NCBI RefSeq assembly: GCF_023650955.1
Contig: NZ_CP098039.1
Coordinates: 2,418,001 to 2,482,000 of the forward strand
Length of the DNA: 64,000 bases
Reading direction: 5' to 3'
Source: Thermosynechococcus sp. HN-54
GTDB taxonomy: Bacteria > Cyanobacteriota > Cyanobacteriia > Thermosynechococcales > Thermosynechococcaceae
The number at the start of each line of letters is the position of its first letter. Within the stretch, counting starts at the first letter, position 1. The translations under genes and the position numbers were made by a program. Shown here in pieces: positions 1-64,000 of this stretch. The notes beneath the pieces were generated by a model that saw only the letters and a program-made list of their open reading frames with translations, had not been told where the DNA came from and ran no database searches.

Positions 1-24
1 CGCCACACCTGGGACAAAAACGGC

Positions 25-306
25 TTATTCAGTGGGTTCAATGGTACTTGTCAGTCCTGCCATTTTCAGGCCTTCACAGTAAAACTCGGCGTGCTCAAGG
101 GCACAGGTAATCACCAAGGCCACCCCCGTTAGGTGCGCCTCCATCATAATATCCACGGCTTGGGGCTGGGTGAGGCTCGGCACAGTCTTCAGCAATACCT
201 CCACCACATACTCCATGGAGTTGACATTGTCATTGTGAAGGAGCACCCGATAGCGGGGAGCCAACTTGCGAACGGTTGCTGGTTTTTCAATGGTTTGCAC
301 TGACAT
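25..306 (-). CDS. clpS: ATP-dependent Clp protease adaptor ClpS
   Basis: ClpS delivers N-degron substrates to the ClpC/ClpA ATPase of the Clp protease in the cytosol. The 93-residue protein has the family core: an extended N-terminus, then a YRVLLHNDNVNSMEYVV segment (about residues 19-35) that forms the substrate-binding face, and a C-terminal stretch with HAEFYCEGL. The length is typical. An in-frame ATG lies 18 bases further upstream (324), but the start at 306 (MSVQTIEKP) fits the family better. It is transcribed toward the left window edge; the next gene on the same strand, lysS, lies beyond a gap of about 110 bases. The family call is secure; which ClpS paralogue it is was not resolved. 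Confidence 0.93.
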   Translation of the reverse strand: MSVQTIEKPATVRKLAPRYRVLLHNDNVNSMEYVVEVLLKTVPSLTQPQAVDIMMEAHLTGVALVITCALEHAEFYCEGLKMAGLTSTIEPTE

Positions 307-417
307 TGTTGGCCATGCCTCCATTCAGCGTAAGTCATTTAGCAAAAGCAAATCAGTCATTCGGCAAATTATGCTTAAGATTTTAGCAAACAGCTCAAAG
401 TTGACCACCCCAATCGC

Positions 418-1920
418 TTATTCGGGACGCAACAGTGGAAAAGCAATCACATCGCGAATACTAGGCGAATCGGTTAGTAACATGACCAAGCGATCAATGC
501 CAATGCCTAAGCCGCCGGTCGGTGGCATTCCGTATTCGAGGGCTGTGAGAAAATCTTCATCGACACTATGGGCTTCCAAATCCCCAGCCGCTTTGCGCCG
601 TGCCTGTTCTTCCAAACGCTGCCGTTGATCCAGCGGATCCGTTAACTCCGAAAAACTATTGGCATGTTCGCGACCAACAATAAATAATTCAAATCGCTCC
701 ACCAGTCCGGGTTGGCTGCGGTGGGGCTTAGCCAAGGGCGAAATTTCCACAGGGTAGTCGAGCACAAATGTGGGTTGAATCAATGTGGGTTCAACGGTTT
801 GCTCAAAGACTTCGTTGAGCACGCGGCCAATCGTATCACAGGTGTCTAAGTCTTTTACCCCTGCTTTTTGGGCTGCTTTCTTCGCCGCTGCTAGATCGCT
901 CAATTGGCGAAAATCAATCCCAGTGGCTTGCAACACTGCATCGTGCATGGTCACCCGTCGCCACGGGGGCGTCAGATCAATCGTTTCCCCCTGGTAGGTG
1001 ATCTTGAGCGTGCCCAACACCTCCATTGCCGCTGTGGTGATGATTGCCTCCGTCAGCGTCATCATATCGTTGTAGTCGGCGTAGGCCTGATAGACCTCAA
1101 TGGAGGTAAATTCAGGGTTGTGCTTGGTTGAGATGCCCTCATTACGAAAGATGCGCCCCAGTTCATAGACCTTCTCAAAACCACCGACAATCAGGCGCTT
1201 CAGGTGCAGTTCTGTGGCAATGCGCAAGTAAAGCTGCATTTCCAAGGTGTTGTGGTAGGTGATGAAAGGACGCGCCTCCGCCCCCCCAGCTTCCGCCTGC
1301 AACACCGGCGTTTCAATTTCAATAAAGCCCTGCTCATTGAGGTAGCGACGAATGGCGGCAGTAATCAGCGCCCGTTTGCGGAAGGTATCGCGGACTTGGG
1401 GGTTGACGATGAGATCCACGTAGCGCTGGCGATAACGTTTTTCCACATCGGTGAGGCCATGCCATTTATCCGGCAGGGGCAGCAATGATTTCGTCAGCAG
1501 GCTGTAGGTTTCGACCACGACGGAGAGTTCACCCTTTTCCGTGCGTTTGAGGGTGCCCACAGCGCCAAGGATATCGCCGACATCGGTGAGGTGCTTCAAA
1601 TCGGCAAAGGCAGCTTCTCCCATCGCTTGGGTAATGGTTTGCTTATCGAGGTAAAGCTGAATCGTGCCACTCTCATCTTGAAGCATAAAAAAGGCGAGCT
1701 TGCCAAAGACGCGCCGCGCCATAATGCGACCAGCAACACTCACGCGATCGCCCACCGCTTCGCCCGCAGCTAAGTGGGCATATTTCTCTTGCAAAACAGC
1801 AGCCGTATGCGTCCGTTCCCAGCGATAGGCATAGGGAGTCATGCCCCGCTCTTGCAGGGTTTTGGCTTTCTCAATGCGTGTTGCCCGAATCTCAGCGCCC
1901 GTCGCCCCCACGTCGGCCAT
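418..1920 (-). CDS. lysS: lysyl-tRNA synthetase (class II)
   Basis: Charges tRNA-Lys with lysine in the cytosol. The 500-residue protein has the LysS layout: an N-terminal OB-fold anticodon-binding domain (about residues 55-160), then a class II catalytic core with motif 2 around [11 protein letters not shown] (about 255) and motif 3 [13 protein letters not shown] near the C-terminus. Length and start ([15 protein letters not shown]) match bacterial LysS. The 132 bases between this start and the divergent ppk start must hold promoters for both genes. Nothing looks disrupted. Confidence 0.97.
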
Positions 1921-2052
1921 ATTCGCAAAACATCTCCACGATTAGCAAACGTTAACCTTCTCATTGTACGCTCTGGAATCGGTACCAACGCTGCTAAAGG
2001 GGAATCGAGTACAGTGGATGCTAGTGCAACTGACAACGTAGAACAAACGGCT

Positions 2053-4251
2053 ATGACCCCTGCGAAGTCCCCTCGCCGTAAAGTCTCTAACCCCATTGAC
2101 CTCCAGAATCCCCAGTACTACTTCAACCGCTCCCTCAGCTGGCTGGAATTCAATAAGCGGGTTCTTCACGAGGCCTACGACCCCCGCACACCGCTACTAG
2201 AGCGGCTCAAATTTATGGCCATTTTTAGTTCCAACTTGGATGAGTTCTTTATGGTGCGGGTGGCGGGTTTGAAGCAGCAAGTCGAAAGTGGCATTGTCCA
2301 AGGCGGGGCTGACGGGATGCCCCCTGCAGAGCAATTGCAAGCTGTACGCCAATATCTGCTGCCGATTGTTACTGAGCAACACCGCTATTTCGAGCAGGAA
2401 CTGCGTGCTCTTTTGGCCAAGGAAGCCATTTTTCTCACCCGCTTTAATGAACTGGCGCCCGAACAGCAGGCTTACTTGAATGACTACTTCCAGGCCCAGG
2501 TTTTCCCTGTCCTCACCCCCCTAGCGGTGGATCCAGCGCACCCGTTTCCCTACATTTCCAGCCTCAGCTTGAATCTAGCGGTTCTGATTCGAGACCCAGA
2601 ATCTGGCCAAGAGCGATTGGCACGGGTTAAAGTCCCGAATCGCTTTCCGCGGTTTGTTGCCCTGCCTCAGCATTTGCACTCGCCCCAAGGCGCCCATTGG
2701 GTTGGGGTTCCCCTTGAAGAAATTATTGCCCACAACCTTGGTGCCCTCTTTCCGGGCATGGAGATTCAAGCCTACTTTGCCTTTCGCATTACCCGTAGTG
2801 CCGACCTCGAACTAGAAACGGACAAGGCGGATGATTTACTGATTGCGATTGAACAGGAAATTCGCAAGCGTCGCTTTGGCTCGGTGGTGCGTCTAGAGGT
2901 GCAGCGCGGTCTGCCACCACTGTTGAGGCAAACTCTCATGGAGGAGATGGATCTCGAGGAAATTGATGTCTATGAACTCGATGGTCTGTTGTGCCTCAAT
3001 GATCTTTTCGCTTTTATGAGCTTGCCCTTGCCCCACTTGAAGGATCCAGAATGGCACCCCCAAGTGCCACCCCGTTTCCAGCGGGTGGAGGAGCGGGAGT
3101 CAATGTTTGACACCACCAGTGAAATCACAACTCTCGGCACCGACTACTGGGAAGCCGTGGCTAATGAACTATTTAGCCTGATTCGTGAGGGGGATGTTCT
3201 TGTGCACCACCCCTACCATTCCTTTGCAGCAACGGTGCAGCGATTTATTACCTTGGCTGCCCACGATCCACAGGTGCTAGCGATTAAGATGACGCTTTAT
3301 CGCACCTCAGGAGACTCGCCGATTGTCAGTGCCCTAATCAAGGCGGCAGAAAATGGCAAACAAGTGGCGGTCTTGGTGGAATTGAAGGCGCGCTTTGACG
3401 AAGAGAATAATATCCTCTGGGCACGGAAGCTAGAAAAAGTGGGTGTGCATGTGGTCTATGGCGTCCCCGGCTTGAAAACCCACACCAAAACAGTTCTGGT
3501 GGTGCGCCAAGAGGCGGGGCAAATTCGCCGTTATGTCCACATTGGTACGGGCAATTACAATCCCAAAACAGCGGGACTCTACGAGGACTTGGGGCTGTTT
3601 TCTTGCCGTGAGGAATTGGGCGCAGATCTCTCAGAATTGTTTAACGTCCTCACGGGCTATTCCCGCCAACGGGATTATCGCAAGCTCCTCGTTGCACCGG
3701 TTACCATGCGCGATCGCACCCTGCAACTGATTTACCGTGAGATTGAACACGCCCGCAATGGTCACCCCGGCCGAATTATTGCCAAGATGAATGCAATCAC
3801 AGATACGCAGGTGATTCGTGCCCTCTATGAAGCCTCTCAAGCTGGTGTGGAAATTGATCTCATTATTCGTGGCATGTGCTGTCTGCGACCAGGGGTACCG
3901 GGGGTGAGCGATCGCATTCGCGTGATCAGTATCATTGGTCGCTTCTTGGAGCACTCACGGATTTTCTATTTTGGCAACAATGGGGAGCCAGAGTATTACA
4001 TTGGCAGTGCGGACTGGCGATCGCGAAACTTGGATCGCCGTGTTGAAGCCATTACCCCCATTCAAGATCCAACCATTCAAACGGAACTCAAAGCACTGCT
4101 GGAAATTATGTTGGCCGACAATCGCCAAGCGTGGGAGCTGCAACCCGATGGCACCTACCGTCAACGGCAGCCAGCGCCAGACGAGCCAGAGCGCGGTACC
4201 CATAGTGTCCTCATGGCACGCACCCTTAAGGAAATACAAGGTGGTTGCTAG
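2053..4251 (+). CDS. ppk: polyphosphate kinase 1
   Basis: PPK1 reversibly transfers the ATP gamma-phosphate onto polyphosphate. The 732-residue product has the PPK1 N-terminal domain (NRSLSWLEFNKRVL, about residue 22; FSSNLDEFFMVRVAGLKQQ, about 58) and the phospholipase-D-like catalytic domains with HIGTGNYNPKTA, which carries the region of the autophosphorylated histidine. The reading frame stays open 279 bases further upstream into lysS. The ATG at 2053 is chosen because homology begins a few residues after it and it avoids the divergent gene. The stop overlaps that of the convergent ABC exporter in the palindrome CTAG (4248-4251). Confidence 0.95.
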   Translation: MTPAKSPRRKVSNPIDLQNPQYYFNRSLSWLEFNKRVLHEAYDPRTPLLERLKFMAIFSSNLDEFFMVRVAGLKQQVESGIVQGGADGMPPAEQLQAVRQYLLPIVTEQHRYFEQELRALLAKEAIFLTRFNELAPEQQAYLNDYFQAQVFPVLTPLAVDPAHPFPYISSLSLNLAVLIRDPESGQERLARVKVPNRFPRFVALPQHLHSPQGAHWVGVPLEEIIAHNLGALFPGMEIQAYFAFRITRSADLELETDKADDLLIAIEQEIRKRRFGSVVRLEVQRGLPPLLRQTLMEEMDLEEIDVYELDGLLCLNDLFAFMSLPLPHLKDPEWHPQVPPRFQRVEERESMFDTTSEITTLGTDYWEAVANELFSLIREGDVLVHHPYHSFAATVQRFITLAAHDPQVLAIKMTLYRTSGDSPIVSALIKAAENGKQVAVLVELKARFDEENNILWARKLEKVGVHVVYGVPGLKTHTKTVLVVRQEAGQIRRYVHIGTGNYNPKTAGLYEDLGLFSCREELGADLSELFNVLTGYSRQRDYRKLLVAPVTMRDRTLQLIYREIEHARNGHPGRIIAKMNAITDTQVIRALYEASQAGVEIDLIIRGMCCLRPGVPGVSDRIRVISIIGRFLEHSRIFYFGNNGEPEYYIGSADWRSRNLDRRVEAITPIQDPTIQTELKALLEIMLADNRQAWELQPDGTYRQRQPAPDEPERGTHSVLMARTLKEIQGGC

Positions 4252-6071
4252 GTTGCTCCCTGATACCCTTGCGCCATCGCTCGGAATTCCGGACTGATGT
4301 GCAGCAGTTCTTGATAGTTGCCCACAGCCGCCACTTGGCCATTGGCCATGAGGTACAGGCGATCGCACTCCATAACCGTGCTGAGACGGTGAGCAATCAT
4401 GATAATCGTTTTCTCCCCACTCAGGGCTTGGATTGCATCCATGACCCCTGCTTCCGTTTGGTTGTCGAGAGCCGCTGTGGCTTCATCCATAATCAGCACG
4501 GAGGGGTTGTGATAAAGGGCACGGGCAATACCAATTCGCTGCCGCTGTCCTCCCGAAAGGCGCACCCCCCGTTCGCCAACAACAGTATCCAAGCCATCAG
4601 GCAAGCTACGCACAAAGGTGGCTAGCTGAGCCGCTTCTACCGCCGCCCACACAGCCGTTTCATCAATGGCCTCATCCGCCAAGCCAAAGGCAATGTTGCG
4701 CCGCAGCGTGTCATCGGAAAGATAAATGGTTTGGGGAATATAGCCAATCTGTCGTTGCCACTGGGGCAGGTTCTGATAAATACTCTCACCATCCACACGA
4801 ATATCCCCTTGGCTAGGTTCTAGGAGTCCCAGAATCAAATCGACAATCGTCGTTTTCCCTGCTCCTGAGGATCCGACAAAGCCAACCATTTCCCCCTGTT
4901 TGATGGTTAGGGAAACGCCTTGGAGCGCTGGCCTTGCTGCATTCGGATAGGTGTAGTGAACATCAATCAGTTCGAGGCGATCGCGAAAGGGCTTGATAGC
5001 GACAGGTTCTGCCTTGTGAATTTCTAGAGAACGCGCCTCCAAAATGTCATCGTAAATAATATCCACAGAAGCCGAGTAAAAAATGACACTATTCAAACTC
5101 ACCATCAGTCGAGTCGCTGAGGGTAGCAAACGAAAGGCAGCAGCAGCAAACAAAGAGATCAGGGGTAAGACTTGAGTCATTGACCCCCGCTGAATCAAGG
5201 TCAGAATGATAATCAGAATAATGGCTATGACTGCAAGGGTTTCAAAATAGGATCGAGGAAGTTGGTTAATAAAATTCAAGAAAAAATTAGCTCTACGATC
5301 CTCAATCAAATTTTGCTCATAGACATCAAGAAAAACCTGCTCACGACCGAGTACCTTGACTTCCTTAATACCACCCAGTCCCTGATTAATACTTTGCACC
5401 ACCTTTTGGGCATAATGAACCCGCTGAGCACCCACTTGTTTTAGCTTCTCACGAAAAAACCTAAAAAATAAAAAGGAGAGAACCCCTAACACTGTAATAA
5501 CAATAATTGAAACAAAAGGATTACTAAGAATAATGACTGTAAAAATGGCAAAGACAATCATTGATTCTGAAATAATAATCAGTAATGGTAATAAATAGTT
5601 ATTAAAGATATTTGTAGTTTCACCATTAGCGTTTTGAATCAGCTTTGCCGTATTATTTTGCAGATGAAAGGTATAGGGCTTAAATAAATAACTGCGTAAA
5701 AGCATGACTGAAAATTTTCGCTGCTTTTCGTTCAAAAACTTCAACTGAAGATAGTTGCTCCCTGCAATAAACAGGTTCTTGCAGATAAACAGGACAGCAA
5801 AGCTAATACTGAGAATGAGCAGCCATTGATACTCTTCTTGTGGGGTTAAGGGGACTGCACTGTGACGCCAAAACAGAAGATCATTGAGGCGACTGGGTTT
5901 TTCAATAATGGCAATAAAAGGCAGCACTAAGCCGACCCCCAAGGCTTCCCAAATACTGCCAATGAGCATCAAGACACCAATTCCTGCCAGTTGCCAGCGA
6001 TCGCCTGCATCCAACAGCCGCCAAATTTTACCAAGGGAGCGCAGTGCAGGGTGCTTTAACATTCTGCTCAA
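4248..6071 (-). CDS. ABC exporter, fused permease-ATPase (MsbA/lipid-exporter type)
   Basis: A 607-residue half-transporter: a six-helix membrane domain (about residues 20-330) followed by a nucleotide-binding domain with Walker A GSSGAGKTT, signature LSGGQRQRIGIARAL and Walker B VLIMDEATAALD. Such proteins dimerise in the inner membrane and export lipids, polysaccharides or peptides; the substrate cannot be read from the sequence. No accessory gene is adjacent. The part coding for the membrane domain (about 5050-5800) is clearly richer in A+T than its neighbours and less biased toward the local codons, which could mean transfer. Its last bases overlap the end of ppk. Confidence 0.85.
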   Translation of the reverse strand: MSRMLKHPALRSLGKIWRLLDAGDRWQLAGIGVLMLIGSIWEALGVGLVLPFIAIIEKPSRLNDLLFWRHSAVPLTPQEEYQWLLILSISFAVLFICKNLFIAGSNYLQLKFLNEKQRKFSVMLLRSYLFKPYTFHLQNNTAKLIQNANGETTNIFNNYLLPLLIIISESMIVFAIFTVIILSNPFVSIIVITVLGVLSFLFFRFFREKLKQVGAQRVHYAQKVVQSINQGLGGIKEVKVLGREQVFLDVYEQNLIEDRRANFFLNFINQLPRSYFETLAVIAIILIIILTLIQRGSMTQVLPLISLFAAAAFRLLPSATRLMVSLNSVIFYSASVDIIYDDILEARSLEIHKAEPVAIKPFRDRLELIDVHYTYPNAARPALQGVSLTIKQGEMVGFVGSSGAGKTTIVDLILGLLEPSQGDIRVDGESIYQNLPQWQRQIGYIPQTIYLSDDTLRRNIAFGLADEAIDETAVWAAVEAAQLATFVRSLPDGLDTVVGERGVRLSGGQRQRIGIARALYHNPSVLIMDEATAALDNQTEAGVMDAIQALSGEKTIIMIAHRLSTVMECDRLYLMANGQVAAVGNYQELLHISPEFRAMAQGYQGAT

Positions 6072-6101
6072 CGATGTAACAACGCCTTAATCTTAGGCCA
6101 C

Positions 6102-6881
6102 TTATGCCCAAGTCGTGCTTCCTAGGTCTGGGGGAATATCTTGCCAGCGGCCTTGACCAACCGCGCGAATAGCCTCCCGCAAATCCACTGCCTTGGTGTA
6201 GAGCGCCTTGCCGACGATCGCCCCCGATAGGCCATGAGGCGTTAGGGCAAAAAGGCTCAGAATATCCGTCAGAGAACTCACGCCACCCGATGCAATGACC
6301 GGGCGATCAGTTGCTGCCAATAACTGCCGCAGGGCTGGAATATTCGGGCCTTGGAGGGTGCCATCCCGCTGAATATCGGTGTAAACAAACCCCGCCACCC
6401 CCATTGCTGCCATTTTTTGGGCGAGATCTGTTGCCAAGATGGTTGAGGTTTCTAGCCAACCCCGTGTGGCCACATAGCCATCGCGAGCATCCAGCCCTAC
6501 CCAAATGCGTCCAGGGTATGCTGCAGCCAAACTGGCCACTAGCTCTGGATCTTCAAGAGCCACGGTACCCAAAATGGCGCGATTGACGCCTTGGAGGAAA
6601 AGATCAGCAACCGCTTGGCGCGATCGCAAGCCGCCTCCCACCTGTACAGGAATTTCAAGGGAGGCGACAATCTTGGCAATCAGATCATAATTTCGCGGTT
6701 CTCCCGTCTTGGCCGCATCGAGGTCAACCACATGTAAGCGGGGAGCACCCAACCGTTGCCAGTAGAGGGCGACTTTTACAGGATCATCATGAAAAACCTT
6801 GACCTTACCATAGTCCCCTTGCACTAGGCGCACACATTTGCCGTCAAGTAAATCAATGGCGGGGATAACATCCATTGGCAT
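6102..6881 (-). CDS. hisA: HisA, ProFAR isomerase of histidine synthesis
   Basis: Catalyses the Amadori rearrangement of ProFAR to PRFAR, the fourth step of histidine synthesis. The 259-residue (beta-alpha)8 barrel shows the two catalytic aspartates in VIPAIDLLDGKCVRL (about residue 10) and YTDIQRDGTLQGPN (about 130), and the phosphate-binding loops IQVGGGLR-like (PVQVGGGLRS) and IASGGVSS. A start at MPMDVIP or two codons later is equally plausible. It is not in a his operon here; hisIE lies about 15 kb away on the same strand, which is usual for cyanobacteria. The next gene downstream on this strand is the ABC exporter, 30 bases on, and co-transcription is possible. Confidence 0.96.
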   Translation of the reverse strand: MPMDVIPAIDLLDGKCVRLVQGDYGKVKVFHDDPVKVALYWQRLGAPRLHVVDLDAAKTGEPRNYDLIAKIVASLEIPVQVGGGLRSRQAVADLFLQGVNRAILGTVALEDPELVASLAAAYPGRIWVGLDARDGYVATRGWLETSTILATDLAQKMAAMGVAGFVYTDIQRDGTLQGPNIPALRQLLAATDRPVIASGGVSSLTDILSLFALTPHGLSGAIVGKALYTKAVDLREAIRAVGQGRWQDIPPDLGSTTWA

Positions 6882-7254
6882 CAGAAATCCTTATTGAAAA
6901 ATTGAAAATTTAAGGGTAACTCCCATCCTAGCAGTCACAAAGGGTTATGCGCATGAGAGGATTAGTAAAGAAGGCTGGGGATGAGTGAACCTGTAACCCG
7001 TTCGGAGTTGAGCCAAGTGTTGGATGCTATCCAAATGGAGACGCTACCCTTGGAAGCCCGCTTATTTTTGCGGGTAAACAGCTTCATGTTCGTGTGGACA
7101 CCAAATCGAAACTGAATGTCTACCTACTGTTTACCCACAAAGGGTACCCAAACATACCCGAAAATACCTATCTCATCGTCGCATTTGAGACTATTAAGGG
7201 CATCTCAGAATCCCTAAATGCCCGAAATTGCGTAGTTTTGGGGGTTTTAGAGGA
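6882..7254. other. 373-base gap upstream of hisA, with one 44-codon ORF
   Basis: This stretch lies between the hisA start and tRNA-Gly. Its left part must hold the minus-strand hisA promoter. The only plausible coding content is the short plus-strand ORF at 6981-7115. After that ORF a second frame continues for a while (DTKSKLNVYLLFTHKGYP) but it runs through the tRNA gene, so it is not a real gene as it stands. No riboswitch or repeat was seen. Confidence 0.5.
6981..7115 (+). CDS. short unrecognised ORF, 44 codons, possibly a gene remnant
   Basis: An ATG preceded by GGGG opens a 44-residue frame beginning MSEPVTRSELSQVLDAIQ and ending WTPNRN. The first 30 residues look like a real soluble helical protein start (TLPLEARLFLR). 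The last few are unconvincing, and another frame picks up at about 7080. This would fit a frameshifted N-terminal fragment of a longer gene stranded beside a tRNA, a common integration site. The protein was not recognised. It may also be a chance ORF. Confidence 0.3.
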   Translation: MSEPVTRSELSQVLDAIQMETLPLEARLFLRVNSFMFVWTPNRN

Positions 7255-7326
7255 AGCGGACGATGGGATTCGAACCCACGGCGTTCAGCTTGGGAAGCTG
7301 ACATTCTACCACTGAATTACGTCCGC
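7255..7326 (-). tRNA. tRNA-Gly (anticodon CCC)
   Basis: On the minus strand this 72-base gene folds as a cloverleaf. The acceptor stem is GCGGACG/CGTCCGC, the D arm contains TTCAGTGGTAGAA, the anticodon stem is TCAGC/GCTGA around the loop TTCCCAA (anticodon CCC), and the T arm is CGTGG-GTTCGAA-CCCATCG-like. The discriminator base is U, as usual for bacterial glycine tRNAs. The 3' CCA is not encoded. Confidence 0.96.
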
Positions 7327-7345
7327 AGTATTGCAACTTATGATT

Positions 7346-7744
7346 CTAGCATGAACTCTGCGGTTGGCGACGGTGTTCGACCGTAATTACCGTATGCACA
7401 TTCCCACGGGGGGCAAAGTCCCCTTTGATTTTCATATACAGCGGATCGCAGGCAGCCACGAGATCATCAAGGACTTGATTCACCGCTTCTTCATGGGAAA
7501 TGTAGCGATCGCGATAACTGTTGATATAAAGCTTAATGGCTTTCAGTTCCACGACCTTCTCATGGGGAATATAGCTGACATAGAGTGTGGCAAAGTCAGG
7601 ATAGCCTGAAAATGGACACTTGCAGGTAAACTCTGGCAGTGTGATATCAATCGTGTATTCGCGACCGGGACGCGGATTGGGAAATGTGATCAGTTGACCT
7701 TCCTGAATGGCGCGTTCACCGTATTTCATTTCTGATGTTTGCAT
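7346..7744 (-). CDS. queF: QueF, NADPH-dependent preQ0 reductase
   Basis: Reduces 7-cyano-7-deazaguanine (preQ0) to preQ1 in queuosine synthesis. At 132 residues it is the short, unimodular type of QueF. The catalytic region FTCKCPFSGYPDFA (about residues 39-52) contains the nucleophilic cysteine (KCPFSG) and the following aspartate (PDFA), and VELKAIKLYINSYRD is the QueF substrate-binding stretch. It lies 19 bases from tRNA-Gly on the same strand. Glycine tRNAs are not queuosine substrates, so the proximity is probably incidental. No preQ1 riboswitch hairpin was recognised in the bases before its start. Confidence 0.95.
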   Translation of the reverse strand: MQTSEMKYGERAIQEGQLITFPNPRPGREYTIDITLPEFTCKCPFSGYPDFATLYVSYIPHEKVVELKAIKLYINSYRDRYISHEEAVNQVLDDLVAACDPLYMKIKGDFAPRGNVHTVITVEHRRQPQSSC

Positions 7745-7873
7745 GCCTATTGATCTCAGCGTTAAGAACTGCCCAAAACCATTCTTTTATAAACTTTATC
7801 AAGATTTAGACGGCGGTGGCCTCCATCCCAGTGTGCTAGCGTCAGAATAGGGGAGAGAGGTTATGGAGGCGAG

Positions 7874-8119
7874 ATGGCCATGAAACGTTATCAGCCCAAT
7901 GGCACCCCTCTCTCAGAGGCCGATAAAGCTGAATTGGCGCAACTCAAGCGACTCTTAGAGCGGGCGATCGCTGACGGCATACTGACGGCAGATGAAATGG
8001 CACAGATCAAACAACAAATTCGCGCCGATGGCAAAGTCACCTACGAAGAGCTAGAGCTTTACCGCCAGTTGGTCGAGGAGAAAATCTACCAAGGGCTGCT
8101 GGTGCGGGAAATCTCCTAG
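7874..8119 (+). CDS. small acidic helical protein, function unknown
   Basis: An 81-residue, highly charged, helix-rich protein (LAQLKRLLERAIADGILTADEMAQIKQ, then ADGKVTYEELELYRQLVEEK). The two segments with ADGILTADE and ADGKVTYEE resemble TerB-like or EF-hand-like acidic loops, but the resemblance is too weak to name a family. GGAGGCGAG immediately precedes the ATG at 7874 and acts as the ribosome-binding site; an ATG two codons later is an alternative. It sits alone between the divergently transcribed queF and the convergent fasciclin gene. It is likely real because the codon use fits its neighbours and the protein has a coherent composition. Confidence 0.7.
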   Translation: MAMKRYQPNGTPLSEADKAELAQLKRLLERAIADGILTADEMAQIKQQIRADGKVTYEELELYRQLVEEKIYQGLLVREIS

Positions 8120-8123
8120 AGGA

Positions 8124-8573
8124 CTAGACTTTGTAGGGAACATCCGTGGCCTGAAATGAGTGCGCTGGATCCAGTCCCATCAGGATCACAGTGTCAATGA
8201 CATGGATAATACCGTTCTCCGCTTCAATATCAGCGGCAAGGACAGTGGCGTTTTTGACTTCCAAGGGATGATCGCCATGAATCGGAATGGTGGAACCCTC
8301 GAGGGACGTGACGATCCCCATCTTTTTCAGATCTGCGGCTTTGTAGGCGCCGGCAACGACGTGATACTTGAGAATCCGCGCCAATTGGGGAGGATTTTGC
8401 ACCAAGGAGGTAATGGTGCCGTCGGGCAGCTTGGCAAAGGCCTCATCATTGGGAGCAAACACCGTAAAAGGCCCCGGCGACTGCAACGCTTCCACTAGAT
8501 TCGCGACCTTCACGGCAGTCACCAATGTGGAAAAGCCGGGAGTATTCACTGCAATATCAACGATGGTTGCCAT
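8124..8573 (-). CDS. fasciclin (FAS1) domain protein
   Basis: A single FAS1 domain of 149 residues, found in cell-surface adhesion proteins and in small stand-alone bacterial proteins of unclear role. The H1 motif [15 protein letters not shown] (about residues 43-57) and the H2-region [11 protein letters not shown] near the C-terminus are clear. The frame opens 12 codons further upstream (8609), adding [12 protein letters not shown], but homologues start at [14 protein letters not shown], so 8573 is chosen. With that start there is no signal peptide, as in many cyanobacterial single-FAS1 proteins. It is convergent with the 81-residue protein gene, only 4 bases away. Confidence 0.88.
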
Positions 8574-8735
8574 AAAAGCGCGCCCCAAAACTGCGATGAG
8601 AATGCACAACGATGGTTTGCGATCGCCCCATTCAGCAAAGCGAGGGGGATTGTAACAAACGCTAGAATTAGCATACTGAACCCGTGTGCAAGACGCTAGC
8701 GATCAGTGGCGTCACCCAAATAGGGAAATTTAATT

Positions 8736-10115
8736 ATGGCAATCGCGTCCGTTAATCCCACAACCGCTGAGGTTCTAAAAACCTTTTCGCCCTTGGAACC
8801 TGAAGAAGTAGAAAGAGCTGTTGCCCAAGCCACGACGACCTTTGAGACCTATCGCCTCACCTCCTTTGATCAGCGCGCCCAGTGGCTAGAAAACACAGCA
8901 AATCTCCTGCAACAGCAGCGGGATACGCTTGCTCGCTTGATGACCCTTGAGATGGGGAAACCAATTACCGAGGCGCGGGCTGAAATTGACAAGTGCGCGT
9001 GGGTTTGTCGCTACTATGCCGAGCAGGGGGCGGCTTTCCTGCGGCCTGAACTCATTCCTACAGAGGTTAGCTACAGCGCCATTCACTATCAGCCCCTTGG
9101 GATTATTTTGGCAGTGATGCCGTGGAATTTTCCCTTTTGGCAGGTGTTTCGTTTTGCGGCACCGGCATTGATGGCGGGGAATGTGGCCTTGCTCAAGCAT
9201 GCTTCTAATGTGCCGCAGTGTGCCCTCGCGATCGCCCGGCTCTTGAGTGAAGCGGGCTTTCCTGCGGGGGTCTTTCAAACCCTGCTCATCCCCGGCAGCG
9301 CCGTTGCTGATCTGGTGGCGGATCCGCGGATTAAAGCTGCCACCCTCACTGGCAGCGAAGCGGCGGGCAAAAGTTTAGCTCAAGCAGCGGGTCAGCACCT
9401 CAAGAAAACGGTTCTGGAACTGGGGGGAAGTGATCCCTTTATTGTCATGCCCAGTGCCAATCTCCCTCAGGCGATCGCCACCGCTGTCCAAGCCCGCATG
9501 ATTAACAATGGCCAATCCTGCATTGCTGCCAAACGATTTATTATTCATGAGGCTGTTTATGATACGTTTGCCGAGGGCATGAAAGCCGCCTTTGAGAGGT
9601 GGGTCATTGGCGATCCCCTAGACCCCACCACCCAACTGGGACCCCTTGCCACTGCCGCCATCCGTGATGAACTCCAGGCCCAAGTTGAACTCGCCCTTGC
9701 CCATGGCGCCAAGGCAGTTTACCGCCGCTCTCTCGATCTACCGAGTCATTGTCAGCAGGGATATTTCTTTGCACCAACAATTTTGGCAGAGGTGACTCCA
9801 GATAACCCCGTGTTTACCCAAGAGCTATTTGGCCCTGTGGCAATGCTCTTTCGGGTATCGTCCCTGACTGCGGCAATTGAGCTAGCCAATGCCACCCCCT
9901 TCGGTTTGGGTGCCAGTGCTTGGACTCAAGAGAGCGATGAAGCAGAGAGGCTTGTGCGGGATCTCGAAGCGGGTGCCGTCTTTATTAATGCCATGGTCAA
10001 GTCGGATCCCCGTTTGCCCTTTGGCGGGATTAAGACATCGGGCTATGGTCGCGAACTGGGACGGGCAGGACTCTTGGAGTTTGTTAATATCAAAACAGTT
10101 TGTCGCCATGACTAA
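8736..10115 (+). CDS. gabD: succinate-semialdehyde dehydrogenase (aldehyde dehydrogenase family)
   Basis: A 459-residue NAD(P)-dependent aldehyde dehydrogenase. The catalytic cysteine is in NNGQSCIAAKRF (about residue 262), the general-base glutamate in VLELGGSDPF (about 229), and the cofactor-binding loop in LTGSEAAGK. It is closest to the short SSADH subgroup that in cyanobacteria oxidises succinic semialdehyde made by 2-oxoglutarate decarboxylase, which closes the TCA cycle. The substrate assignment follows family knowledge rather than a diagnostic residue. The stop codon overlaps that of the convergent transporter gene by 4 bases (10112-10115, CTAA). Confidence 0.85.
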   Translation: MAIASVNPTTAEVLKTFSPLEPEEVERAVAQATTTFETYRLTSFDQRAQWLENTANLLQQQRDTLARLMTLEMGKPITEARAEIDKCAWVCRYYAEQGAAFLRPELIPTEVSYSAIHYQPLGIILAVMPWNFPFWQVFRFAAPALMAGNVALLKHASNVPQCALAIARLLSEAGFPAGVFQTLLIPGSAVADLVADPRIKAATLTGSEAAGKSLAQAAGQHLKKTVLELGGSDPFIVMPSANLPQAIATAVQARMINNGQSCIAAKRFIIHEAVYDTFAEGMKAAFERWVIGDPLDPTTQLGPLATAAIRDELQAQVELALAHGAKAVYRRSLDLPSHCQQGYFFAPTILAEVTPDNPVFTQELFGPVAMLFRVSSLTAAIELANATPFGLGASAWTQESDEAERLVRDLEAGAVFINAMVKSDPRLPFGGIKTSGYGRELGRAGLLEFVNIKTVCRHD

Positions 10116-12079
10116 CTAACAGCATAAAATTTCCATTCGCGATCGCCCCTGAGTTCTAAGACATAGGTGTGGTACTGGATGAGGCTCTCGCGGTGACCCA
10201 CGCTGATGTAGTTGCGGGTGGTGCGCTGAATATGCTCATAGACCCGTTTTTCGTTGGCCAAGTCGAGGGCACTGGTGGCTTCGTCCAAAATAGCGTAGGG
10301 ACGGTGATTCAGCAGCAGGCGGGCGATCGCCAGTCGTTGTTGTTCCCCAAGCGACAGCACATCATCCCACGCCAATTCCACATCCAGACCGCCCACCCGA
10401 TCTGGCAAGTGCGCCAAGTTTACCTCTCCAAGGGCGCGTAAAAGGACATCATCGGGGGTCTGGCGATCGCCACTGGGATAAAGCAGTTGGGTGCGCAGGG
10501 TACCCAGCACCATGTAGGGACGCTGGGGTAAAAAAAGCACCTCATCCACCGGCGGACGAATAATACGGCCACTGCCCGTTTGCCAGAGTCCGGCGATCGC
10601 CCGCAGTAGCGAACTTTTACCGACCCCACTGGGTCCCATGATCACGACACTTTCCCCTGCCTCAAGGGCAAATGTCACATCCGCCACGAGCCGCCGTGCC
10701 AAATTCGGCGTATCCACGGTCACATGCTCTAGGGCAATGTAGGGCTGCTCCACCAATTCAATCTGCGATTGGGGTGGTACGGGGGGAGTTGTCAGCGCCT
10801 CATCAAACTCCGCCAAACGCTCGATCCCAGCAATAAACCCCGTGAGGTTCGTAAACTGGTTCACAATGATTGAGAGCGCCCCCAGCACCTGAGAGAAGGC
10901 AAAACTGGCTTGGCTAATGGCGCCAAAGTCAATGTCACCGGCAAAGTAGCGGGGAGCAACCACCGCCGCCGGCACGATGATGACAAAGTAGTTATAGGCC
11001 GTCGTGAAAAAATCAAGATTGCGCTGCCAACCAATCAAGAGGTTAAAGTTCCGCAGTACCTCCAGAAAGCGCTGCCGCACCTGCACCGATTCTTGGCCTT
11101 CACCGCGATAAAAGGCGATGGACTCAGCGTTATCCCGCACATGAACCAAGCCATAACGAAAATCGGCTTCGCGCCGCAGTTGGTTAAAGTTCAGCCAAAT
11201 CAGGCGTTGCCCAATCAAAACGGTCACAATCGTACCAACAATGGCATACCCCACCAAGGTCAGCGTTAGGGTTTGCGAGATACTCCAAAGAATGCCGCTA
11301 AAGGCAATCAGATCAATAATTTCGCCAAGAATAATCAGCAAAAACTGGAGCGAGGTTTGGGTAAAGGAGCGGACATCCTCGGTGATCCGTTGGTCAGGGT
11401 TATCAATCTCCCCTTGGTTTTCGATGGTGTAGTAGGCTCGATTCTGGAAATAGCGATCCAAAAAATGACGGGTGAGCCAATCCCGCCAGCGCAACCCTAG
11501 ATATTCGCGCACATAGCGATAAATGACGACAATCGGTGTCCCCACCACAAAAACGCCAGCATAGACCCAGAGGAAGCGCCAGTAGGTTTCAGCATTTTTC
11601 TCCGCCAGTGCCGTCTGGAAGAAGCGCCCGACAAAGCTAATGATCACGTTGAGTCCACTCACGGAGAGGGAAAGCATCAGCAGTAACCCCAAGAGTGCCC
11701 ACGCTTGCCACCGTGGGAGCAGGGCTGGGCGGAGCAGCGCAAAGACGCCCAAGGGAACAATTACTGTCCCCAGCAGGATACTGCGGCTAAGGGGCTGTGC
11801 CCACAGGGAGCGAATCATCGCCATGAGACCGCCGGCAATTTGTCCCATCAGCTCGGGCGCAAGGGCATTGAGGCCAAAGGTAATAGCTGCCGTGAGGCCA
11901 AAGAGGACGCCAAACATGAGAGCAATGACCAGAAAAAGCAGCAGGATAAAGATGACACTGCTGCCTCGGCGATCGCGGGGAAAGAAATAGGGCTGGGCAA
12001 TCCGCAGAAACTGCCCCCAAACACGGGCATCAAAGCGATGGGTCGGCTGCGACATTGGCTTGTTCCTCGACAGAGGCAA
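10112..12079 (-). CDS. ABC transporter of the SbmA/BacA/Rv1819c (ABCD) type
   Basis: A 655-residue fused permease-ATPase. The membrane domain fills about residues 55-420 and includes VRDNAESIAFYRGEG, a hallmark of the SbmA/BacA-like ABC_membrane_2 family. The ATPase follows, with Walker A GPSGVGKSS, the variant signature LSLGEQQRLAIARLL and Walker B YAILDEATSALD. Relatives import or export peptides, cobalamin or long-chain acyl compounds; the substrate here is unknown. The ATG at 12079 or the one at 12055 (MSQPTHRFDARVW) could be the start, and the latter aligns better with relatives. It is divergent from plsC (50 bases). Confidence 0.85.
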   Translation of the reverse strand: MPLSRNKPMSQPTHRFDARVWGQFLRIAQPYFFPRDRRGSSVIFILLLFLVIALMFGVLFGLTAAITFGLNALAPELMGQIAGGLMAMIRSLWAQPLSRSILLGTVIVPLGVFALLRPALLPRWQAWALLGLLLMLSLSVSGLNVIISFVGRFFQTALAEKNAETYWRFLWVYAGVFVVGTPIVVIYRYVREYLGLRWRDWLTRHFLDRYFQNRAYYTIENQGEIDNPDQRITEDVRSFTQTSLQFLLIILGEIIDLIAFSGILWSISQTLTLTLVGYAIVGTIVTVLIGQRLIWLNFNQLRREADFRYGLVHVRDNAESIAFYRGEGQESVQVRQRFLEVLRNFNLLIGWQRNLDFFTTAYNYFVIIVPAAVVAPRYFAGDIDFGAISQASFAFSQVLGALSIIVNQFTNLTGFIAGIERLAEFDEALTTPPVPPQSQIELVEQPYIALEHVTVDTPNLARRLVADVTFALEAGESVVIMGPSGVGKSSLLRAIAGLWQTGSGRIIRPPVDEVLFLPQRPYMVLGTLRTQLLYPSGDRQTPDDVLLRALGEVNLAHLPDRVGGLDVELAWDDVLSLGEQQRLAIARLLLNHRPYAILDEATSALDLANEKRVYEHIQRTTRNYISVGHRESLIQYHTYVLELRGDREWKFYAVS

Positions 12080-12128
12080 GGGGCTACAAGCCTACTATTG
12101 TAGTGGGGGTGGCTAGGGAGGAGCACGG

Positions 12129-12791
12129 ATGCGTCAGCAAAAAACAGCACCCACCACATCTCATATCTCGCCATGGCTTTACTGGGGACTCTGGCCAATT
12201 CACCGTCTCTTTTTGCCCCTCTACTTTTCGCGGCTGACGATTGTGGGTCGCGAGCACTTACCCAAAGAGGGTCGGTTTGTCCTTGCTCCCAAGCACTGTA
12301 GCCGTTGGGACCCTGTCATTTTGCCCTTGGTGTGGCCCTATCCCCTTCGCTTCATGACCAATGCCATTGAGTTTAGCGGGGTGCAGGGCTGGTTGATTCG
12401 CCGCTTGGGTGCCTTTGCGGTCAACCTCAATCGGCCCCAGCCCAGTAGTTTGCGCCATGTGCTGGAGATTCTCAATGCCGGTCAGCCGTTGGTGATCTTT
12501 CCTGAAGGCGGGATTGTCCCAGATCAAGTGGTCCGTCCCCTCAAGCCCGGTCTTGCTCGTCTTGTCTTGCAGGCCGATCGCCCCCTGCCGATTTTTCCCG
12601 TTGGTATTGCCTACGATCCGCAGCCGCAGTTTCGTGCCCGTGTCGCACTTTGGATTGGATCGCCCCTGTGGACACCCGCCGAGCGCGAGGGCAACCTCAA
12701 ACAACAGGCACAAGAATTAACGCAGCAGCTTGAAGCAGCGTTGTACGCAGCCGTGCTTGAGGCTCGCAAATGTGCGCGATCGCAAGGCTAA
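12129..12791 (+). CDS. plsC: 1-acylglycerol-3-phosphate acyltransferase (PlsC family)
   Basis: A 220-residue membrane-associated acyltransferase that adds the second acyl chain to lysophosphatidate. The HX4D catalytic motif is in KHCSRWDPV (about residues 56-64), and the glycerol-phosphate-binding motif FPEGGIVPD replaces the usual EGTRS, as in a subset of cyanobacterial members. A hydrophobic N-terminal segment (LYWGLWPIHRLFLPLYF) should anchor it to the membrane. The gene begins in the divergent promoter region shared with the ABCD transporter. The acyl specificity cannot be told. Confidence 0.82.
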   Translation: MRQQKTAPTTSHISPWLYWGLWPIHRLFLPLYFSRLTIVGREHLPKEGRFVLAPKHCSRWDPVILPLVWPYPLRFMTNAIEFSGVQGWLIRRLGAFAVNLNRPQPSSLRHVLEILNAGQPLVIFPEGGIVPDQVVRPLKPGLARLVLQADRPLPIFPVGIAYDPQPQFRARVALWIGSPLWTPAEREGNLKQQAQELTQQLEAALYAAVLEARKCARSQG

Positions 12792-13310
12792 TTTTTTGTT
12801 AACAATCGCACAATTGGCCTAGACAAAGGAAATTTTGTAGAATAAAAGCAAGATTCAGAGCGTCAACACAGGCCTCAATCTCTATAGTTTCTGAGGTTTG
12901 AGTGAGCGATCGCCCACGGCCATTAACACTCAGAACTTGTCTTAAACACTCTTAAAGAAGTTAGGAAACCTTTAGTATTGGCGTCATAATCCTAAGAGTT
13001 AATTAAGAGAGGGTGCAAACCCTTCTTTTCCTGACTATGCTGAGATTACACTGGCTTGAAAAACATTCGGCACAGTAGGGAAGGCTGTAGGGGAAGTTCA
13101 AAGAGGTAGATAAGACCGCTCAATGCTTAGGGGGAACGCAAAAGCTGTTAAGAATGCTACACCCATGAGAAAAATATCAACACTGCGTAACCAGAGGGGA
13201 AGTCTTTGCAAAGAGGAATTGAAAGAGGAGCAAATTGTGAGGGAGGTTCTTGAGACCTCGTAAGGTTGCCTGTTGCAGGATGAAAGCTCTCTGTTGTCAC
13301 CGAGGTTCCA
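12792..13310. other. 519-base gene-free leader upstream of pflA-adhE
   Basis: No convincing coding frame exists in this stretch on either strand. It contains a HIP1 octamer (about 12906), an AT-rich promoter-like zone (TAGAATAAAAG at about 12838; TAGTAT and CATAAT at about 12975-12990), a spaced inverted repeat CCTCA...TGAGG (about 12873-12898) and a short hairpin GAGGT-TCTTG-AGACCTC (about 13243-13260). A long 5' leader or an uncharacterised small RNA is possible. Riboswitch-like consensus sequences were looked for by eye and not found. Confidence 0.45.
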
Positions 13311-14075
13311 ATGATGGTTTCCACACTCCCTGAAAAACAACCCGAAAAACAAAAGGTGACAGGTTATATTCATTCCGTTGAAACCTGTGGCACGGTAGAT
13401 GGCCCCGGTATTCGCTATGTCATTTTTACCCAAGGGTGTCCACTACGCTGTCTGTACTGCCACAATCCCGACTGCCGCGAACCCCATCAGGGCAAACTCG
13501 TAACCGTGGATGAACTGATTGCCGATATTCAGCACTACCAATCCTATCTGCGCCAAGGGGGCGTGACAGTGAGCGGTGGTGAACCCCTGATGCAGCCGGA
13601 GTTTGTCCGCGAAATTTTTGAGCGTTGCCACGAGTTGGGATTGCACACTGCCCTAGATACCTCAGGTTATGTGGTTTTGGAGGCTGCTAAGCCGGTGGTG
13701 GCGGCAACTGATTTAGTCTTGCTGGACATTAAATCCTTCCTACCGGAAACCTATCGGCGGGTTACCAGTGTCACAATTACCCCCACTTTGGAGTTGGCCA
13801 AGTACCTTGATCAGATCCATAAGCCCACATGGATCCGCTTCGTCTTGGTACCGGGGCTGACGGATGATCCCGACAATATTCGCGGGTTGGCGCAATTTGT
13901 GGCTGGCCTCAGCAATGTTGAGAAGGTAGAGGTGTTGCCTTTTCACAAGATGGGGGAATACAAATGGCAGCAGTTAGGACTGCCCTATGAACTCTTTGAT
14001 ACCCCAGCGGCGAGTCCAGAGGATGTCCAGCGGGCGATCGCCCTGTTCCGTGAATATGATCTCAACGTTCAATAA
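13311..14075 (+). CDS. pflA: pyruvate formate-lyase activating enzyme homologue (radical SAM)
   Basis: A 254-residue glycyl-radical-enzyme activase. The radical-SAM cluster motif CX3CX2C is CPLRCLYCHNPDCR (about residues 46-59), preceded by GTVDGPGIRYVIFTQG, which is typical of PflA; GGVTVSGGEPLMQPEF is the SAM-binding GGE region. It should install the glycyl radical on pyruvate formate-lyase using SAM and an electron donor. No glycyl-radical enzyme gene lies in this window; the neighbour 50 bases downstream is adhE, a fermentation partner. The start is ATG 13311 or 13314. The long leader suggests dedicated control. Confidence 0.9.
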   Translation: MMVSTLPEKQPEKQKVTGYIHSVETCGTVDGPGIRYVIFTQGCPLRCLYCHNPDCREPHQGKLVTVDELIADIQHYQSYLRQGGVTVSGGEPLMQPEFVREIFERCHELGLHTALDTSGYVVLEAAKPVVAATDLVLLDIKSFLPETYRRVTSVTITPTLELAKYLDQIHKPTWIRFVLVPGLTDDPDNIRGLAQFVAGLSNVEKVEVLPFHKMGEYKWQQLGLPYELFDTPAASPEDVQRAIALFREYDLNVQ

Positions 14076-14125
14076 CCCATTGATTTGAGCCAGTTTAGAA
14101 AATCCTATTTCTGAAGGAGTCGTCC

Positions 14126-16783
14126 ATGAGTGCCTCAACCTTAACCAGTTACCCACCCGTTCAAAGCATTGCTGATCTTGAAGCACTGATTGAGCGCGTC
14201 CAACGGGCACAGACCCAGTACGCCCAATTTACCCAAGAGCAGGTGGATCACATTTTCCACCAAGCAGCCATGGCGGCCAACCAAGCGCGGATTCCCCTTG
14301 CCAAACAAGCCGTGGCAGAAACAGGAATGGGGGTCGTGGAAGATAAAGTCATTAAAAATCACTTTGCCTCGGAATACATCTATAACAAGTACAAAAATGA
14401 AAAAACCTGCGGGGTCATTGAGGATGATCCCATTTTCGGTATCCAAAAAATTGCTGAACCCGTGGGGGTCATTGCCGGTGTTGTGCCGGTTACTAACCCC
14501 ACCTCAACCACGATCTTTAAGGCACTGATTGCCCTGAAAACCCGCAATGGCATTATCTTCTCACCCCACCCCCGTGCGAAGGGGTGTACGGTTGCGGCAG
14601 CCAAGGTGGTGTTGGATGCAGCGGTTGCTGCCGGGGCGCCGCCGGATATTATTGGCTGGATTGATGAACCCACCATTGAACTCTCCCAAGCCCTGATGCA
14701 GCACCCCCAAATTAAATTGATTTTGGCTACGGGGGGGCCGGGGATGGTAAAAGCGGCCTATTCCTCTGGCCATCCGGCGATCGGGGTCGGGGCGGGCAAT
14801 ACACCGGTGCTCATTGATGCCACAGCCGATATTCCCACAGCGGTGAGTTCGATTCTCCTCAGTAAATCCTTTGACAATGGCATGATCTGTGCCTCGGAGC
14901 AGGCGGTGATTGTCGTTGATGAGATCTATGACGCGGTTAAGGCGGAGTTCCAACGGCGGGGTGCTTACCTTCTCTCCCCTGAGGAACGGCAACGGGTAGC
15001 ACAACTGCTGCTCAAGGAAGGTCGCCTGAATCCAGCGATTGTCGGTCAATCGGCAGCCACCATTGCCCAGATGGCGAATATCCAAGTGCCGCCAGAAACG
15101 CGGGTACTCATTGGTGAAGTCAGTGAAGTGGGGCCGCAGGAGCCATTTTCCTACGAGAAACTCTGTCCCGTCTTGGCCTTGTATCGGGCACCCCAGTTCC
15201 ACAAAGGGGTGGAAATTGCGGCACAGTTAGTGAATTTTGGCGGCATGGGGCATACCTCTGTGCTCTACACTGATCCCCGCAATCAAGATGACATTGCCTA
15301 TTTCAAATACCGCATGCAAACGGCACGGGTTCTGATTAATACGCCTTCTTCCCAAGGGGCGATCGGGGACCTGTACAACTTCAAGTTGGATCCGTCGCTG
15401 ACCTTGGGTTGTGGTACGTGGGGCGGCAACGTCACGTCGGAAAATGTTGGTCCCCATCACTTGTTGAACATTAAAACGGTGAGCGATCGCCGGGAAAATA
15501 TGCTCTGGTTCCGCGTGCCGCCGAAAATTTACTTCAAACCCGGCTGTTTGCCTATTGCGTTGCGAGAACTAGAAGGGAAAAAACGTGCCTTTTTGGTTAC
15601 TGATAAGCCCCTCTTTGACTTGGGGATCACTGACCCGATTGTGCACACCCTCGAAGAACTGGGCATCAAGCACGACATTTTCCATGAGGTAGAGCCAGAT
15701 CCGACCCTGAGTACGGTGAATCGCGGCCTAGAACTGCTGCGGGAATATCAGCCCGATGTGATTATTGCCGTGGGGGGTGGCTCACCCATGGATGCAGCGA
15801 AGGTGATGTGGCTGTTGTACGAGCATCCAGAGGTGGAGTTTGACGGCCTCGCCATGCGCTTCATGGATATCCGCAAGCGGGTGTACCAACTGCCCCCCTT
15901 GGGTCAAAAAGCCATCATGGTGGCGATTCCCACGACCTCGGGGACGGGTTCAGAAGTAACGCCCTTTGCGGTGGTTACCGACGATCGCGTGGGGATTAAA
16001 TACCCCTTAGCAGACTATGCCCTGACGCCTACGATGGCAATTGTCGATCCCGACTTGGTGCTGCACATGCCCAAGAAACTCACAGCCTATGGCGGCATTG
16101 ATGCCCTCACCCACGCCTTGGAATCCTATGTGTCGGTGCTCTCGACGGAATTTACTGAGGGGCTGGCATTAGAGGCCATCAAACTGCTGTTTACGTACCT
16201 ACCCCGCGCCTATCGTTTGGGGGCGGCTGACCCAGAGGCTCGCGAAAAGGTTCACTATGCCGCCACGATCGCCGGCATGGCCTTTGCCAATGCGTTCTTG
16301 GGGGTCTGCCACTCAATGGCGCACAAACTTGGCTCCACCTTCCATTTGCCCCACGGCTTGGCAAATGCGCTGATGATTTCCCATGTGATTCGCTACAATG
16401 CCACCGATGCCCCCCTGAAACAGGCCATCTTTCCGCAGTACAAGTATCCCCGGGCCAAGGAGCGCTATGCTCAAATTGCCGACTTTCTTGAATTGGGCGG
16501 TAGCACCCCAGAGGAAAAAGTGGAGCGCCTGATTGCGGCCATTGAGGACTTGAAGGCGCAGTTAGAAATTCCGGCCACGATCAAGGAAGCCCTCAACAGT
16601 GAGGATCAGGCTTTCTATGAACAGGTGGAGAGCATGGCCGAATTGGCCTTTGACGATCAGTGCACGGGTGCAAATCCCCGCTATCCGCTGATCCAAGACC
16701 TCAAGGAGTTGTATATTCTCGCCTATATGGGTTGTCGGCGGGATGCGGCAGCCTACCATCCGGCAGAAGCAACTTCTGAATGA
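14126..16783 (+). CDS. adhE: bifunctional acetaldehyde-CoA / alcohol dehydrogenase
   Basis: Converts acetyl-CoA to ethanol in two NADH-dependent steps. The 885-residue fusion has an N-terminal CoA-acylating aldehyde dehydrogenase (about residues 15-445; catalytic cysteine in NGMICASEQ, about 252) and a C-terminal iron-dependent alcohol dehydrogenase (about 455-870). The second domain has GGGSPMDAAK for NAD binding and the metal-ligand histidines in CHSMAHKLGSTFHLPHG. Length and domain order match AdhE of fermentative bacteria, where the enzyme forms spirosomes. AAGGAGTCGTCC precedes the ATG. The stop overlaps the next start by 4 bases (ATGA). Confidence 0.97.
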   Translation: MSASTLTSYPPVQSIADLEALIERVQRAQTQYAQFTQEQVDHIFHQAAMAANQARIPLAKQAVAETGMGVVEDKVIKNHFASEYIYNKYKNEKTCGVIEDDPIFGIQKIAEPVGVIAGVVPVTNPTSTTIFKALIALKTRNGIIFSPHPRAKGCTVAAAKVVLDAAVAAGAPPDIIGWIDEPTIELSQALMQHPQIKLILATGGPGMVKAAYSSGHPAIGVGAGNTPVLIDATADIPTAVSSILLSKSFDNGMICASEQAVIVVDEIYDAVKAEFQRRGAYLLSPEERQRVAQLLLKEGRLNPAIVGQSAATIAQMANIQVPPETRVLIGEVSEVGPQEPFSYEKLCPVLALYRAPQFHKGVEIAAQLVNFGGMGHTSVLYTDPRNQDDIAYFKYRMQTARVLINTPSSQGAIGDLYNFKLDPSLTLGCGTWGGNVTSENVGPHHLLNIKTVSDRRENMLWFRVPPKIYFKPGCLPIALRELEGKKRAFLVTDKPLFDLGITDPIVHTLEELGIKHDIFHEVEPDPTLSTVNRGLELLREYQPDVIIAVGGGSPMDAAKVMWLLYEHPEVEFDGLAMRFMDIRKRVYQLPPLGQKAIMVAIPTTSGTGSEVTPFAVVTDDRVGIKYPLADYALTPTMAIVDPDLVLHMPKKLTAYGGIDALTHALESYVSVLSTEFTEGLALEAIKLLFTYLPRAYRLGAADPEAREKVHYAATIAGMAFANAFLGVCHSMAHKLGSTFHLPHGLANALMISHVIRYNATDAPLKQAIFPQYKYPRAKERYAQIADFLELGGSTPEEKVERLIAAIEDLKAQLEIPATIKEALNSEDQAFYEQVESMAELAFDDQCTGANPRYPLIQDLKELYILAYMGCRRDAAAYHPAEATSE

Positions 16784-17484
16784 CGTGGCGGTATATTCCC
16801 CCCTTTGCGGCGCCGGGAAAGGTGCAAATGGCGGTGGATCGGTGGCTGTGGCAGTGGAGCGATCGCCCCTGTCTGCGGTTTTACACTTGGTCACCGCCGG
16901 CGATTTCCCTTGGCTACAGTCAACGGCACATTCCTGAGCATTGGCACCACCTCCACTGGCAGGGAGAAGCGGTTGAACTGGTGCAGCGACCCACAGGGGG
17001 ACGAGCTGTTTTGCACCAAGGGGATCTCACGTACAGCTTGGTCGTGTGGGGGTTGGGGCAACGGCGGCGGCAGGTCTATGCCGATTTGTGTCAATTCCTG
17101 AGGGTGGGGTTTGCGCGCTTGGGGTGGCCACTTCAATTTGGACAAGAACCCTATCCTTCCCACGCTCCCCTCAATTGCTTTGCACGGGCAACAGGGGCCG
17201 ATTTGGTTTTACCGACCGGTGAGAAAGTCATTGGCAGTGCCCAAGCGTGGCGGGGCGATCGCGTCCTGCAACATGGTTCGATTGTCCTTCACCCCGACCC
17301 CGATCTATGGCAGCAGGTATTTGGCAGTGTTCCCCATCGGCAGTCCCTTCCGCCCTTAGAGGTGGTGCAAACGGCTCTCTTGGACGCCTTTGAGGCGCAG
17401 TGGCAGGTAAGGCTGACCCCAGAACCCTTGAGCGATCGCGAGTGGCAAGAAATTAAGGTAGAAATTCACAGCGTGTCAAACTGA
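16780..17484 (+). CDS. lipoate-protein ligase A-like protein
   Basis: A 234-residue member of the biotin/lipoate ligase fold. RPTGGRAVLHQGDLTYSLV (about residues 69-87) carries the conserved RRxGGG-like substrate loop and histidine, and EKVIGSAQAWRGDRVLQHGSI contains the lysine that contacts the lipoyl group. Relatives attach or transfer lipoate or octanoate to the E2 subunits of 2-oxoacid dehydrogenases. The gene begins inside the adhE stop (ATGA, 16780-16783), so translational coupling with adhE is likely. Whether it is a ligase, an octanoyltransferase or an amidotransferase is not settled by the sequence. Confidence 0.8.
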   Translation: MTWRYIPPFAAPGKVQMAVDRWLWQWSDRPCLRFYTWSPPAISLGYSQRHIPEHWHHLHWQGEAVELVQRPTGGRAVLHQGDLTYSLVVWGLGQRRRQVYADLCQFLRVGFARLGWPLQFGQEPYPSHAPLNCFARATGADLVLPTGEKVIGSAQAWRGDRVLQHGSIVLHPDPDLWQQVFGSVPHRQSLPPLEVVQTALLDAFEAQWQVRLTPEPLSDREWQEIKVEIHSVSN

Positions 17485-17537
17485 GCCTGTGGCTTCCCCG
17501 TCTAGGCTATGATTGGCTTGTGGTCTTGAGTATTCCC

Positions 17538-18038
17538 ATGGCACGCTGGCTGACGGCACTTGTTTTAGCCCTTACGCTTCTCATTAGCGGTTGCGCCCCC
17601 ACCCCGCTCTCCCCCTATGAGCAGGTGCAACAGGAAAGCACCCAGCGCAATGCCCCAGCGGCAGTGAGTCGTGAAGCCACCCAAGGAAGTGAATTTAATC
17701 GCTTCTTTCCTCCCGAAGAAAATGGCTTTGAGCGTATCTATGTCCAAGAGAAAAAGGGCTTTGCTGAGGCCAAGCTGAAAAAAGATGGCAAAGAACTGGC
17801 GATGCTGGCCATTTCCGATACAATTAGCACCCCTGAGGCCGCCGCCAAGTTTCAAAACAGTCCGATGCAGATTGCCGGCTATCCAGCAGTAGAGGTGGGA
17901 ACCACACAAACGGCCATTCTGGTGGCCAACCGCTATCAGGTGAAGGTACTCTCCCGTGATCCCAGTTTTACCGCCAGCGATCGCCGCGAATGGATTGAAA
18001 AATTTGATCTTGCTGGTTTAGCCCAACTTGCCCCCTAA
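17538..18038 (+). CDS. putative lipoprotein, function unknown
   Basis: A 166-residue protein starting MARWLTALVLALTLLISGC: a lipoprotein signal with the lipobox LISGC, so the mature protein should be lipidated at that cysteine and anchored on the periplasmic or lumenal side. The remainder is soluble and not recognised (FERIYVQEKKGFAEAKLKK, then MLAISDTISTPEAAAKF). The open frame extends 18 bases upstream, but the ATG at 17538 gives the best signal peptide. It follows the lipoate-ligase-like gene by about 50 bases on the same strand. Confidence 0.78.
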   Translation: MARWLTALVLALTLLISGCAPTPLSPYEQVQQESTQRNAPAAVSREATQGSEFNRFFPPEENGFERIYVQEKKGFAEAKLKKDGKELAMLAISDTISTPEAAAKFQNSPMQIAGYPAVEVGTTQTAILVANRYQVKVLSRDPSFTASDRREWIEKFDLAGLAQLAP

Positions 18039-18048
18039 GGAGACCACC

Positions 18049-18936
18049 GTGAGCGAAGCTATCTATAAAATCGTTGACCAACTCCCCACTGGGGGCATCA
18101 CCGTTATGGCCCTCAAGTCCTTGGATTTCATCATTCCCGGCCAGTGGCAAAATATCGTTGGTTTTGATAACACGATCCGCCATGTGACGGGGGAAACGGA
18201 TCCTAACCTGATTCGCCAAATTGGCGATCGCGCCGTGCGGCTCTTTAACGACAAATCCCAAGGCTATCAGCGGGCACTGTGGCTCTATCAAACCGTCGAT
18301 AACACTGATGCCCTCCTAGGCGCTGCCGCCCTTGCCAATAAAGTGGGCGAGAAGATTTCCTTCCTCGGCTTCCTTGACAAAATTACGCCCAAGCCTGAGC
18401 GGGCGCAATCGATTGACCTCAGTATTAAGCTGATTGTGGAAATTCTCGCCTTTTGTCAAATCAATGGCATTCCCGGTGACAGCCTCGGCGACTTTTTGCG
18501 TGCCCTTGCCGACTACAGTGGGGAATCGCTGATGCGGATGGCCGCCCTCATCTGCTTTGATGGCTTGATTCCCCTAGGGCCTGATTTTCTCCTGAAATGC
18601 TTGGCAACACTGCAAAGCTTGCAACCCAATGACTTGCAGGAAAACCCCACCTTCAAAGCGATTGGCAGTGTCGTGCCGGGCGGCAATCCCAGCGGTCAAT
18701 TGGGCTTTATTATTCAGAGCTTTAATGCCGTGCAGGGGTGGATGAATCAATTTGTCAGCAGCCACGAGTTAACCCCCCAAAAAGTCATTAATAGCCTGCA
18801 AAACTTTATTGAACTCTCCAAGGACAACCTCGACTACTTGGGTGCCTTTTTGGACATGAGTACTAACTACTACTACCATACAGGCGTCCAGACCCTTGCC
18901 CGTCGCCTAATTGAGCGAGCCGTGGCTGAGATTTAG
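18049..18936 (+). CDS. conserved-looking 295-residue protein, function unknown
   Basis: The frame opens at 18028, but a strong ribosome-binding site (TAAGGAG, overlapping the upstream stop codon) points to GTG at 18049 (VSEAIYKIVDQLPTGG). The protein is mostly alpha-helical with no signal peptide and no clear transmembrane segment; the hydrophobic stretches (MAALICFDGLIPLGPDFLL) look like buried helices or a peripheral membrane contact. No catalytic motif was recognised. The SD-on-stop arrangement suggests translational coupling to the lipoprotein gene, so the two products may work together at a membrane. Confidence 0.72.
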   Translation: MSEAIYKIVDQLPTGGITVMALKSLDFIIPGQWQNIVGFDNTIRHVTGETDPNLIRQIGDRAVRLFNDKSQGYQRALWLYQTVDNTDALLGAAALANKVGEKISFLGFLDKITPKPERAQSIDLSIKLIVEILAFCQINGIPGDSLGDFLRALADYSGESLMRMAALICFDGLIPLGPDFLLKCLATLQSLQPNDLQENPTFKAIGSVVPGGNPSGQLGFIIQSFNAVQGWMNQFVSSHELTPQKVINSLQNFIELSKDNLDYLGAFLDMSTNYYYHTGVQTLARRLIERAVAEI

Positions 18937-19025
18937 TTCGTTGCGTTTCCTAACCGACAGACGAGGGTTCCTAAATCCACAAACAACTCCTGACTGCGGG
19001 GAATCGTCACAGTAAAGGTGCACAC
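18933..19025 (-). CDS. possible 30-codon ORF downstream of nadA
   Basis: Reading on from nadA, a GTG directly after GGGAG opens a 30-residue frame (CTFTVTIPRSQELFVDLG ...) whose TAA overlaps the stop of the convergent 295-residue protein gene. The composition is protein-like, and the frame is preceded by a stop seven codons upstream. It could be a small protein, the decayed tail of a longer gene, or chance. No family was recognised. The start-to-SD spacing is too short to be convincing. Confidence 0.22.
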   Translation of the reverse strand: MCTFTVTIPRSQELFVDLGTLVCRLGNATN

Positions 19026-19047
19026 CTCCCGTTGAAGTCAGAAACCT

Positions 19048-20007
19048 TCAGGACATCTCCAGCATGCGTCGGATCGGTTTGAGGGCCGCAAGGCGCACGT
19101 CCTCTGGTAGTTCAATCTGGGGCTGGCGATCGCGCATACACAAATAGAGCTTTTCTAGCGTGTTCAAGCGCATAAAGGGGCACTCATTGCAATTGCAGGT
19201 TTGATCCTGAGGGGGCGCCGGGATAAAGGTTTTCTGGGGGTTGCGCCGTTGCATCTGGTGGAGAATCCCCGGCTCAGTCACGACAATAAATGTATCGTGG
19301 TCTTGGGTTTGGCTGTAGTTGAGCAAGGCCGTCGTTGAACCAATGAAATCGGCATGGCGGAGCACCGCCTCTTCGCATTCGGGGTGGGCAATCACCTGCG
19401 CTGTTGGGTAGGCGGCTTTGAGTTCGAGAATGCGCCGCTCTGAGAAGGTTTCATGAACAATGCAACTGCCCTGCCACAGCACCATTTGCCGTCCAGTTTG
19501 TGCCATCACGTAGCGGCCAAGGTTGCGATCGGGCGCAAAAATCAAAGGTTGATCCGTAGGAAGCTGCTGGACAATTTTCACCGCATTGGAACTGGTGCAA
19601 ATAATGTCACTCAGGGCTTTGATTTCGGCAGTGCAGTTGATGTAGGAAATCACCAGATGATCGGGATACTGCGCCTTGAAGGCAGCAAAGGCATCGGCGG
19701 GGCAACTGTCGGCCAAGGAACAGCCCGCTGCCAAATCCGGCAGGAGTACCAGCTTATCGGGGTTGAGAATCTTGGCCGTTTCTGCCATGAAATGCACCCC
19801 GGCAAAGACAATGACATCGGCATCGGTACTGGCGGCCTGCCGCGACAGCCCAAGGGAATCGCCAATGTAATCGGCGACATCTTGAATCGCCGGGTCTTGG
19901 TAGTAGTGGGCCAAAATGATTGCATTCAGTTCCCCCTTCAGGTCTTGGATAGCGGCAACCAGATCAAGGGGGAGGGGTGGTTGGGGGGGAGCAAGGGTGG
20001 CAAACAC
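19048..20007 (-). CDS. nadA: quinolinate synthase A
   Basis: Condenses iminoaspartate with dihydroxyacetone phosphate to give quinolinate, the NAD precursor. The 319-residue protein has the three-fold NadA architecture with an early [20 protein letters not shown] motif (about residues 38-57) and cysteines that bind the 4Fe-4S cluster, including those in [10 protein letters not shown] (about 95), HPECEEAV (about 203) and the C-terminal CNCNECPFM (about 280). Length is typical. It lies 20 bases downstream of the crtD-like gene on the same strand, so the two may be co-transcribed. Confidence 0.95.
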
Positions 20008-20026
20008 AGCGGATCTTTATTCCTTA

Positions 20027-21571
20027 TTAATCAATTGGCTCAGGTGTCTCTCTATTATAGTAACTTTTACCAAAATTTGTATCACTGGCAACGACTTGTT
20101 GGACAAGGGCACGGGCACCATAGCTGACACCGGCAGTGCCTTCACCGGGATGTACGGAATCTCCCACTAACCACAGGTGGGGAATCGGGGTGCGAGTGGC
20201 CAAGCCAAAGGGGCCAAAGGTACTCAGACGTTGACCAATGCCACCGACAATGCCATCCATGCGCGCCGTATAGCGCCAGAAGGTGCGGGGGGTTGCCGCT
20301 TCACAGTGGACAATGTGCTCTGGCCGCAGATCAAAGAAGCGACCAAGGCGTTCGAGAGCCGTTTGGGTGTATTGCGCCTTCGTGGCCGCATAGTCTAAGT
20401 CGGGCTGATGCCAAAAATTCGCTTCAGTAAAGCTCGAAGCAATCAGGGTGCGATAACCGGTCGGGGCACGGCCATCCTGCGGCTGACTGACGGAGACAAA
20501 GAGGGAGTTATTTTCGCCAATCGGGCCTTCAGGGTCGTAGAGAAATTGCAAGTGGGGCGGACAACCTTTGGGAATGGCGGCCTCTTTAACGCCAAGGTAA
20601 ATGACAAAGGCACCGGCGGCGGGGGGCAGCGTTTTTAGGCGGCGGGCATAGCCTGCGGGAATGGCATCGCCAAGGAGGTGGGGCAGGTTTTGGGCAGGGA
20701 CATTGGCCACAATGTGATCTGCTTCGACCCGCTGACGGGTTTTGGTTTTTAAGTTTTCCACCTGGACGGCGACGGCACGCCCCTGCTCCACCTCAATGTG
20801 ACGCACCAGATGCCGGGTGTAGATTTGGCCGCCATCCCGCCGCAAGGCAGTGGCTAGCCGCTCACTGAGAACCTGCATACTGCCGTGGAGATGGTAGAGG
20901 CCGTGGGGGTCTTGGGAAAGACACAGAGCAGTGGCGGCATAGAGCAGGGCGGTTTCACTGGCATCCACTTGGGAGTAAAGCTTGAGTTGCAGATCCAGAA
21001 ACTGCCGCAGCCGGCGATCGCCCCCGACACCACAGAGAGTCATCCAATCGGTCACCGTCATCAGGCTAAAGGGCACTGTGACAAGGGTATCGGGACGCAG
21101 GGCTTGCACCAGTTGCCACAGATCAAAGCCATTGCGAGGGGGCAAAATTGGCTGCCGCTGTTGGAAGCGCCAACTAATGGCAAAGAGGTGTTCAAGGCCT
21201 TGCCAAAATCGCTCACTGCCGGGAAAGTGGTCTTGACGTTCCTGTTGCCAGCGATCGCGATCGCGCCAAACGTTAATGGGCGTTGTTTCCTGGGGCAGAT
21301 AGACAGCACAGGCGGGATCACAGGGCGTAGCTGCGGGTAGGGGAATATCCAATTCAGCAAAAATCTGGGCATGAATCCCCCCCGGCTCCAAACCCGCCAC
21401 TTGAGTAGCACCGACATCAAAGGTAAACCCCCGCCGCTGAAATGTGGAGGCACAGCCTCCCAATTGGGCTGCCTGCTCAAAAAGCTGAACGCGATAGCCC
21501 CGCCGCGCCAACAACGCCGCTGTTGTCAAACCCCCAATGCCGCCGCCAATGACGACAACCTGCTTTGCCAT
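20027..21571 (-). CDS. crtD: CrtD-like carotenoid C-3',4' desaturase
   Basis: A 514-residue FAD-dependent oxidoreductase of the phytoene-desaturase/CrtISO family. The N-terminal dinucleotide motif is VVVIGGGIGGLTTAALLARRG (within residues 4-25). The C-terminal family motif GDSVHPGEGTAGVSYGAR sits near residue 475. Among cyanobacterial members it looks closest to the C-3',4' desaturase that acts on monocyclic carotenoids on the way to myxol glycosides; confusion with CrtO/CruF-associated oxidases or a carotenoid isomerase is possible. A plausible -10 lies just upstream of the start. It is followed by nadA. Confidence 0.65.
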   Translation of the reverse strand: MAKQVVVIGGGIGGLTTAALLARRGYRVQLFEQAAQLGGCASTFQRRGFTFDVGATQVAGLEPGGIHAQIFAELDIPLPAATPCDPACAVYLPQETTPINVWRDRDRWQQERQDHFPGSERFWQGLEHLFAISWRFQQRQPILPPRNGFDLWQLVQALRPDTLVTVPFSLMTVTDWMTLCGVGGDRRLRQFLDLQLKLYSQVDASETALLYAATALCLSQDPHGLYHLHGSMQVLSERLATALRRDGGQIYTRHLVRHIEVEQGRAVAVQVENLKTKTRQRVEADHIVANVPAQNLPHLLGDAIPAGYARRLKTLPPAAGAFVIYLGVKEAAIPKGCPPHLQFLYDPEGPIGENNSLFVSVSQPQDGRAPTGYRTLIASSFTEANFWHQPDLDYAATKAQYTQTALERLGRFFDLRPEHIVHCEAATPRTFWRYTARMDGIVGGIGQRLSTFGPFGLATRTPIPHLWLVGDSVHPGEGTAGVSYGARALVQQVVASDTNFGKSYYNRETPEPID

Positions 21572-21649
21572 TTGTATAGTTATGTAAATTACCTGTATCT
21601 AGCACTGTAGCCACGTTGAGCCAGTGCTGACAAGGAAAACGGCAATCAA

Positions 21650-22294
21650 CTAGCGCCGCCGCAATTGAAGCTGCTCATAGACCTGCCGCAAAGACACCCC
21701 ATGATAGGCAAGGGCAACTAGCGTATGGTAAAACAAGTCCGCCACCTCACCGGCGATCGCCTCTGGATCATCGTCTTTGCAGGCCATGACAACTTCTACA
21801 GTTTCTTCCCCCAGCTTCTTGAGAATTTTGTTATCGCCCGCAGCAAAGAGACTACAGGTATAGGACTGGGCTTGGGGCACATCGCGACGCTGGCAAACCA
21901 CTTCATACACCTGCGAGAGGGTATCGGCGGGCGGCGGTTCAATCCATTCCCCCTTGGCACCGTGGCGGTGAAAACAACTGCGCTCCCCTGTGTGACAGGC
22001 ACTGTGCCCCACCTGTTCGACCGTCAGCAACAGAGCATCACTATCGCAGTCGTAGCGGATACTTTTTACCCACTGCACATGGCCAGAGGTTTCACCCTTG
22101 GGCCAGAGTTCTTGGCGCGAACGACTCCAAAACCACGTACGACCTGTTTCAAGCGTTTTTTGTAGCGATTCCCGATTCATCCACGCCAGCATCAACACAG
22201 TGCCGTCCAAATAGTCTTGGACAATCGCTGGCACTAAACCCCGTTCATCGTAGCGAATCTCATCGATGGGCAGGCTAAGGGCAGTGGCAGGCAT
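21650..22294 (-). CDS. hisI: HisIE, bifunctional cyclohydrolase / pyrophosphohydrolase
   Basis: Carries out the second and third steps of histidine synthesis on PR-ATP and PR-AMP. The 214-residue fusion has an N-terminal HisI cyclohydrolase domain ([20 protein letters not shown] with metal-binding Asp and Cys residues, about 80-99; TGERSCFH) and a C-terminal HisE domain with the MazG-like motif [15 protein letters not shown] (about 157). Domain order and length are standard. The SRP RNA gene lies immediately upstream on the same strand (about 20 bases), so hisIE may rely partly on readthrough from the ffs promoter. Confidence 0.96.
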
Positions 22295-22315
22295 GAATCG
22301 TTCGCAGTTCTCAGA

Positions 22316-22410
22316 AGGGTGACCCGGAGATCACGCCTATCACAAGCATCCCGTATTGCTGCTTCCTTCCGGACCTGACAAGGTTTAGGCGTTGCGATCG
22401 CATGATTCCG
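22316..22410 (-). ncRNA. ffs: signal recognition particle RNA (4.5S type)
   Basis: The minus strand contains the universally conserved SRP helix-8 core GTCAGGTCCGGAAGGAAGCA, closed by the complementary arms ACGCCTA and TAGGCGT and ending in GGGTCACCC. This is the small (about 95-100 base) bacterial SRP RNA lacking an Alu domain, which pairs with Ffh. The ends are approximate. A -10 box TACAAT at 22417-22422 on the minus strand would place the 5' end near 22410. Confidence 0.93.
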
Positions 22411-22416
22411 AGCCAA

Positions 22417-22422
22417 ATTGTA
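22417..22422 (-). promoter_or_regulatory. -10 box of the SRP RNA promoter
   Basis: TACAAT on the minus strand, about 7 bases before the inferred ffs 5' end. No good -35 consensus is visible at the standard distance. Confidence 0.55.
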
Positions 22423-22528
22423 TCTTAGCACACGCCATCGAGGTGCATAAATCGCCCTATTAGGAATCTTTATCCCTAGTTTCTTAAAGAAAGTTTATAT
22501 TAAAGAGGTAACAGCGTAAGATTTGGTA

Positions 22529-23206
22529 ATGCCTATGACCCTTGCTGCACTAATGGTGACGCAGGCGGAGATCCTCCGAGGTCTCTTTCGGACGTTGACG
22601 GCAACCAGTTGTCCCTATCGCTATAACTTTCACCTGCATACGATTTGCTCGGATGGCCAGCTAACACCGCAGCAAGTGGCACAACAGGCAATGATCCATG
22701 GCCTCAAGGGCTTTGCCATTACCGATCACCATGCGCTAGAGGGTTATTTTCAGGCTCGGACGTACATAGAAGCCTATCCGGGAACGGATCGCCCTGAAGT
22801 GTACACCGGCATTGAAATTACCGCCCAACTGCTCGATACCGAAGTCCACATCCTTGGCTATGGCTTCGACCCCCACGCGCCGATCCTGCATCTTTATGCA
22901 ATGGGCACTGCCCCCCAAGGCGAATTGGCACAGGCGGAACGGGTGATTGCGGCGCTCCATGAGGCAGGAGGCTTGGCAATTTTGGCGCATCCAGCACGCT
23001 ATCGACTACCTGCTGAACAACTGATTCCAGCGGCGGTGGCACGGGGCATTGATGGGGTAGAAACCTACTACTGTTACGGCAACCCCGATCCGTGGGAACC
23101 CACGCCAGAAACTACGGCTTTGGTGCATGCTTTGGCCGCAGAGCATCAACTTCTGGAGACCTGTGGAACCGATACCCATGGCCAAAGTATTCTCGTGCGG
23201 CGATGA
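22529..23206 (+). CDS. PHP-domain metal-dependent phosphoesterase
   Basis: A protein of about 225 residues of the PHP family (nucleoside 3',5'-bisphosphate phosphatase or YciV/TrpH-like). Metal-binding motifs are all present: NFHLHTICSDG (about residues 35-45), ITDHHALEG (about 70), HPARYRL (about 155) and GTDTHG near the C-terminus. The frame could start with TTG at 22523, ATG at 22529 or ATG at 22535; ATG 22529 is taken. Relatives hydrolyse pAp or short RNA ends, but the substrate here is unproven. A TATATT box at 22496-22501 may be its -10. The stop overlaps the next start (ATGA). Confidence 0.82.
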   Translation: MPMTLAALMVTQAEILRGLFRTLTATSCPYRYNFHLHTICSDGQLTPQQVAQQAMIHGLKGFAITDHHALEGYFQARTYIEAYPGTDRPEVYTGIEITAQLLDTEVHILGYGFDPHAPILHLYAMGTAPQGELAQAERVIAALHEAGGLAILAHPARYRLPAEQLIPAAVARGIDGVETYYCYGNPDPWEPTPETTALVHALAAEHQLLETCGTDTHGQSILVRR

Positions 23207-23442
23207 CGGGGACTGAAATTCTGATCACCCTAGGGGCGATCGCCATCAGTTGGTTTGTGCTCCGCTGGCTGATCACTGTCCTCAAGGTCACTCTCGGTAC
23301 GGGGATTAAAATTGCGCTGATTGTTTTCCTATTGCAAATCTTTTTTGGTATTGGTCCCCATCGCCTCTGGGAGCAAGCGCAGCTTCTATGGTCACAAGTG
23401 GCGAGTTATTGGCCGACGCCTTCTTTGCCATCCTCGCAATAG
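23203..23442 (+). CDS. small membrane protein, function unknown
   Basis: A 79-residue protein beginning MTGTEILITLGAIAISWFVL. It has two hydrophobic helices (about residues 6-24 and 33-50, ALIVFLLQIFFGIGP) followed by a short hydrophilic tail (WEQAQLLWSQVASYW). The ATG overlaps the stop of the PHP gene in ATGA, indicating translational coupling. An in-frame opening 111 bases upstream lies wholly inside the PHP gene and is ignored. The protein is not assigned to a family. Confidence 0.72.
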   Translation: MTGTEILITLGAIAISWFVLRWLITVLKVTLGTGIKIALIVFLLQIFFGIGPHRLWEQAQLLWSQVASYWPTPSLPSSQ

Positions 23443-23549
23443 GGAAACATGCAGGTTTCTGCGCGTGTTGAGCTTTGGCGGGCGTCTTTTGTCAGATCGG
23501 CCAGAATCCAGTACACTGACTGGCATCAAGCCCCTTTTGCGCCAAGGTC

Positions 23550-26500
23550 ATGACTCAAGCAGCGTGGTTAGAACTGGTCAAATCAGTGAGTGAGCAGGGC
23601 GTCCAGTTACCCACCAGCGGACTGAAAATTGGCCGTGCCCCCGATAACGATATTGTTCTCAACGATGTCTCCGTTTCCCGCCACCATGCTTACTTTGGCT
23701 GGCAAGAGGGACGAGTCCATTTGACTGATCTTGGCAGTAAGTCCGGCACCCATCTCAACGGCCAACCCATCGTGCCCAATACCCCCATTCCCCTCGAAGA
23801 TGGCGACTTGATTACGCTGGGCAACTCTGCTGTGCGCTTTCGCCTCATCTGGCAGTACCACGACTATCAACCTCGTGCCACCGAGGTCAGCAAAGATACT
23901 GAAGTCCCCGTGATTGAAGTGCGCACAAAAACATGGCGACAGTGTTGGGGGCTACAGGAGCAAACGACGCTTTTGGGAACCCATCCCGCCTGTGATGTGG
24001 TGGTGGATACGCCTGAACTACTGCCCTGCCACTTGAAATTACGCTTTGTGGATCAGCATCTGCAAGTGGTGGATCTCAGTGATCCGCATTCAACAATGAA
24101 TGTGCATTTGGGAGTGGGCGAGAGTTATGCGCTGACGGAATTTGTCACCCTCACCTATGTGGGGCAGGAGTTGCCTGATCGCATTGATACCCAGCGCCAT
24201 GCCGTTGCCTTTAGCCCAGCAACGGAGTTGCGTTTGACCAGCACAGCAACCGTGTTGGCAATTCCTGAATCAGAGCCAACCTCCACCGTCCCTGTGAAAA
24301 CCATTTCACTGGTGGGTTACAGCACATTCACCATTGGCCGCGATCCAAGTAATGATTTGGTTATTGAGCACCCAACGGTCTCGCGCCACCATGCCAAAAT
24401 TGAGCGCCGCAACGCTGATTTGATTCTCAGCGATTTGGGATCGAGCAATGGTACGTTTGTCAATGGTCGGGAGGTAGAAGAACCGACATTGCTGCGGGTG
24501 GGGGACAGCATTCGCATTGGCAGCGATCGCCTTGTCCTGAATGTAGATGAAACACTGACCCAGTACGCTGAATCGGGTCATATGCGCCTTGATGCCATCA
24601 ACCTCAGTAAGGTGGTGGGCAAGGGAACGCAAATTCTCCACGATATTTCCCTGTCGATCATGCCCAAGGAGTTTGTGGCCATCTTGGGGCCTAGTGGTAG
24701 CGGTAAGTCAACCCTCCTCGATGCCCTAAATGGATTGCGGCCGGCAACAACGGGCACCGTATTGGTGAATGGCACAAATTTTTACCGCAACTATCAAGCT
24801 TTTCAGGCGCAATTGGGCTATGTGCCTCAGAAAAATATCATCCACGAGGAGCTGACGATCGCCCAAGCCTTGGAATACGCGGCAAAACTACGGATGCCCC
24901 CCGATACAACCCCAGCGGAACGCCAACAGCGGGTGACAGACGTGTTAACAGAATTGGGACTGAACCATCGTCGCGATGTGCCCATTGCCCGTCTCAGTGG
25001 CGGCCAGCAGCGGCGGGTGTGTATTGGGGCAGAATTGCTCACGCAACCCAGTCTTTTCTTCCTTGATGAGGCTACCTCTGGCCTAGATCCGGGCACCGAA
25101 GCCGACCTGATGTTTTTGCTGCGGCAGTTGGCGGATCAGGGGCGAACGATTCTGATCATTACCCACGCTACCCAAAATATCCGTGAGTGTGATCTGGTGA
25201 TCTACCTAGCGGAGGGCGGCCGCCTAGCCTACTTTGGGCCTCCTGATCAACTGTTGCCCTATTTCCGTGCTACCTTTGGCGATCGCTTTAGTGGCATCAA
25301 GCTAGAGGATTTCTCTGGCATTTACCGCGCCCTCGACAAGGAGAAGAATCCCAATGCCCCCACCTCAGAAGAGCTAGAGCAAGCCTACCGGCGATCGCGC
25401 CTCTATCAGGAATATGTCGTGGGACGACAGCAAGTGCTGGCTCACATGCCCGATGAAAGTCAACGGCGCACCAAGGGCAAATCCCGTCGCAGCAGCGAAC
25501 CCAAATCCAAAATCTCCCCTTGGCAACAATTTCTCATTCTCACCCGCCGCAACCTGACCATTCTCAGCCAAGATCGCACTCACCTGCTGCTGACACTCTT
25601 AATTGCGCCTCTGCTCGGTAGTCTAAGTTTTGTCTCTTGGCAGCGGGATCTCTTTAATCCGGAAACAGGGAGTGCCGGTCAAGCGCTGACGATGATCTTT
25701 GTCACCAGTCTGATTGCTGTGATGATTGGTGCGATGACAACGATGCGCGAGTTGGTCAAGGAGGTGGAAGTTTATCGGCGGGAGCGGATGATTGGCCTGC
25801 GGCTGTTGCCCTACATTGGCTCGAAGGTGGCGATCGCCCTCGGTCTTGCCCTTTACCAAGCGGCCACCTACCTTGCGGTAACAAAGCTGGCGGTGGATTT
25901 ACCGGGGGATTGGGGTGTCACTTTTGCCATGTACATCACCCTTGCCCTAGCCATCTTTGGCGGTATGGCGATGGGACTGTTGGTGTCTGCCTTTGCCCCT
26001 AGTCAGAACATTGTGCCCCTACTCGTGCTGATGTTTTTAGTGCCACAAATCATTTTTAGTGGGGGTATTCAGCCCGTCTCTACCTTTGGGTTGCCGGGGC
26101 AGATTATCAATCATCTGACGGTGATTAAGTGGCCCTTTGAGGCGATGGTCAAGCTCACAGGCATGGGGGAGGACATTGCCAATGATCCCTGTTGGCGCGA
26201 ACCAGAGGAAGAACGGGAAAAAATGACCGAGGAGATGCAGCGGGATTTTTGTCTTTGCTATGGTCCCGGTCTATTTAAGACCTGCAACTTCCCCGGTATC
26301 CGCGCCAAGTATGTCCCCGAAGTGGATGAACCCGCCCTGCCGCGACCAGCGTCTCCCGGCGATCCCCCCAATGATCCAGCAGCGCTCCAAGACTATCTGC
26401 AACGGCTGCAAGCCTATCAGGCGGCCATGGATGAGTGGGAACTCAAATATTCTGAGTGGAACCGCCAACGCAGTCGTGCCATCAATGAAGCCCAAGGGAT

Positions 26501-26639
26501 TATTAGCCGCTTCCAGCGAGACCAAGGCTACATGTTTACCGTAGATGTGCAACGCCATTGGCGCCATCAAGGAATTCTCATTCTGGCGATGTTAGTGGCT
26601 CTACCCTTCTGCCAAAAACGCCGCGACTTTAGCCGTTGA
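23550..26639 (+). CDS. ABC exporter with three N-terminal FHA domains (copy 1)
   Basis: A 1029-residue ABCG-type half-transporter. Three FHA repeats precede the ATPase: a canonical one (IGRAPDNDIVLNDVSVSRHH, about residues 27-46), a degenerate one (about 128-195, lacking the SRHH core) and a canonical one (IGRDPSNDLVIEHPTVSRHH, about 262). FHA modules bind phosphothreonine. The ATPase has Walker A GPSGSGKST, signature LSGGQQRR and Walker B FFLDEATSGLD. An ABC2 membrane domain follows (about 670-880), then a loop with clustered cysteines (FCLCYG, KTCNFPG) and a proline-rich stretch, and a last hydrophobic helix. The substrate is unknown. A paralogue lies at 37442. Confidence 0.9.
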   Translation: MTQAAWLELVKSVSEQGVQLPTSGLKIGRAPDNDIVLNDVSVSRHHAYFGWQEGRVHLTDLGSKSGTHLNGQPIVPNTPIPLEDGDLITLGNSAVRFRLIWQYHDYQPRATEVSKDTEVPVIEVRTKTWRQCWGLQEQTTLLGTHPACDVVVDTPELLPCHLKLRFVDQHLQVVDLSDPHSTMNVHLGVGESYALTEFVTLTYVGQELPDRIDTQRHAVAFSPATELRLTSTATVLAIPESEPTSTVPVKTISLVGYSTFTIGRDPSNDLVIEHPTVSRHHAKIERRNADLILSDLGSSNGTFVNGREVEEPTLLRVGDSIRIGSDRLVLNVDETLTQYAESGHMRLDAINLSKVVGKGTQILHDISLSIMPKEFVAILGPSGSGKSTLLDALNGLRPATTGTVLVNGTNFYRNYQAFQAQLGYVPQKNIIHEELTIAQALEYAAKLRMPPDTTPAERQQRVTDVLTELGLNHRRDVPIARLSGGQQRRVCIGAELLTQPSLFFLDEATSGLDPGTEADLMFLLRQLADQGRTILIITHATQNIRECDLVIYLAEGGRLAYFGPPDQLLPYFRATFGDRFSGIKLEDFSGIYRALDKEKNPNAPTSEELEQAYRRSRLYQEYVVGRQQVLAHMPDESQRRTKGKSRRSSEPKSKISPWQQFLILTRRNLTILSQDRTHLLLTLLIAPLLGSLSFVSWQRDLFNPETGSAGQALTMIFVTSLIAVMIGAMTTMRELVKEVEVYRRERMIGLRLLPYIGSKVAIALGLALYQAATYLAVTKLAVDLPGDWGVTFAMYITLALAIFGGMAMGLLVSAFAPSQNIVPLLVLMFLVPQIIFSGGIQPVSTFGLPGQIINHLTVIKWPFEAMVKLTGMGEDIANDPCWREPEEEREKMTEEMQRDFCLCYGPGLFKTCNFPGIRAKYVPEVDEPALPRPASPGDPPNDPAALQDYLQRLQAYQAAMDEWELKYSEWNRQRSRAINEAQGIISRFQRDQGYMFTVDVQRHWRHQGILILAMLVALPFCQKRRDFSR

Positions 26640-26714
26640 GACTCTACCATTTTCAGGGGTGAGGTATTAGCCCGAATTCTTTAATAATGGAAAAGCTGTC
26701 CTCTTCACGCTTCT

Positions 26715-29552
26715 ATGTCTGCCCCCAATCTCTTGCTCATTGATGGCCATTCCTTGGCTTTTCGTGCCTACTACGCCTTTAGTAAGGGGCGGGAGGGGGG
26801 GTTGCGCACCTCCACAGGGATTCCCACCAGTGTGTGTTTTGGTTTTCTTAAGACGCTACTGGAGATTTTGGATCAGCAGCAGGCGGATCATGTGGCGATC
26901 GCCTTTGACTTGGGGGAACCGACATTTCGCCACACAGCCGATGAAAACTACAAGGCGGGGCGAGCAGAAACGCCAGAGGACTTTATTGCCGATATTGCCA
27001 ATTTGCAGGCATTGTTGCGGGCTTTGCGTCTGCCCTTGTTGAGTCAGCCGGGCTATGAAGCGGATGATGTGATTGGCACGGTGGTGTATCGCTTACGACC
27101 CCAGGGATGGCAGGTGTCCATTGTCAGTGGCGATCGCGACCTCTTTCAATTGATTGATCGCGAGGGTCAGGTACAGGTTTTGTATCTAGGGCATACCCTT
27201 GGCCAACGCAAGCAGGGTCTAGAGGCCTTTGATGCCCTCAAGGTAAAGGAAAAAATGGGGGTTTGGCCAGAGCAAATTGTGGACTATAAAGCCCTCTGTG
27301 GTGATGCCAGCGATCGCATTCCCGGTATTAAGGGTATTGGCCCGAAAACAGCGGTGCAGTTACTCAATCAATACCCCACCCTTGAGGACATATACGCCCA
27401 TATCCACGAGATTACGCCCCCAAGCCTGAGAACGAAGCTGATCAATGGGGAGGCCGATGCCCGCCATTCCCGCACACTGGCTCAAATTGTCCTCGATGTC
27501 CCCTTGGAACTCCCCCTCGAGGAACTGCATCTGAGTCCCTTTGATTGGCCAACGCTGGATCACCTCTTGGATCACTTGGAGTTTCGTGCCCTGCGGATGC
27601 ACCTTCAGGACTGGCACCTCCGCTTGGGGGGGACGCTGCCCGATTTAGAGACCGATCCCGATGACACGTGGTTTTTTGCGCCGACGGATACCCCCGCCCC
27701 CTTGAATGTGCAACTCATTGAAACGCCAGAGCAACTGCAATGGCTGATTGCCCAGTTAGAAACCTGTACAGATGTGAGCCATCCCGTGGCTTGGGACACG
27801 GAAACCACGGCCTTGAACCCCCGTGATGCGGCTCTAGTGGGGTTGGGTTGTTGTTGGGGGTCGGCTGCGGATCAGGTGGCCTATTTACCCTTGGGACACA
27901 AAGAGGGTGAAAACCTTCCCTTGCAAGAGACTCTCACCGCTTTACGACCGATTTTAGAGAGCGATCGCTACCCCAAAGTCTTGCAAAATGCCAAATTTGA
28001 CCGCTTGGTGCTGCGGTTTCAGGGGATTCAATTACAGGGCGTGGTGTTTGACACGATGCTGGCAAGCTATGTGATTAATCCCGAAGCCAGTCACAACCTC
28101 AAGGATTTGTGCCAGCGCTATCTGCCCCTCCAAGCCCAAACCTACCGCAGTCTTGTCGGCAAAGACCAAACCCTGGCAGATCTCCCCCCTGCGATGGTGG
28201 CGCAGTACTGTGGCCTTGATGTCTATACCACCTATCTTCTCAAGGAAAAATTAGACGCCGACTTGACCCCACGGCTGCGGCAACTGCTCCTAGAGGTGGA
28301 ACTGCCCCTTGAACCCATTCTGGCGGAAATGGAAGCCACTGGCATTCGCATTGACAGCAACTATTTACAACAGCTCTCCCAAGCCCTTGAGCAGGAACTA
28401 GAGGAATTGCAACACCAAGCTTGGGAGATGGTGGGACAGCCTTTTAACTTGGCCTCCCCCAAGCAACTTAGTGAACTCCTCTTTGGCACGTTGGGACTAG
28501 ATGCCAAAAAGACTCGCAAAACCAAGCTCGGCTATTCTACCGATGCGGCAACCCTCGAAAAGTTGCGGGATGATCATCCGGTGATTGAGGTGATTGAAAA
28601 GCATCGTACCCTTGCCAAACTCAAATCCACCTATGTTGACGTATTGCCAACCCTTGTACGCCCAGACACAGGCCGCGTGCATACGGAATTTAACCAAGCG
28701 GTGACCGCCACGGGTCGTCTCTCCTCCTCCAACCCCAATCTGCAAAATATCCCCATTCGCACCGAGTTTAGTCGGCAAATTCGCCGGGCTTTTATGCCAG
28801 AGCCGGGTTGGTTGCTGGTGGCAGCCGATTATTCCCAAATTGAGCTGCGCATCCTTGCTCACCTCAGTCAAGAAACTGCCCTGCTAGAGGCCTACCAAAA
28901 AGGGGAGGATGTCCATCGCCTCACGGCTCAGTTTCTCTTAGAAAAAACGGACATTAGTGCCAGTGAACGCCGCTTGGGCAAAATTATTAACTTTGGCGTC
29001 ATTTACGGCATGGGGGCGCAGCGGTTTGCCCGCGAGGCCGGAGTGAGTGTGGCCGATGCTAAGGTGTTTATTCAGCGGTTTTACGATCGCTACCCACGGG
29101 TCTTTGACTATCTGCGGCAAATGGAACGGCTTGCCCTCAGCCAAGGCTATGTGGAAACCCTTTTGGGGCGGCGGCGCTATTTTCAATTTGAAAGTTCTGA
29201 ACTGCACGCCCTGCGGGGCAAGCCCTTGGAAGCCCTAGCCGATGTCGATCCCAGTAAACTAAAGATGAGCAACCATGAGCGCGGGCTATTGCGGGCGGCA
29301 GCCAATGCCCCGATTCAAGGTTCCAGTGCCGATATTATTAAGTGCGCCATGGTGAAGCTCGCCCCCTTGCTCTCCCCTGAAGAAGCCCGCCTCCTGCTCC
29401 AAGTCCACGATGAATTGGTGTTCGAGATGCCCCCTGCCGCTTGGGAACGACTGCAAACAACAATTCCTGAAGTCATGAGTACGGCAGTTCCCCTGAGTGT
29501 GCCCCTTGCGGTGGACATTTACGCGGCGGCTAACTGGCTGGAGGCCAACTAA
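26715..29552 (+). CDS. polA: DNA polymerase I
   Basis: A 945-residue repair and lagging-strand polymerase. The three PolI domains are: the 5' nuclease (about residues 1-300, GYEADDVIGT and VSGDRDLFQL), the 3'-5' exonuclease (about 330-530) with the DxE metal motif intact in WDTETTALN, so proofreading should be active, and the polymerase (about 540-945) with motif A ADYSQIELRILAHLS and motif C VHDELVFEM. Length is at the long end of the cyanobacterial range. It leads an apparent operon with the M16 peptidase (8 bases on) and cobS. Confidence 0.98.
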   Translation: MSAPNLLLIDGHSLAFRAYYAFSKGREGGLRTSTGIPTSVCFGFLKTLLEILDQQQADHVAIAFDLGEPTFRHTADENYKAGRAETPEDFIADIANLQALLRALRLPLLSQPGYEADDVIGTVVYRLRPQGWQVSIVSGDRDLFQLIDREGQVQVLYLGHTLGQRKQGLEAFDALKVKEKMGVWPEQIVDYKALCGDASDRIPGIKGIGPKTAVQLLNQYPTLEDIYAHIHEITPPSLRTKLINGEADARHSRTLAQIVLDVPLELPLEELHLSPFDWPTLDHLLDHLEFRALRMHLQDWHLRLGGTLPDLETDPDDTWFFAPTDTPAPLNVQLIETPEQLQWLIAQLETCTDVSHPVAWDTETTALNPRDAALVGLGCCWGSAADQVAYLPLGHKEGENLPLQETLTALRPILESDRYPKVLQNAKFDRLVLRFQGIQLQGVVFDTMLASYVINPEASHNLKDLCQRYLPLQAQTYRSLVGKDQTLADLPPAMVAQYCGLDVYTTYLLKEKLDADLTPRLRQLLLEVELPLEPILAEMEATGIRIDSNYLQQLSQALEQELEELQHQAWEMVGQPFNLASPKQLSELLFGTLGLDAKKTRKTKLGYSTDAATLEKLRDDHPVIEVIEKHRTLAKLKSTYVDVLPTLVRPDTGRVHTEFNQAVTATGRLSSSNPNLQNIPIRTEFSRQIRRAFMPEPGWLLVAADYSQIELRILAHLSQETALLEAYQKGEDVHRLTAQFLLEKTDISASERRLGKIINFGVIYGMGAQRFAREAGVSVADAKVFIQRFYDRYPRVFDYLRQMERLALSQGYVETLLGRRRYFQFESSELHALRGKPLEALADVDPSKLKMSNHERGLLRAAANAPIQGSSADIIKCAMVKLAPLLSPEEARLLLQVHDELVFEMPPAAWERLQTTIPEVMSTAVPLSVPLAVDIYAAANWLEAN

Positions 29553-29560
29553 GGTTGTTG

Positions 29561-31072
29561 ATGCGGCAACGGAGCCACGGGCAAGTTTATTTCTGGCAAA
29601 TTCTCCTCTGCCTCGTTTGGGGGACGATCGCCCTCTGCTGGCCTGCCGATGCCCAAACGATTCGCCCCTACATTGAGCGTGCCATGGATCAAATTAGTGA
29701 GTTTTATCTTGACAATGGAATGCACTTCATTGTCATGGAGCAACACCAAGCGCCCATTATCTCCTTTCTCACCTATGTAGATGTGGGGGGTGTGGATGAA
29801 CTCGAAGGACAAACCGGTGTAGCCCACTATCTAGAACATTTGGCCTTTAAGGGCACTCGCCGCATCGGCACAACGGATTATGCTGCCGAAAAAGAAAAGC
29901 TAGTCCGATTGGACGCCCTCTTTGAGCAACTGCAAGCCACCACCGATGAGCGGCAACGGCAGGCGCTTTTAACGAAATTTGCCGCTGTGCAGCAGGCGGC
30001 CGATCGCTACGTCATTCGCAATCAATATGGCCAAATTGTCCAACAGTCCGGAGGCGTGGGTCTCAATGCAACCACATCCGCCGATGCCACCCGTTACTTC
30101 TACAGTTTTCCCGCCAACAAATTGGAACTGTGGATGTCCCTAGAGTCGGAACGCTTTTTGGAGCCCGTCTTTCGCGACTTTTACCAAGAAAAGGAAGTCA
30201 TTCTTGAGGAGCGGCGGCTACGCACTGAAAATTCCCCCACGGGGCAACTCTTTGAGGCCTTTTTGGCCACGAGCTTTCGCCAGCATCCCTACCGCCGACC
30301 CGTCATTGGCTACCGTGAGGATATTCAAAACCTACGCCGTGCCGATGTGGAACGCTTCTTTCGCCAGTATTACACCCCCGACAAAATGACAGTGGTGATT
30401 GTGGGAGATCTTGATCCCCAAAGGGTCAAAACCTTAGCCAAGGTTTATTTTGGTCGCTATCCCAACAGTGCCGCCAAGACCCCAACGATTCCCCCCGAAC
30501 CGCTGCAAACGGAGCCTCGGCAAATTACCCTTGAATTGGCTAGCCAACCCCTTTACATTGAAGCTTATCCCTGCCCAGCTTTGCGGGACCCAGCGTACCT
30601 CACCTATGAAATGTTGGCACGCATTCTCAGTGGCGGCCGCACCTCCCGTCTCTATCGTTCCCTTGTCCTTGAGCAAAAGTTAGCCCTGAATGTCCAAGCC
30701 TACGTGGGATTTCCCGGCAATAAATATCCCAACCGCTTTCTCATCTATGGGGCGCCGGCGCCGGGTCAAACAGCCGCTGCCCTTGCCGCTGGTATTGCCC
30801 AAGAACTCAAGGGACTGCAAACAACACCCGTGACGGTGGCAGAGCTGGATCGGGTAAAAGCGCAACTGCGGATGGAACTGCTACAAAACCTGATGTCCAA
30901 TGAGGGGATGGCCAAGCTCTTGGCAGAGTATGCCGTCAAAGGCGGCGGCTGGCAGCAACTCTTTACCCGTTTAGAGGCGATTAACGACATTACCCCTGCT
31001 GATATTCAGCGGGTAGCTCAATTGCTGCAACCTGAGCAGCGAACTGTGGCGCAGATTCAAACCCGCCCATGA
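29561..31072 (+). CDS. M16 family zinc peptidase, exported or membrane-anchored
   Basis: A 503-residue PqqL/processing-peptidase-like protein. The inverted zinc motif HXXEH is HYLEHLAFKGT (about residue 88), and the downstream glutamate region EKEVILEERR (about 212) follows. An N-terminal hydrophobic segment (FWQILLCLVWGTIALCW) followed by PADAQ looks like a signal peptide, so it likely acts in the periplasm. The frame could begin with TTG at 29555, but ATG at 29561 is preferred. It lies 8 bases after polA; its stop overlaps the cobS start (ATGA). Natural substrates are unknown. Confidence 0.88.
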   Translation: MRQRSHGQVYFWQILLCLVWGTIALCWPADAQTIRPYIERAMDQISEFYLDNGMHFIVMEQHQAPIISFLTYVDVGGVDELEGQTGVAHYLEHLAFKGTRRIGTTDYAAEKEKLVRLDALFEQLQATTDERQRQALLTKFAAVQQAADRYVIRNQYGQIVQQSGGVGLNATTSADATRYFYSFPANKLELWMSLESERFLEPVFRDFYQEKEVILEERRLRTENSPTGQLFEAFLATSFRQHPYRRPVIGYREDIQNLRRADVERFFRQYYTPDKMTVVIVGDLDPQRVKTLAKVYFGRYPNSAAKTPTIPPEPLQTEPRQITLELASQPLYIEAYPCPALRDPAYLTYEMLARILSGGRTSRLYRSLVLEQKLALNVQAYVGFPGNKYPNRFLIYGAPAPGQTAAALAAGIAQELKGLQTTPVTVAELDRVKAQLRMELLQNLMSNEGMAKLLAEYAVKGGGWQQLFTRLEAINDITPADIQRVAQLLQPEQRTVAQIQTRP

Positions 31073-31800
31073 GGCCCATTTGGATGGAATGGCTGGGGGC
31101 GATCGCCTTCTATACCTGCTTGCCCCTTCCCGCCACTTGGCCGATTCGGTTGGCTGGCGTAGCAAAATGGTGTCCTTGGGTGGGGCTACTGTTGGCAACG
31201 CTCCTCTGGGGAGCGCAGTGGCTGCTGCAATTCTTGCGGGTTCCCCCCTTGGTTACCAGTGTCTTGGTGGTAGCACTGTGGTTGGCATTGACCGGTGGCT
31301 TGCACTTGGATGGTGCCATGGACACGGCCGATGGTTTAGCCGTTAGGGATCAACAACGGCGACTTGAGGTGATGGCGGACAGCCGAGCGGGTGCTTTTGG
31401 CGTCATGGCCGCAATTGTGATCCTGCTCTTAAAAGTCACGAGCTTAAGTCGCCTAGAGAAGGGTAGCGTCTTGGTGTGGGTATTGGTGCTGGGGCGCCTT
31501 GCTCAGGTGTGGGCGATCGCCCGCTACCCCTATTTGAAACCCCAAGGTACGGGTCACATCCATAAAGCCAGTTGCACCTTTCCCCGTGACTTCTGGCCGA
31601 GTGGTCTGCTTGTGCTGTTGCTCACCCTCCTTCTCCCGCTGCCCTTGGGACAATTCCTCTTTGGCTTGCTTTTAATCCTCTTGATCCCGGCATGGTTTCA
31701 GTGGCAGTTGCGGGGGCACACGGGAGATACCTACGGTGCAGTGGTTGAGTGGACAGAAGCCTTGATGCTCGTCTCCTTGACGCTGGGATCAGCGAGTTGA
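31069..31800 (+). CDS. cobS: cobalamin 5'-phosphate synthase
   Basis: Joins adenosylcobinamide-GDP with alpha-ribazole (phosphate) in the last part of B12 synthesis. The 243-residue polytopic membrane protein has the metal-binding CobS motif HLDGAMDTADGLA (about residues 79-91) and the C-terminal GHTGDTYGAVVEWTEA. The start overlaps the M16 peptidase stop by 4 bases, making a polA-M16-cobS operon. The last 70 bases overlap the end of the convergent comF gene. The product can supply the cofactor for the B12-dependent reductase encoded at 42116. Confidence 0.93.
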   Translation: MRPIWMEWLGAIAFYTCLPLPATWPIRLAGVAKWCPWVGLLLATLLWGAQWLLQFLRVPPLVTSVLVVALWLALTGGLHLDGAMDTADGLAVRDQQRRLEVMADSRAGAFGVMAAIVILLLKVTSLSRLEKGSVLVWVLVLGRLAQVWAIARYPYLKPQGTGHIHKASCTFPRDFWPSGLLVLLLTLLLPLPLGQFLFGLLLILLIPAWFQWQLRGHTGDTYGAVVEWTEALMLVSLTLGSAS

Positions 31801-32444
31801 TCGGGTAGCCCTACTGCCACTGTGATGATCCCTAAAACCTTGTACCCGGCATCCCGTAATAGGGCGGCGGCGGTTCGCGCGGTTGTCCCCGTGGTGTAAA
31901 TGTCATCGCACAGCAGCAGCCAGCGCTGTTGTTGCAGACCCTGCCCGAGGCGAAAGGCATTTTCAAGATTGGCTTGGCGTTCTGTGAGTGACAGCTGAAA
32001 CATCGACTGGGTTGCTCGTTGGCGGATTAAGCCGGCTGGCGCAAGGGGCAGCTCAAGGGCACGGCAAAAACCCTCAGCAATGAGCGCCGCTTGGTTAAAA
32101 CCGCGGCTCTTTAATTTGTCGCGATGGAGAGGAATGGGCACCACCTGCAAGGGGAGACGCTGCGCCACCTTGGCCTCAAACCAACTCAGGGCTAACCATT
32201 GGCCAAAGAGGGCACCCAGTTCGGGGTGGTTGTTGTATTTCATGGTGGCGATCGCCCGCTTGAGGTCTTGCTGATAGTATCCCCAAGGAAAAAGGGGGAG
32301 ACTGCCCCGCCAGTAGCGTTGGCGTTGGCGCACTTCCCATGCCTTGAGGCGCCGTTCACAATCCCTACAGATCGTTTGGGGACTTGCCCGACCACAACAG
32401 GAACAGGGCTGCTGCACCCACAAGGAGGTGAGCGATCGCCACAC
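31731..32444 (-). CDS. comF: ComF-like phosphoribosyltransferase
   Basis: A 237-residue protein with an N-terminal zinc-ribbon (CSCCGRASPQTICRDC, about residues 16-31) and a type I phosphoribosyltransferase domain with the PRPP loop LLCDDIYTTGTTART (about 175-189). ComF homologues work in competence DNA uptake, where Gram-negative relatives are called GntX. Cyanobacteria including Thermosynechococcus relatives are known to be naturally transformable, so the role fits, but the substrate of the transferase domain is unproven. The last 23 codons overlap the end of cobS on the other strand and extend beyond the usual C-terminus. Confidence 0.85.
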   Translation of the reverse strand: MWRSLTSLWVQQPCSCCGRASPQTICRDCERRLKAWEVRQRQRYWRGSLPLFPWGYYQQDLKRAIATMKYNNHPELGALFGQWLALSWFEAKVAQRLPLQVVPIPLHRDKLKSRGFNQAALIAEGFCRALELPLAPAGLIRQRATQSMFQLSLTERQANLENAFRLGQGLQQQRWLLLCDDIYTTGTTARTAAALLRDAGYKVLGIITVAVGLPDQLADPSVKETSIKASVHSTTAP

Positions 32445-32462
32445 CTGTGCACCCCCTAGGCA

Positions 32463-32753
32463 CTAACAGTAGGCACTAATATCTTCATGGCACTCATCCG
32501 CCAAGTAGCAAAGGGCACGGTAGCGCAACACCATCAATTCCTCATAGAGGGGATTCAGGTGGCACAGGGGCGGAATGTGAATGTGCCATTTTGCAACCAC
32601 AATATCGCGTTCAAAGGGACACTGGGCGGGGATCAAGCGGCATAGACGATGGGCAAGCTGGCGATCGTGTACCTCTAGATGCTCTAACCACTGCCGTAAC
32701 GGCCACAGGAGCGTGCGGAGCAAGCGCTGCCCGAACGTGAAAATTGTCATCAA
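32463..32753 (-). CDS. small protein of the Mo-dependent nitrogenase C-terminus family
   Basis: A 96-residue cysteine- and histidine-rich protein (AHRLCRLIPAQCPFERDI, about residues 33-50; HIPPLCHLNPLYEELMVLR, about 59-77; ALCYLADECHEDI at the end). The pattern matches the family named after the C-terminus of some Mo-dependent nitrogenases. Most cyanobacteria that encode these short stand-alone versions do not fix nitrogen, and no nif genes are seen here. Conserved cysteines and histidines suggest a metal site. It lies 18 bases upstream of comF on the same strand, so co-transcription is likely. Confidence 0.75.
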   Translation of the reverse strand: MMTIFTFGQRLLRTLLWPLRQWLEHLEVHDRQLAHRLCRLIPAQCPFERDIVVAKWHIHIPPLCHLNPLYEELMVLRYRALCYLADECHEDISAYC

Positions 32754-33307
32754 CTCAACACCTCAACTCAATCATTGAAGTTGGCAGCGAAAAATCTCCT
32801 TCCTCACCTTTTTAAGAAGGCAATTGCAATCAGTTAAACGAATGTCCTAAGAAAGGCAAATTTATCGCTGCATTATTATGGCAAAAGGATTGTTCTGATT
32901 CACTTTGGATCGCCCTTAGCGAGGCGCGACATCCCAGAAAAATCTCAATGAAAATCGCATCACGATAGACAATCTCCTTGCTTCACAGGGATTTAGTAGT
33001 AATGGATACATTATTGAAGTTAATGATGACTCTGTATCCATCCTTATTTTAGTGACTCCTGTTGAAGTTGACGATGGGGTTTTCCGAAAAGTTGCCCTTG
33101 GGTTGTCGTCCTGTGCTCTACAGATTGCCTGTATATCATCGCCGAACTGGCGCAAAGACGTTGGGATTTCCCTTGCAATTTGCCAGCAGAGCCTCCTTCT
33201 GCTGGGGAGAGGGAACAATTATTTACTAAGATAGAAAATAACTTAGTAGCGTGCCCCCCCCTTCTAAGGTAATCTGCAATTAGAGTCTGGCATCGGGGAG
33301 CAACAGC
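32754..33307. other. 554-base gap with a decayed gene
   Basis: This stretch holds the promoter side of the minus-strand 96-residue gene, then a degraded plus-strand coding frame (32878-33234), then a short leader for the universal stress gene with a run of eight Cs (about 33245-33253) and GGGGAG before its ATG. No RNA gene or riboswitch was recognised. Confidence 0.5.
32878..33234 (+). pseudogene. decayed gene with two early in-frame stops
   Basis: From the ATG at 32878 one frame reads MAKGLF, a TGA, FTLDRP, a TAG, then about 104 uninterrupted codons (RGATSQKNLNENRITIDNLL ... GYIIEVNDDSVSILILVTPV ... NNYLLR). The long part has protein-like composition and alternation, unlike a chance frame, yet has no good start codon except GTG at 33052 in its middle. 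It looks like the remains of a gene inactivated near its 5' end. No family was recognised, and whether the ATG at 32878 was its start is inference. Confidence 0.45.
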
Positions 33308-34189
33308 ATGTTTAAGAACGTATTGATTCCAACGGATCTCCATGATGGTCTCCCCAAACTTACCCACTACCTTAAGGCACTGAAAACCGCAGGTGCTCGC
33401 AAACTGATCTTCTTCCATGCCCGCCCCATTGATGAGGATGGGGACAAACCCCGCCTACGGGAAGAAAAGCTGCAACAGGCGCGTGAACTACTCAAACTTG
33501 ATCCCGCTAAAGTGCCAGCGGAGCTGAAAGCAGAGGTGATCATCGAAAATCGCCGCCCCGCCGATGCCATTCTGGACACCGTCGAAAAGCATCAAATTGA
33601 TTTGGTACTGGCGAGCCGTCCGATTCGCAATCTCTTGGACGAGAAGCTCTTCGGCAGTACAACGATTGAGGTGCTGCAACGCATTAAAGTGCCCGTCATG
33701 ATTATGCGCCCACAACTGTTGTGGGTCATGACAAGTGCAGAACTCAATCTCCGCTGCCAAAATCTCTTTCGCCATCTGCTCGTGCCCTACGACCACAGCC
33801 CCTCCGCCCAACACCTTGTCCAAAAACTGCGGGAAGGCGTGAAAAAGCCCGATCAAACGAGCATTGCGTCACTCACGTTTTGCTGGATTATCAGCGATGC
33901 GGGCAAAGGGGAACTGGGAGTTGGCGAACAACGTCCAAAGGCTGAAAAAATTCTTGCCGAGCTAAAGCAAGAATTCACGGGCTATGGTCTCAACGTTGAA
34001 ACCGAGATTCGCTTTGGTAGCCCTGTCGTTGAAGCCCAACTCGCTGCCCACGATCGCGACATCTATGGGATTGTAGTTTCCTCTGGTTCTGTCGGTAAAA
34101 TTTGGGAGCTATCAATCCCCAGCTTTGCTGGAGAGATTATTCGCCGTTGCGTCTTTCCCGTCATCTATTTTCCACCCGCTGGTCGCTAA
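33308..34189 (+). CDS. tandem universal stress protein (UspA family)
   Basis: A 293-residue protein with two UspA-like domains, about residues 1-135 (MFKNVLIPTDLHDG; VLASRPIRNLLDEKLFGSTT; RIKVPVMIM) and about 150-293 (HLLVPYDHSPSAQHL; GIVVSSGSVGKIWELSIPS; VFPVIYF). The first domain keeps most of the ATP-binding-type GxxxxxS/T pattern in altered form, the second less so; nucleotide binding is uncertain. The start is supported by GGGGAGCAACAGC before the ATG. It is convergent with the DUF5132-like gene. Paired-domain Usp proteins are common in cyanobacteria and respond to energy or osmotic stress. Confidence 0.82.
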   Translation: MFKNVLIPTDLHDGLPKLTHYLKALKTAGARKLIFFHARPIDEDGDKPRLREEKLQQARELLKLDPAKVPAELKAEVIIENRRPADAILDTVEKHQIDLVLASRPIRNLLDEKLFGSTTIEVLQRIKVPVMIMRPQLLWVMTSAELNLRCQNLFRHLLVPYDHSPSAQHLVQKLREGVKKPDQTSIASLTFCWIISDAGKGELGVGEQRPKAEKILAELKQEFTGYGLNVETEIRFGSPVVEAQLAAHDRDIYGIVVSSGSVGKIWELSIPSFAGEIIRRCVFPVIYFPPAGR

Positions 34190-34201
34190 TTAACCAGAAG
34201 A

Positions 34202-34222
34202 TGGGGCAGCAGAACTACCCCA
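34202..34222. terminator. weak hairpin between convergent genes
   Basis: TGGGG (34202-34206) pairs with CCCCA (34218-34222), with an extra AG/CT pair inside. It lies just past the universal stress gene and faces the convergent DUF5132-like gene, so it may end transcription both ways. There is no T tract. Confidence 0.35.
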
Positions 34223-34254
34223 AAGGCATTTCAATTAGGCACCGACAGTAAAAC

Positions 34255-34569
34255 TTAGCTAATCGTCACTTCGCGGGGTTCCTCAGGCGCGGCGGCCTTC
34301 GCTGCTTTTTGCTCCATCATTTCTGAGCGGGCTTCGGCAACTAAGTCTTGGAAAGACTCACTGGCTTCGGCGACAGCCGTCTGTGCCTTTTCATAGGCTT
34401 CAAACGCCCACATCAAGCCTGATTTTGCCGCATTGCGAGCTTGCTCTGCCAAGTTGTGACCGGTCATTGAGTCAACGGCACCCACAACGGGGGCAACAGC
34501 AACAGCACCAACCCCAAGGGCAAGCACGGTGAGTGGTTCTAAACCAAGTAACAGGGCTTCAAACTCCAT
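34255..34569 (-). CDS. DUF5132-like small membrane-associated protein
   Basis: A 104-residue protein: a hydrophobic N-terminal part (LLLGLEPLTVLALGVGAVAVAPVV) followed by an amphipathic helical segment (LMWAFEAYEKAQTAVAEASE, about residues 52-71) and an acidic, alanine-rich tail. This arrangement matches DUF5132-type cyanobacterial proteins of unknown role. The frame extends 19 codons further upstream, but GGAGGATGCCGCAG directly before the ATG at 34569 sets the start. No partner gene is obvious. Confidence 0.72.
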   Translation of the reverse strand: MEFEALLLGLEPLTVLALGVGAVAVAPVVGAVDSMTGHNLAEQARNAAKSGLMWAFEAYEKAQTAVAEASESFQDLVAEARSEMMEQKAAKAAAPEEPREVTIS

Positions 34570-34700
34570 TCTGCGGCATCCTCCAAAGAAAAAGAAATGA
34601 TGAGCACATCGCACCCATGATAGCAAAGGTGCAGGGAGAGCAACGTCCCCACTGACCTTAATCGCTGATCAGGCGCCCTTATGCACGGCTGCGGCAAAAA

Positions 34701-34910
34701 CTAACAGAGCTTCAAGGCAGTACTAGGAACCTCATCCCAAGAGGCAACGGTGCGCAGACGCACGTGCCAACCGGCTGCTTTTTGTTCTGTGGTCAAGTTT
34801 TTTTCAAAGGATTGCACACACTCTCTTGCCTGAGCTTCATCACGACAGGCAATGCAAGCATAAAGGAGACCGGAGGGATCGATTTGCTCGCTCACCCAAA
34901 TAGTTACCAT
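34701..34910 (-). CDS. 69-residue protein of unknown function
   Basis: A short soluble protein (MVTIWVSEQIDPSGLLYACI ... HVRLRTVASWDEVPSTALKL) with a mixed alpha/beta pattern and cysteines in LYACIACRDEAQAREC. It was not recognised. Coding status is supported by normal codon use, AAGGAGTGAGCT just before the ATG, and the conserved upstream element at 34956-35020, which sits at the same distance from the start as in three other genes of this window. Confidence 0.65.
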   Translation of the reverse strand: MVTIWVSEQIDPSGLLYACIACRDEAQARECVQSFEKNLTTEQKAAGWHVRLRTVASWDEVPSTALKLC

Positions 34911-34955
34911 AGCTCACTCCTTGGCACAGCTGGCCATCTGGCGGGATGATCTACA

Positions 34956-35020
34956 GCCCTTTTCACGTCGATCGCACACGCTCACGCTCAACACTGTGAA
35001 AGCCAGTCTCGGTGAAGATG
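34956..35020 (-). promoter_or_regulatory. conserved upstream element, copy D (divergent)
   Basis: On the minus strand it reads CTTTCACAGTGTTGAGCGT, 17 bases, then GTGAAAAGGGC (34956-34966), which matches copy A over all 11 bases. It ends 45 bases before the ATG of the 69-residue gene. The middle spacer is six bases longer than in copies A, B and C, so this is the least certain member. Confidence 0.45.
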
Positions 35021-35102
35021 GCATCCCCTAGATGTAGCCTGTATTTCAGAAAAGGGCTATATCTCCAGCCTAGGCGAAATACACAGCGATCGTCACCCTT
35101 TC

Positions 35103-36278
35103 TTAACAGGGCTTTAGAAGTGCAGCCAACGCTGCCAGTAATCGATCAATGTGCTCAGGGGTGTGATCGGCTCTTAGGGTGATGCGCAGACGACTAAAGG
35201 GCACAGTCGGTGGCCGTACCGCCGCCAGCCAACATCCAGCCTCTTGTAATGTCTGACCCCATTGGACAACAGTGGCTGGATCGGGAGCAGGCAGGCAAAA
35301 GATGGGGGTCGGTAGCGGACGGGGCAAAACGGGGCAACCCAATTCTTGCAGTCCTTCTTCTAGTTGTTGAATGCGCTCCTCTAGAGCTTGGCGTAGGGAA
35401 GGCTCGGTCTGTAGTTGCTCAAGGGCAGCAAGGGCAGCAGCAGTGTCCGCCGGTGAGAGTCCAGTGCTATAGATCCATGTGCTGGCACGGTGTTGCAGAT
35501 AGGTGATCAGAGCTTGGGGGCCAGCAAGGTATCCCCCTAAACTGCCAAGGGCTTTGCTGAGGGTACCCATTTGAATGACGGTCGCACTAGATTGCCCCAA
35601 GGCGGCTAAGGTACCGGCACCGTTGGTTCCCAATACCCCTGTACCGTGAGCATCGTCCACTAGCACCATGGCTGTGTAGGCCTCGGCTAGCGCCAATATC
35701 TCCTCTAGGGGGGCGACATCCCCATCCATACTGAAGACACCATCCGTGAGGATCAGACAACGGCGGTATTGGGAGCGATGGGTTTCTAGGAGTTGGGCAA
35801 GGGCAGCGACAGTGTTGTGGGGGTATTCATAGAACGTAGCATGACTGAGGCGGGCGCCTTTTTTGAGACAGGCATGATTGTAGGCATCCCCCAGTACCAA
35901 GTCCCGTTGATCCACCAGTGCAGCAATGGTACCGAGATTGGCGGCGGTACCGGAACTAAAGACCAAGGCTGCTTCTGTACCTTTCCACTGGGCGATCGCT
36001 CGCTCTAGTTGTTCATGGAGGTGACGCTGACCACTGAGAAGGCGAGACCCGGTCGCCCCGGTGCCCCACTGTTTGATGGCTGCGATAGCGGCTGCTTTTA
36101 CCTGCGGATGGTTGGCCAGACCCAAGTAGTCATTGCTGCAAAAGTTAATCAATGGGCGGGGCGGCTCGCCAACATTAACCACTGCACCGGGGGAACCACT
36201 GAAGGTTGGCTGGCGGTACCAATGGGCACGCTGTAATGTTTTGAGGGCAGGTTCTAACCACGCAAAGGGATCACTCAT
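35103..36278 (-). CDS. bioF: 8-amino-7-oxononanoate synthase (biotin synthesis)
   Basis: Condenses pimeloyl-ACP/CoA with alanine in the first step of biotin ring assembly. The 391-residue PLP enzyme of the alpha-oxoamine synthase family has the lysine Schiff-base motif GTLSKALGSLGGYLAG (about residues 233-248), the cofactor-contacting FSSGTAANLGTI (about 108) and VDDAHGTGVLG (about 202). Length is typical. No other bio gene lies nearby. The close relatives KBL and serine palmitoyltransferase have the same fold, but the length and motif variants favour BioF. Confidence 0.9.
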   Translation of the reverse strand: MSDPFAWLEPALKTLQRAHWYRQPTFSGSPGAVVNVGEPPRPLINFCSNDYLGLANHPQVKAAAIAAIKQWGTGATGSRLLSGQRHLHEQLERAIAQWKGTEAALVFSSGTAANLGTIAALVDQRDLVLGDAYNHACLKKGARLSHATFYEYPHNTVAALAQLLETHRSQYRRCLILTDGVFSMDGDVAPLEEILALAEAYTAMVLVDDAHGTGVLGTNGAGTLAALGQSSATVIQMGTLSKALGSLGGYLAGPQALITYLQHRASTWIYSTGLSPADTAAALAALEQLQTEPSLRQALEERIQQLEEGLQELGCPVLPRPLPTPIFCLPAPDPATVVQWGQTLQEAGCWLAAVRPPTVPFSRLRITLRADHTPEHIDRLLAALAALLKPC

Positions 36279-36320
36279 CGGCGGTGATGCAGACCGATTT
36301 AGAGGCTGTTTAGAGGCTAT

Positions 36321-37073
36321 TTAGACCAATACATGGCGGGGCGATCGCGGGGAACGAGACGGCGGTTTATACCCATTCTGAGCATAGCGGCCATTCAATG
36401 GTTCAAGGTGTAGCCGATAACCCACATTGCGCACGGTTTGAATTAGGCGCGGCTGCTGTGGATCTACTTCAATTTTCTTACGCAAAGATAAGATATGCGT
36501 ATCCACGGTGCGGGGATTGTCAATGCTCTCTGGCCAAGCTCGCCGTAGCAGTTCCTGACGACTCAAGGGCGTGCCCCCCATTTGCGTCAGAACATAGAGT
36601 AGGCTAAATTCCTGCGGTGTCAAATCCACTAGCACATTGCGTACCACCACTCGCCGCTGCACCAAATCAATTTGTAACTCACCTAAGTTGAGAACACTGG
36701 GTAAACAGGGGCGTGCTCGCCGTGCCAAGGCCTCCACGCGAGCCAAGAATTCCTGCATGCCAAAGGGCTTGGCCAAGTAATCATCGGCACCTGCCCGCAA
36801 CGCCGTCACGACATCCGCCTCCTCCTCATGGGCGGAAAGAACTAAAATCAAAACAGTGTTTTGGTAGTGAAGCCAGCGGCATAATTCCAAACCATTGCCC
36901 TCATTCAAGTCCAGATCGAGAACAACCAAATCGGGATGTCGCAATTGAAATACTTCCTGCCCCTGTTGACAACCACTGGCAAGATGAACAATGTGCCCCA
37001 CTTGCTGTAGGTGCCAGCCAAGCAGGGAACGCAGGTGGGGGTTACTTTCAATAATTTCAACGTGCATCAACAT
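36321..37073 (-). CDS. OmpR/PhoB-type response regulator
   Basis: A 250-residue two-component regulator: an N-terminal receiver (phosphoacceptor aspartate in LVVLDLDLNEG, about residue 53; the conserved lysine in DDYLAKPFG, about 103) and a C-terminal winged-helix DNA-binding domain (about 130-225, with LTPQEFSLLYVL and RTVDTHILSLRKKIE). A basic tail (PPSRSPRSPRHV) is additional. The receiver's usual acidic pair near the N-terminus is reduced to ESN, so phosphorylation chemistry may be altered. No sensor kinase gene is adjacent. The specific orthologue was not identified. Confidence 0.87.
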   Translation of the reverse strand: MLMHVEIIESNPHLRSLLGWHLQQVGHIVHLASGCQQGQEVFQLRHPDLVVLDLDLNEGNGLELCRWLHYQNTVLILVLSAHEEEADVVTALRAGADDYLAKPFGMQEFLARVEALARRARPCLPSVLNLGELQIDLVQRRVVVRNVLVDLTPQEFSLLYVLTQMGGTPLSRQELLRRAWPESIDNPRTVDTHILSLRKKIEVDPQQPRLIQTVRNVGYRLHLEPLNGRYAQNGYKPPSRSPRSPRHVLV

Positions 37074-37441
37074 GAATACATCCCCACAACAACAGCGGCG
37101 TAACGGGAAAAGAAATCTGTTCTACATTTTTGGGAGACGCTACGAGAACCTGTAACAGGATGGCAATGTCTGGATGAATTGGATGCTAATTTAGCAAATT
37201 TAATACCAACGATTTCGTAACGACTAATACTTTAGGGTTTCTTCTTGTTCCCGCGACAGAAAATTTTTATTCCATCCCTTTTTTAGAATAAAGGGTAAGT
37301 AGGGGTGATGTGTCCGCCGCCACCACAGCGGAACTGTTCCTTGCCGATAGCGGTTTCAACTGTTTTGAGAGTATTCAATCCCTGTGAAAAGGGCAGTGCT
37401 CTTGGAGTGACACAATAGGGTGGGGTTTCTTAACAATCGGT
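37074..37441. other. 368-base divergent control region
   Basis: This separates the response regulator (minus) from the second FHA-ABC exporter (plus). It contains an AT-rich stretch (about 37180-37280), a short hairpin CCCTTT-AAAGGG (37276-37295) and conserved upstream element copy A (37334-37394). No coding frame of interest was seen. Confidence 0.5.
37334..37394 (+). promoter_or_regulatory. conserved upstream element, copy A
   Basis: Reads CTGTTCCTTGCCGATAGCGG, then TTTCAACTGTTTTGAGAGT, 11 bases, then GTGAAAAGGGC (37384-37394). It ends 47 bases before the ATG of the second FHA-ABC exporter. GACACAATAGGGTGG follows it and resembles GATACAAGGGTAG after copy B, so a start-proximal part may also be conserved. 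Confidence 0.6.
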
Positions 37442-40423
37442 ATGGCTGTACCCATTCTTCAACTCGTGGCAGCGGATGGTTCACGACAGCACATTCAATT
37501 GGGGCGCGATCGCGTGCTGATTGGTACCGACCCCCAAAGTCAAGTCATTCTTGCGGGCGAAGGGATTTCCCGCCACCATGCGCTGATTCTGGCCACAGAG
37601 AGCGGTTACCAAGTGGCGGATTTGGGTAGTGCCAGCGGTACTTTTCTAAATGGAACGAAACTGCGGCCACGCACCCCTGTGGCTCTGAAGGCGGGCGATC
37701 GCCTGCAAATGGGTGACTTTGAAGCCATTTTTGATCCAGAGGGCATGGCAACAACGGCACTGCCGGGTACGGTGGTCATGGGGGCTGCGAGTACGCCTAT
37801 TTTGCAGGTAGCGACGCCCCAATGGTTACAGGAGTTTCCCCTCCTTAAGGAGGAACTGATTCTCGGTCGCGATCCCAAGGCGGACATTACCATTGAGCAT
37901 CCTTTTGTGTCTTTCCACCATGCCAAGTTGGTGCGATCGGGCGATCACTACAAAATTATTGACTTGGGCAGCAAAAATGGCCTCCACTGGCGCGGAACAA
38001 CAGTTAGTGAACATGCCTTGGCACCGGGGGATGTGATCCATGTGGGGGAATCCCTGCGGTTGACATATTTGTTGATGCCTGCCACTGAGGTGGTGCAGCA
38101 GACTCGACCGCTACAATTGCGCGATCGCCAGCAGGTTCGGATTGGCCGAGATCCCAGCAATGATATGGTGCTGGATCATCCTGTTGTCTCGCGCTTCCAT
38201 GCTCGCCTCTATCTCCAAGACGGACAGTGGTACGTTGTTGATTTGGACTCCGCCAATGGCACGTTTGTGAACAACCAGCGCCTTGAACCCCGCAAACCTG
38301 TGGCCTTGCCAACAGGTGCGTTGCTACGCATTGGGCCTTATAGTTCGCTGTTCACCCCCGATGAAACCATTATTCCCCACAATGACAGTGGCAACCTGCG
38401 CCTTGATGCCATTCACCTCAGCAAAACTACTGCTAAGGGAACAAAGCTCCTTCAGGACATTTCCCTGTCAATTTTGCCCCGTGAGTTTGTGGCCATTGTG
38501 GGTGGGAGTGGTGCCGGTAAATCAACGCTCGTCGATGCGCTCAACGGCTTTCGCCCCGCCACGGGGGGCACGGTACTAGTCAACGGTTACGACTTATATC
38601 GCTACTTTGGGACATACCGCACCCAGATTGGCTATGTACCTCAGGATGACATTATCCACAGTGAGCTAACGGTGGCTCAAGCCTTGGACTATGCCGCACG
38701 ACTGCGCCTACCCGCTGACTTTAGTGAGAAGGAACGACAAGCTCAAGTGGATCGGGTGCTTGCTGAGTTGGAGTTGACGGCACGCCGAGATGTGCTTGTC
38801 AGGCAGCTAAGTGGGGGTCAGCGCAAGCGGGTGTCAATTGGTGTGGAACTGCTCACCCGCCCCAGTTTGTTTTTCCTTGATGAAGCCACCTCAGGGCTAG
38901 ATCCGGGAACGGAGACCCAAATGATGCGGCTGTTGCGCCAGTTGGCGGATCAAGGGCGGACGATTTTGCTGATTACCCATGCCACCAAAAATGTCATGCT
39001 CTGCGATTTGGTGGTGTTTTTGGCACGAGGCGGTCACCTTGCCTACTTTGGACCCCCGGATCAGGCTCTCAGCTATTTTGATGTCCAAGATTTTGATGAA
39101 ATTTACCTCAAGATTGAGAGCGAACCTAATCCAGCCGTATGGCAGCAGCGCTATCGCCAGTCCCATTTGTATCAAACCTATGTCGTGGAGCGCCAACGCC
39201 CCCTCAATGTTGATACAGGGGCAACCCGTCAAGTTCAACCCCAACGCCCCAAAACAACCCTGCCTCAAGTGGCACCGTGGCGGCAGTGGTGGATTCTCAC
39301 CCAGCGGAATCTTGCCATTTTGCGACAGGATCGGGCGGCACTCATTCTCATGCTCTCCCTGGCGCCGATTTTGGGAGCCTTGGATTTTGTCCTCTGGAAG
39401 CCAACGATTCTCGATCCAGATCAGGGGGATGCGGGGCAGGCGTTTACAATGGCCTTCGTCACTGTGCTGATTGCGGTGATGGTGGGGGGCCTAGCGACGA
39501 TGCGGGAAATTGTCAAGGAGCTGGAGATCTATCGCCGGGAACGGATGGTGGGGTTGGGGCTGTGGCCCTATATCTTCTCGAAGCTTGGATCGGCGGTGGT
39601 ATTGGCACTGTACCAAGCAGCCGTCTTCTTGGTGATGAAGTTTTTGGCAATAGATCTCAGCCTCGGTGTTGGGGCGATCGCCGGCCTTTACGCAACGCTG
39701 TTTCTGGTGACCTTTGGTGGCATGGTAATGGGGCTACTCGTTTCTGCCCTCTCACCCACCCAAACAGTGGCTCCTTTACTCACCATTCTCTTTCTCGTGC
39801 CCCAGATTACCTTTGCGGGTGCCATTATTCCCCTGAAGGATCTAGGGGGCGTGGGCAATTTGATCAGTGATGTCACCCTGACCCGCTGGGGCTATGCCAA
39901 TGTCGTTTCCCTTTTGGGATTTGGTCAGGATGTGGCGCGGGATGCCTGCTGGCAGCAACCGAAATTGGTACGGGAGAAGCTGAGTCCCGAAGCCTTGGAA
40001 CAGTGTCCCTGCTTTGACGATAACCTCTTTCGACGGTGTCGCTTTCCGGGAGTGCGCAAGGAATACCACCCCGCTGTGGATCAACCAGAACCCCCACAAC
40101 CCCGCGAACCCGGTGATCCACCGCCACTGCCCAATTCAGTCTTAGAGTTTGATCAGGCCTATCGCGATCGCGTCCAGGAGTACAATCAACGGGTCAAAAA
40201 CTATCAGGCAGCCATGGAGCGCTGGCAAGATGAATTTGCGCTCTGGAAAGAGCAGCGGGGGCGGGCGATCGCCAGCGGTGAAGCCCTGATTGATCGCTTT
40301 TGGAGTCTCCAGGGGCACACGTTCAATGCCAACGTGAGTGCCAACAATCTGCGGCTAGGGGGCATTATTGGGTTGATGCTGGGACTAGTGGGGGTATGTC
40401 AGAAGCGCAAGGATATTCTCTAG
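37442..40423 (+). CDS. ABC exporter with three N-terminal FHA domains (copy 2)
   Basis: A 993-residue paralogue of the protein at 23550 with the same order. Three FHA repeats: about residues 20-75 (SRHHALILA), about 130-195 (FVSFHHAKLV, with the serine-arginine core altered) and about 225-300 (IGRDPSNDMVLDHPVVSRFH). The ATPase has Walker A GGSGAGKST, signature LSGGQRKR and Walker B FFLDEATSGLD. An ABC2 membrane domain (about 630-830) is followed by a cysteine-bearing loop (CPCFDDNLFRRCRFPG) and a proline-rich segment like those of copy 1. Such FHA-ABCG proteins are frequent in cyanobacteria; the substrate is unknown. Confidence 0.9.
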   Translation: MAVPILQLVAADGSRQHIQLGRDRVLIGTDPQSQVILAGEGISRHHALILATESGYQVADLGSASGTFLNGTKLRPRTPVALKAGDRLQMGDFEAIFDPEGMATTALPGTVVMGAASTPILQVATPQWLQEFPLLKEELILGRDPKADITIEHPFVSFHHAKLVRSGDHYKIIDLGSKNGLHWRGTTVSEHALAPGDVIHVGESLRLTYLLMPATEVVQQTRPLQLRDRQQVRIGRDPSNDMVLDHPVVSRFHARLYLQDGQWYVVDLDSANGTFVNNQRLEPRKPVALPTGALLRIGPYSSLFTPDETIIPHNDSGNLRLDAIHLSKTTAKGTKLLQDISLSILPREFVAIVGGSGAGKSTLVDALNGFRPATGGTVLVNGYDLYRYFGTYRTQIGYVPQDDIIHSELTVAQALDYAARLRLPADFSEKERQAQVDRVLAELELTARRDVLVRQLSGGQRKRVSIGVELLTRPSLFFLDEATSGLDPGTETQMMRLLRQLADQGRTILLITHATKNVMLCDLVVFLARGGHLAYFGPPDQALSYFDVQDFDEIYLKIESEPNPAVWQQRYRQSHLYQTYVVERQRPLNVDTGATRQVQPQRPKTTLPQVAPWRQWWILTQRNLAILRQDRAALILMLSLAPILGALDFVLWKPTILDPDQGDAGQAFTMAFVTVLIAVMVGGLATMREIVKELEIYRRERMVGLGLWPYIFSKLGSAVVLALYQAAVFLVMKFLAIDLSLGVGAIAGLYATLFLVTFGGMVMGLLVSALSPTQTVAPLLTILFLVPQITFAGAIIPLKDLGGVGNLISDVTLTRWGYANVVSLLGFGQDVARDACWQQPKLVREKLSPEALEQCPCFDDNLFRRCRFPGVRKEYHPAVDQPEPPQPREPGDPPPLPNSVLEFDQAYRDRVQEYNQRVKNYQAAMERWQDEFALWKEQRGRAIASGEALIDRFWSLQGHTFNANVSANNLRLGGIIGLMLGLVGVCQKRKDIL

Positions 40424-40437
40424 TCTCTGAAACGCTG

Positions 40438-40713
40438 CTAGCGCTTGAGTAGCCGATGCGTCAGCAGGCCAGCCCCGATGGGCAAACCAACACCACCGCC
40501 GACAAAGACCACCGACCCCATGCTCCCTTTGAGCCATTTCTGAAACGCTGTGTATTTTTGGGACACGGCACAGCCCATTGAACCAAGGGCAAAGGCCAGC
40601 CAAGCAGAGATGATCCAGCAGGGCACAAACAAAATGCTTGGAACAAAACAGCCCATTGAGGTGGCGAAGCAGCCCGGATATTTTTCTGGTGTGTTCTCCT
40701 CTGCAGCGCTCAT
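40438..40713 (-). CDS. small two-helix membrane protein, function unknown
   Basis: A 91-residue protein with two hydrophobic helices (about residues 22-46, VPSILFVPCWIISAWLAFAL, and 66-84, VVFVGGGVGLPIGAGLL) joined by a hydrophilic loop, and an N-terminal CFATSMGCF segment. It was not recognised. It lies 7 bases downstream of argD on the same strand, which suggests co-transcription, and is convergent with the second FHA-ABC exporter, 14 bases from its stop. Confidence 0.65.
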   Translation of the reverse strand: MSAAEENTPEKYPGCFATSMGCFVPSILFVPCWIISAWLAFALGSMGCAVSQKYTAFQKWLKGSMGSVVFVGGGVGLPIGAGLLTHRLLKR

Positions 40714-40720
40714 GCAGGGG

Positions 40721-41974
40721 TTAGGCAGCTAACTGCTCCAAGGTGCGGGCAACTGCTGCCAAGGCAGCATCAATCTCCTCGGCACTGACAATCAGGGGCG
40801 GGACAAAGCGCACCACCTTGGGGCCAGCGGGCACGAGTAATAGCCCCTCACCAATGGCAGCTTTGACGACATCCGCCGCCGTGAGAGGGATCTCTGGTTT
40901 GAGTTCTAAACCATTGATCAGACCCCAGCCGCGCACCTCAGCAATGACATGGGGATAGGCTGCTGCCAGTTCACGTAGTCCTGTCCGCAGTTGCTGCCCG
41001 CGATCGCGCGCATTTTCGAGGAGATGCTCTTTTTCAAGGGTTTCACAAACGGTGAGCGCCGCTGCCGTGGCCAAGGGGTTACCACCAAAGGTACTGGCAT
41101 GATCCCCCGGCTGAAAGACGGCACAAAACTCCTTGGCAATCATCGCACCAATGGGAACGCCGCCGGCAAGGCCTTTGGCGGAGGTGAAAATATCGGGTTC
41201 AACACCGAGGGTTTCATAGCCCCACAGGGATCCCGTGCGACCAATGCCCACTTGGACTTCATCGAAAATCAGGAGAATGCCTTTTTCGGTACAGAGTTGG
41301 CGTACCTGCTCAAAGTAGGCGCGATCGCCGGGACGGACTCCCCCCTCTCCCTGTAGCGGTTCCAACAGAATAGCGGCCACTTGGGGTTGAGACTGATCTA
41401 GTTGCTCAACAAGGCTCTGCAATGCCGCAAAATCGTTGTAGGGCACATAGGCAAAGCCGGGCACCAAGGGGTCAAAGTGTTGTTGGTATTTGGGTTGACC
41501 CGTAGCCGTAATTGTGGCTAACGTCCGCCCATGGAAGCTGGCATGAGCCGTAATGATGATCGGGTTGGCAATGTGGCGAACCGTATGGGCATATTTGCGA
41601 GCCAGTTTAATGGCCGCTTCATTGGCTTCCGCACCAGAATTGCAGAAAAACACGCGATCGCCACAGGAGTGATCCACAAGCCACTGCGCTAGCGCCCCCT
41701 GTTGAGGAATGTAATAGAGATTAGAGACATGGTGCAGGGTTTGGATTTGCCGACTGACCGTCTCCACCAAGGACGGATGGGCATGACCGAGGGTACAAGT
41801 AGCAATCCCCGCCACAAAGTCCAGATAGCTGCGGCCTTGATCATCCCAAACGCGGCAGCCTTCGCCGCGCACCAGCGTGATGGGAAAGCGACCATAGGTG
41901 GTCATCACCACTTGGTCAAAGGCATCGGTACTAAAGGGGAGTGGGGGAGCAGCAACCATTGACTCTGGACTCAC
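40721..41974 (-). CDS. argD: acetylornithine aminotransferase
   Basis: A class III PLP aminotransferase of 417 residues that converts N-acetylglutamate semialdehyde to N-acetylornithine in arginine synthesis. The cofactor-phosphate motif is FCNSGAEANEAAIKLAR (about residues 110-126), the aspartate motif LIFDEVQVGIGRTG (about 235) and the Schiff-base lysine TSAKGLAGGVPIGAMI (about 266). ArgD is the best fit; ornithine or succinylornithine aminotransferases have the same fold. An in-frame ATG five codons downstream (MVAAPPLPFSTD) is another possible start. Confidence 0.9.
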   Translation of the reverse strand: MSPESMVAAPPLPFSTDAFDQVVMTTYGRFPITLVRGEGCRVWDDQGRSYLDFVAGIATCTLGHAHPSLVETVSRQIQTLHHVSNLYYIPQQGALAQWLVDHSCGDRVFFCNSGAEANEAAIKLARKYAHTVRHIANPIIITAHASFHGRTLATITATGQPKYQQHFDPLVPGFAYVPYNDFAALQSLVEQLDQSQPQVAAILLEPLQGEGGVRPGDRAYFEQVRQLCTEKGILLIFDEVQVGIGRTGSLWGYETLGVEPDIFTSAKGLAGGVPIGAMIAKEFCAVFQPGDHASTFGGNPLATAAALTVCETLEKEHLLENARDRGQQLRTGLRELAAAYPHVIAEVRGWGLINGLELKPEIPLTAADVVKAAIGEGLLLVPAGPKVVRFVPPLIVSAEEIDAALAAVARTLEQLAA

Positions 41975-42115
41975 AGCAAAAACTCCCTGCTATCTTAGCA
42001 TCTCCCTCTCGCCGTAGCAGGGCAGTTGCAGCCATCTCTATAATTAGTGCTTATTGACCCCAAAGAAGGGCTTCGCTACACTACACCTAGTATTTAGCCA
42101 TTGAGTCCTGCCCCT

Positions 42116-44389
42116 ATGGTGCAAAATCCTCCCCGTCCCCAAACCACTTTCCCCGCCACTGCCCCAACAGCCTATCCCGTGTTTTACCGCACCTACAGTC
42201 GCCAAAATGAAGCAGGTGAGCGGGAGAGTTGGCAACAGGTGTGCGATCGCACGCTCCAAGGCCTGCAAGAAGTAGGACACCTCACTGAGGCAGAAGTGGC
42301 GTTGCTCCGGGAAATGCAGCAGGAGCTAAAGGCGCTGCCCTCTGGGCGCTGGCTGTGGGTGGGAGGAACTGATTGGGTACGCCAGCCCGAGAACTTTTCC
42401 GGTGCCTACAACTGCACTAGCACCAATGTGGTGGATTGGGATTCCTTTGGCCTAATGATGGACTTGGCCATGCAGGGCTGTGGCACAGGGGCAATCCTAG
42501 AGCAGAAATACATCTCCCAGTTACCCCCCATCTGCAATCGCCTAGAGGTGACCGTTGTCGGGGAAATTGGCCAAACCCCCAAGGAAGCGCGCCAAGAGCA
42601 AACCACCGTAACCCTGACGGGGCAAACCTGCCAAATCAACGTGGGGGATAGCCGCCAAGGGTGGGTGAAGTCCTATCAAACACTTCTTGAACTAGCCAGC
42701 AACCCCCAACTCGGTGGTTCAGTTCAGGTGACGATTGACATTAGTGATGTGCGTCCCACGGGTGAGCGGCTCAAGGGCTTTGGGGGGGTTGCCAATCCAG
42801 TAAAGCTACCCAACCTCTACCACCGTTGTGCGGCCTTGTTGAATGCGGCGGTGGGCCGCCAGTTGACCTCTGTCGAGTGCTGTCTGCTGATTGATGAAGC
42901 CGCTGTGGTGGTCGTTGCTGGCAATGTGAGGCGATCAGCCGGCATGCGTCAGGGGGCAAGTGATGATGAGGCTTTTGCCCAAGCTAAACAAAATCTCTGG
43001 CAGCAGGATGAGCAAGGCAATTGGCGCATTGATCCGAAGCGGGATGCCCTGCGCATGGCCAACCATACCCGTGTCTTTCACACTAAGCCAAGCCTTGAAG
43101 AATGCATCAATGCGGTGCGCAGTCAGTTCTATTCAGGGGAAGGTGCCATTCAATGGGCAGGGGAGGCGATCGCCCGCGCCAATGTCGATCTTTTGACCAC
43201 CCCTGAACTGAAGCACGCCTTCCTCCGTGCTTATGAAAACCAACAGGGAGAGGCTTTTTTGCGGCAACTGTTGCCCACCATGGATCAGCGGGAGCTGGCT
43301 CACCGCTTGGGTCGTTATGGCCTCAATCCCTGTGGTGAAATTGTCGGCAGTGATTTCCACTGCAACCTTGCAGAAATTCACCTGAATCAAATTGATCCAG
43401 CGGATACGATAACCCAAGAAAAAGCCTTCAAAGCCGGTGCGCTCTCAGTGGCAGCGCTGTTGAACCATCGTTTTGTTGTCGATCGCTATCAGTACTCCCG
43501 CGCCATTGATCCCATTGTGGGTGTGAGCTTTACGGGGCTATTTGATTTCTTTGTCCATGCCTTTGGTGTACCTTGGTTGGAATGGTGGGCAGCGGGACGA
43601 TCCGATACCCTCCAAGGGCGCGAATTCAAAGCCCAAGAAGCAGCCTTTCTGCAACGCTGGCGGCAAATTGTCCATGACACGGTCTGGGAGTATTGCGATC
43701 GCCACGGCCTCAAGCGTCCCAATCGCTGTACCACCGTCCAACCCTCCGGCACCAAATCCCTACTCACGGGTGCCTCCCCCGGCTGGCATCCCCCCAAAGC
43801 CCAACGGTTTATCCGGCGGATCACCTTCCGCAAGGGCGACCCGGTGGCCATGGCCTGCTATGACTATGGCTACAATATCATTCCGTCCCAGTCCGACAAG
43901 GATGAGACGGGTAAGCTCCTTGATGATCCCTTTGATCCGCGGTGTAGCGAGTGGCTGGTAGAAATTCCCGTTGCTGTCTCTTGGGCAGATCTGCCGGGGG
44001 CAGACACCATTGACATTAGCCAGTTTTCCGCCTTGGCGCAGTTTGACTTCTATATGCAGGTGCAGCAGCACTATACCACCCACAACACCAGTGCCACCAT
44101 TGAGCTACGCGAGCCTGAAGTAGAACCCCTTGCCACTGCCATTTACACAGCCATTCAGCAGGATCAAGGGTATATCTCTGCTGCTCTCCTAGCCCGCTTT
44201 GATGCCCATGAAACCTTCCCCCGCCTCCCCTTTGAACCCATTAGCAAAGAACGGTACGAGCAGGAAGTGGCAGCCGTTGCCCGGCGCAAGCGGGTCAATG
44301 ATTTCCATGAAGCCCTCTCCCGCTATACCCAGCCTTTGATGGAAGCAGGGCCTGCCGGCTGTGACTCCGACAAGTGTCTTACATCCTAG
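42116..44389 (+). CDS. nrdJ: adenosylcobalamin-dependent ribonucleotide reductase, class II
   Basis: Reduces ribonucleoside triphosphates to deoxy forms with B12 as radical source, without oxygen. The 757-residue protein resembles the monomeric Lactobacillus-type RTPR. Visible motifs are NCTSTNVVDWDSFGLMMD (about residues 102-119), the active-site region GLNPCGEIVGSDFHCNL (about 402) and QPSGTKSLLTGASPGWHPP (about 543). The C-terminal redox pair is CDSDKC, four residues apart as in RTPR. No intein interrupts it, unlike several cyanobacterial homologues. TTG at 42101 is an alternative start. A hairpin terminator follows. Confidence 0.92.
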   Translation: MVQNPPRPQTTFPATAPTAYPVFYRTYSRQNEAGERESWQQVCDRTLQGLQEVGHLTEAEVALLREMQQELKALPSGRWLWVGGTDWVRQPENFSGAYNCTSTNVVDWDSFGLMMDLAMQGCGTGAILEQKYISQLPPICNRLEVTVVGEIGQTPKEARQEQTTVTLTGQTCQINVGDSRQGWVKSYQTLLELASNPQLGGSVQVTIDISDVRPTGERLKGFGGVANPVKLPNLYHRCAALLNAAVGRQLTSVECCLLIDEAAVVVVAGNVRRSAGMRQGASDDEAFAQAKQNLWQQDEQGNWRIDPKRDALRMANHTRVFHTKPSLEECINAVRSQFYSGEGAIQWAGEAIARANVDLLTTPELKHAFLRAYENQQGEAFLRQLLPTMDQRELAHRLGRYGLNPCGEIVGSDFHCNLAEIHLNQIDPADTITQEKAFKAGALSVAALLNHRFVVDRYQYSRAIDPIVGVSFTGLFDFFVHAFGVPWLEWWAAGRSDTLQGREFKAQEAAFLQRWRQIVHDTVWEYCDRHGLKRPNRCTTVQPSGTKSLLTGASPGWHPPKAQRFIRRITFRKGDPVAMACYDYGYNIIPSQSDKDETGKLLDDPFDPRCSEWLVEIPVAVSWADLPGADTIDISQFSALAQFDFYMQVQQHYTTHNTSATIELREPEVEPLATAIYTAIQQDQGYISAALLARFDAHETFPRLPFEPISKERYEQEVAAVARRKRVNDFHEALSRYTQPLMEAGPAGCDSDKCLTS

Positions 44390-44396
44390 GAGAGTT

Positions 44397-44415
44397 AGGG
44401 GGATGCCCTCCCCCT
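44397..44415. terminator. bidirectional hairpin terminator between nrdJ and the kinase gene
   Basis: AGGGGGA (44397-44403) and TCCCCCT (44409-44415) form a perfect 7-bp stem with a 5-base loop, followed by TTATT. It lies 8 bases after the nrdJ stop and just past the 3' end of the convergent kinase gene, so it may serve both. Confidence 0.75.
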
Positions 44416-44426
44416 TTATTGAGTTC

Positions 44427-46004
44427 TTAGTATTTAGGCAACTTTGTAAACCAGTTCTTCTTGGCGCGATCGAGTTGGCCTTGAACCATGCCCGAGACCA
44501 TACTAAAGTCTGCCCCGGAAATATCGGCACCGGTAAAGTTCGCGCCTGAGATCGAGGCATCCTGCAATTTTGCCCCCTTCAAATTCGCCTTCTCAAAGTT
44601 GGCTTGCACCAGATAAGCACCACACAGGTTGGCGTCGCTGAGGTTGGCGCCTTGGAGATTGGCTTCCCGCAATACGGCATTGGTGAGGATGCAGCCCTTC
44701 AAATCGGCATTGGTAAAATTGGCATTGGCAAAATTAGCACCTGAGAGATCCGCATTGCGCAATACAACATTCGAGAGATCGACATCCACAAAATCCCGTT
44801 CTCCCCGTTTATAGGCTGTGATAACCTGTGCTGCCGTCAGCCGTGGGGTAACTTTGGGGCGCAAATGCTGCCCCGGACCTGTGCCTACAACAGGGGGGCC
44901 ACCCAATTGTGTGCCTGTCATTCGCGATTGTCGCAATCGAGCGGCTTGGGCATTTTGGCTCACCGAGGAGGCATAGCTAGAGGGTTTAGCTGACCTTGGC
45001 ACCCGCGGTTGGCCTTGACTGGGGGGCGCCGAAAGGGCACTACTAAGGTCATCATCCTCTGCTGCAACGGCAGGGGCAGCCACAGCAGTTGTTTGTTTGG
45101 TCTGAAGGCGCTGTAGATCGGCTAAGACATCTGTCGCATTTTGGTAGCGATTTTTGACGGCATCCTCCAGCATTTTGTCGAGGAGGGCAGCAAACTCAGG
45201 GGAAATATTTTTCACATACCGCTTCCAATGCCATTCGCCCGTGCGCGGATCCCGCTCAATTTCTTTAGGGGATTTACCCGTCAGGAGATAGACACAGGTA
45301 ACACCGAGCGCATAGATATCACTGGCGTAGATAGGACGCATGGCCATTTGCTCTGGTGGCGCATACATCGGTGTGCCCACAGCAAAGCTCGTAAATGTGG
45401 ATAGTTCTGGGGCATTTTCCACCATCGCTTGGGTGACTTTGTCTTTGACTGCACCAAAGTCGATGAGCACCAGCTTGTTGTCAATATCACGGCGGATTAG
45501 ATTGGCGGGCTTAATGTCGCGGTGGATCACACCATTTTTGTGCAGGTAATCGAGGATGGGTAAGACTTCTTGCAAAACCTGTTTTACCTCTTCCTCGCTT
45601 TTGGGGCCAAAGCGTTTGACCTCCTGTTGCAGGGTGAGGCCACCCACATATTCTTGGACGAGATAAAATTCATTGTCATTTTCAAAGTAGCCAAGGAGGC
45701 GAGGCAGTTGGGGGTGATTGCCAACTTTGCCAAGGGTGGTTGCTTCCCGCAAAAAGAGTTCTCGTGCCATTGCCATGATATGGGGAGCCGTGGCTGCGGG
45801 TCGCAACTGTTTAATCACACAACTAGGATTGCCCGGTAGTTTCGTATCCACGGCCAAAAAGGTCGTGCCAAACCCCCCCCGTCCCAAAACTTTAATGGCC
45901 TTGTATTGATCATTCAGCAAAAGTTTGCTGCCACAGGCTTGGCAAACGTCTAAACCATCAGGGTTGTCTGGCTTGACACAGTTCGGATTTAGGCAGTAAC
46001 TCAT
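44427..46004 (-). CDS. spkB: SpkB-like Ser/Thr protein kinase with zinc-finger and pentapeptide repeats
   Basis: A 525-residue kinase. Order: a four-cysteine N-terminal motif (Cys4, Cys9, Cys21, Cys24); a Hanks-type kinase domain (about residues 35-310) with glycine loop LGRGGFGTTF, catalytic VIHRDIKPANL and LIDFGAVKD; a low-complexity linker; and a C-terminal run of pentapeptide repeats (about 415-515, ADLSGANFANANFTNADLKG). This combination is that of Synechocystis SpkB, implicated in oxidative stress and motility. Orthology is inferred from architecture only. It could phosphorylate partners read by FHA domains, two of which are encoded nearby. Confidence 0.87.
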   Translation of the reverse strand: MSYCLNPNCVKPDNPDGLDVCQACGSKLLLNDQYKAIKVLGRGGFGTTFLAVDTKLPGNPSCVIKQLRPAATAPHIMAMARELFLREATTLGKVGNHPQLPRLLGYFENDNEFYLVQEYVGGLTLQQEVKRFGPKSEEEVKQVLQEVLPILDYLHKNGVIHRDIKPANLIRRDIDNKLVLIDFGAVKDKVTQAMVENAPELSTFTSFAVGTPMYAPPEQMAMRPIYASDIYALGVTCVYLLTGKSPKEIERDPRTGEWHWKRYVKNISPEFAALLDKMLEDAVKNRYQNATDVLADLQRLQTKQTTAVAAPAVAAEDDDLSSALSAPPSQGQPRVPRSAKPSSYASSVSQNAQAARLRQSRMTGTQLGGPPVVGTGPGQHLRPKVTPRLTAAQVITAYKRGERDFVDVDLSNVVLRNADLSGANFANANFTNADLKGCILTNAVLREANLQGANLSDANLCGAYLVQANFEKANLKGAKLQDASISGANFTGADISGADFSMVSGMVQGQLDRAKKNWFTKLPKY

Positions 46005-46180
46005 AAGCAGCCAAGGGGATGAACAGCATGCTCAACAGGGAGGTGAGGGGGTTCAATACTAGGATTACCTATTTTCCAGTCAAAACTTACAGGAAAATGC
46101 CCCACCGCTCGCATGATTCAGTAGTTTCCACAGGACGACTCCGTACTTTTACGATACTCTTTTTTCTTTGCCTCACCCTA

Positions 46181-46196
46181 TCCGTGAAATTACGGA
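46181..46196. promoter_or_regulatory. possible operator dyad
   Basis: TCCGT and ACGGA are separated by GAAATT, an imperfect palindrome of 16 bases next to a TTGACA-like box. Position and symmetry fit a repressor or activator site for yqeK or the kinase gene, but no matching consensus was recognised. Confidence 0.3.
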
Positions 46197-46252
46197 AGTT
46201 TGACAAAAAGCTTACAGCCCTTTCCTAAAATATGAGATGCATAGGGAGGAAG

Positions 46253-46313
46253 CTGATCCTGCCCGACAGTAGCTTTGACTGTTTTGAGGGTTTCCCAACC
46301 TTGTGAAAAGAGC
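46253..46313 (+). promoter_or_regulatory. conserved upstream element, copy B
   Basis: Reads CTGATCCTGCCCGACAGTAG, then CTTTGACTGTTTTGAGGGT, 11 bases, then GTGAAAAGAGC (46303-46313). It ends 40 bases before the GTG and 52 before the ATG of yqeK. GGTATGATACAAGGGTAG follows and contains a good -10-like TATGAT. Confidence 0.6.
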
Positions 46314-46365
46314 CTTCGGTATGATACAAGGGTAGCACTTCATCATCCCTGCTGTGGCTTTGGCT

Positions 46366-47016
46366 ATGACCCCACTTGTGACAACTGATGCTAAAGATTC
46401 CCTGTGCGATCGCCAGCAGGTTTTGGCGTGGTTAACGGAAAATGTGCCTGCGCCACGACTCCAACATATCCTGCGGGTAGAAACGATGGCGGCGGAGCTG
46501 GCTCTCCACCATGGCTTGGATGTGGATCGGGCGGCGTGGGCGGGGTTATTGCACGATTTGGCAAAGTACTTTCCACCGGAGCGGCTATTGAGCATGGCAC
46601 GGGAGGCGGGGTTGCCGATTACGGAGGTGGATGAGGCGGATCCCCACTTGCTTCACGCGGATGTGAGTGCCCTTGTGGCGCGGCAGCAATTTGGCATTAC
46701 CGATGAACAGGTCTTAGCAGCCGTTGCCAACCATACCTTGGGCCAGCCGGGCATGGATGCCTTAAGTTGTGTGGTCTTTTTGGCCGATAGCTTGGAGCCA
46801 GGGCGGGGGCAGACGGTCGAACTAGAGGAATTGCGCAAGGTGGCTCACCAAAATTTACAGGAGGCGGTGTGGCGAGTGTGCGATCGCACGCTGTTGTGGT
46901 TGGTTGACCAGCATCGTTTAATTCACCCCCGCATGATCCTCACCCGCAACTGGGCAATGCAGGTGGCACCCGCCAAGCCAAAAAAGACTGAGAAGAAAGG
47001 CGCCGCCAAGGTTTAG
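46366..47016 (+). CDS. yqeK: HD-domain nucleotidohydrolase, YqeK family
   Basis: A 216-residue HD-domain phosphohydrolase of the YqeK family, known in other bacteria as a symmetrical Ap4A hydrolase. The HD metal residues are visible: RLQHILRVETMAAELALHHG, GLLHDLAKYFPPE (the HD pair) and DPHLLHADVSA. The frame starts at GTG 46354, but ATG 46366 is the better start. The C-terminus is basic (KPKKTEKKGAAKV). The upstream conserved element and dyad suggest specific control. In many bacteria yqeK neighbours nadD; that is not so here. Confidence 0.83.
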   Translation: MTPLVTTDAKDSLCDRQQVLAWLTENVPAPRLQHILRVETMAAELALHHGLDVDRAAWAGLLHDLAKYFPPERLLSMAREAGLPITEVDEADPHLLHADVSALVARQQFGITDEQVLAAVANHTLGQPGMDALSCVVFLADSLEPGRGQTVELEELRKVAHQNLQEAVWRVCDRTLLWLVDQHRLIHPRMILTRNWAMQVAPAKPKKTEKKGAAKV

Positions 47017-47066
47017 AGCCTGTCCCTTGCTACCCTAGAAAGCAGGTTTGATCTTGGAGTTGCGTT

Positions 47067-47912
47067 ATGACTACTGCTTCAGCAACGGCTGTTCCCGGTA
47101 TTTTTTCAGGGGAATTTGTCCAAGAAACCCTCGCTCTAACCCGTCGCTTGTTTATTCAACTGCAACGCCGCCCCTCTACACTGGTGGCGGGAGTGGTACA
47201 ACCCTTAATTTGGCTGATCCTCTTTGGTGCCCTCTTCCAGAATGTGCCGCAGGGTCTCTTTGGCGAGAGTACCAATTATGGCCAGTTTCTCTGCGCCGGC
47301 ATTATTGTCTTTACCGCCTTTAGTGGTGCCCTCAATGCAGGGTTGCCGGTGATGTTTGACCGTGAGTTTGGTTTTTTGAATCGGCTGTTGGTGGCGCCGT
47401 TGGCCTCGCGGTTTTCGATTGTTCTTGCTTCGGCGTTGTTTATTACCAGCCTGAGTTTGATTCAGGTGGTGGCGATCGCCAGCTTGGGGGTACTGCTGGG
47501 AACCGGACTACCGAATTTGGCGGGCATTGGTGTGGTTTTGGCCACCGTACTGATCTTGGTCTTTGGTGTGACAGCCTTGAGTCTCGGACTCACCTTTGCC
47601 TTGCCCGGACACATTGAACTGTTGGCAGTGATTTTTGTCATCAACCTACCCTTACTTTTTGCCAGTACTGCCTTGGTTCCCCTGTCGTTTATGCCCCGTT
47701 GGTTGCAGTGGATTGCTAGCCTCAACCCCCTCAGCTTGGCCATTGAACCGATTCGCTATGTCTATTTGCACCCCGATTGGCAGTTTAGCGATGTGGTCAT
47801 GGTGGCGCCTTGGGGATCGCTAAGCTTGGGCGCGGCACTGTTGATTCTTTTGGCTGTTGCCGTGGGGATGAGCCTACTCATTCAGCCTCTATTGCGGCGG
47901 CGCTTGGCCTAA
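47067..47912 (+). CDS. ABC-2 type permease
   Basis: A 281-residue inner-membrane protein with six predicted helices, matching the DrrB/NodJ-like ABC-2 permease family that works with a separate ATPase to export drugs or polysaccharides. FVQETLALTRRLFIQLQRRP is the cytoplasmic N-terminal part, and PLSFMPRWLQWIASLNPLSL (about residues 205-224) is the typical ABC-2 signature region before the last helices. No ATPase gene is adjacent, so the partner must be elsewhere. The stop overlaps that of the convergent gene by 4 bases (47909-47912). Confidence 0.82.
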   Translation: MTTASATAVPGIFSGEFVQETLALTRRLFIQLQRRPSTLVAGVVQPLIWLILFGALFQNVPQGLFGESTNYGQFLCAGIIVFTAFSGALNAGLPVMFDREFGFLNRLLVAPLASRFSIVLASALFITSLSLIQVVAIASLGVLLGTGLPNLAGIGVVLATVLILVFGVTALSLGLTFALPGHIELLAVIFVINLPLLFASTALVPLSFMPRWLQWIASLNPLSLAIEPIRYVYLHPDWQFSDVVMVAPWGSLSLGAALLILLAVAVGMSLLIQPLLRRRLA

Positions 47913-49786
47913 ACGACCCGCAGCGTGAATCCTTGGGTGCACCACTCCCGCACATCTAAGCAAAATTCATTGCCTTCGGGTTCACTGCTGAGATCCGTCA
48001 ACAGCCCTAGCACTAAGGCCAAACTCTCTTCGCCCGAAAGCAGGAAGGGTTCTGAATGATTAGGGTGACTGCTTAGTTGACTGAAGCGGGTGAAGGGACG
48101 GTGGCTGCTAATGATAAAGACCTTGAGCCACTGACAGGGGTGATTCAGTGTCCATGTATAGAGGGGGACGTTTAAGCCGGGGGCAACCACCAACTGCCAC
48201 GACTGCGGTTGCAGGGGCAACAGCAGAATCCCCTGATTGCTGTCCCAAGCAAAGGCAACGATATTGAGGGGGCGATCGCCATAATTGTAGAGGCTCCAGC
48301 GACAGGTCTCTCCCTTGGCCAAGGTGAGGGGTGTTTCTAAGTTCGTGGCTGGTAGCTTCGTGCTCAAAACATCCGGGAAGGGAGTGGGGCTGCGGGGCGG
48401 AGATTGGCGGCTCAGGAGTTTTGCCGTAGGCGATAGTTGTTCAAGCGTTGTACACACGGCCACCTGACTAGAGGTGGGATTCAGGGTCAGTGTCAACCAT
48501 TTCTGAGCAAGCAGGGCACTGAGCAGGGGACTCAGGCGGCGGATGCCTACTTTGGCGGCTTCAGTGGTACCACCGCAACTGGGCTGGAGTAAAGTTCCCA
48601 CCGGCCATTCCAGCCCATAGCTGCCCACTGTTTCACTTTTGGTGAGAACCACATCTGGCAGGGAGTCACTGCCGTTGAGTACGGCAACTTTCTCTTCGTT
48701 GGTCAGGGCATTGATCGCATCTACCCGCTCGATTTTGCTCAGCTTGGTGTCCAGTGCTACCTGTAGGTGCAGATTTTTCCCCAAGCGTCGTTGTTGCTCA
48801 TAGAGGCGATCGCCCACCTGGAGGGGCTGACTACTGACCCCCTGAGCTAGGATGCCATTAAAACTCATCATGTCAACGACGATGGCACCATCAGCAGTGC
48901 TCCAGCGACTGTGGGGATGACAATGAGCCAACAACCAAGGACTGAGGCCGCCACACCAGACTTGAAGGGCGCGATCGTGCCCCGTTGCGTGCACTACCCC
49001 ATCAAAGCCGCGGGAGAGGGTGAGATTCCCCGGTACGCCATTGCTCACTAGATAAATTTCCGCCCCCGTTTGCCAGCGCAGTTCATCAGCAATGTACATC
49101 AAGCTCGTTGCCAAAGAGCGATCGCCCCCCACAGCCGCCAGATAATGACTGCAACTGGCAGTAAACAGTCCCACGGGGAGGCCATTTAAGTGAGTTTCCA
49201 CCCCCAAATCTGCCCAGAGAACATGATCCTTAGGAATCTGTGCTCTCCCCCGTGCCTCAAGGGATTGCAAAGGCACAAATCGCCAGCGTAGCGTTCCTCC
49301 GGCAATGGGTGGTGGGCTAAAACGGGTGTCAAGCCATAGCTGTACGCCTTTGGTACGCAGGAGTTCAGAAAGCGGCAAAATTCCCTGACCCGCGGCAGTG
49401 GCATTGGCTAAAACTAGGGCGGGTTGTTGCTGCCAGAGGGTGCCGTAGCCACTAAAGTAAAACAACAGGGGCTGCCCTGAATGTTCCAAAACCCCTAGGG
49501 TTTCCCTGACAGCATCGAGTGTGGCTGCTTGTTCCGTCAGGAGGGTAATGTCACTGTCCGTCAGCCCCCATCCCTCGATTAGGAGGGTTCTCACCAGCTC
49601 AACATCCGTCAGACAACCCGCCAAGGGCGGTACTCCCGCCAATTGGGGATAGTGGTTAATGCCAATCAGGAGTGCTCGCCAAGGGGGGAGAGCATCTGCA
49701 ACAGAGCCGCCCGTCGCCCGCCAAAACCACGGCATCAGTGTCAGTGCCGCAGCACCGTACAGAAAAGAACGACGGCTAAAGCGCAT
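47909..49786 (-). CDS. Tat-exported pseudo-caspase (C14 fold) with altered catalytic dyad
   Basis: A 625-residue protein starting with a twin-arginine signal (SRRSFLYGAAALTLM, residues 4-18), then a caspase-like domain (ALLIGINHYPQL at 39-50; LLFYFSGYGT at 107-116). In active orthocaspases the histidine sits in FYFSGHG and the cysteine in DSCHSG. Here they are Tyr114 and apparently Arg155 (LDTRFSP), so proteolysis is unlikely. The rest (about 200-625) has no clear motif but includes beta-rich stretches (about 500-570). Such inactive cyanobacterial caspase homologues exist in the family. The start has no convincing ribosome-binding site. Confidence 0.8.
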   Translation of the reverse strand: MRFSRRSFLYGAAALTLMPWFWRATGGSVADALPPWRALLIGINHYPQLAGVPPLAGCLTDVELVRTLLIEGWGLTDSDITLLTEQAATLDAVRETLGVLEHSGQPLLFYFSGYGTLWQQQPALVLANATAAGQGILPLSELLRTKGVQLWLDTRFSPPPIAGGTLRWRFVPLQSLEARGRAQIPKDHVLWADLGVETHLNGLPVGLFTASCSHYLAAVGGDRSLATSLMYIADELRWQTGAEIYLVSNGVPGNLTLSRGFDGVVHATGHDRALQVWCGGLSPWLLAHCHPHSRWSTADGAIVVDMMSFNGILAQGVSSQPLQVGDRLYEQQRRLGKNLHLQVALDTKLSKIERVDAINALTNEEKVAVLNGSDSLPDVVLTKSETVGSYGLEWPVGTLLQPSCGGTTEAAKVGIRRLSPLLSALLAQKWLTLTLNPTSSQVAVCTTLEQLSPTAKLLSRQSPPRSPTPFPDVLSTKLPATNLETPLTLAKGETCRWSLYNYGDRPLNIVAFAWDSNQGILLLPLQPQSWQLVVAPGLNVPLYTWTLNHPCQWLKVFIISSHRPFTRFSQLSSHPNHSEPFLLSGEESLALVLGLLTDLSSEPEGNEFCLDVREWCTQGFTLRVV

Positions 49787-49920
49787 GCCTTACCTCCCAA
49801 CACGCCCATCCTCTGGTTCGAGCACAGGCACGACAACGTTGCTATGAATTAGGACTAGTTCTATTCTCAGAGGTTGTGGACTGAATTCAGCGCCCAGTGG
49901 GCATAAAAGGCAAATTTCTC

Positions 49921-50571
49921 CTAGGTGGGTTCCCCTTGAACAATGAAGGAAACCCGCTGACCCATTGCTGTTGCATGGTCACCCATGCGTTCAAGATTGT
50001 GAATCAACAACAGCAGGAGCAAGCGCAACTCCACTGACTCTTGGGGATTGAGGGGGGCACACAGTCGCTGATAAAGACGGTGATAGTCGGCATCTACCGC
50101 GTCATCATGATTGGCGAGGGCTAGCCCCAACTCAGGATTAGAATCGGCGATGGCGGATAGCGCTTCCGATAGTAACAGTTGCGATCGCTCGAACATGAAG
50201 CGGATGTCTTCAAGGTAGGGGGTGAGTGGATAGCGCAGCAGGGTTTGACTTGCGCGGCCAATTTCAAGGGCATAATCGCCAATCCGCTCCAGATCGCGGC
50301 AGAGGTGGGACACCATCATCAAAAATCGTAGATCCTCAGCTACTGGAGCATGTAACGTCATTAGGGCGATCGCCTCACGATCTAATGCTTGGGCACTTCG
50401 ATTAATTTCCCGTTCCCTTTGGATCAACTGCTCCACACTGAGAAAATCACGCTCCACCAAAGCACGATAGGCCAGCTGACAGGCGCTTTCGACAAGGGTG
50501 CCGAGTCGCAGCACATTACTGCGCAGATGTTGGAGTTGTCGCTGAAAATGGGTGGTCACTGCCCTAGACAC
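49921..50571 (-). CDS. phoU: PhoU, phosphate-transport regulator
   Basis: A 216-residue two-repeat helical bundle that tunes the Pst transporter and the phosphate two-component system. The typical EREINRSAQALDREAIALM (about residues 50-68) and the second-repeat VDADYHRLYQRL (about 147) metal-binding acidic runs are present. Length is standard. No pst or pho regulator gene is adjacent in this window; ppk, another phosphate gene, lies about 46 kb away. Confidence 0.93.
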   Translation of the reverse strand: MSRAVTTHFQRQLQHLRSNVLRLGTLVESACQLAYRALVERDFLSVEQLIQREREINRSAQALDREAIALMTLHAPVAEDLRFLMMVSHLCRDLERIGDYALEIGRASQTLLRYPLTPYLEDIRFMFERSQLLLSEALSAIADSNPELGLALANHDDAVDADYHRLYQRLCAPLNPQESVELRLLLLLLIHNLERMGDHATAMGQRVSFIVQGEPT

Positions 50572-50724
50572 CCATCCCTTTGAATGAGAATTGTGCTTTT
50601 CAGTGTGCCAAAAAAGCGGCTACTTGTTTTGTAGGCACAGGGGCAAAGATTGATGTATAAAATAGAGTCGTTTTGATTCCTCAGGGGCGCGATCGCCCCC
50701 ATTCAAGCGATCTCAAGGCTCTCA

Positions 50725-51975
50725 ATGGTTGGCTATCTCATTTCCCTTGGTATCTTCACTGCCACCTTCGCCCTCTTTAGTCTAGGGCTAAATTTGCACT
50801 GGGGCTATACAGGACTAATTAACTTTGGTCATGTAGGGTTTCTCGCCATTGGTTCCTACACCACCATTTTGTTGGGAATTGCTGGGGTGCCGATGTTTTT
50901 TGCTGTCCTTGCTGGGGTGGTGTTGGCAATGGGACTGGGCTTTTTAATGGGGATTGCCACGCTGCGGCTGCGGGAAGATTACCTTGCGATTGTCACGATC
51001 GGTATGGCGGAAATTGTCCGCTTGATTGCCCTCAATGAGGATTGGCTAACCCGAGGGGGTCGGGGGGTGTATGGATTTCCGCTGCCCCTTGCAGACTTCA
51101 ATCCCAATGTGCCAACCAAGTTAGGGATGATTGCTCTTTTTTGGGCTGTGGTGGGGGCGGCTGCATGGCAGTGGTGGCAATGGCTAAAGCGGCAGTATGG
51201 GCGATCGCACCCCCAGTGGTTACTCCCTAGCTATGCGGCTTTGCTGATTGCCGGTACCCTCAGCCTTTGGGCGACATTGCTTCCCCTGAGCTTAGGACGG
51301 GGAATTGCCATTTTTCCTCTGGTGTTGACACTGGTGACGCTGAGTGGGGCGATCGCCCTCGTGAGCTATGGTTGGCGTCAAGAAAAACGAACCGTGGTTG
51401 CCATTGCCCTGAATACCTTGGCCGCTGCCCTTGTCGGCTTGGTGGTCAAAGCCCTGACCCTTGGTCTGTGGGACTTTAGTTACCGCGCGGGGCTGTTGTG
51501 GCTGTTGGTCTTGGTCTTGGCCTTGGTGGTGTGGCAGTTGGAGCGTTGGATCCACTCCCCCTGGGGACGGGTACTCAAAGCCATCCGTGAGGATGAAGAA
51601 GTGGCCAAGGCCTTGGGTAAAAATGTCTTTGCCTACAAAATGCAATCCCTCCTTTTAGGGGGGGCGATCGCGGCTGTAGCCGGCTCTTTTTATGCCTGGC
51701 AGCTCACCTTTATTAACCCCGACGGCTTTGTGTCCCTAATTACCTTTCAGGCGTGGACGATTGTCGTTTTAGGGGGAGCAGGAAACAACATGGGCACCCT
51801 CTTGGGAGCTGCCCTCTTTTGGGCCTACACTGCCTTAACCCGCTTTATTCCCCTTGATGGCGGTCGCCTCGAGGCGTTGCGGATGATGCTCATTGGCCTT
51901 GTCCTCATTATCTTGATGATGTGGCGACCCCAAGGTATTTTGGGCAAAAAGGAGGAACTCAGCCTTGGTCGATGA
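50725..51975 (+). CDS. natD: branched-chain/neutral amino-acid ABC permease (LivM/NatD type)
   Basis: A 416-residue polytopic permease. It begins with the LivM signature LNLHWGYTGLINFGHVGFLAIG (within about residues 23-44), continues with the EDEEVAKALGKN coupling loop that contacts the ATPase, and ends with the VLGGAGNNMGTLLGA region. It is longer than most LivM proteins (about 320) because of an additional helical insert between about residues 145 and 250, which is also seen in cyanobacterial NatD. The ATPase gene follows with an 11-base overlap. The transporter is likely the neutral amino-acid N-I system. Confidence 0.85.
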   Translation: MVGYLISLGIFTATFALFSLGLNLHWGYTGLINFGHVGFLAIGSYTTILLGIAGVPMFFAVLAGVVLAMGLGFLMGIATLRLREDYLAIVTIGMAEIVRLIALNEDWLTRGGRGVYGFPLPLADFNPNVPTKLGMIALFWAVVGAAAWQWWQWLKRQYGRSHPQWLLPSYAALLIAGTLSLWATLLPLSLGRGIAIFPLVLTLVTLSGAIALVSYGWRQEKRTVVAIALNTLAAALVGLVVKALTLGLWDFSYRAGLLWLLVLVLALVVWQLERWIHSPWGRVLKAIREDEEVAKALGKNVFAYKMQSLLLGGAIAAVAGSFYAWQLTFINPDGFVSLITFQAWTIVVLGGAGNNMGTLLGAALFWAYTALTRFIPLDGGRLEALRMMLIGLVLIILMMWRPQGILGKKEELSLGR

Positions 51976-52777
51976 ACCTTCCTTAGCGCCAGCCTCTAGC
52001 GGTATTAGTCCAGTCTTGCCATCCGATCTCCTAGTGGCCACGGGGCTGTGTAAAAGTTTTGGTGGCATTCGTGCGGTGGATCACGTAGAAATCCGCGTTG
52101 CCCGCGATAGCATTACCGGTCTCATTGGCCCCAATGGTGCCGGCAAAACCACCCTATTCAATCTGTTGTGCAACTTCCTCATCCCCGATCAAGGCCGCGT
52201 GATTTTTGACGGCCTCCCCATCAGTCATCTGCCCCCCCACCAAGTTGCCCTGCAGGGACTCCTGCGCACCTTCCAAGTGCCCCGTGTGCTCTCGCGCCTC
52301 TCCGTTCTCGAAAATATGCTCCTAGCCGCGCCACTGCAAACCGGGGAGAAATTCTGGAATAGTTGGCTACAACCGTTGCGCATTCGCCAAGAGGAACAGG
52401 AACTGCGACAACGGGCATGGGAGATTTTGGAGTCCGTCGGGTTAGCTGCCAAGGCCAACGACTATGCGGGCGCATTGTCAGGGGGACAACGCAAACTCCT
52501 CGAAATGGCACGGGTGATGATGCACCGTCCTCGCATGGTGCTCCTCGATGAGCCAGCCGCAGGTGTCAACCCCACCTTAATTAATCAAATCTGCGATCAC
52601 ATCCTGCGCTGGAATCAAGAGGGCGTGACGTTTTTGATTATTGAACATAATATGGACGTGGTCATGTCCCTGTGTCAGCACATCTGGGTCTTGGCCGAAG
52701 GGAAAAACTTGGTTGACGGTCCTCCGAGTGAGATTCAAACCCATCCTCAGGTCTTGAGAGCTTATCTAGGACAATAG
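51965..52777 (+). CDS. natA: amino-acid ABC transporter ATPase (LivG/NatA type)
   Basis: A 270-residue ATPase that partners with the preceding permease. Walker A is GPNGAGKTT (about residues 55-63), the signature LSGGQRKLLEMARV (about 165) and Walker B MVLLDEPAAGVNP, all in LivG form, with the LivG-specific C-terminal part. The start codon is TTG at 51965 inside the permease gene, preceded by AGGAGGAAC-like sequence (AAAGGAGGAACTC at about 51947), a strong ribosome-binding site for a coupled non-ATG start. The family is certain; the exact substrate class is inferred from the neighbour. Confidence 0.87.
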   Translation: MVDEPSLAPASSGISPVLPSDLLVATGLCKSFGGIRAVDHVEIRVARDSITGLIGPNGAGKTTLFNLLCNFLIPDQGRVIFDGLPISHLPPHQVALQGLLRTFQVPRVLSRLSVLENMLLAAPLQTGEKFWNSWLQPLRIRQEEQELRQRAWEILESVGLAAKANDYAGALSGGQRKLLEMARVMMHRPRMVLLDEPAAGVNPTLINQICDHILRWNQEGVTFLIIEHNMDVVMSLCQHIWVLAEGKNLVDGPPSEIQTHPQVLRAYLGQ

Positions 52778-52802
52778 TCCTGCGCCCTTACAGGGAGCAA
52801 AC

Positions 52803-54893
52803 CTAGGCATAGCCACGAATTGCAGCCAAGGGCGGACAGCGCTGTTGATCCAATTGCTGGAGGTATTGGCGATGCTGGTAGTAGTCATGGCGCAGTTGTT
52901 CAAGCACTTGCAGCCGCTCCGGCGCCACACCAGGAATATCGTCAATCTCACTGTCGCTGTCGGTAAGCAGGCGATCCAAATACTGGCGTAGGGCTTCACT
53001 GGCGAGGGATTCACTTAAAATCAGCGCAACGGTTTCCTGCCAAGAGTGGAGAATATAGCGACACCGCTTTTCAACAGCAATGCGTTCAAGGGCTGCCGCC
53101 GCTGCTTGGATCACGAGTTCGGGACGATCCAGACTGACGGCAGTCGTTTCATCTAAATGCAGCAGAGGAGTAATCAGGGCAGCTTCCTCCGTCTCACCGA
53201 GGCGATCAAAAAGGTGCGTGACCAAATCTAAGTCCGTGAGTTGTGTTCCTGTCTCCGTTGGCAAATGCAGTGGCCACTCAGTGGTATAGGGATCATCGGG
53301 CGCCGGCAGACCGGCACAGCATTCTTCTTCAATGGCCAAGATCTGCCGCCACAGCCAACGATGGTGGGAGAGGCTAAATTCAATATCCCGCGCTTGTAGG
53401 GTTTGGCGAATCAGGGGGCGATAGTCGCCACAGTGGAGGTAGAGGCGCAGCAGCTGTTCTTCCGCCGCTTGACGGAGGTTATAGTCTGCCGGACGTTGCC
53501 ATTTTTGCGATCGCCCCTGCCAGCGCTGACCCCGCACCTGTTGCCGCAGGGATTCTTCAAGGCGGAGGATAAAGCGACTATCGTGGCGTCCCAATAGCTC
53601 AGCACAGTGGTGAATGTAGTGACTACGCAGTGTGGCATTGGGGAGTTTGCCCAAGAGTTGGCTCAGGGCTTGGCTTGCCTGCTGAAATTGATCGCTTTGG
53701 TCGAGATCGTACTGCTGCAAGATGGTTTGGATTTGCCAATCGAGCCAGAGGGGGGCTTGATCTAAGAGCGTTTGGTAGCGATCGCGCCGTGCCTCTAAGG
53801 ACTCGGCAGCATCCGTAAAAAAGTCAGCCGCATCTTTACCCGCCGGTAACGTGAGAATGCGCAGTCGCAGATCCCCCCGATAGGCCAAATCCGCAACCTC
53901 GCCAATGGCGCGATCGGCAGCGCGTTGTCCCGCTGGGTCGGCATCAAAGTTGAGAATAATTTGCTTCGACTCGGTGTAGCGCAGTAGCAACTTAATTTGG
54001 GCTTGACTGAGGGCAGTCCCTAAACTGGCCACCGCTTGGGGAAACCCCGCTTGGTGCAGAGCCATGACATCAAAGTAGCCCTCAACAACAATCGCCTGAT
54101 CGGTTTGCACAATCGCTTGGCGTGCCTTATCAAGACCAAAGAGTAATTGCCCCTTGTTAAAAATAGGGGTTTCTGGGGAGTTGAGATACTTCGGCTCTTC
54201 GTTGCCTAGGGTACGACCGCCAAACCCCACCACCCGTCCTTGGGCATCCATAATCGGGATCATCAGGCGATCGCGAAAGCGGTCATAGTAGCCGTCCCCG
54301 GTTCGCCGAGGCATAATCAAGCCCGCCTGCTCAACTAAGGCAGCAGGGTATCCCTTTTGCTCCACAAGATATGTGTAGAGCACTTGCCAACCCGCAGGGG
54401 CATAGCCCAAGCGAAATTGCTGAATCGTGTCCTCTTTCAGATGGCGTTGTCGCTGCAAATAGTCCTGGGCTACTTGACCAATGGGCTGCCGCAGGGCGTG
54501 TTCATAGAAACTGGTGGCGATCGCCAGAATCTCGTACAGTTGCTCTTGAAGGGACAGCCGCGCTTGTAGTGCCTGTTTTTGCTCACTATCGAGGGTGCGT
54601 ACGGGAATCTGATGGCGTTGGGCAAGGTCGAGCACCACCTCGGCAAAGGAGCGCTTTTGCAGTTCCATTAGGAACTTAATGGCATTGCCCCCGGCACCGC
54701 AGCCAAAACAGTAGTAAAAGCCCTTGAGGGGGCTGACCGTAAAACTGGGGGTTTTCTCCTCATGAAACGGACAACAGCCAACGTATTCTCGCCCGCGCTT
54801 GCGTAGGACAACGTGCTCGGCCACCACATCGACAATGTTGACCGCTTGGCGCACAGCCTCAATCGTATCAGGGTGTAGGCGAGGAATTTCCAT
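52803..54893 (-). CDS. dnaG: DNA primase
   Basis: Makes RNA primers at the replication fork. The 696-residue protein has the zinc-binding CHC2 domain (CCPFHEEKTPSF with FYYCFGCGAG, about residues 40-67), the RNA-polymerase core with TOPRIM (VVEGYFDVMALHQAGF, about 268-283; NFDADPAGQRAA), and a long C-terminal helicase-interacting domain. At nearly 700 residues it is longer than the Escherichia coli enzyme (581), as is usual in cyanobacteria. It is convergent with the natA gene, about 25 bases away. Confidence 0.96.
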   Translation of the reverse strand: MEIPRLHPDTIEAVRQAVNIVDVVAEHVVLRKRGREYVGCCPFHEEKTPSFTVSPLKGFYYCFGCGAGGNAIKFLMELQKRSFAEVVLDLAQRHQIPVRTLDSEQKQALQARLSLQEQLYEILAIATSFYEHALRQPIGQVAQDYLQRQRHLKEDTIQQFRLGYAPAGWQVLYTYLVEQKGYPAALVEQAGLIMPRRTGDGYYDRFRDRLMIPIMDAQGRVVGFGGRTLGNEEPKYLNSPETPIFNKGQLLFGLDKARQAIVQTDQAIVVEGYFDVMALHQAGFPQAVASLGTALSQAQIKLLLRYTESKQIILNFDADPAGQRAADRAIGEVADLAYRGDLRLRILTLPAGKDAADFFTDAAESLEARRDRYQTLLDQAPLWLDWQIQTILQQYDLDQSDQFQQASQALSQLLGKLPNATLRSHYIHHCAELLGRHDSRFILRLEESLRQQVRGQRWQGRSQKWQRPADYNLRQAAEEQLLRLYLHCGDYRPLIRQTLQARDIEFSLSHHRWLWRQILAIEEECCAGLPAPDDPYTTEWPLHLPTETGTQLTDLDLVTHLFDRLGETEEAALITPLLHLDETTAVSLDRPELVIQAAAAALERIAVEKRCRYILHSWQETVALILSESLASEALRQYLDRLLTDSDSEIDDIPGVAPERLQVLEQLRHDYYQHRQYLQQLDQQRCPPLAAIRGYA

Positions 54894-55085
54894 AGATTAC
54901 CAGTCTAATCGATCCTCTCAATCAGATATTCCCCTCTGGAAAATTCAACGATTCCTAAGGATGTTGCAAGCTCTTAACTCAAGCAGTCAAGGGCGATTGA
55001 CCTTCGCTAGGATGTTGACGGTGCCCTTGTTAGGTGCAGAGGCAGGCTTTGAAGCCACAACCGTTCATATAGGGAGCAAGTATTC

Positions 55086-56195
55086 ATGAGTACCAGCCGC
55101 AAACGACTTGGTGTGTTCACCAGTGGCGGAGATTGCCCAGGTCTAAATACGGCCATCCGTGCCATTGTTGCCCATGCCACTTTAAGTTACGGTTGGGAGG
55201 TGCTTGGCATTCTCCACGCGACTCAGGGGTTAATTGAGCGGAAGGCGATCCCCCTCAATGCAGAAGGCCTCGGGGGAATGGATGTACTGCTCAACATGGG
55301 GGGAACCATTCTCGGAGCAATTAATAAGGGCGATACCCTTGGCCATGCCGATGAAGTGATTGCGGGGTACTATGAATTGGGCTTGGATGCCCTCATTGCC
55401 ATTTGTGGCGATGGCAGCCTGAAAATTTTGCATCAACTGGCGCAAAAGGGAAACTGGAATTTCCTTGCTGTACCCAAAACCATTGATAACGATGTCGCCT
55501 TGACCGATCGCGCCATTGGCTTTGATACCGCTGTCAACATTGTTGTCGAAGCCCTCAGTCGAATTACCTCCACCGCCGCGAGCCATGATCGTGTTTTTGT
55601 GGTGGAAGTGATGGGGCGTACTGCGGGTCACTTGGCTCTGTATTCGGGCATTGCTGGGGGCGCTGATATTATTCTGATTCCAGAAATTCCCTACTCCATT
55701 GAAGGCATTTGCCAGCACCTCCAGAAGTTGCGCGATCGCTGGGGACGCAAGTTTGCCCTCATTGTCGTTGCCGAAGGCGCCAAAGAACTGGAGCAGGATG
55801 CCAATCAGCGCCGCCATTGCAGTATTGGCCAGTACATTGCCGATAAAATTGCCCAGTACAGTCCGATTCCCATTGAGCTACGGGTTTCAGTCCTAGGTCA
55901 CATTCAACGGGGCGGTGCCCCCATGGCCATGGATCGTCTCCTCGCAGCAGGCATGGGCAATACCGCTGTGGATCTAGCAGCGCAAGGAACATTTGATCGC
56001 ATGGTGGCGTGGCAGGCCGGCCAAGTGGTGACCGTGCCCATTGCCGATGTGGTTGCTAAATGCCCACGTCATGTGGATCCCAATAGCTTTTTGATTCGCA
56101 CGGCTCAAGGGCTGGGCATTTATGTCGGCGATAAGCCGATGTTGCCCTATGTGGATCCCACCCTCTGCCGCGATGAAGTCATTTGTGCGATCTAG
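55086..56195 (+). CDS. pfkA: 6-phosphofructokinase
   Basis: Phosphorylates fructose 6-phosphate in glycolysis. The 369-residue protein has the N-terminal GGDCPGLNTAIR (about residues 14-25), ICGDGSLKI (about 108), the catalytic TIDNDV (about 135) and the substrate-binding motif VMGRTAGHLAL (about 176). The GDGS glycine favours ATP over pyrophosphate as phosphoryl donor. The 190 bases upstream contain TTGACC and TAGGAT boxes (about 55000). It ends 11 bases from the convergent miaB gene. Confidence 0.94.
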   Translation: MSTSRKRLGVFTSGGDCPGLNTAIRAIVAHATLSYGWEVLGILHATQGLIERKAIPLNAEGLGGMDVLLNMGGTILGAINKGDTLGHADEVIAGYYELGLDALIAICGDGSLKILHQLAQKGNWNFLAVPKTIDNDVALTDRAIGFDTAVNIVVEALSRITSTAASHDRVFVVEVMGRTAGHLALYSGIAGGADIILIPEIPYSIEGICQHLQKLRDRWGRKFALIVVAEGAKELEQDANQRRHCSIGQYIADKIAQYSPIPIELRVSVLGHIQRGGAPMAMDRLLAAGMGNTAVDLAAQGTFDRMVAWQAGQVVTVPIADVVAKCPRHVDPNSFLIRTAQGLGIYVGDKPMLPYVDPTLCRDEVICAI

Positions 56196-56206
56196 AACCG
56201 ACTGAA

Positions 56207-57559
56207 TCAGCAAACTAAGGAGTGATCCGCAAGAGGAACCCCACTGAGGCTAAAGGCTCGCGCCTCGGTAATGCGGACACGCACCAGTCGTCCCCGTAGG
56301 GTCTCAATATCGCCGGGCAGGTACGTGAGGCGGTTGCCATCCGTGCGACCATAGACTTGCTGGGGATCCTTAGGATTGACCCCCTCCACCAGCACTACCT
56401 CTTCCCGTCCGAGATAGCGTTGGGAGCGATCGCTGGCGATCGTAGCCACCAAATGATTCAGCCGTTGCAGACGGTCTTCTTTAATCTCTTCCGGCACTTG
56501 ATTCTCCCACCTAGCTGCTGGCGTATTCGGACGCGGGGAATAGGCTGCCGTATTCAGTTGATCAAAGCCCACCTCCGCCACTAGATCCAGCGTGCGTTGG
56601 AATTGTGCTTCGGTTTCGCCGGGAAAGCCGACAATGGCATCGGCACTAATGGCGGCATCTGGCATATAGCGGCGAATCGTTTCAATGATCTGCAAATAAC
56701 GCTCGCGGGTGTAGCCCCGTGCCATTGCCTTGAGAATTTCATTATCTCCCGATTGAAAAGGAATGTGGAAATGCTTACAGACCTTCGGGAGTTCGGCACA
56801 GGCGCGAATTAAGCGTTCTGTAAAATAACGGGGGTGACTGGTGGCAAAGCGAATCCGCTCAATACCCGGCACATCATGGATGTAATAGAGCAAGTCCGTA
56901 AACGTGTGCTGTCGCCGCCCCTCCGGGGTAATTCCCGGCAAATCCCGACCGTAGGCATCAATGTTTTGGCCGAGAAGCGTCACTTCCTTGTAGCCTTGGG
57001 CTGCCAGTTCCTCAATTTCAGCGCGGATTGCCTCGGGTCGTCGCGATTGCTCCTGACCGCGTACGTTGGGTACCACACAGTAGGTGCAGCGTTCATTACA
57101 GCCATAGATTACGTTCACCCAAGCGGTAACGGTGCTGTCACGTCGGGGTTTCGTAATGTCCTCAACAATATGCAGTGGCTCTGTAGCCACCACTTGGCTG
57201 CCATTCCACACCTGCTCCAGCAGCTCGCCAAGGCGATTGGCATACTGTGGCCCCATGACGAGATCCACTTCGGGAACCCGTCGCAACAGTTGCTCCCCTT
57301 CCTGCTGGGCCACACAACCAGCCACAATTAGGGTGAGGTTGGGATCCTGATGCTTGCGCTTGGCTTGCCGCCCTAAGTAGGAGTAGAGCTTTTGCTCAGC
57401 ATTATCACGAATCGTGCAGGTATTGTAGAGCAACACGTCGGCCTCATCTGGGTCAGCCACAGGTTCTAAGCCCATGGCTTCCAAGACCCCGGCCATGCGC
57501 TCGGAGTCGGCTTTGTTCATTTGACAGCCAAAGGTGGTGATGTAGTAGCGGCGTGGCAT
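56207..57559 (-). CDS. miaB: MiaB, tRNA methylthiotransferase
   Basis: Adds a methylthio group to N6-isopentenyl-adenosine at position 37 of tRNAs that read UNN codons. The 450-residue protein has the N-terminal UPF0004 domain ([14 protein letters not shown], about residues 8-21; [12 protein letters not shown], the second and third cluster cysteines further on), the radical-SAM motif [16 protein letters not shown] (about 152-167) and a C-terminal TRAM domain. Length and motifs place it with MiaB rather than RimO or MtaB. It is 15 bases downstream of grpE on the same strand. Confidence 0.95.
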
Positions 57560-57574
57560 TCCCTCAAAGTGCCC

Positions 57575-58261
57575 CTATACGTCCGTCACATCATTGGTGG
57601 GATTCGTGTCACTAGCACTACCCTCTTCCGGCGGAGCGGCCACTTTGACCATGGCATGGCGCAACACGCGATCGCCCAGCATGTACCCCCGCTTCAATTC
57701 TTCAATTACTGTGCCTTCAGGGTGTTCATTAGTGGCTTCGCGGAGCACCGCCTCGTGGAGATTGGGATCAAAGGGCTTACCTTTGGCCTGCATGGCCGAA
57801 ACGCCAATGCGCTTGAGGCACTCCACCAGTTGCTTGTAAACCCCTTGATAGCTGCGGTGAATTTTTTCTTCCGCCTCTGTTTCCGTTTGAATGTGGGTAC
57901 GAGCTAGCTCAAAGCTATCCACCACCGGTAGCAAATCAGCAATGACGCTGCACTTAATCTGTAATTCTAGCTCCTCTTTTTCTCGCTGGGTGCGTTTGCG
58001 GAAGTTTTCAAAGTCAGCGGCAAGACGCATATATTGGCTATTGCGCTCCTCCACCACCTGCGAAAGACTAGCCTTGGCAGCTTCAAGGGCAGCAATTTTC
58101 TCTAGCAGTTCCGCTGCATCCGCAGGAGTCTCTGGAGAGGCAGGCTCCGGAGCTTGCCCCTCTTCGCTCGTGGTGGCCTCTGCATGATTCTCAACGACAT
58201 CGGGGGTAATTTCGCTGTCTTGGGCTTCAGCAGCGGGGTTGGTTACGGTTTCATCACTCAT
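57575..58261 (-). CDS. grpE: GrpE, nucleotide-exchange factor of DnaK
   Basis: A 228-residue co-chaperone. A long acidic N-terminal tail (about residues 1-60) is followed by a coiled-coil helix (about 65-130, with RLAADFENFRKRTQREKEEL) and the GrpE C-terminal beta domain with KPFDPNLHEAVL and GDRVLRHAMVKVA. The frame extends 14 codons upstream (58303), but MSDETVTN at 58261 is the likely start. The acidic tail is longer than in most bacteria, but normal for cyanobacteria. dnaK is not nearby. Confidence 0.93.
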   Translation of the reverse strand: MSDETVTNPAAEAQDSEITPDVVENHAEATTSEEGQAPEPASPETPADAAELLEKIAALEAAKASLSQVVEERNSQYMRLAADFENFRKRTQREKEELELQIKCSVIADLLPVVDSFELARTHIQTETEAEEKIHRSYQGVYKQLVECLKRIGVSAMQAKGKPFDPNLHEAVLREATNEHPEGTVIEELKRGYMLGDRVLRHAMVKVAAPPEEGSASDTNPTNDVTDV

Positions 58262-58428
58262 AGGTTGACTCAGGTTATGCCCTCTAGACTGTGGATTGCG
58301 CACCGCAGTGCGTTTAGATGGTGCAATCGTTTTAGCCTATCATTTTACCCATTGTATCAATAGGGGCGAGGCATCCGTCTATTACAGACTTCTCGACTCC
58401 GGCTCTTTTCACCGAATTTATGTCTGGA

Positions 58429-58453
58429 AGCCCCGTTACTTTAGTACGGCAAG
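58429..58453. repeat. left-end hairpin of the IS605/IS1341-type element
   Basis: GAAGCCCCG, TTACTTTAGTA and CGG form a subterminal hairpin with the CTTTAG loop seen again in the next repeat and at the right end. Together with 58466-58480 it probably marks the left end. The exact boundary of the element was not fixed. Confidence 0.5.
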
Positions 58454-58465
58454 GAAAGACAGAGA

Positions 58466-58480
58466 CGACTTTAGTCGGTG
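58466..58480. repeat. 15-base repeat, left end of the element
   Basis: CGACTTTAGTCGGTG, a self-complementary CGAC-TTTA-GTCG hairpin. It is identical to 59655-59669 at the other end and in the same orientation, as in IS200/IS605 elements, which carry end hairpins rather than inverted repeats. Confidence 0.7.
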
Positions 58481-58502
58481 CTAGAGTTGATAGAATTTAT
58501 CT

Positions 58503-59638
58503 ATGGAACAAACCCTAACAGTCGTTTGCAAGCTTCGACCAACGCCGGAACAGTCCCTCGAAATCGAGAGATTCTTGAAAGCGTTTGCCGATGCTTGCAA
58601 CTTTACCAACAACACCGTTCAACCAACGATAACGAATAAGATAACCATTCAAAACAGGGTTTATCGTGAACTTCGTTCTCGGTTTGGGTTGAGCGCTAAT
58701 CAAGCTGTTCGGGTTTCAACCGCAAGACCGCCAAACTGAAAGGTAAAGTGGTCAAAGCGTTTAACTCAACTTCGGCGGATTTTGACGCCCGCATCTTTGC
58801 CTTTCAGGAAAAAGACGAGTCGGTTCGCCTGACCCTTTTGGGTCGTCGAGAGACCATCCAACTCGATATGGGTGAATACCAAAGGAACCAATTGAGAGGG
58901 CGAAGGCCAACCTCTGCTCAGTTGTGCAAACATCGGGATGGCTTCTACTACATCCACATCCAAGTGACTCAAGAGGTGCCTGCACCCTCTGAACCTTGCA
59001 CCGTCATTGGTGTGGACTTGGGGCGACGAGAGATTGCTAAAACTAGTACAGGGAGAGGTTGGGATGCGAATCCGTTAAACGAACGTCGAGAACGATTTCA
59101 TCGCGTGAGAGCGTCCATTCAAAAACGAGCCTCGCAGGGCACCAGAAGTTCAAGGCGGTCTTGCCGAAAACTCTTGAAACGGCTGGCGGGTAAAGAACGA
59201 CGCTTTCAAGAGTGGCTCAACCATGCCATCAGTGCCGCGATTGTCCGTGAAGCGAAAGCGCTCAATGCGGTGATCGCGATTGAGGACTTGATGGGAATTC
59301 GCGAGCGCCTGAATCAACAACCGCGAAGCAAAACCGAACGCAGACGCTCAAATTGCTGGTCGTTCTATCAGTTACGGCAGTTTATTGAGTACAAATGTCT
59401 GCGAGAGGGCGTGAGGTGGGTTGCCGTCAATCCAGCGTATACCAGCCAAACTTGCCATCGCTGCCTGCATCTTCATCCCGAACCTTCGCAGTCCTATGGC
59501 AAGGGCAAAAAGTTTGCTTGTGGTCATTGTGGTTGGCAAGGTGACGCTGATTTGAATGGCGCGCTCGTCATTTCCTTATTGGGCAAGTGCGTAACGCTTG
59601 CTGGAAGTTCAGGCGGTTTGGCTTGCCAAATTGCCTAG
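58503..59638 (+). pseudogene. tnpB: IS605/IS1341-type TnpB, frameshifted
   Basis: The first part (58503-58739, MEQTLTVVCKLRPTPEQ) is TnpB N-terminal. The second (58748-59638) carries the RuvC-like nuclease: aspartate in VIGVDLGRREIAKT, glutamate in VIAIEDLMGI, a zinc ribbon CHRCLHLHPEP...CGHCGW and the third acidic motif GDADLNGAL. Joining the frames needs one extra base, most simply one T in the TTT at 58714-58716, giving VFNRKTAKLKGK across the junction. All catalytic residues survive, so the frameshift may be recent, or translated around. No tnpA is present. Right- and left-end hairpins flank it. Confidence 0.85.
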
Positions 59639-59685
59639 GGCTACTGAAAGCCCCCGACTTTAGTCGGTGGGAAGTTTACAAGGCT
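59600..59685 (+). ncRNA. predicted guide (omega) RNA at the tnpB 3' end
   Basis: In IS605-type elements the guide RNA overlaps the 3' end of tnpB and the right end, and its last bases beyond the element form the guide. Here the scaffold would include the tail of tnpB and the hairpin CGAC-TTTA-GTCG (59655-59666), with the guide starting near 59673 (GTTTACAAGGCTCATGC). The limits are inferred by analogy to characterised TnpB systems. Confidence 0.45.
59655..59669. repeat. 15-base repeat, right end of the element
   Basis: CGACTTTAGTCGGTG, identical to 58466-58480. Extended, it reads CCCCCGACTTTAGTCGGTGG, a longer hairpin that lies 17 bases beyond the tnpB stop and resembles the conserved right-end structure of IS605-type elements. 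Confidence 0.7.
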
Positions 59686-59855
59686 CATGCGCCCAAAAAC
59701 CCAAGAGGCACGGTGGGAGAGGATTGCATCCCCTTTATGGATCCCCTATTTTAGGGCAAGGTTCATATTGGGTTTGGAACTGCAAGATTCAGTTGCTCGT
59801 CACTTCAGAGGTACATGATTGCCAAAGCAAAGTTTAGGAGTGGGAGTTTTCGTTG

Positions 59856-60302
59856 ATGTCCTTTCGCCCCATGACAGTCAGCCTAATGTTAGCGTCCGCA
59901 TTGACAGGTGTCAGTCCAGTGCTGGCACAGACAGCAACACCGCCACAGGAAAACTTTAATCCCTTTGGGGTAGACAACCCAGTGCTTCAGCGGGCACGGA
60001 ACTGGGCACGCCAAGCGGCAGAGCGGGCAAATGGCGGTTTGAGTCAATACCGTGCTGAAGCATCCATGTTTGGACCTGCCAGTCAATCCCCCTATGTGGA
60101 CAATGGCGACGGGACATTCACCTTTCGTTTCCTCGGCGGGCCACCCGCCCAACCAGCAACGATTGAGAGTATTGTGACGGTCAACCCTGATCCTAGCAAC
60201 CCGATGATTCGCATTGACTACAATGGTCCGATTCGCTCGGCACCGGCGCCTGCTCAGCCACCTGCAGACCTGCCGGCTCCAGAGAATACGAGCAGTTTCT
60301 AG
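59856..60302 (+). CDS. small exported protein, function unknown
   Basis: A 148-residue protein with an N-terminal signal peptide (VSLMLASALTGVSPVLAQ), so probably periplasmic. The mature part is rich in proline, alanine, asparagine and glycine, includes YVDNGDGTFTFRFLGGPP (about residues 85-102) and ends in a proline-rich tail. No domain was recognised. The frame could start at TTG 59853, but ATG 59856 is used, with AGGAG 16 bases before. It is alone between the IS element and ado, and its codon use matches the host. Confidence 0.65.
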   Translation: MSFRPMTVSLMLASALTGVSPVLAQTATPPQENFNPFGVDNPVLQRARNWARQAAERANGGLSQYRAEASMFGPASQSPYVDNGDGTFTFRFLGGPPAQPATIESIVTVNPDPSNPMIRIDYNGPIRSAPAPAQPPADLPAPENTSSF

Positions 60303-60545
60303 TTCCATGAGTTCATAGAGATTCACCTATTCAGGGACTCGAAAATCTCTGGCACGCTGCCCCTCGCCACGGGATCGCTGGTGCGATATGATAGCCACAG
60401 CCCTGCTACACTTCTTTTCGAGAATGTGGGATTGGGATGCGTAAAGGGGGTGCTATCCTGTTCTACAGTGATTTTCACTCTTTTAAGCGTGTTCCACCCT
60501 TGTGAAGAGGGTTGTACCTAAGACTTGCGTTTAGGAGAGTTCGCA
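60303..60545. other. 243-base leader of the ado operon
   Basis: No gene was seen. It contains conserved upstream element copy C (60452-60512) and AGGAGAG (60533-60539), the ado ribosome-binding site, which lies directly before the ATG at 60546. Confidence 0.55.
60452..60512 (+). promoter_or_regulatory. conserved upstream element, copy C
   Basis: Reads GCTATCCTGTTCTACAGTG, then ATTTTCACTCTTTTAAGCGT, 11 bases, then GTGAAGAGGGT (60502-60512). CCCTT and AGAGGG at its 3' end can pair around TGTGA. It ends 33 bases before the ado ATG. Confidence 0.6.
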
Positions 60546-61241
60546 ATGACAACGGCCACCGCCACCCCAGAACTGGACTACCATAGCGATCGCTACAAGG
60601 ATGCCTACAGCCGCATCAACGCCATTGTCATTGAAGGCGAACAGGAAGCCCACGACAACTACATGAATTTAGTCAAACTGTTGCCTCAGCATCAAGAGGA
60701 ACTCACCCGCCTCGCCAAAATGGAAGCTCGCCACAGAAAGGGGTTTGAAGCCTGCGGGCGCAACTTGAGTGTAACCCCCGATATGGAATTTGCCAAGGCA
60801 TTCTTTGAAAAGCTGCACGGTAACTTTCAAGCAGCATTAGCGGAAGGGAAAATTGCCACTTGCCTTCTGATTCAAGCGCTGATCATCGAGTGTTTCGCGA
60901 TCGCGGCCTACAACATCTATATCCCAATGGCTGATCCCTTTGCCCGCAAAATTACTGAGGGGGTGGTCAAGGATGAGTACACTCACCTGAACTTTGGCGA
61001 AGTCTGGCTAAAGGAAAACTTTGAAACCGTCAAAGGGGAAATCGAGGAGGCCAATCGCGCCAACTTGCCCTTGGTTTGGAAAATGCTCAACCAAGTGGAA
61101 GCCGATGCCAAGGTGCTTGGTATGGAAAAAGATGCCCTTGTGGAAGACTTCATGATTCAGTACAGCGGTGCCCTAGAAAATATCGGGTTTACCACCCGCG
61201 AGATTATGAAAATGTCGGTTTATGGCCTGACTGCGGCATAA
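60546..61241 (+). CDS. ado: aldehyde deformylating oxygenase
   Basis: Converts fatty aldehydes to alkanes/alkenes plus formate using a di-iron centre and external electrons. The 231-residue ferritin-like protein has all six iron ligands at the positions known for this family: Glu32, Glu60, His63, Glu115, Glu144 and His147 (in [27 protein letters not shown]). The frame opens at TTG 60525, but AGGAGAG and homology support ATG 60546. It leads the operon-like series ado, aar, accA, SDR. Confidence 0.97.
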
Positions 61242-61285
61242 TGGTGGCTTAATATATCGTTACGTTTTAGTCACCGCACGCTTGT

Positions 61286-62314
61286 ATGTTTGGATTAATT
61301 GGTCATCTGACGAATCTGGAGCACGCTCAAGCCGTTGCCCATCAGCTAGGCTATCCTGAATACGCCGATCAAGGCTTGGAATTTTGGTGTATGGCACCGC
61401 CGCAGATCGTCGATGAGATTACGGTGACAAGCGTAACCGGCAAAACGATTTATGGAAAATACGTTGAGTCTTGCTTCTTGCCGGAAATGCTGGCGACACA
61501 GCGGGTGAAAGCGGCCACCCGCAAAATTATCAATGCCATGGCCCATGCCCAAAAGCACAACATTGACATTACGGCGTTGGGGGGCTTCTCCTCGATCATC
61601 TTTGAAAATTTTGATCTGGAGAAAATGTCCCACGTTCGTAATATCGAGCTAGACTTTCGCCGCTTTACAACGGGGAATACCCACACCGCTTACATCATCT
61701 GCCAACAAATTGAGCAGGCGGCGCCTCAGGTGGGGATTGATCTGCGCCAAGCCACGGTTGCCGTTTGTGGTGCCACGGGCGATATTGGCAGTGCCGTCTG
61801 CCGTTGGTTGAATACCTGTTTGGATGTGCAGGATCTCTTACTGGTAGCACGGAATCGCGATCGCCTGCTGGAGCTACAGGCCGAGCTGGGACGGGGGAAA
61901 ATCCTAGACCTAATGGATGCGCTGCCCCTTGCAGATATTGTTGTCTGGGTGGCCAGTATGCCCAAAGGAGTCGAGCTGAGCGTTGAGCAGTTAAAACGCC
62001 CCTCGTTGATGATTGATGGCGGCTACCCGAAAAATATGGGCACCAAAATTCAGCACCCGGAGATTCATGTTCTCAATGGCGGCATTGTCGAGCACGCCCT
62101 CGATATTGACTGGAAAATTATGGAAATTGTGAATATGGATGTGCCCTCACGGCAGATGTTTGCCTGTTTTGCGGAAGCCATGCTTTTAGAGTTTGAGGGC
62201 TGGCACACCAATTTCTCTTGGGGGCGCAATCAAATTACGGTGGAAAAGATGCAGCAAATTGGTGAAGTCTCTCGCAAACACGGATTTAAGCCACTACTGT
62301 TGAACACTCAGTAA
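61286..62314 (+). CDS. aar: long-chain acyl-ACP reductase
   Basis: Reduces acyl-ACP (or acyl-CoA) to the fatty aldehyde used by ado. The 342-residue NADPH-dependent enzyme has a Rossmann motif [15 protein letters not shown] (about residues 160-174) and the acyl-accepting cysteine, which falls at Cys294 in [11 protein letters not shown], the position known for the family. It begins 44 bases after ado and ends 22 before accA. The pair with ado is the usual arrangement in alkane-producing cyanobacteria. Confidence 0.97.
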
Positions 62315-62336
62315 CACAAAAGGAATCCAATCGCCT

Positions 62337-63311
62337 ATGGCAAACGAACGTCGCACGCTTCTGTTGGAGTTTGAAAAGCCCCTCGTGGAGCTAGAAGCCC
62401 AAATTCAGCAAGTGCGGGATAAGTCTTCGGAGTTTGGCGTTGATGTCTCGGAGCAAATCCGTGAACTGGAAGAGCGCGCCAAGCAACTGCGCTATGAAAT
62501 TTTCAGTAAGTTGACGCCGGGGCAAACCCTACAGGTGGCTCGCCATCCCCGCCGCCCCAGTACCCTTGATTACATCCAAGCCATTAGTGAAGAGTGGATT
62601 GAACTCCATGGCGATCGCCGGGGCAGCGATGATCCAGCCATTGTGGGTGGCGTGGGTCGGCTCAATGGTCAACCCGTTGTGATGTTGGGTCAGCAAAAGG
62701 GGCGGGATACCAAGGACAATGTGGCTCGCAATTTTGGTATGGCCTCCCCAGGGGGCTATCGCAAAGCCCTGCGCCTGATGGAGCATGCCAACCGCTTTCA
62801 GATGCCCATCCTCACCTTTATTGATACGCCAGCGGCTTGGGCTGGGGTGGAGGCGGAAAAGTTTGGCCAAGGGGAAGCCATTGCCTACAATCTGCGGGAG
62901 ATGTTTCGCTTTGAGGTGCCGATCATCTGCACCGTAATTGGCGAAGGCGGCTCAGGAGGAGCGTTGGCCATTGGTGTCGGCGATCGCCTGCTGATGTTTG
63001 AGCATGCCGTCTATAGTGTGGCGCCCCCGGAGGCCTGTGCCGCCATTCTCTGGCGCGATGCCCAAAAAGCCCCCCAAGCAGCGGAAGCGTTGAAAATCAC
63101 GGCTCGCGATCTGCTGAAGCTGGGAATCATTGATGAAATTGTGCCCGAACCCGTGGGCGCTGCCCATAGCAACCCTGTGGAAGCAGCGGAAAACCTCAAG
63201 GCCGCCCTCTTGCGAAATCTGGCCGAAGTGCAAGCCCTCAGCAGTAGTGAACGGCGGGAGTTGCGCTACCAGAAATTCCGGCGCATGGGGGTCTTTAGTC
63301 AAGCAGTATGA
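62337..63311 (+). CDS. accA: acetyl-CoA carboxylase carboxyltransferase, alpha subunit
   Basis: Half of the carboxyltransferase that makes malonyl-CoA for fatty-acid synthesis. The 324-residue protein has [19 protein letters not shown] at the start, [23 protein letters not shown] (within about residues 121-143) and the CoA-binding glycine-rich [19 protein letters not shown] (about 203). Length is normal. It is on the same strand directly downstream of aar, so fatty-acid supply and hydrocarbon output may share control. The stop overlaps the next start by 4 bases (ATGA). Confidence 0.96.
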
Positions 63312-64000
63312 CCCAACAAGTCCTCATCACAGGAGCCAGTAGTGGCATTGGGGCAGCCACCGCGGTTGCCTTTGCCCGCGCCGGATTTAATGTGGTGCTC
63401 TTGGGGCGATCGCCCGCGAAGCTTGCCGCTGTCCATGCCCAAGTGGTGGCCTGTGGGGTTGAAGCTCATACCTTTAGTGTGGATTTTAGCGATCCTGAAC
63501 CCCTGCGATCGCGCCTCGATCAGATTTTGGCCAGTGTCGGGGATGTCCACGTCTTGGTGAATAATGCGGGGATGGCCAGAACGGCGCCCCTCATTGATCA
63601 ACCCTTGGCGGACTGGCAGCAGATTCTTAACGTCAACCTCACCAGTGCCCTGATTTGCTCCCAAGCGATTCTGCCGCAACTGCGATCCCGCCAGTGCGGT
63701 ACGATAGTGAATGTTGTTTCAATTGCTGGGCGACATGTTTTTCCCGACTGGGGCGCCTACTGTGTCTCAAAGTTTGCCCTCATGGCTTTGACCAAAACGA
63801 TGGCCGCTGAAGAGCGTGCCCATGGTATCCGCGTGATTGCCATCTGTCCTGGCGCTGTTGACACCCCCATTTGGGAGCATGTTGCTGGAGACTTTGACCG
63901 CGCGGGGATGTTAACCCCAGAAGACGTTGCCAACACAATTTTGTACACGACGCAATTGCCACAAACGGCCTTTGTTGAAGAGCTAGTGGTCATGCCCCTT
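63308..64000 (+). CDS. short-chain dehydrogenase/reductase, 3' end beyond the window
   Basis: The first 231 residues of an SDR protein, continuing past the right edge. It has the NADPH-binding [11 protein letters not shown] (about residues 8-18), NNAG (about 86), the catalytic serine region [12 protein letters not shown] and the YCVSK motif (Tyr-x3-Lys, about 151-155). It resembles 3-oxoacyl-ACP reductase-like (FabG-like) and YdfG-type enzymes. Its start lies inside the accA stop (ATGA), consistent with translational coupling, but the substrate is not determined. Confidence 0.85.

Follow-up and report, generated by a model that had tools for sequence, protein, structure and literature searches.

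The type II metacaspases AtMCA9 and AtMCA4 and the paracaspase MALT1 are active proteases and carry the His-Cys dyad. Pseudo-orthocaspases that carry a Tat signal and, mostly, a Tyr-Ser (YS) dyad have been published for nearly all cyanobacteria, as far as the available text of Klemencic et al. describes them (PMC6426788); these authors noted twin arginines and an A-x-A motif in the YS clade, proposed Tat export to the periplasm or lumen, and reported that both Asp residues of the S1 pocket are conserved. The same text mentions TbMCA4 of Trypanosoma brucei, whose dyad is also replaced (Tyr-Ser) and which is presumed or shown to be inactive yet functional. SyOC of Synechocystis PCC 6803, a Tyr-Gly pseudo-orthocaspase (PMC6426788), is the single one in a unicellular genome, according to the accessible part of PMC7889975. 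The Tyr-Arg (YR) dyad is listed in two surveys: in the sections available, PMC8283722 counts it among 16 rarer dyads, and PMC7475262 gives one sequence with Arg for Cys and reports no such protease in T. elongatus BP-1. An earlier survey had listed T. elongatus, but Jiang et al. (2010) dropped its protein, the domain being seen by CDD and not by SMART, and the text at hand of their paper states that the species is without an orthologue (PMC2853523).

Here we analysed a 64,000-nucleotide stretch of the genome of Thermosynechococcus sp. HN-54 (the window), in which a 625-aa protein of this kind is encoded (Table 1). The first-pass annotation had pointed to YS-type orthocaspases as its relatives, and this relation was borne out. 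Like the YS and YG pseudo-orthocaspases of PMC6426788, as described in its available text, the protein has Tyr at the His position, a residue other than Cys at the Cys position, a Tat-like RR...AxA signal and an acidic S1 pocket; like those of small unicellular genomes, it is the sole caspase homologue found. It differs in having Arg at the Cys position, where they have Ser or Gly. Since the dyad is Tyr-Arg and not exactly Tyr-Ser, we regard the protein, like the Tyr-Gly members, as a variant within the pseudo-orthocaspase family. The YR orthocaspases of PMC7475262 and PMC8283722 have, by their listed dyads, the same two residues. SyOC, with Gly at the Cys position instead of Arg, and TbMCA4, which is eukaryotic unlike the cyanobacterial protein, are likened to it by description.

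Table 1. Features of the pseudo-orthocaspase gene and its upstream neighbour (positions in the window)
Feature	Position	Strand	Basis
Whole gene, 625-aa pseudo-orthocaspase	47909..49786	-	Single open frame; Pfam match; homologues in genus
Putative twin-arginine signal, aa 1-32 (SRRSFLY ... ADA)	49691..49786	-	RR in 139/141 homologues; Tat models under cut-off
Caspase domain (p20 + p10-like part), aa 34-258	49013..49687	-	Structure model; VIA Z 16.9 to 8a53_A over aa 31-258
Cys58 + Asp61, taken as TbMCA2 Cys92 + Asp95 (S1 pocket)	49604..49615	-	134/141 + 141/141; motif positions; PMC4357240 (available text)
Ser112, taken as TbMCA2 Ser156	49451..49453	-	141/141; PMC4357240 (available text)
Tyr114, catalytic His position	49445..49447	-	Motif position; profile alignment to metacaspase-9
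Asp153, taken as TbMCA2 Asp211	49328..49330	-	141/141; PMC4357240 (available text)
Arg155, catalytic Cys position (AtMCA9 residue 147)	49322..49324	-	Profile alignment; codons in genus; family alignment
Beta-barrel, aa 260-335	48782..49009	-	Model of C-terminal part
Alpha/beta domain, aa 336-440, with invariant Asp356 and near-invariant Arg354	48467..48781	-	Model; alignment
C-terminal beta-sandwich, aa 486-625, DUF4384-like via orthologue alignment	47912..48331	-	DUF4384 in 4/10 homologues
phoU-like gene (named by reading its sequence), 134 bp upstream	49921..50571	-	Neighbour in genus

The gene coordinates of the first-pass annotation are correct, and the strand is minus: this strand is one open frame from ATG to stop, and the frames of the plus strand are interrupted by many stops. 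A protein search found the gene in all 11 genomes of the genus. Relatives in Thermosynechococcus records (L033-L035) show 83-86% identity to the 625-aa protein. A frame or sequencing artefact was ruled out, as the Tyr and Arg codons stand at both places in 11/11 genomes. In one genome (G003; L010, L013) the homologue is two overlapping open frames, split at a C run in the linker that leads into the last domain; this may be a true break or a sequencing error, and the Tyr and Arg codons are intact. For seven pairs of genus members, Nei-Gojobori dN/dS was 0.078-0.142 over the whole gene and 0.095-0.159 within p20. These values indicate that selection still acts on the dead domain and that the gene is maintained despite the loss of its catalytic residues. 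A scan of 47700-50800 gave no sigma-70-like promoter site, a negative of little weight.

The caspase fold recognised by the first-pass annotation was confirmed, with ALLIGINHYP, FYFSGYGT and LDTRF where it had placed them. Pfam Peptidase_C14 matched aa 37-120 (29.1 bits; cut-off 21.4); a sequence search of an orthocaspase should show no p10 domain, and this match stops at aa 120, but the profile alignment and the model reach the p10-like part to about aa 258. The predicted model (pLDDT 83.9, pTM 0.86) aligned with metacaspase-9 (8a53_A) over 202 residues at an rmsd of 2.7. Among the matches listed for aa 31-259, metacaspases, the bacterial GSU0716 structure and MALT1 gave Z of 13.8-16.9 and caspases about 14. 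AtMCA9, AtMCA4 and MALT1 thus share this fold and, by profile alignment and the available text of PMC4357240, the acidic residues of the S1 pocket.

Modelled alone, aa 256-625 folded into three parts: first a barrel, then an alpha/beta domain, and last a beta-sandwich (pLDDT 88.8, pTM 0.90). The barrel is similar to those at the N-termini of F1-type ATPase subunits and of EscN (Z at most 9.3, rmsd 2.4, 66 residues aligned), a likeness to rotary ATPase subunits that may reflect a shared arrangement at most. As barrel matches fill the list of this search, aa 336-625 are barely covered by it, and the Foldseek matches to the C-terminal module were not trustworthy (best E 5e-4, TM 0.14). DUF4384 scored over its cut-off on the sandwich in four of ten homologues tested (L036, L086, L104, L079), with no Pfam match to it in the 625-aa protein itself. 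A candidate assignment of aa 327-440 to a TolB/CsgG-type domain, without any supporting Pfam match, was dropped. Outside the dyad, Arg333 and Asp356 are invariant among 141 distinct homologues and Arg169 nearly so (140/141).

The dyad was mapped with a profile of 26 family members aligned to metacaspase-9. The column of Tyr114 aligned with the His of SGHG in metacaspase-9, and that of Arg155 with AtMCA9 residue 147, numbered by counting along the printed alignment and being the Cys mutated to Gly in entry 9n3d. Thus, both substitutions read by the first-pass annotation, Tyr114 for His and Asp-Thr-Arg at 153-155 with Arg at the Cys position, were upheld. The structure prediction that it had proposed as a check agrees: in this confident model residue 155 lies directly after strand 148-153, and Tyr114 follows strand 107-112. 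A second Cys/His pair serving as the active site was rejected. Of the ten Cys residues only Cys58 is retained in most homologues (134/141), and no His of the 625-aa protein is present in more than 19 of 107. The His-Cys dyad of active caspase-family proteases is replaced by Tyr114 and Arg155, and the protein should not act as a cysteine protease. Full-length homologues share the Tat signal, the caspase domain and the C-terminal module, which places the protein in the pseudo-orthocaspase family. We consider both this membership and, judged from the dyad positions, the loss of proteolysis nearly certain.

In TbMCA2, according to the available text of PMC4357240, the S1 pocket potentially includes Cys92, Asp95, Ser156 and Asp211; of the residues that we take as their counterparts, Asp61 and Asp153 are present in all 141 homologues, so that the acidic pocket is retained as in the YS-type clade. 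Since the pocket residues that accept Arg or Lys in metacaspases are strictly kept, the domain can be presumed to bind a basic side chain still. The invariant acidic pocket supports the first-pass idea of a scaffold or ligand-binding protein, and a binding role for the non-catalytic caspase domain is, in our view, likely. It is very improbable that the protein is an enzyme of another kind, with residues of the old cleft doing different chemistry: Asp61, Ser112 and Asp153 (141/141 each), Arg169 (140) and Glu197 (137, the rest Asp) might be taken to suggest one, but Tyr114 is replaced in 24/141 members and residue 155 depends on the clade, so there is no fixed catalytic set at both places.

At the N-terminus, MRFSRRSFLYGAAALTLMPWFWRATGGSVADA, twin arginines and an A-x-A end precede the caspase domain, as expected of the Tat-type signal claimed by the first-pass annotation. 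The scores of the Tat models are below threshold (Pfam, 12.1 bits against 22.7; NCBIfam, 12.4 against 16.7). Twin arginines stand in the aligned columns of 139/141 distinct homologues, whose start codons were picked near the RR motif, and the two without them lack that part of the sequence (L029, and L119, which begins at a contig edge). A-x-A occurs within aa 15-60 in 112/141, and TatC is encoded in the genome. The signal suggests that the folded protein is exported via Tat to the periplasm or thylakoid lumen. The first-pass annotation had called both the export by Tat and the Arg at the Cys position unusual. As the RR signal is the rule in the family and has been described for the YS clade in the available text of PMC6426788, "unusual" applies to the Arg alone.

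To place Arg155 in the family, we aligned the 141 distinct sequences among 147 homologues recruited with the 625-aa protein or its alignment, a sample that leaves true orthocaspases aside. Thirteen pair types occur: YS (84), YG (22), YR (10), CS (8), HG (4), FS (3), LS (3), CG (2) and, once each, KC, YC, LA, FG and LG; a His-Cys dyad was found in 0/141. Cys at the His position (FSGCG) is seen in eight members (L026, L031, L056, L061, L066, L082, L090, L106), and L030 has Lys there with the Cys retained; in all, Cys, His, Phe, Leu or Lys replace Tyr114. The homologue survey suggested by the first-pass annotation thus found a general RR signal and YR confined to the protein's own genus. The ten YR sequences come from ten of its genomes, and the eleventh, G003, shares their Tyr and Arg codons. 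In homologues from outside the genus a small residue always stands at position 155 (131/131: 98 with Ser, 30 with Gly, 2 with Cys and 1 with Ala).

On a quick IQ-TREE tree of the 141 sequences, built with the dyad columns excluded, without true orthocaspases and having many long branches, Arg155 requires one origin and the genus has an SH-aLRT of 100. L014 and L015, which belong to the same taxonomic family, lie nearest and are both Tyr-Gly; their exact order is poorly supported (54), and the group of 12 reaches 100. Arg155 is therefore fixed in the genus and out of line with all relatives seen, in what appears from these comparisons to be an otherwise ordinary family member. If the published YR sequences (PMC7475262, PMC8283722, as listed in the text available) come from another genus, Arg arose elsewhere too, although none of our 131 outside sequences has it.

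What, then, does Arg155 do? The preferred model has Tat exporting the folded protein to the periplasm or thylakoid lumen, where the caspase domain would be a non-catalytic binding or scaffold domain whose pocket takes a basic side chain, and the three-part C-terminal module would add further contacts. A single change on the genus stem would then have placed Arg at the nucleophile position, probably in or beside the S1 pocket. The likeliest specific effect, to which we still give rather long odds, would be a pairing of Arg155 with Asp61 or Asp153, filling or neutralising the pocket as a built-in P1 mimic. A tentative proposal for this thermophilic genus, at the same odds, is that Arg155 takes the place of a P1 arginine in its own pocket (Asp61, Asp153) and thereby keeps the domain shut as a scaffold.

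A stronger contender, though still somewhat short of even chances, is that Arg155 is neutral, having drifted in after catalysis was lost and become fixed in the genus by chance, with the function in the rest of the protein. The dyad is variable in the family, with 14 changes in the Cys column on the tree, and the nearest sequences have Gly, from whose codon Arg is one base change away. The genus stem is long (0.74 changes per column), and a scan that passed over columns with more than 30% gaps found 51 genus-diagnostic residues, 18 in the 225 residues of aa 34-258 and 33 in the 367 of aa 259-625. Given this even spread and the length of the stem, Arg155 may have arisen by drift at a site freed from constraint. 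A remodelling of the genus protein concentrated near the pseudo-active site was unsupported, the diagnostic residues being about equally dense after the caspase domain. Against neutrality, the site is not free, since it is small in every sequence outside the genus, and Arg is retained in 11/11 genus genomes amid silent codon changes that flank it. Chance fixation opposes only the pocket-filling step, not the assignment to the family. Taken as a whole, we think it quite likely that the protein is a Tat-signal pseudo-orthocaspase that is exported and, without catalysis, acts in binding or as a scaffold, its pocket for basic residues being retained.

Two proposals for related proteins would give it a more specific role. 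According to the available part of PMC7889975, a SyOC knock-out is more tolerant of H2O2, and SyOC, as noted, is itself a pseudo-orthocaspase; the protein might by analogy be a pro-death or stress regulator acting through protein contacts. We hold this to be possible but doubtful: in the same text the knock-out has no obvious phenotype absent stress, the likeness to SyOC is one of description, and a protein outside the cytoplasm requires a route to such a signal.

Still less probable, to our minds, is a helper of sulfur nutrition, suggested by the gene neighbourhood. Outside the genus, sat (ATP sulfurylase, named from sequence; seed from L036) is often the same-strand upstream neighbour, at gaps of 5-483 bp. 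We looked for this pair in L016-L032, L036-L111 and L112-L151, and sat was directly upstream within 600 bp in 65/72 testable related loci (Nostocales-rich), 23/39 cross-family picks and 9/18 best genome-search loci, some loci being identical in two sets. The 39 were picked across families from a class-wide search in which 303/388 genomes match at E <= 0.001, a figure that includes other caspase homologues and is not a family count. The misses include L021 (sat present, start mis-called), L097 (sat on the other strand) and L124 (sat 2.0 kb up). A gene resembling MTA phosphorylase lies downstream in 17/79 loci. The available text of Asplund-Samuelsson et al. places sat and MTA phosphorylase beside the Nodularia metacaspase M32 and proposes a sulfur link (PMC4933709). 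This paper alone was found for orthocaspase and sulfurylase in a limited collection, supplements excluded, and the breadth of the sat pair across cyanobacteria extends its observation. Sat and the pseudo-orthocaspase thus likely form an ancestral gene pair, as judged from these loci. Shared position is not shared function, however: 16 of the 39 cross-family loci are without the pair, and in the genus sat is single-copy and elsewhere in the genome, with 0/14 genus loci having it upstream. Moreover, Sat is cytoplasmic, whereas the pseudo-orthocaspase bears an export signal.

In the genus the same-strand upstream neighbour is instead a phoU-like homologue (11/11 genomes; short or in pieces in L004 and L008), an adjacency that does not imply a common function. 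A putative ABC-2-type permease gene converges on the end of the pseudo-orthocaspase gene. Further along the minus strand, 44427-46004 reads by eye as a protein kinase that begins with a zinc-ribbon-like part and also has pentapeptide repeats.

The family, the Tat signal and the listing of a YR dyad were already known, as far as the cited texts were available; what stands out is Arg155, shared by a whole genus. We infer that the T. elongatus protein excluded in PMC2853523 is the same gene, and the pseudo-orthocaspase of the genus bears on the absence from T. elongatus stated in the available text of that paper and of PMC7475262. The gene is the only Pfam C14 match in the 2.71-Mb genome; as this model detects 8/11 genus copies against 11/11 by protein search and so misses three, the apparent lack of further caspase homologues depends on a model of incomplete sensitivity. 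Proteins of Thermosynechococcus crystallise well. A naturally mutated pseudo-protease pocket is thus available in this genus, with no second caspase homologue found by Pfam in the genome searched. If Arg155 does fill that pocket, relatives with a small residue at this site would keep theirs open for basic peptide ends outside the cytoplasm.
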